A stretch of DNA of 10,771 bases from Chloroflexota bacterium (GTDB lineage: Bacteria > Chloroflexota > Limnocylindria > Limnocylindrales > CSP1-4). Where the stretch lies: the NCBI GenBank assembly GCA_021789355.1, contig JAJYJR010000140.1, positions 1 to 10,771 on the forward strand, written 5' to 3'. Shown piece by piece: positions 1 to 10,771 of this stretch. The notes under the pieces were generated by a model, which made no database searches, was not told the DNA's origin, and worked only from the letters and a program-made list of their open reading frames with translations. Position 1 is the stretch's first letter. Every line of letters begins with the position of its first letter. Made by a program: the position numbers and the translations under genes.

Positions 1-492
1 CCGCCAACGGACCTGCTGGTGCGCGTGACCACGACCCCGGCCACCGCCTCCCCGGCCGCGGGCAGCACGCAGGCCGGCGGGTCCGGCAGCGCCTCGAGCG
101 CGCACGGGGGCGGCAGTCCGGCGGCAGGGGACGGTTCACGGTCGAACGGCAATCCCGACCCGGGCGCAAACGGCAACGTCGCCGGCAACGGCAACCCCGA
201 CTCGGGCGCAAACAGCAGCGCCGGCGCCAGCGCCACCGGCAACGGCAACGGCAACTCCAACGGCAACTCCAACGGCAACGGACCTCCGGCGGCGACACCG
301 GCCCCAACTGGCGCGCCCGCGCCGACTGCGGCCGCGAACGGCAACGCCCTCGGCAACGGCACCGGCAACTCCAACGGCAACGCCGCGACGCCGGTCCCCC
401 AGCCGCCGCCGCCCCACGCCCAGCCCACCGCCCCACCCGGCCAGGTCGGGCGGACGCCTCCGCCGGGCGCCGCGCAGACGCCCAAAGCGTGA
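1..492 (+). CDS. C-terminal low-complexity tail of an unidentified protein (5' truncated)
   Basis: The frame is open from the first base to the TGA at 490-492, so this is the 3' end of a gene that starts outside the window. A GTG at 19 is in frame but has no clear ribosome site and is probably not the start. The visible part of about 163 residues is almost entirely Ala, Gly, Pro, Asn, Ser and Thr. It holds a Gly-Asn/Ser-Asn repeat block (145-382) containing two near-identical NGNPD(P/S)GAN units, then a Pro-rich end. No folded domain, membrane segment or motif can be seen. Tails like this are common in secreted or wall-exposed proteins, but that is inference. The gene ends 7 bases before RR1, so it may share its transcript. 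Function not recognised. Confidence 0.6.
   Translation, partial: PPTDLLVRVTTTPATASPAAGSTQAGGSGSASSAHGGGSPAAGDGSRSNGNPDPGANGNVAGNGNPDSGANSSAGASATGNGNGNSNGNSNGNGPPAATPAPTGAPAPTAAANGNALGNGTGNSNGNAATPVPQPPPPHAQPTAPPGQVGRTPPPGAAQTPKA
145..382 (+). repeat. Gly-Asn coding repeat tract (GGCAAC/AACGGC units)
   Basis: Irregular tandem AACGGC/GGCAAC hexamers sit in two blocks (about 145-281 and 337-382) separated by a Pro/Ala-rich stretch. In the frame of the truncated upstream gene they encode NGN, NGNS and NGNPD units. Such hexamer tracts can change length by slippage without breaking the frame. Confidence 0.7.
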
Positions 493-499
493 GCCGCAG

Positions 500-1201
500 A
501 TGGTGAGCGACCAGATCCGCCGCGTGCTGCTCGTCGACGATGACGTGCGCCTGCTCGCCCAGCTGACCGAGCGGCTGGAGCGCGACGGCTTCGAGGTCCA
601 TCCGGCACGGTCGGGCGCCGAGGCCATCTCGCGCTTCACCGCGTTCGCACCCGACATCGTGGTCCTGGACCTGATGATGCCCGGCATGGACGGCGAGGAG
701 ACCGCGGAGCGGCTCCTGCGACTGGACGACGTCCCCATCATCGTGCTGTCCGCGATCACCGCCGGCGAGAGCAAGGTCAAGTTCATCGAGCGGTACGCGG
801 AGGACTACGTCACCAAGCCGTTCGACTACGCCGAGCTGCGGGCCCGGATCAAGCGGGTGGCCCACCGGCTCGGCGAGCGCGTGCGCGAACGCGAGCTGCG
901 GCTGGGGCCGGAACTGACCCTCGTGCTGCAGCGGCGCGAGGCCTGGGTCTCCGGCCAGCGGGTACCCCTCAGCCCCATCGAGGTCAGGCTGCTTGGCGCG
1001 CTGTCGCGAGACCTGGGCCGGGTGGTGCGGACCCAGCAGCTCATCGCCCGGGGCTGGAGCGAGGTGGACGCCGCCGACGAGTCGTTCGTCTGGGTCTCGG
1101 TCCGCCGCCTGCGGCAGAAGATCGAGCCCGACCCCGACCATCCGCGGTACCTGGTGACCGAGCGGGGGGTCGGCTACCGGCTGGTGCCGGCCGCGACCTG
1201 A
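500..1201 (+). CDS. OmpR/PhoB-family response regulator (RR1)
   Basis: A 233-residue cytoplasmic two-component response regulator. The N-terminal receiver domain (about 7-118) has the acidic pair D13/D14, the probable phosphoacceptor D57 in VVLDLMMPGMDG, the switch S84 (in IIVLSA) and K106 in YVTKPF. The C-terminal part (about 133-230) is an OmpR-type winged helix, with the recognition-helix region WVSVRRLRQKIE and the wing strand RGVGYRL. Length fits the family. The ATG at 500 is the first in frame after the previous stop; no strong Shine-Dalgarno is seen, and GTG at 503 is an alternative. HK1 follows after 10 bases, so the two are very probably cognate. RR2 (5098) is a close paralogue: by eye 25 of 32 residues are identical in the last winged-helix segment. 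The DNA target is unknown. Confidence 0.95.
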   Translation: MVSDQIRRVLLVDDDVRLLAQLTERLERDGFEVHPARSGAEAISRFTAFAPDIVVLDLMMPGMDGEETAERLLRLDDVPIIVLSAITAGESKVKFIERYAEDYVTKPFDYAELRARIKRVAHRLGERVRERELRLGPELTLVLQRREAWVSGQRVPLSPIEVRLLGALSRDLGRVVRTQQLIARGWSEVDAADESFVWVSVRRLRQKIEPDPDHPRYLVTERGVGYRLVPAAT

Positions 1202-1205
1202 GGGG
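1200..1205 (+). promoter_or_regulatory. Ribosome binding site of HK1
   Basis: GAGGGG overlaps the RR1 stop codon and ends 6 bases before the ATG at 1212. It fixes the HK1 start and points to translational coupling of the pair. Confidence 0.7.
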
Positions 1206-1211
1206 CGGCCC

Positions 1212-3362
1212 ATGGCGCCGCCCCGGGGGCTCTCCTACCGGCAACAGCAGACGCTCTCGCTGCTGATCCTCGCGGTCGTCCCGGTCGTGCTGGTCGCCGC
1301 CATCGTGCTCGGACAGGTCGATGGGGTGGTGAGGGCCGACGCGGACAGCCGGGCCGTCGACGCCGGTCGGGCGGTCCAGAGCATCCTCGGGTCGGACGCC
1401 GCGTCGCTCGACCGGCTGGCCCAGAGCTACGCCGCCTGGAGCGTTCTCCAGGGGTACGTCGCGGGCCTCCAGGAGCGGGACATCGCCCAGTCGGTCGTCG
1501 ACTTCCAGGTCGCCCAGGGCGGCGTGGACGACGCGGTCGTCATGGCGGGCACGCACGCGATCGGGGGAGGTTCGGGCCCCGCCGTGGGCGCGCTCGAGGC
1601 GGTGCTGGGACGCGCCCTGGCCCCGGGCGGCACGCTCCCGCAGTCCACCTACGCCGACCTGCCGGGCGGCGTCTACCAGGTCTCGCTGCAGCCGATCGAC
1701 CTGTCCGGCCGGTCCGGCCCGGGTGTGGTGGCGAGCGGCGGGCGTGCCGGCCTAGCCTTCGCGCAGCGTCTCGGCTCCGACTTCGTGGTGCAGGCCAGGG
1801 GGCTCACCGCCTTCGACGTCGCCGTCTTCGACGCGTCGGGCGCCCTTTCCGCCGCCTCGGACCAGGCCATCGCGCAGAAGTCGGCCCCGGGCGCGACACC
1901 GCTATCCACCGGTGGCGACGCGCTGGTGCCCCGGCGCCTTCCGAACAACGTCGTCGCGGTCGCGCTGCCCGTGCTGGGCACTGCCGCGGCGGGCACGTCC
2001 GCGGCAGTGGGCACCGTCGTGGTCGCCACCCAGCTCGGCCTCGCCTCGACCATCGGCCCGAGCCTGGTGCCGTACCTCGCGGCCCTCCTGGGGCTGGTGC
2101 TGGTGTTCGCGGCATCGCTGGCGGTCTACCTGGCCGACCTGCTGCGACGGCGCCTCGGGGCAGTGGAGGCCGGCCTCGCGGCGGTCGCCGCGGGCGATCT
2201 CGGGACGCGGCTCCCCGCGGGCGACCGGGACCCGCTGGACCGGCTGGCGGCGTCGCACAACCGGCTCGCCGCCGCGCTCGATCGGCGCGATCGGGTCGTG
2301 TGGCGCTCGCTGGAGGCGCTCGAGGCGCTGCGCCCGGAGCGCGGTCCGGCGAACCTGCTCGGCGACGTGCTCGACGCGGCGCGCTCCATCTTCGAGCTCG
2401 AGGCGTGCTGGCTGCGCGACGGGACCGGCGCGGTGGTCGCGAGCTCCCCACCGGTCCCTGCGCCTGCCGATACGGCCCCCTCGCCTGCCGATCCGTCCCT
2501 CGTGTCGGCCGACCTCGACGCGATCCCCGGCAGCCGCCTGGAGGGCACGGGCCCCTCGGTTGGCTCGTGGACCGTGGCCGACCGTGCCCTCTTCGGGCTG
2601 TTCGCACGCGAGGCGGGTGTGGCGCTCCGCAGCGCCGGGCTGCACGAAGAGGCCTCGCGGCGCGTCGAGCGGCTCGGGCGCGCCAACGAGCTCCAGCGCG
2701 AGTTCGTACGGGGCCTGGGCCACAACCTGCAGGCGCCGCTGGCGCGGATCCTGATGTCGTCCGAAGACCTTGTGATGGCGTCCTCGCCCGACGACGATCG
2801 GCGGCGCCACGCGGAGGCGATCAACGCCGACGCGGACCGGCTCACCCGTGTCGTCCGTGAGCTGCTGACGGCGACCCGCCTCGATGCGGGCGTGTTCGTC
2901 CCCGCGGAGGAACCGTTCGCACTGGGGCCGGCCGTCCGCCGGGCGTGGCATGCGCTCGCGTCGGATCGCCGCCTCGACCTGGTCGATCGGAGCGCGGGGT
3001 GGCTGGCCGTGGGGGATCGGGAGGCGGTGGAGCAGGTGGCCTGGATCCTCCTGGACAACGCCGTCCGCTACGCCCCGTCGGGGCCCGTCCACGTGAGCAT
3101 CGTGCCCGAGGGGAACCGCGCGCTGCTGGTGCGGGTGCGCGACGAAGGGCCCGGCGTGCCGCGCTCCGAACGCGCCCTGATCTTCCGGCGGTTCCAGCGC
3201 GGTTCCACGGCGCGGGGCCATGACGGGACAGGGCTCGGGCTCGACGTGGCACGCAGGCTGGTGCGCGCCATGGGCGGGCAGCTCCGCTACGAGGAGGCGC
3301 CCGAGGGGGGCGCGACCTTCGCGTTCACGCTCCCGGCCGAGCGCGCGTCGGCCCCGGAGTGA
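1212..3362 (+). CDS. Membrane sensor histidine kinase (HK1), partner of RR1
   Basis: A 716-residue kinase. Segments in order: TM1 about 15-36; an extracytoplasmic sensor region about 37-284, whose start (LAQSYAAWSVLQGYV) resembles a CHASE4 domain; TM2 about 286-311; a HAMP-like linker about 311-360; a degenerate GAF-like stretch about 370-480 broken by a Pro-rich loop (413-428); a HisKA dimerisation helix with H504 as the likely phosphorylated residue; and a HATPase_c domain with N616 in the N-box (LLDNAVRYAP), the G1 box DEGPGVP (644-650) and the G2 box DGTGLGL (671-677). The H-box reads GHNLQAPL, whereas SHELRTPL is typical: the residue after His is Asn instead of Glu/Asp, and Thr at H+4 is Ala. 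ATP-binding motifs are intact, so it should still be a kinase, perhaps with altered autokinase or phosphatase balance. The signal sensed is unknown. Confidence 0.93.
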   Translation: MAPPRGLSYRQQQTLSLLILAVVPVVLVAAIVLGQVDGVVRADADSRAVDAGRAVQSILGSDAASLDRLAQSYAAWSVLQGYVAGLQERDIAQSVVDFQVAQGGVDDAVVMAGTHAIGGGSGPAVGALEAVLGRALAPGGTLPQSTYADLPGGVYQVSLQPIDLSGRSGPGVVASGGRAGLAFAQRLGSDFVVQARGLTAFDVAVFDASGALSAASDQAIAQKSAPGATPLSTGGDALVPRRLPNNVVAVALPVLGTAAAGTSAAVGTVVVATQLGLASTIGPSLVPYLAALLGLVLVFAASLAVYLADLLRRRLGAVEAGLAAVAAGDLGTRLPAGDRDPLDRLAASHNRLAAALDRRDRVVWRSLEALEALRPERGPANLLGDVLDAARSIFELEACWLRDGTGAVVASSPPVPAPADTAPSPADPSLVSADLDAIPGSRLEGTGPSVGSWTVADRALFGLFAREAGVALRSAGLHEEASRRVERLGRANELQREFVRGLGHNLQAPLARILMSSEDLVMASSPDDDRRRHAEAINADADRLTRVVRELLTATRLDAGVFVPAEEPFALGPAVRRAWHALASDRRLDLVDRSAGWLAVGDREAVEQVAWILLDNAVRYAPSGPVHVSIVPEGNRALLVRVRDEGPGVPRSERALIFRRFQRGSTARGHDGTGLGLDVARRLVRAMGGQLRYEEAPEGGATFAFTLPAERASAPE

Positions 3363-3397
3363 GCCGAGCGGGCCTGGGCGCCTGTCTCGCGTCGAAG

Positions 3398-4609
3398 TCA
3401 GGCGGCGCTCACCGCGAGCCGTTCGAACTGGGTGCGGATCACGGCGCGCAGGCCATCGGGCAGGTCGGGCACGGCCGCGTCTGCATTCGCCATGCCGGCC
3501 TGCAACCGTTCGACGGTGTCGTCGATCGTCGCCCGGGCGACGATGTCGGGGATGCCCCAGGAATGGGCTTCGGAGATCAGGTGTGCACGGGTGATCTCGT
3601 CGATCCGCCACTTGCCGCCGACCGGCAGCGCCGCCTGGCGCTGCGTGGGGAGAAAGAAGAGCGTCGGGGCAACGTCGTAGAGCGGCGCGAGCGACAGCGT
3701 CCGTGGCGATGCTCGGACGACCGAGATGTTCTTGGCGTGAGCGTCCGAGTTGGCGAGTGCGACGTTTACGACAGTCTGCTCGAGAAGCCGGATCAACTCG
3801 GCGGGCGCGTCGACGCCGCGAGCGACGAGCAGATCCGCGAGGCGGCGCAGGGATGCCTCTCCGCGTTTCGTCGACCGCGCGTATTTCGCCGTCGGCGGCA
3901 GCCCGAGGACCTGGCAGAGGTCCTCCTGGTGAATCCGGACAACCGATCCTGGTCGAACCACGCGGTCGTAGCGCTCGACGATGACCGTGGGCCGATGCCC
4001 TGGCGGCGTGACGAGCTGGGCCGACGCGGTGCGCGCAACGCCGGCAGCGGCCTGGAGTGCCCACGCTTCGGCGGCTGCGAGGCCCGGATAGCGGGCCGGT
4101 TCCGGCTTCAGGATGTGGGTGCTGAGGGCGCCTTGGAGTGGCAGAAGCCAGGATTCGTCGACGCGAGCGAGGAGGAGCTTATCCTGCGCCCCACCAAGCG
4201 AGAGTCGGACCTCGCGATCGACCTCGGCGACGAGGCGGGGCAGCGCGTCGAGCCGGCTCCAGACGTCGGCGTCCGTGAGCTGCAGGTACGAGCCTGACGC
4301 CGGTGTCCTGCCCTCGGGCATCACCGACACGGCGCCTGCGCACTCCCAACCGATGGCGGCGAGCAGGCCGAAGCTGTCGCCCCGCTCCACGCCATGCTCG
4401 GCTTCGGCCGCGCTGCGGCGCTCCTCCTCGGGCAGCAGACCGTCGAACCAGGCTCGGGTGAACGTGGTGGTCCACACGTCCTCGTTGGCCTGGTCGGCGA
4501 CGCTCAGCCGCGACGCTCCTGGGTATTGGCGATACTGGAACGCGCGGCGATCTCGGACGAGGTCGCCCACTCGCTCGTCGCCGAGCCAGACAGCGAGCCG
4601 GTCGGTCAC
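3398..4609 (-). CDS. hipA: HipA-family serine/threonine kinase toxin
   Basis: A 403-residue protein starting at GTG 4609-4607, which overlaps the hipB stop as GTGA. The frame stays open upstream but there it only runs across hipB. The N-terminal part (about 1-95) fits the HipA N-subdomain-1 fold (WFDGLLPEEE, GWECAGAVSVMP). The kinase part has SLGGAQDK (137-144), where S137 lines up with the autophosphorylated S150 of E. coli HipA; HILK with K168 as probable ATP-binding lysine; NSDAHAKN with D289 and N294; and LYDVAP with D312. The spacings D289-N294 and D289-D312 equal D309-N314 and D309-D332 of E. coli HipA, so the active site looks complete. In that model HipA halts translation by phosphorylating glutamyl-tRNA synthetase; the target here is not known. 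It converges with HK1, with 35 bases between them. Confidence 0.93.
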   Translation of the reverse strand: MTDRLAVWLGDERVGDLVRDRRAFQYRQYPGASRLSVADQANEDVWTTTFTRAWFDGLLPEEERRSAAEAEHGVERGDSFGLLAAIGWECAGAVSVMPEGRTPASGSYLQLTDADVWSRLDALPRLVAEVDREVRLSLGGAQDKLLLARVDESWLLPLQGALSTHILKPEPARYPGLAAAEAWALQAAAGVARTASAQLVTPPGHRPTVIVERYDRVVRPGSVVRIHQEDLCQVLGLPPTAKYARSTKRGEASLRRLADLLVARGVDAPAELIRLLEQTVVNVALANSDAHAKNISVVRASPRTLSLAPLYDVAPTLFFLPTQRQAALPVGGKWRIDEITRAHLISEAHSWGIPDIVARATIDDTVERLQAGMANADAAVPDLPDGLRAVIRTQFERLAVSAA

Positions 4610-4848
4610 GAGTCGGGCCGCCGCTCGTCGACGATCGCGTCCTTCTGGGCGACTACGACTTTGCCGCCGAGCAGCGCGAGTCCCCGCATCGCAACCCGCA
4701 GGCTCACGGGGCCGCCGTGCTCGAGGGCGACGACCGTCTGCCGGCTTACGCCGAGCCAGGACGCCAGTGTCGCCTGAGCCCAGCCGCGCTCGCGCCGAAG
4801 CGCGCGGATCGAGCGCCCGATCCCCGCGGCATCGTAGACCTCGCGCAT
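4606..4848 (-). CDS. hipB: HipB-like antitoxin, Xre-type helix-turn-helix repressor
   Basis: An 80-residue protein that should neutralise HipA and repress its own operon. A Cro/C1-type HTH spans about 10-60 (IGRSIRALRRERGWAQATLASWLGVSRQ, followed by TVVALEHG), and a short tail follows (VVVAQKDAIVDERRPDS). The ATG at 4848 was chosen because GGGGAG lies 7 bases before it. Upstream in-frame starts exist (ATG 4863, ATG 4881, TTG 4905), which would add up to 19 residues without extending the fold. The stop overlaps the hipA start by four bases, the normal antitoxin-first order that allows coupled translation. Regulation is probably by binding the palindrome at 4938-4955. Confidence 0.88.
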   Translation of the reverse strand: MREVYDAAGIGRSIRALRRERGWAQATLASWLGVSRQTVVALEHGGPVSLRVAMRGLALLGGKVVVAQKDAIVDERRPDS

Positions 4849-4914
4849 GTCGGTGCTCCCCATGTCGGACCTGGGCGACATTCCGCTCGCCGGTGGCAAT
4901 GTCAACTGTGCTGG

Positions 4915-4943
4915 ACTTTATTCGATACCAGACCAATTGTCCA
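4915..4943 (-). promoter_or_regulatory. Probable hipBA promoter
   Basis: On the minus strand TGGACA (4943-4938), 17 bases, then TAAAGT (4920-4915) form a sigma70-like -35/-10 pair (5/6 and 4/6 matches). It lies in a conspicuously AT-richer patch. Transcription would start near 4908, about 60 bases before the hipB ATG. A TTGACA at 4905-4900 is an alternative -35, but only a weak -10 follows it. Confidence 0.45.
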
Positions 4944-4955
4944 TCCTGATGGACA
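4938..4955. promoter_or_regulatory. Palindromic operator, probable HipB binding site
   Basis: Perfect 8-base arms TGTCCATC and GATGGACA are separated by CT. Written as TGTCC-N8-GGACA this has the same layout as the E. coli hipBA operator TATCC-N8-GGATA, with one change per half-site. It covers the likely hipBA -35 box, so bound HipB would block polymerase. Only one clear copy is visible, whereas E. coli has several. Confidence 0.55.
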
Positions 4956-5085
4956 TCCCTCACGATGATCAAGATGTCAATCGTGCTTCCCGCCCACATC
5001 CTCGACGTTCGCTGGCGGCACCCGCTCTCGTTCACGCCGAGCGGCCACTCCCGACGCGGCTCCGTTCCGGGCGCACTGCCGCTGC

Positions 5086-5091
5086 TATGCT
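5086..5091 (+). promoter_or_regulatory. -10 element of RR2 (leaderless-type promoter)
   Basis: TATGCT ends 6 bases before the RR2 ATG, the spacing expected if transcription starts at the start codon. There is no Shine-Dalgarno site and no clear -35. The same block (TATGCTCGC then SCC) precedes the gene at 10708. Confidence 0.5.
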
Positions 5092-5097
5092 CGCGCC

Positions 5098-5832
5098 ATG
5101 AACGCCGCGCCGCGGCCCGTGCGGATCCTGCTCGTCGACGACGACCCGAACCTGCTGGTGGTGCTCGTCGACCAGCTGCGTGACGACGGCTTCGAGGTGG
5201 TCACCGCGCGCGACGGGTTCGAGGCGCTGCGGCGGCTGGAGCAGGGCTGGCCCGACCTCCTGATCGTCGACCTGATGATGCCGCGCATGGACGGCCTGAC
5301 GCTCGCCCGGCAGGTGAAGGAGCGCGCCGACCTGCCGGTCATCGTGCTGTCGGCGGTGGACAGCGGCGACTCCAAGGCGAGCACGCTGGAGGCCGTCGCC
5401 GAGGACTACGTCACCAAGCCGTTCCACTACCCTGAGCTGCGGGCACGGATCCACCGGGTGCTGCGCCGGGTCGGCGACCAGGTGCCGTCCGGGGCGATCC
5501 CGCTCGGACCGTCGCTGATCCTCGACCTGCAGAAGCGCCGCGCCATCGTCGACGGGCGCGTGGTGAGCCTCACGCCCGCGGAGTCGCGCCTGCTCTACGC
5601 GCTGGCCGCCAACCTGGACCGCATCGTCTCCACCGAGACGCTGCTCGCGCGCGGCTGGTCCGACGCGGAGGTCCCCGACCCCTCGTATGTCTGGGTCACG
5701 ATGCGCCGGCTCCGCCAGAAGATCGAGGCGGACCCGGACCATCCGGTTTATCTCGAGACGATCCGTGGATCGGGCTACCGGCTGAGAAGGGTGGTCGAGG
5801 CTGCCTCGCTGACCGACACGGAGCGCTCGTAG
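5098..5832 (+). CDS. OmpR/PhoB-family response regulator (RR2), paralogue of RR1
   Basis: A 244-residue regulator with a receiver domain about 8-120 (D14/D15, phosphoacceptor D58 in LLIVDLMMPRMDG, S85, K107 in YVTKPF) and an OmpR winged helix about 135-232 (WVTMRRLRQKIE, RGSGYRL). RR1 and RR2 share the uncommon segment (A/S)G(E/D)SK followed by AEDYVTKPF, in place of the usual GADDY form, which supports recent common origin. The ATG at 5098 is the first in frame. No kinase gene lies beside it: upstream is divergent hipBA and downstream are the pseudopilin cassettes. The kinase-like gene starting at 10708 is the best visible candidate partner, and control of the cassettes is a plausible but unproven role. 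Confidence 0.93.
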   Translation: MNAAPRPVRILLVDDDPNLLVVLVDQLRDDGFEVVTARDGFEALRRLEQGWPDLLIVDLMMPRMDGLTLARQVKERADLPVIVLSAVDSGDSKASTLEAVAEDYVTKPFHYPELRARIHRVLRRVGDQVPSGAIPLGPSLILDLQKRRAIVDGRVVSLTPAESRLLYALAANLDRIVSTETLLARGWSDAEVPDPSYVWVTMRRLRQKIEADPDHPVYLETIRGSGYRLRRVVEAASLTDTERS

Positions 5833-5833
5833 C

Positions 5834-5873
5834 GGCGACCCGCACCGGCTGAGAACCGCCGGCCACCGTCGCC
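5834..5873 (+). terminator. Two-part hairpin just after RR2, possible terminator
   Basis: An outer stem GGCGAC/GTCGCC (5834-5839, 5868-5873) encloses an inner stem CCGGC/GCCGG (5845-5849, 5858-5862), with a symmetric 5+5 base internal loop. It starts one base after the RR2 stop. There is no T-run, so it may end transcription weakly or protect the 3' end. Confidence 0.4.
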
Positions 5874-5934
5874 TTCGCACGCTGATTGGGGCCCCCCAGG
5901 CCTGCGCGTCTCCCTTGGGTTCGCCTCCGTTGCT

Positions 5935-5990
5935 GGCACGCACCGGTACTTTGGGTGCATCCCCTCGGATTGGAAGGTACCGGTCCTGCC
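5935..5990 (+). promoter_or_regulatory. Long stem-loop in the leader of cassette 1
   Basis: Perfect 8-base arms ACCGGTAC (5942-5949) and GTACCGGT (5977-5984) enclose 27 bases. The stem continues outward after a small internal loop with GGCA (5935-5938) and TGCC (5987-5990). The loop contains GGGTGCATCCC, which can form a further small stem. It lies 42 bases before the TadE-A1 start. It could be an RNA control element or an operator; no known riboswitch was recognised. Confidence 0.45.
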
Positions 5991-6021
5991 GCAATTCGAC
6001 CTGCAAGTGACCGTCGCCAGA

Positions 6022-6037
6022 CTCATAGCGCTATGAG
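6022..6037. promoter_or_regulatory. 16-base perfect palindrome over the TadE-A1 start codon
   Basis: CTCATAGC directly followed by GCTATGAG; the ATG at 6033-6035 lies inside the right arm. As RNA it could mask the start codon, and as DNA it could be a dimeric regulator site. A shorter palindrome, TGCATGCA (8287-8294), covers the start of the second TadE-A. Confidence 0.55.
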
Positions 6038-6566
6038 ATCACGTGGCACCACATCGATCGCGCGACGGATCCTGTTGCGTGTCCGGCTGCACTCCCGCGG
6101 CCAGGCGCTGGTCGAGCTTGCGCTCGTCTCAACGATTCTCGTGCTGCTGCTCGCGAGCGCCTTTGACCTGGGGCGGCTCTTCTACACGACCATCACCATC
6201 TCTGGAGCCGCCAGGGCAGGTGCACTCCAGGCAGCGGTCACTCCGAACTCATACAAGTCGCAAGACTGCGCGGCAAATGCCTGGGACGCCTCCAACGCGA
6301 TCGTGTGCGCGGTCCAAGACGAAACCGCCAGTTCACTCGTCCATATCACGTACAAACAAATCACGGTCACGTGCCAGGACTTCGCCGGAGACGCCGTAGC
6401 CCCGTGCCCCAGCGCCCCTGCCTCCAACGTTCGCTCGAACGTGACCGTGACTGCATCGATGCCCCTGCTCACGCCCGTCCTGCAGGCGATTCTCGGTTCG
6501 AGCGTGCCGGTAAGCTCATCCGCGCTCTCGGACCAGAAGGCCCTGCCGCCTCCGGTGACGCAATGA
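6033..6566 (+). CDS. TadE-family pseudopilin-like protein, cassette 1 (TadE-A1)
   Basis: A 177-residue protein with a short basic N-terminus, a prepilin-like site RG/QALVE (cut expected after G23, with E28 at +5), one hydrophobic helix about 25-46 ending in FDLGRLFY, and an extracytoplasmic domain to the end. TadE and TadF of the Aggregatibacter tad locus are processed by prepilin peptidase at G/XXXXE sites of this kind. Four cysteines (79, 92, 114, 125) suit two disulfides and are all kept in TadE-A2. The ATG at 6033 was chosen because the open frame upstream lacks any conserved sequence and the palindrome and leader lie there; no Shine-Dalgarno is seen. The protein ends at LPPPVTQ, where TadE-A2 continues into a linker and PASTA-like domain. 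Its stop overlaps the TadE-B1 start (ATGA). Confidence 0.88.
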   Translation: MRSRGTTSIARRILLRVRLHSRGQALVELALVSTILVLLLASAFDLGRLFYTTITISGAARAGALQAAVTPNSYKSQDCAANAWDASNAIVCAVQDETASSLVHITYKQITVTCQDFAGDAVAPCPSAPASNVRSNVTVTASMPLLTPVLQAILGSSVPVSSSALSDQKALPPPVTQ

Positions 6567-7030
6567 CATCGGCGACGACCCACTCGCGATGGCACACCCG
6601 GACCGACGGGCAGTCCCTCGTTGAGTTCTCACTCGTTCTGCCGGTCTTGCTGTTCCTCATCCTCGCGATCGCGGATGGCGGGAGAGGGATCTTTGCTTAC
6701 AACGGAACGAGCCAGGCGGCTCGCAACGTCGCTCGGGTGGCCAGCGTCAACTGCTTTGATCCCAACGGAGTGTTCGCGCCCTGTGACAAGACGAATGACC
6801 CGGCGATCGCCGCCGCGATCGCCGCACAGCAAGTCTCCCTCGTCGGGCCAAGCACGTGGACGGTCACCTGCGTGGACGCATCTGGCAACACCCCGAGCCC
6901 AGCGTGCTCAGTCGGCGACTACGTGAAGGTCACGGTGACGGCCAAATTCCAACTCATCACGCCCGGCGTCAGCGCTGCGTTCGGGCCGGTCAATGTCACG
7001 TCCACGAGCACCGTGCAAGTCCTCCAATGA
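6563..7030 (+). CDS. TadE-family pseudopilin-like protein, cassette 1 (TadE-B1)
   Basis: A 155-residue protein starting at ATG 6563, overlapping the TadE-A1 stop by four bases. The prepilin-like site is DG/QSLVEF (G16, E21 at +5), followed by one hydrophobic helix about 18-38 and the TadE-like DGGRGIFAYNGTSQAARNVA stretch. The outer domain carries four cysteines (64, 74, 103, 115) matched in TadE-B2. The second TadE-type protein of each cassette may take the role that TadF has in other tad loci; that is inference. Tight ATGA coupling suggests fixed ratios of the cassette products. Confidence 0.88.
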   Translation: MTSATTHSRWHTRTDGQSLVEFSLVLPVLLFLILAIADGGRGIFAYNGTSQAARNVARVASVNCFDPNGVFAPCDKTNDPAIAAAIAAQQVSLVGPSTWTVTCVDASGNTPSPACSVGDYVKVTVTAKFQLITPGVSAAFGPVNVTSTSTVQVLQ

Positions 7031-7059
7031 CCACCCGCAGCGCGAGGTTCCTGGAATGA
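7027..7059 (+). other. Ten-codon mini-ORF, remnant of the ancestral TadG start
   Basis: An ATG overlapping the TadE-B1 stop (ATGA) opens ATGACCACCCGC, closely matching ATGAGCACCCGC, the actual TadG2 start in cassette 2. Here the frame ends at TGA 7057-7059, which overlaps the TadG1 ATG at 7056. From this ATG to the conserved GQT codons is 65 bases, against 63 in cassette 2, so the frame is lost. It may now act only as a translational bridge between TadE-B1 and TadG1. Confidence 0.5.
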
Positions 7060-8090
7060 ACAGCAAGCGCGACACGCAGCGACGTGAACGTGGCCAGACG
7101 CTCGTGGTATTCGCGCTCTCGCTTGTCGTGATCATCGCGTCCGTGGGCCTTGTGCTCGACGCGGGTGGAGCGTACGCGCAGCAGCGCAATCAACAGCGAG
7201 CGGCCGATCTCGCCGCGCTGGCGGGGGCTACGGCGGAAACCAGCTGCTGGCAGGGCTGCTCAGGAGGAGCGACTCCCCGCCAGGCGATGATCAACGCCGC
7301 GGTGGCGTCCGCCAGTGTTAACGGTTTCACGGCGACTGAGGTCGGGGTCAACATCCCTCCACTCTCGGGCAAGTATGCCGGTACCGGTGGCGATTGCTCA
7401 TCCATCGCGTCGATGCCGTGCTGGATCGAGGTCGTGATCACCCGCAATCACCAGAATGGGTTCGCGTCGGTAGTCGGACAGGCTTCGTGGCCGGTAACAG
7501 GCCGGGGCGTGGCTGTCGGCGGCGTGGCAAACGCCGTCACGAATGGGATTGCACCGATCATGTTCAACAAGAAGGCAGTCGTTGACCCTGACCACGGCAC
7601 AACGAAGCCCTACTGCGACCCGCAATCCAAGAAGTGCAGTCCGAACGGCGCGGTTCCCGTGGAAGACACTCAATTCAACTGGACGAACTTCTGTGCATCA
7701 CCCAGCGGCTGTAATCTGAGCTCCAGCAGCGCCAAGACCATCATCGCGGGCGGAGGCATTCCGTTCACCGTCTATCTGGGTATGAGCTTGGGTCCCAACA
7801 ACGATGGCCAGCACACGTCGGTATGTCACACCTTGGTCCAGACCTACCCCCAAGGAGCTGATCTCCCAGTTGCGATCGAAGTGCCGGATCCGAATAATCC
7901 CGGCAACGCGATCTTGGTGGGGTTCTGGATCTGGCACTTCGATGCCGCGAACACCAACTGCCAAGGTAAGGATGGCGAGCTGCTGAAGGGCTATTTTGTC
8001 CAGGACGTCGCAAACACGCTTCCCCTCACGATTACACCCGACGGAGGTAAGGCGACCACTGGCGAGTTCATCGCCAATCTCGTCGAGTAG
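7056..8090 (+). CDS. TadG-like pilus-assembly protein, cassette 1 (TadG1)
   Basis: A 344-residue protein with a basic N-terminus, one membrane helix about 13-36, and the family signature GLVLDAGGAYAQQRNQQRAA followed by DLAALAGAT, typical of TadE/G-like Flp pilus-assembly proteins. A large extracytoplasmic part follows. After the G in RG/QTLVVF the +5 residue is Val, not Glu, so prepilin cutting is doubtful. Ten cysteines are present (64, 68, 114, 122, 187, 194, 213, 219, 257, 302); the last eight match TadG2, and the CWQGC pair is unique to this copy. No von Willebrand A domain is evident. The start at ATG 7056 has GAGG (7044-7047) at 8 bases; the older start at 7027 is out of frame. By eye 33 of 47 residues from GQT onward match TadG2. 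Confidence 0.88.
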   Translation: MNSKRDTQRRERGQTLVVFALSLVVIIASVGLVLDAGGAYAQQRNQQRAADLAALAGATAETSCWQGCSGGATPRQAMINAAVASASVNGFTATEVGVNIPPLSGKYAGTGGDCSSIASMPCWIEVVITRNHQNGFASVVGQASWPVTGRGVAVGGVANAVTNGIAPIMFNKKAVVDPDHGTTKPYCDPQSKKCSPNGAVPVEDTQFNWTNFCASPSGCNLSSSSAKTIIAGGGIPFTVYLGMSLGPNNDGQHTSVCHTLVQTYPQGADLPVAIEVPDPNNPGNAILVGFWIWHFDAANTNCQGKDGELLKGYFVQDVANTLPLTITPDGGKATTGEFIANLVE

Positions 8091-8097
8091 GGAGAGC

Positions 8098-8274
8098 GGA
8101 GTAAACGTCCGGTCGACCAACGAATCCCCTGTAGATGAGGCCGTGGACAGTCAGGGAGCCGCGGCCTCATCGCGTTTCGCGACGAATCGCCCGGACTCGG
8201 GTACTGGACTAATGGTCAACCCCTAGCCGGTACCATCGCCGGGGCTGACGCAAGGTTGGAGTAAAGGTCCGGTC
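8098..8274. repeat. 17-base direct repeat framing the inter-cassette gap
   Basis: GGAGTAAACGTCCGGTC (8098-8114) and GGAGTAAAGGTCCGGTC (8258-8274) differ at one base and are exactly 160 bases apart. One copy lies just after the TadG1 stop and the other just before the TadE-A2 start. A related sequence, TTGGAAGGTACCGGTCC, occurs before cassette 1 at 5970-5986. These may be regulator sites or traces of the duplication event. Confidence 0.55.
8134..8171 (+). terminator. Strong hairpin after cassette 1, likely terminator
   Basis: Perfect 10-base arms GATGAGGCCG (8134-8143) and CGGCCTCATC (8162-8171) with an 18-base loop, 43 bases after the TadG1 stop. A second small hairpin TCGCG-TTT-CGCGA (8170-8182) follows at once. 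There is no long T-run, so ending may be incomplete or the structure may mainly protect the mRNA. Confidence 0.55.
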
Positions 8275-8289
8275 CGCACCGTTTGGTGC

Positions 8290-9153
8290 ATGCATGCAAA
8301 CGCGTTCCCACCGCGGCCACGAGGGCGCCGTCGCCAACTGTCGAAGGGCCAGGCCCTTGCCGAGTTCGCCCTTGTGTCCGTGGTGCTCGCCTTCCTGCTC
8401 GCCACGGTCTTCGACTTCGCGCGCGTCTTCTACGCGAAGATCACCGTCGAGAACGGCGCGAGAGCGGGGGCACTGGTGGCGGCCCAGGCTCCAGCCGCGT
8501 TCACGGGCACCGACTGCACCTCCACCAACCAGACTACCGATGCGATCGGCTGCGCCGTGCAGAACGAGTCCCGCGGGTCGGCCGTGACGGTCACAGCGGC
8601 CCAGATCACGGTGACCTGCCAGGATTTCTCCGGCAGTGCCGTCTCCCCTTGCCCGAGCGCCCCGACCGCGGACGTGCGATCCAAGGTGGCCGTCTCGGCC
8701 ACAGTGCCGTTGCTCACGCCGATCATGCAGGCACTCTTCGGCGCCTCGCTGCCCGTGAGCGCGTCCGCACTCTCCGACCAGCAAGCCCTCCCAACCCCGA
8801 ACAGCTCGTACGCCCCACCGACGGCGAGCCCGACCCCATCTCCCTCGCCGACGGCGAGCCCTACGCCCAGCGCGACTGCCACGACCAACCCCTGCCAGCC
8901 TGGGCAGGCACCGGTCCCGGACCTCGTGATAGGAGCGGGCGGCCATAACACGAGTGAGACGGTGGCCGAGGCGCGCAACGAATGGGCGACCGCAGGCTTC
9001 TCCACGAGCCAGTTCTTCCCGGCATCCTCGAATGGGGTCGACAACAAGCAGGTGACCGGGCAGTACGCGGACGCCGGGTACACGCAGGCGCTCACGCCCG
9101 GTACCTGCATGTCGACCACCATCAGCGTCTATGTGACCTACCCGGGGTCGTGA
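8290..9153 (+). CDS. TadE-family pseudopilin-like protein with C-terminal PASTA-like domain, cassette 2 (TadE-A2)
   Basis: A 287-residue protein, 110 longer than TadE-A1. Residues 1-168 are the TadE part: prepilin-like site KG/QALAEF (G20, E25 at +5), hydrophobic helix about 22-44, and cysteines 76, 88, 110 and 121 aligned with TadE-A1, including the shared run ITVTCQDF and PCPSAP. Residues about 170-201 are a Pro/Thr/Ser linker with two PTASPTPS units. Residues about 202-286 resemble one PASTA repeat: VPDLVIG near the start, EARNEWATAGF, VTGQYADAGYTQALTPGT, and a final ISVYVTY strand, with C202 and C273 able to pair. PASTA domains are usually found in wall-sensing kinases and penicillin-binding proteins, where some bind peptidoglycan fragments. 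ATG 8290 is the first usable start and has no Shine-Dalgarno site. Operon leader of cassette 2. Confidence 0.88.
   Translation: MHANAFPPRPRGRRRQLSKGQALAEFALVSVVLAFLLATVFDFARVFYAKITVENGARAGALVAAQAPAAFTGTDCTSTNQTTDAIGCAVQNESRGSAVTVTAAQITVTCQDFSGSAVSPCPSAPTADVRSKVAVSATVPLLTPIMQALFGASLPVSASALSDQQALPTPNSSYAPPTASPTPSPSPTASPTPSATATTNPCQPGQAPVPDLVIGAGGHNTSETVAEARNEWATAGFSTSQFFPASSNGVDNKQVTGQYADAGYTQALTPGTCMSTTISVYVTYPGS
8818..8877 (+). repeat. Two 30-base linker repeats in TadE-A2
   Basis: CCGACGGCGAGCC occurs at 8818-8830 and 8848-8860, exactly ten codons apart, giving PTASPTPSPS then PTASPTPSAT. This is a small in-frame duplication in the linker before the PASTA-like domain. Confidence 0.7.
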
Positions 9154-9158
9154 GAGCC

Positions 9159-9611
9159 ATGAAGATCCCGAGGGTTACCCACCGTGGGCCGCAGGGGCAG
9201 TCACTTGTCGAGTTCTCGCTGGTCCTGCCCGTCCTGCTCCTGCTCGTGTTCGCACTCATCGACGGGGGACGCGCCATCTTCGCCTACAACCAGATGTCGC
9301 AGGCAACGCGCAATGTCGCGCGCGTGGCGAGCGTCACCTGCTTCCAGACCACCGTTCGTTGCGACTCGTCGACGTCCGGGACCCCCATCACGTCCGCCAT
9401 CGCCGCGCAGGCGGCAGGACTCCAGGGGCCCGTCACATGGACGGTGACATGTGTCGATCCAGTAACAGACGCCGCCGCCAGCCCGTGTGTCGTCGGCGAC
9501 CTCGTGAAGGTCAACATCACGTCCCAGTTCAGCCTGATCACGCCGTTCGTCGCGCAGGCGTTCGGCGCCGTCAACGTCGGTTCGACCAGCGAGCAGGAGA
9601 TCCTGCAATGA
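9159..9611 (+). CDS. TadE-family pseudopilin-like protein, cassette 2 (TadE-B2)
   Basis: A 150-residue counterpart of TadE-B1: prepilin-like site QG/QSLVEF (G13, E18 at +5), hydrophobic helix about 15-35, then DGGRAIFAYNQMSQATRNVA. Cysteines 61, 68, 98 and 110 match those of TadE-B1. The ATG at 9159 is 5 bases after the TadE-A2 stop. An in-frame GTG at 9150 would overlap that stop as GTGA and add three residues, so the exact start is open. The stop overlaps the TadG2 ATG. Confidence 0.88.
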   Translation: MKIPRVTHRGPQGQSLVEFSLVLPVLLLLVFALIDGGRAIFAYNQMSQATRNVARVASVTCFQTTVRCDSSTSGTPITSAIAAQAAGLQGPVTWTVTCVDPVTDAAASPCVVGDLVKVNITSQFSLITPFVAQAFGAVNVGSTSEQEILQ

Positions 9612-10648
9612 GCACCCGCGTCCTCGACGGCATCCGTCGTCGCGTCGCCCCGCGCCTCCGGGACCAACGCGGTCAGACGCTGGTGCTGTTCGCCCTCTTC
9701 CTCGTCTCCCTGCTCGCCGCCACCGGACTCGTCATCGACACCGGCGGCGCCTGGTCACAGGAGCGCAACCAGCAGAAGGCGGCTGATACTGCTGCGTTGG
9801 CGGGCGCCACGGTCGAAGCGAACGGCGGACTCCGCACGGCGATCATCGCCGCGGCGGTCGCCTCCGCGCAGGTCAACGGCTACTCGTCGTCAGAGGTGCA
9901 GGTGAACATCCCTCCGACGCAGGGCGCGTATGCGCCGGGGGGCAGCCAGTCCGGGCCGCTGAGCACGAACGACTGCTCGACAGCGGCCGCCACGCCCTGC
10001 TGGATCGAAGTGATCGTCAACCGCGCCCACAGCAACGCGTTCGCGTCCATCGTCGGACAGCCGTCATGGCCTGTGAGCGCGCGTGCCGTTGCGGTGGGGG
10101 GCTTTGCGAACGGGGCCAACAATGCGGCTCCCATCCAGTTCAACTACAAGGCCGTGGGTCAGTCCGATCGAGGCAACGAGAAGAGCTACTGCGATCCGCA
10201 AGGCGGCCCCAATTGCCCGCCGAACACTTCGTTCCCTTTGATGGCGAACCAGTTCGCATGGACGACGTTCTGCGTCAACCATCCCCAGAACTGCAACGTG
10301 GACGCCAGCACGGCGAAAGCCATCATCACCGGTGGCGGGTTCTCGTACACGGTCGACCTCGGGATGTATCTCGGCCCGAACAACCACGGCCAGATGTCAG
10401 ACGTCTGCAAGACCCTCGTCGCCCAGTACCCGAGCGGCGCGGACCTCCCGGTCGCGATCAGCGACGATAACGGGATCCTGATCGGGTTCTGGGTCTGGCA
10501 TTTCGACCCCAGCGAGACCTCCTGCGACGGTCAGATCACGCTCGGCGGCTGGTTCGTGGACAACATCACGGCCAGCCTGCCCCTGACCATCGACGCTGGC
10601 GGCAACAAGTCCACCTACGGGCAGCCGGTGGTTCGGCTGGTGGAGTAG
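9608..10648 (+). CDS. TadG-like pilus-assembly protein, cassette 2 (TadG2)
   Basis: A 346-residue protein with a basic N-terminus, membrane helix about 23-44 and the TadE/G-like signature GLVIDTGGAWSQERNQQKAA. The long extracytoplasmic region has eight cysteines (123, 131, 195, 203, 222, 229, 267, 306), all matched in TadG1. Shared blocks include CWIEV, SWPVSARAVAVGG (SWPVTGRGVAVGG in TadG1), YCDPQ, GPNN, GADLPVAI and GFW-WHFD. The +5 residue after RG/QTLVLF is Leu, so it is probably not cut as a prepilin. The start at ATG 9608 overlaps the TadE-B2 stop and has AGGAG (9595-9599) at 8 bases, so it is well defined and serves as the reference for judging the altered TadG1 start. Confidence 0.88.
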   Translation: MSTRVLDGIRRRVAPRLRDQRGQTLVLFALFLVSLLAATGLVIDTGGAWSQERNQQKAADTAALAGATVEANGGLRTAIIAAAVASAQVNGYSSSEVQVNIPPTQGAYAPGGSQSGPLSTNDCSTAAATPCWIEVIVNRAHSNAFASIVGQPSWPVSARAVAVGGFANGANNAAPIQFNYKAVGQSDRGNEKSYCDPQGGPNCPPNTSFPLMANQFAWTTFCVNHPQNCNVDASTAKAIITGGGFSYTVDLGMYLGPNNHGQMSDVCKTLVAQYPSGADLPVAISDDNGILIGFWVWHFDPSETSCDGQITLGGWFVDNITASLPLTIDAGGNKSTYGQPVVRLVE

Positions 10649-10668
10649 GCCGCTCGCGCTTCTCCACC
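10639..10668 (+). terminator. Hairpin over the TadG2 stop codon, possible terminator
   Basis: Perfect 7-base arms GGTGGAG (10639-10645) and CTCCACC (10662-10668) enclose a 16-base loop that contains the TAG stop. There is no T-run after it. It separates cassette 2 from the gene at 10708. Confidence 0.4.
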
Positions 10669-10692
10669 TCCCCCGCGTCCCGCGCCGGCTGA

Positions 10693-10698
10693 TATGCT
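10693..10698 (+). promoter_or_regulatory. -10 element of the 3' partial gene
   Basis: TATGCT followed by CGCCCCACC and the GTG start. The block GCTG-N-TATGCTCGC matches that before RR2 almost base for base. No -35 is evident. Confidence 0.45.
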
Positions 10699-10707
10699 CG
10701 CCCCACC

Positions 10708-10771
10708 GTGAGCCGGCTATCCCTCCGGTCCCGCCTCTTCCTCGCGCTCGCGACGGTGGCGCTGCTTCCCG
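10708..10771 (+). CDS. N-terminus of a membrane protein, probably a sensor histidine kinase (3' truncated)
   Basis: Only 21 codons are inside the window: a GTG start, then SRLSLRSRLFLALATVALLP. A short basic lead with RSRL running into a hydrophobic helix ending in LLP is a common opening of membrane sensor kinases, but it is not unique to them. The start is supported by the -10 element just upstream and by the preceding TadG2 stop with its hairpin. If it is a kinase, it could be the partner of RR2 on the far side of the two pseudopilin cassettes. Confidence 0.5.
   Translation, partial: MSRLSLRSRLFLALATVALLP

What the first reader, a model, noticed from the sequence alone, without database searches (positions are those of the whole stretch)
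8290..9153. PASTA-like domain joined to a TadE pseudopilin in only one copy
TadE-A1 stops at SDQKALPPPVTQ, while TadE-A2 continues from SDQQALPTP into a PTASPTPS linker and an 85-residue PASTA-like domain. This would place a wall-binding type module on a pseudopilin, suggesting a role in anchoring or substrate contact. I know of no standard tad protein with this layout.
Basis: partly seen in the sequence, partly recalled or inferred. Interest (0 to 1): 0.7.

Follow-up and report, generated by a model that had tools for sequence, protein, structure and literature searches.

The report
PASTA-like cap on Tad minor pilin
A bacterial pilus subunit here carries an extra compact domain, folded like the PASTA domains of wall-sensing proteins, on a flexible arm; related bacteria carry many such subunits with exchangeable end domains, which probably serve as heads that touch or grip something.

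Summary

The layout is not a one-off: 54 database relatives keep it. In 22 regions, which are not a random sample, 37 of 45 TadE-TadE-TadG trios have a PASTA and/or PKD cap on the first TadE. The capless copy is the exception, and a tree suggests that it lost the cap. All 90 TadE proteins of these trios have Glu at +5 of the prepilin site and none of the 45 TadG-like ones does, as expected of a pilus-tip complex.

Best reading: a modular Tad minor pilin showing an exchangeable head at the pilus tip, comparable to PilB, CpaL and Kil tips. Wall binding is untested. New variant of a known kind.

The parts
8290..9153 (+). TadE-A2: TadE minor pilin with linker and PASTA-like cap (287 aa)
   Evidence: ORF; PF07811 E 2.6e-10; 54 aligned relatives with the same layout
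8347..8364 (+). Predicted prepilin peptidase site G20|QALAE25 (Glu at +5 of the mature protein)
   Evidence: sequence; Glu at +5 in 45 of 45 TadE-A genes of the trios; cleavage is inferred
8791..8892 (+). Pro/Thr/Ser-rich linker, residues 168-201
   Evidence: composition; pLDDT under 50 at residues 179-198
8893..9150 (+). PASTA-like cap, residues 202-287; Cys202 and Cys273 may form a disulfide
   Evidence: pLDDT 91.2; PASTA matches; profile link to PASTA on P0101 and P0133; 2 Cys in each of 21 PASTA caps
9159..9611 (+). TadE-B2, short TadE minor pilin, second gene of trio 2
   Evidence: PF07811 E 1.6e-16
9608..10648 (+). TadG-like protein G2, third gene of trio 2; no Glu at +5
   Evidence: PF13400 E 6.4e-10
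6033..6566 (+). TadE-A1, capless paralogue, first gene of trio 1 (start codon uncertain)
   Evidence: PF07811 E 9e-11; 57% to A2 over 154 residues
6563..7030 (+). TadE-B1, second gene of trio 1, overlaps the stop of A1
   Evidence: PF07811 E 5.2e-13; 59% to B2
7056..8090 (+). TadG-like protein G1, third gene of trio 1
   Evidence: PF13400 E 9.6e-10; 54% to G2
5098..5832 (+). Response regulator upstream of trio 1, 69% identical over 230 residues to the one upstream of the L001 trio; possible regulator
   Evidence: PF00072 and PF00486; role inferred

Best explanation
The protein is a modular minor pilin of a Tad (type IVc) pilus. Supported by computation here: a prepilin site, a TadE pilin part, a disordered linker, a PASTA-like cap, and a place as first gene of a TadE-TadE-TadG trio that recurs in class-mates with exchangeable caps (PASTA, PKD or both). 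Inferred: the prepilin peptidase cleaves after Gly20; the three proteins form a complex that starts the pilus and sits at its tip, with the TadG-like protein, which lacks Glu5, uppermost; the cap hangs outside on its linker, held by a Cys202-Cys273 disulfide, and binds a ligand (wall polymer, glycan or protein) on a surface or another cell. The window has two such trios, so the cell could make two kinds of tip, one with and one without the cap.
For: Cap on the first TadE in 37 of 45 trios, with PASTA, PKD or both in the same place. Up to three trios side by side with different caps, e.g. L035 PASTA, PKD, PASTA. Glu at +5 in 45 of 45 A and 45 of 45 B genes, 0 of 45 TadG-like; a review says tip complexes are capped by a subunit lacking Glu5 (PMC10191384, passages). 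T2SSE ATPase in 6 of 6 class-mate genomes, weak Flp pilin hits on the same contig as an ATPase in 5 of 6. PilB, CpaL and the Kil tips give precedents. Two cysteines in each of 21 PASTA caps; the Kil tips also have predicted disulfides.
Against: No binding, localisation or complex data. The same review's table lists TadG among membrane components, not pilus subunits. In the Kil tips the variable head is described on the TadG-like KilN, not on the TadE-like protein. The Flp hits are all below Pfam's cut-off, and G015 has none. The regions were chosen, not random. My PASTA profile was trained on relatives, and Pfam finds PASTA in only 5 of 22 such proteins. The window itself shows no Tad machine genes, and no genome is held for it.
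Confidence: 0.55

Rival explanations
1. The cap is a spacer or stabilising unit of the tip, disulfide-locked, without a ligand of its own; the head that binds is the TadG-like protein.
For: In the Kil tips the extremity is the TadG-like KilN. The TadG-like proteins here are about 345 aa, with only PF13400 near the start recognised. A1 does without the cap.
Against: Caps are swapped between unrelated folds, PASTA and PKD, and come in one to three copies, which suits a displayed module better.
Confidence: 0.2
2. One reading: the cap binds the cell's own peptidoglycan and anchors the pseudopilin or the pilus base in the wall.
For: PASTA fold; PknB PASTA binds muropeptides and is needed for localisation (PMC3145798, passages).
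Against: PKD domains take the same place in 14 of 45 trios alone, so wall binding is not what the place requires. The cap is far from PF03793. Prepilin site and Glu5 point to a filament subunit.
Confidence: 0.15
3. The genes make a secretion pseudopilus rather than a pilus, and the cap contacts the exported substrate.
For: TadE proteins are called pseudopilins (reference title in PMC10191384); T2SSE ATPases are present.
Against: Flp-like pilins lie on the same contig as an ATPase in 5 of 6 class-mates. I recognised no substrate gene in the window.
Confidence: 0.08

Closest known systems
Kil tips of Myxococcus xanthus (KilL-KilM-KilN; PMC12075869: abstract, section 8 and passages seen)
   Same: Trios of TadE/TadF/TadG-like minor pilins in several paralogous sets, with variable exposed domains and predicted disulfides.
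   Different: There the extremity is formed by KilN (TadG-like); here the swapped cap is on the first TadE. 'PASTA', 'PKD' and 'Chloroflex' do not occur in that paper's main text.
PilB and other modular type IV pilins (PMC8179133, passages seen)
   Same: A pilin part with a grafted module joined by a linker.
   Different: vWA or lectin modules in PilB and PilC; the census started from IPR012902, which this protein does not match. 'PASTA' and 'TadE' do not occur in the main text.
CpaL of Caulobacter crescentus (PMC12607857, passages seen)
   Same: Tad-pilus minor pilin fused to a functional domain, predicted at the tip with two further minor pilins.
   Different: vWA domain on a TadG orthologue; single system rather than tandem trios.
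PASTA domains of PknB, StkP, PBP1, PBP2x and PonA2
   Different: Below Pfam detection, a longer loop after the first strand, a cysteine pair, one copy on a pilin.

Membership tests
PASTA domain (PF03793) | Score over Pfam's gathering cut-off | tested here: not met
   No hit for the protein or the cap; 0 of 56 family members at E<=1. I therefore call it PASTA-like, not a PF03793 member.
PASTA domain (PF03793) | PASTA fold (strand, helix, strands) | tested here: met
PASTA domain (PF03793) | Common descent with recognised PASTA domains | tested here: met
   Cap profile hits PASTA stretches of P0101 (49.1 bits) and P0133 (31.1), best of 1560 shuffles 7.7. Against: only 4.7 bits on P0112, and no hit at E<=1 on the kinase-type PASTA of L002.
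PASTA domain (PF03793) | Binding of peptidoglycan fragments (shown for some members) | not testable with these tools
   No binding data
TadE (PF07811) | Score over the gathering cut-off | tested here: met
   40.7 bits against 22.9
Modular type IV pilin (as defined in PMC8179133) | N-terminal IPR012902 motif (N_methyl, PF07963, recalled) | tested here: not met
   PF07963 is not listed for the window protein; 1 of 56 members, E 0.04
[quoted passage not shown]
   cleavage itself is not tested
Kil-type Tad tip complex | Three adjacent TadE/TadF/TadG-like minor pilin genes | tested here: met
   PF07811, PF07811, PF13400 in both trios. TadF as such is not shown: the second gene scores as TadE.
Kil-type Tad tip complex | Variable head on the TadG-like protein | tested here: inconclusive
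   The recognised cap is on TadE-A; G1 and G2 have about 280 further residues without a Pfam family
Kil-type Tad tip complex | Heterotrimer at the pilus tip | not tested
   No complex prediction or experiment was run

The most novel reading that the evidence does not exclude
Candidatus Limnocylindria and kin equip Tad pili with sets of interchangeable tips whose recognition heads are disulfide-locked PASTA and PKD domains on TadE pilins. The PASTA heads read peptidoglycan of other bacteria, so that the pilus recognises neighbouring cells, as in a predatory or other cell-contact system.
Probability: 0.1. Interest if true: 0.75.

Novelty: new variant of a known kind. Interest (0 to 1): 0.45.

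Why it matters
What the minor pilins of Tad pili do is largely open. This family offers a natural series of one pilin with PASTA, PKD, both or no cap, often in one locus, so the part played by the head can be tested by comparing or deleting caps. It also shows that a census built on the N_methyl motif passes over TadE-borne modules, and that Pfam's PASTA model passes over this branch.

Tried and rejected
Direct Pfam and NCBIfam scans for PASTA gave nothing for the window protein. One search (E<=10) listed only 25 of 27 families, so I repeated it at E<=1, where all 19 families are listed and PASTA is absent. The cap profile against PDB sequences gave only chance hits, best E 0.049 to an unrelated protein, and the single sequence none. 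Foldseek with the whole 287-residue model gave nothing useful, best E 0.47. Profile-profile comparison with 28 PASTA domains from class-mates (30 loci fetched, 2 dropped because the stretch did not read as PASTA) scored 20.0 over 17 columns one way and 27.2 over 24 columns the other. The 100 column-shuffled controls were run only the first way (best 15.9), and PKD as a decoy gave 14.9. I count this as weak support only.

Considered and rejected: a one-off fusion or assembly error (54 relatives keep the layout); A1 as a frameshifted A2 with the cap still downstream (no second cap in the window); A1 as a never-capped ancestor (the tree puts A1 beside A2 and P0002 inside the capped clade, 96/97). 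The tree's root is only a midpoint, and four rows without the motif (P0065, P0067, P0076, P0022) were dropped, leaving 43.

A first reading of the loci L005-L034 took minus-strand loci on the wrong strand; redone. An earlier count said 0 of 20 out-of-class loci are capped; on checking, one of the 20 (L117, genome G149) is a class-mate, so it is 0 of 19 outside and 10 of 11 inside.

Searches for print (open PMC text only): 'TadE' with 'PASTA domain' 0 papers; 'minor pilin' with 'PASTA domain' 0; 'Limnocylindri' with 'pilus' 1, listing only; two of TadE, PKD domain, Flp pilus 38, of which 20 listed; two of Chloroflexi, Tad pili, minor pilin 35, of which 12 listed.

Full report
What is there. The ORF at 8290-9153 is complete: a TadE pilin part (PF07811, E 2.6e-10) with a prepilin site G20|QALAE25, a 34-residue Pro/Thr/Ser-rich linker and an 86-residue C-terminal domain. 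AlphaFold2 with 56 aligned sequences gives mean pLDDT 85.7 and under 50 for linker residues 179-198. The domain alone (residues 198-287, 47 rows) gives pLDDT 91.2 and pTM 0.81, with the order strand, helix, strand, strand, strand.

Is the layout unusual? Not among its relatives. One search found 40 proteins and one search found 156, of which 120 are listed. P0001-P0019, P0041-P0063 and P0065-P0076, 54 in all, show linker and cap. Of the 40, nine carry PKD domains. Three proteins carry Pfam-recognised PASTA (P0101, P0112, P0133). Four listed hits bear a source name, Candidatus Limnocylindrales, an order of Chloroflexota. The one named genome locus is a Chloroflexi MAG (L001). The window's own organism is not known.

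Gene context. The window holds two trios, TadE-A, TadE-B and TadG-like, at 6033-8090 and 8290-10648; paralogues are 57% (154 residues), 59% (146) and 54% (347) identical. L001 has one trio of this kind, with a capped A gene, and upstream a response regulator 69% identical to that at 5098-5832. I fetched 20 regions from class-mates, chosen because their TadE matched well and the contigs allowed it, and scanned them with L001 and the window. A rule-based count gives 45 trios. The cap on the A gene is PASTA in 16, PKD in 14, PASTA plus two PKD in 5, two PKD in 2 and none in 8, window trio 1 among them; five of the eight (L038, L041, L047, L049, L054) look like a different gene set, judged by eye. 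Capped A genes also occur outside the counted trios (L038:6250, L041:2830). Up to three trios stand in a row with different caps. The cap profiles were trained on relatives. Their best scores on 2250 shuffled tails were 9.8 (PASTA) and 9.3 (PKD) bits, while the assigned PASTA stretches score 15.3-75.9. Pfam, run on 22 class-mate proteins (the 19 with PASTA caps in trios, those two outside, and L037:7889-9052), finds PASTA in 5 and PKD_4 in 6 at E<=0.1, so it confirms only part of the PASTA calls.

Distribution. The window-type cap profile matches 7 of 400 genomes of the phylum at E<=0.001; six are class-mates and the seventh is weak, with a stop inside. How many class-mates were among the 400 is not told. 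A TadE-PASTA profile run on 201 genomes of the phylum gave 30 loci, the best matches. By my profiles, PASTA caps are on 10 of the 11 loci from class-mates and on 0 of the 19 from outside, some of which have other extensions. PF03793 itself is common in the class, 161 of 177 genomes; the listed matches lie mostly in frames of 500-750 residues, which I did not identify.

Tip signature. At +5 of the prepilin site all 45 A and all 45 B proteins have Glu and none of the 45 TadG-like ones does (the script mis-sited a few TadG-like motifs, and I read the printed sequences). A review states that tip complexes of minor pilins are capped by a subunit lacking Glu5 (PMC10191384, passages). Its Table 1 lists TadG among membrane components, which is against my reading, while PMC12607857 (passages) cites TadG in pilus preparations. 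Of six class-mate genomes, six have T2SSE ATPases and five have weak Flp pilin hits, all below Pfam's cut-off, on the same contig as an ATPase and on another contig than the trio.

Only one copy. In a 43-row tree of the pilin part A1 is sister to A2 plus P0002 (96/97), inside the capped clade and apart from the outside group (100/100; midpoint root). Trio 2 is closer to the L001 trio than trio 1 in all three genes: A 47 against 42%, B 54 against 43%, G 56 against 48%. The simplest reading is that A1 lost its cap. P0077, capless and on a 757-base contig, may be a second loss or a fragment.

Mechanism. Best reading: a modular Tad minor pilin that shows an exchangeable head at the pilus tip, by analogy with the Kil tips (PMC12075869: abstract, section 8, passages), PilB (PMC8179133, passages) and CpaL (PMC12607857, passages). 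Two cysteines in each of the 21 PASTA caps of the trios suggest a disulfide, which is not shown. Wall binding remains possible, since the PASTA region of PknB binds muropeptides (PMC3145798, passages), but nothing here tests it.

Novelty. Modular pilins and variable Tad tips are known. I found no paper joining TadE, or minor pilins, with PASTA domains in the searches named, which cover open PMC text only. The variant is new in its carrier (TadE), its head (a divergent PASTA-like domain) and in tandem trios with swapped heads.

Noticed in passing
3401-5035 (-) and 4606-4905 (-): A HipA-like gene (PF07804 E 9.2e-39, PF13657 E 4.3e-16) and, overlapping its upstream part in another frame, a small helix-turn-helix ORF (PF01381 E 3.7e-06): HipBA-like pair between two response regulator genes.
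   Followed up: partly
500-1201, 1212-3362, 5098-5832: Two OmpR-type response regulators and a histidine kinase with HAMP; the second regulator is 69% identical to the one upstream of the L001 trio, so it may control the pilus tip genes.
   Followed up: partly
6000-8000: Trio 1 has lower G+C (0.58-0.65 in 500-base steps) than the regulator genes before it (0.70-0.72).
   Followed up: no
L037:7889-9052: A class-mate TadE protein with a canonical-looking PASTA stretch followed by a PKD domain (sequence); my PASTA profile missed it.
   Followed up: partly
L101, L102: TadE proteins with three PASTA-like domains in a row.
   Followed up: no
7056-8090 and 9608-10648: The TadG-like proteins have about 280 residues after the PF13400 region without any Pfam family, conserved between the two copies and L001; possibly a second head.
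   Followed up: no
1-492 (+): Open frame, cut by the window's start, with a Gly/Asn/Ser-rich low-complexity tail.
   Followed up: no
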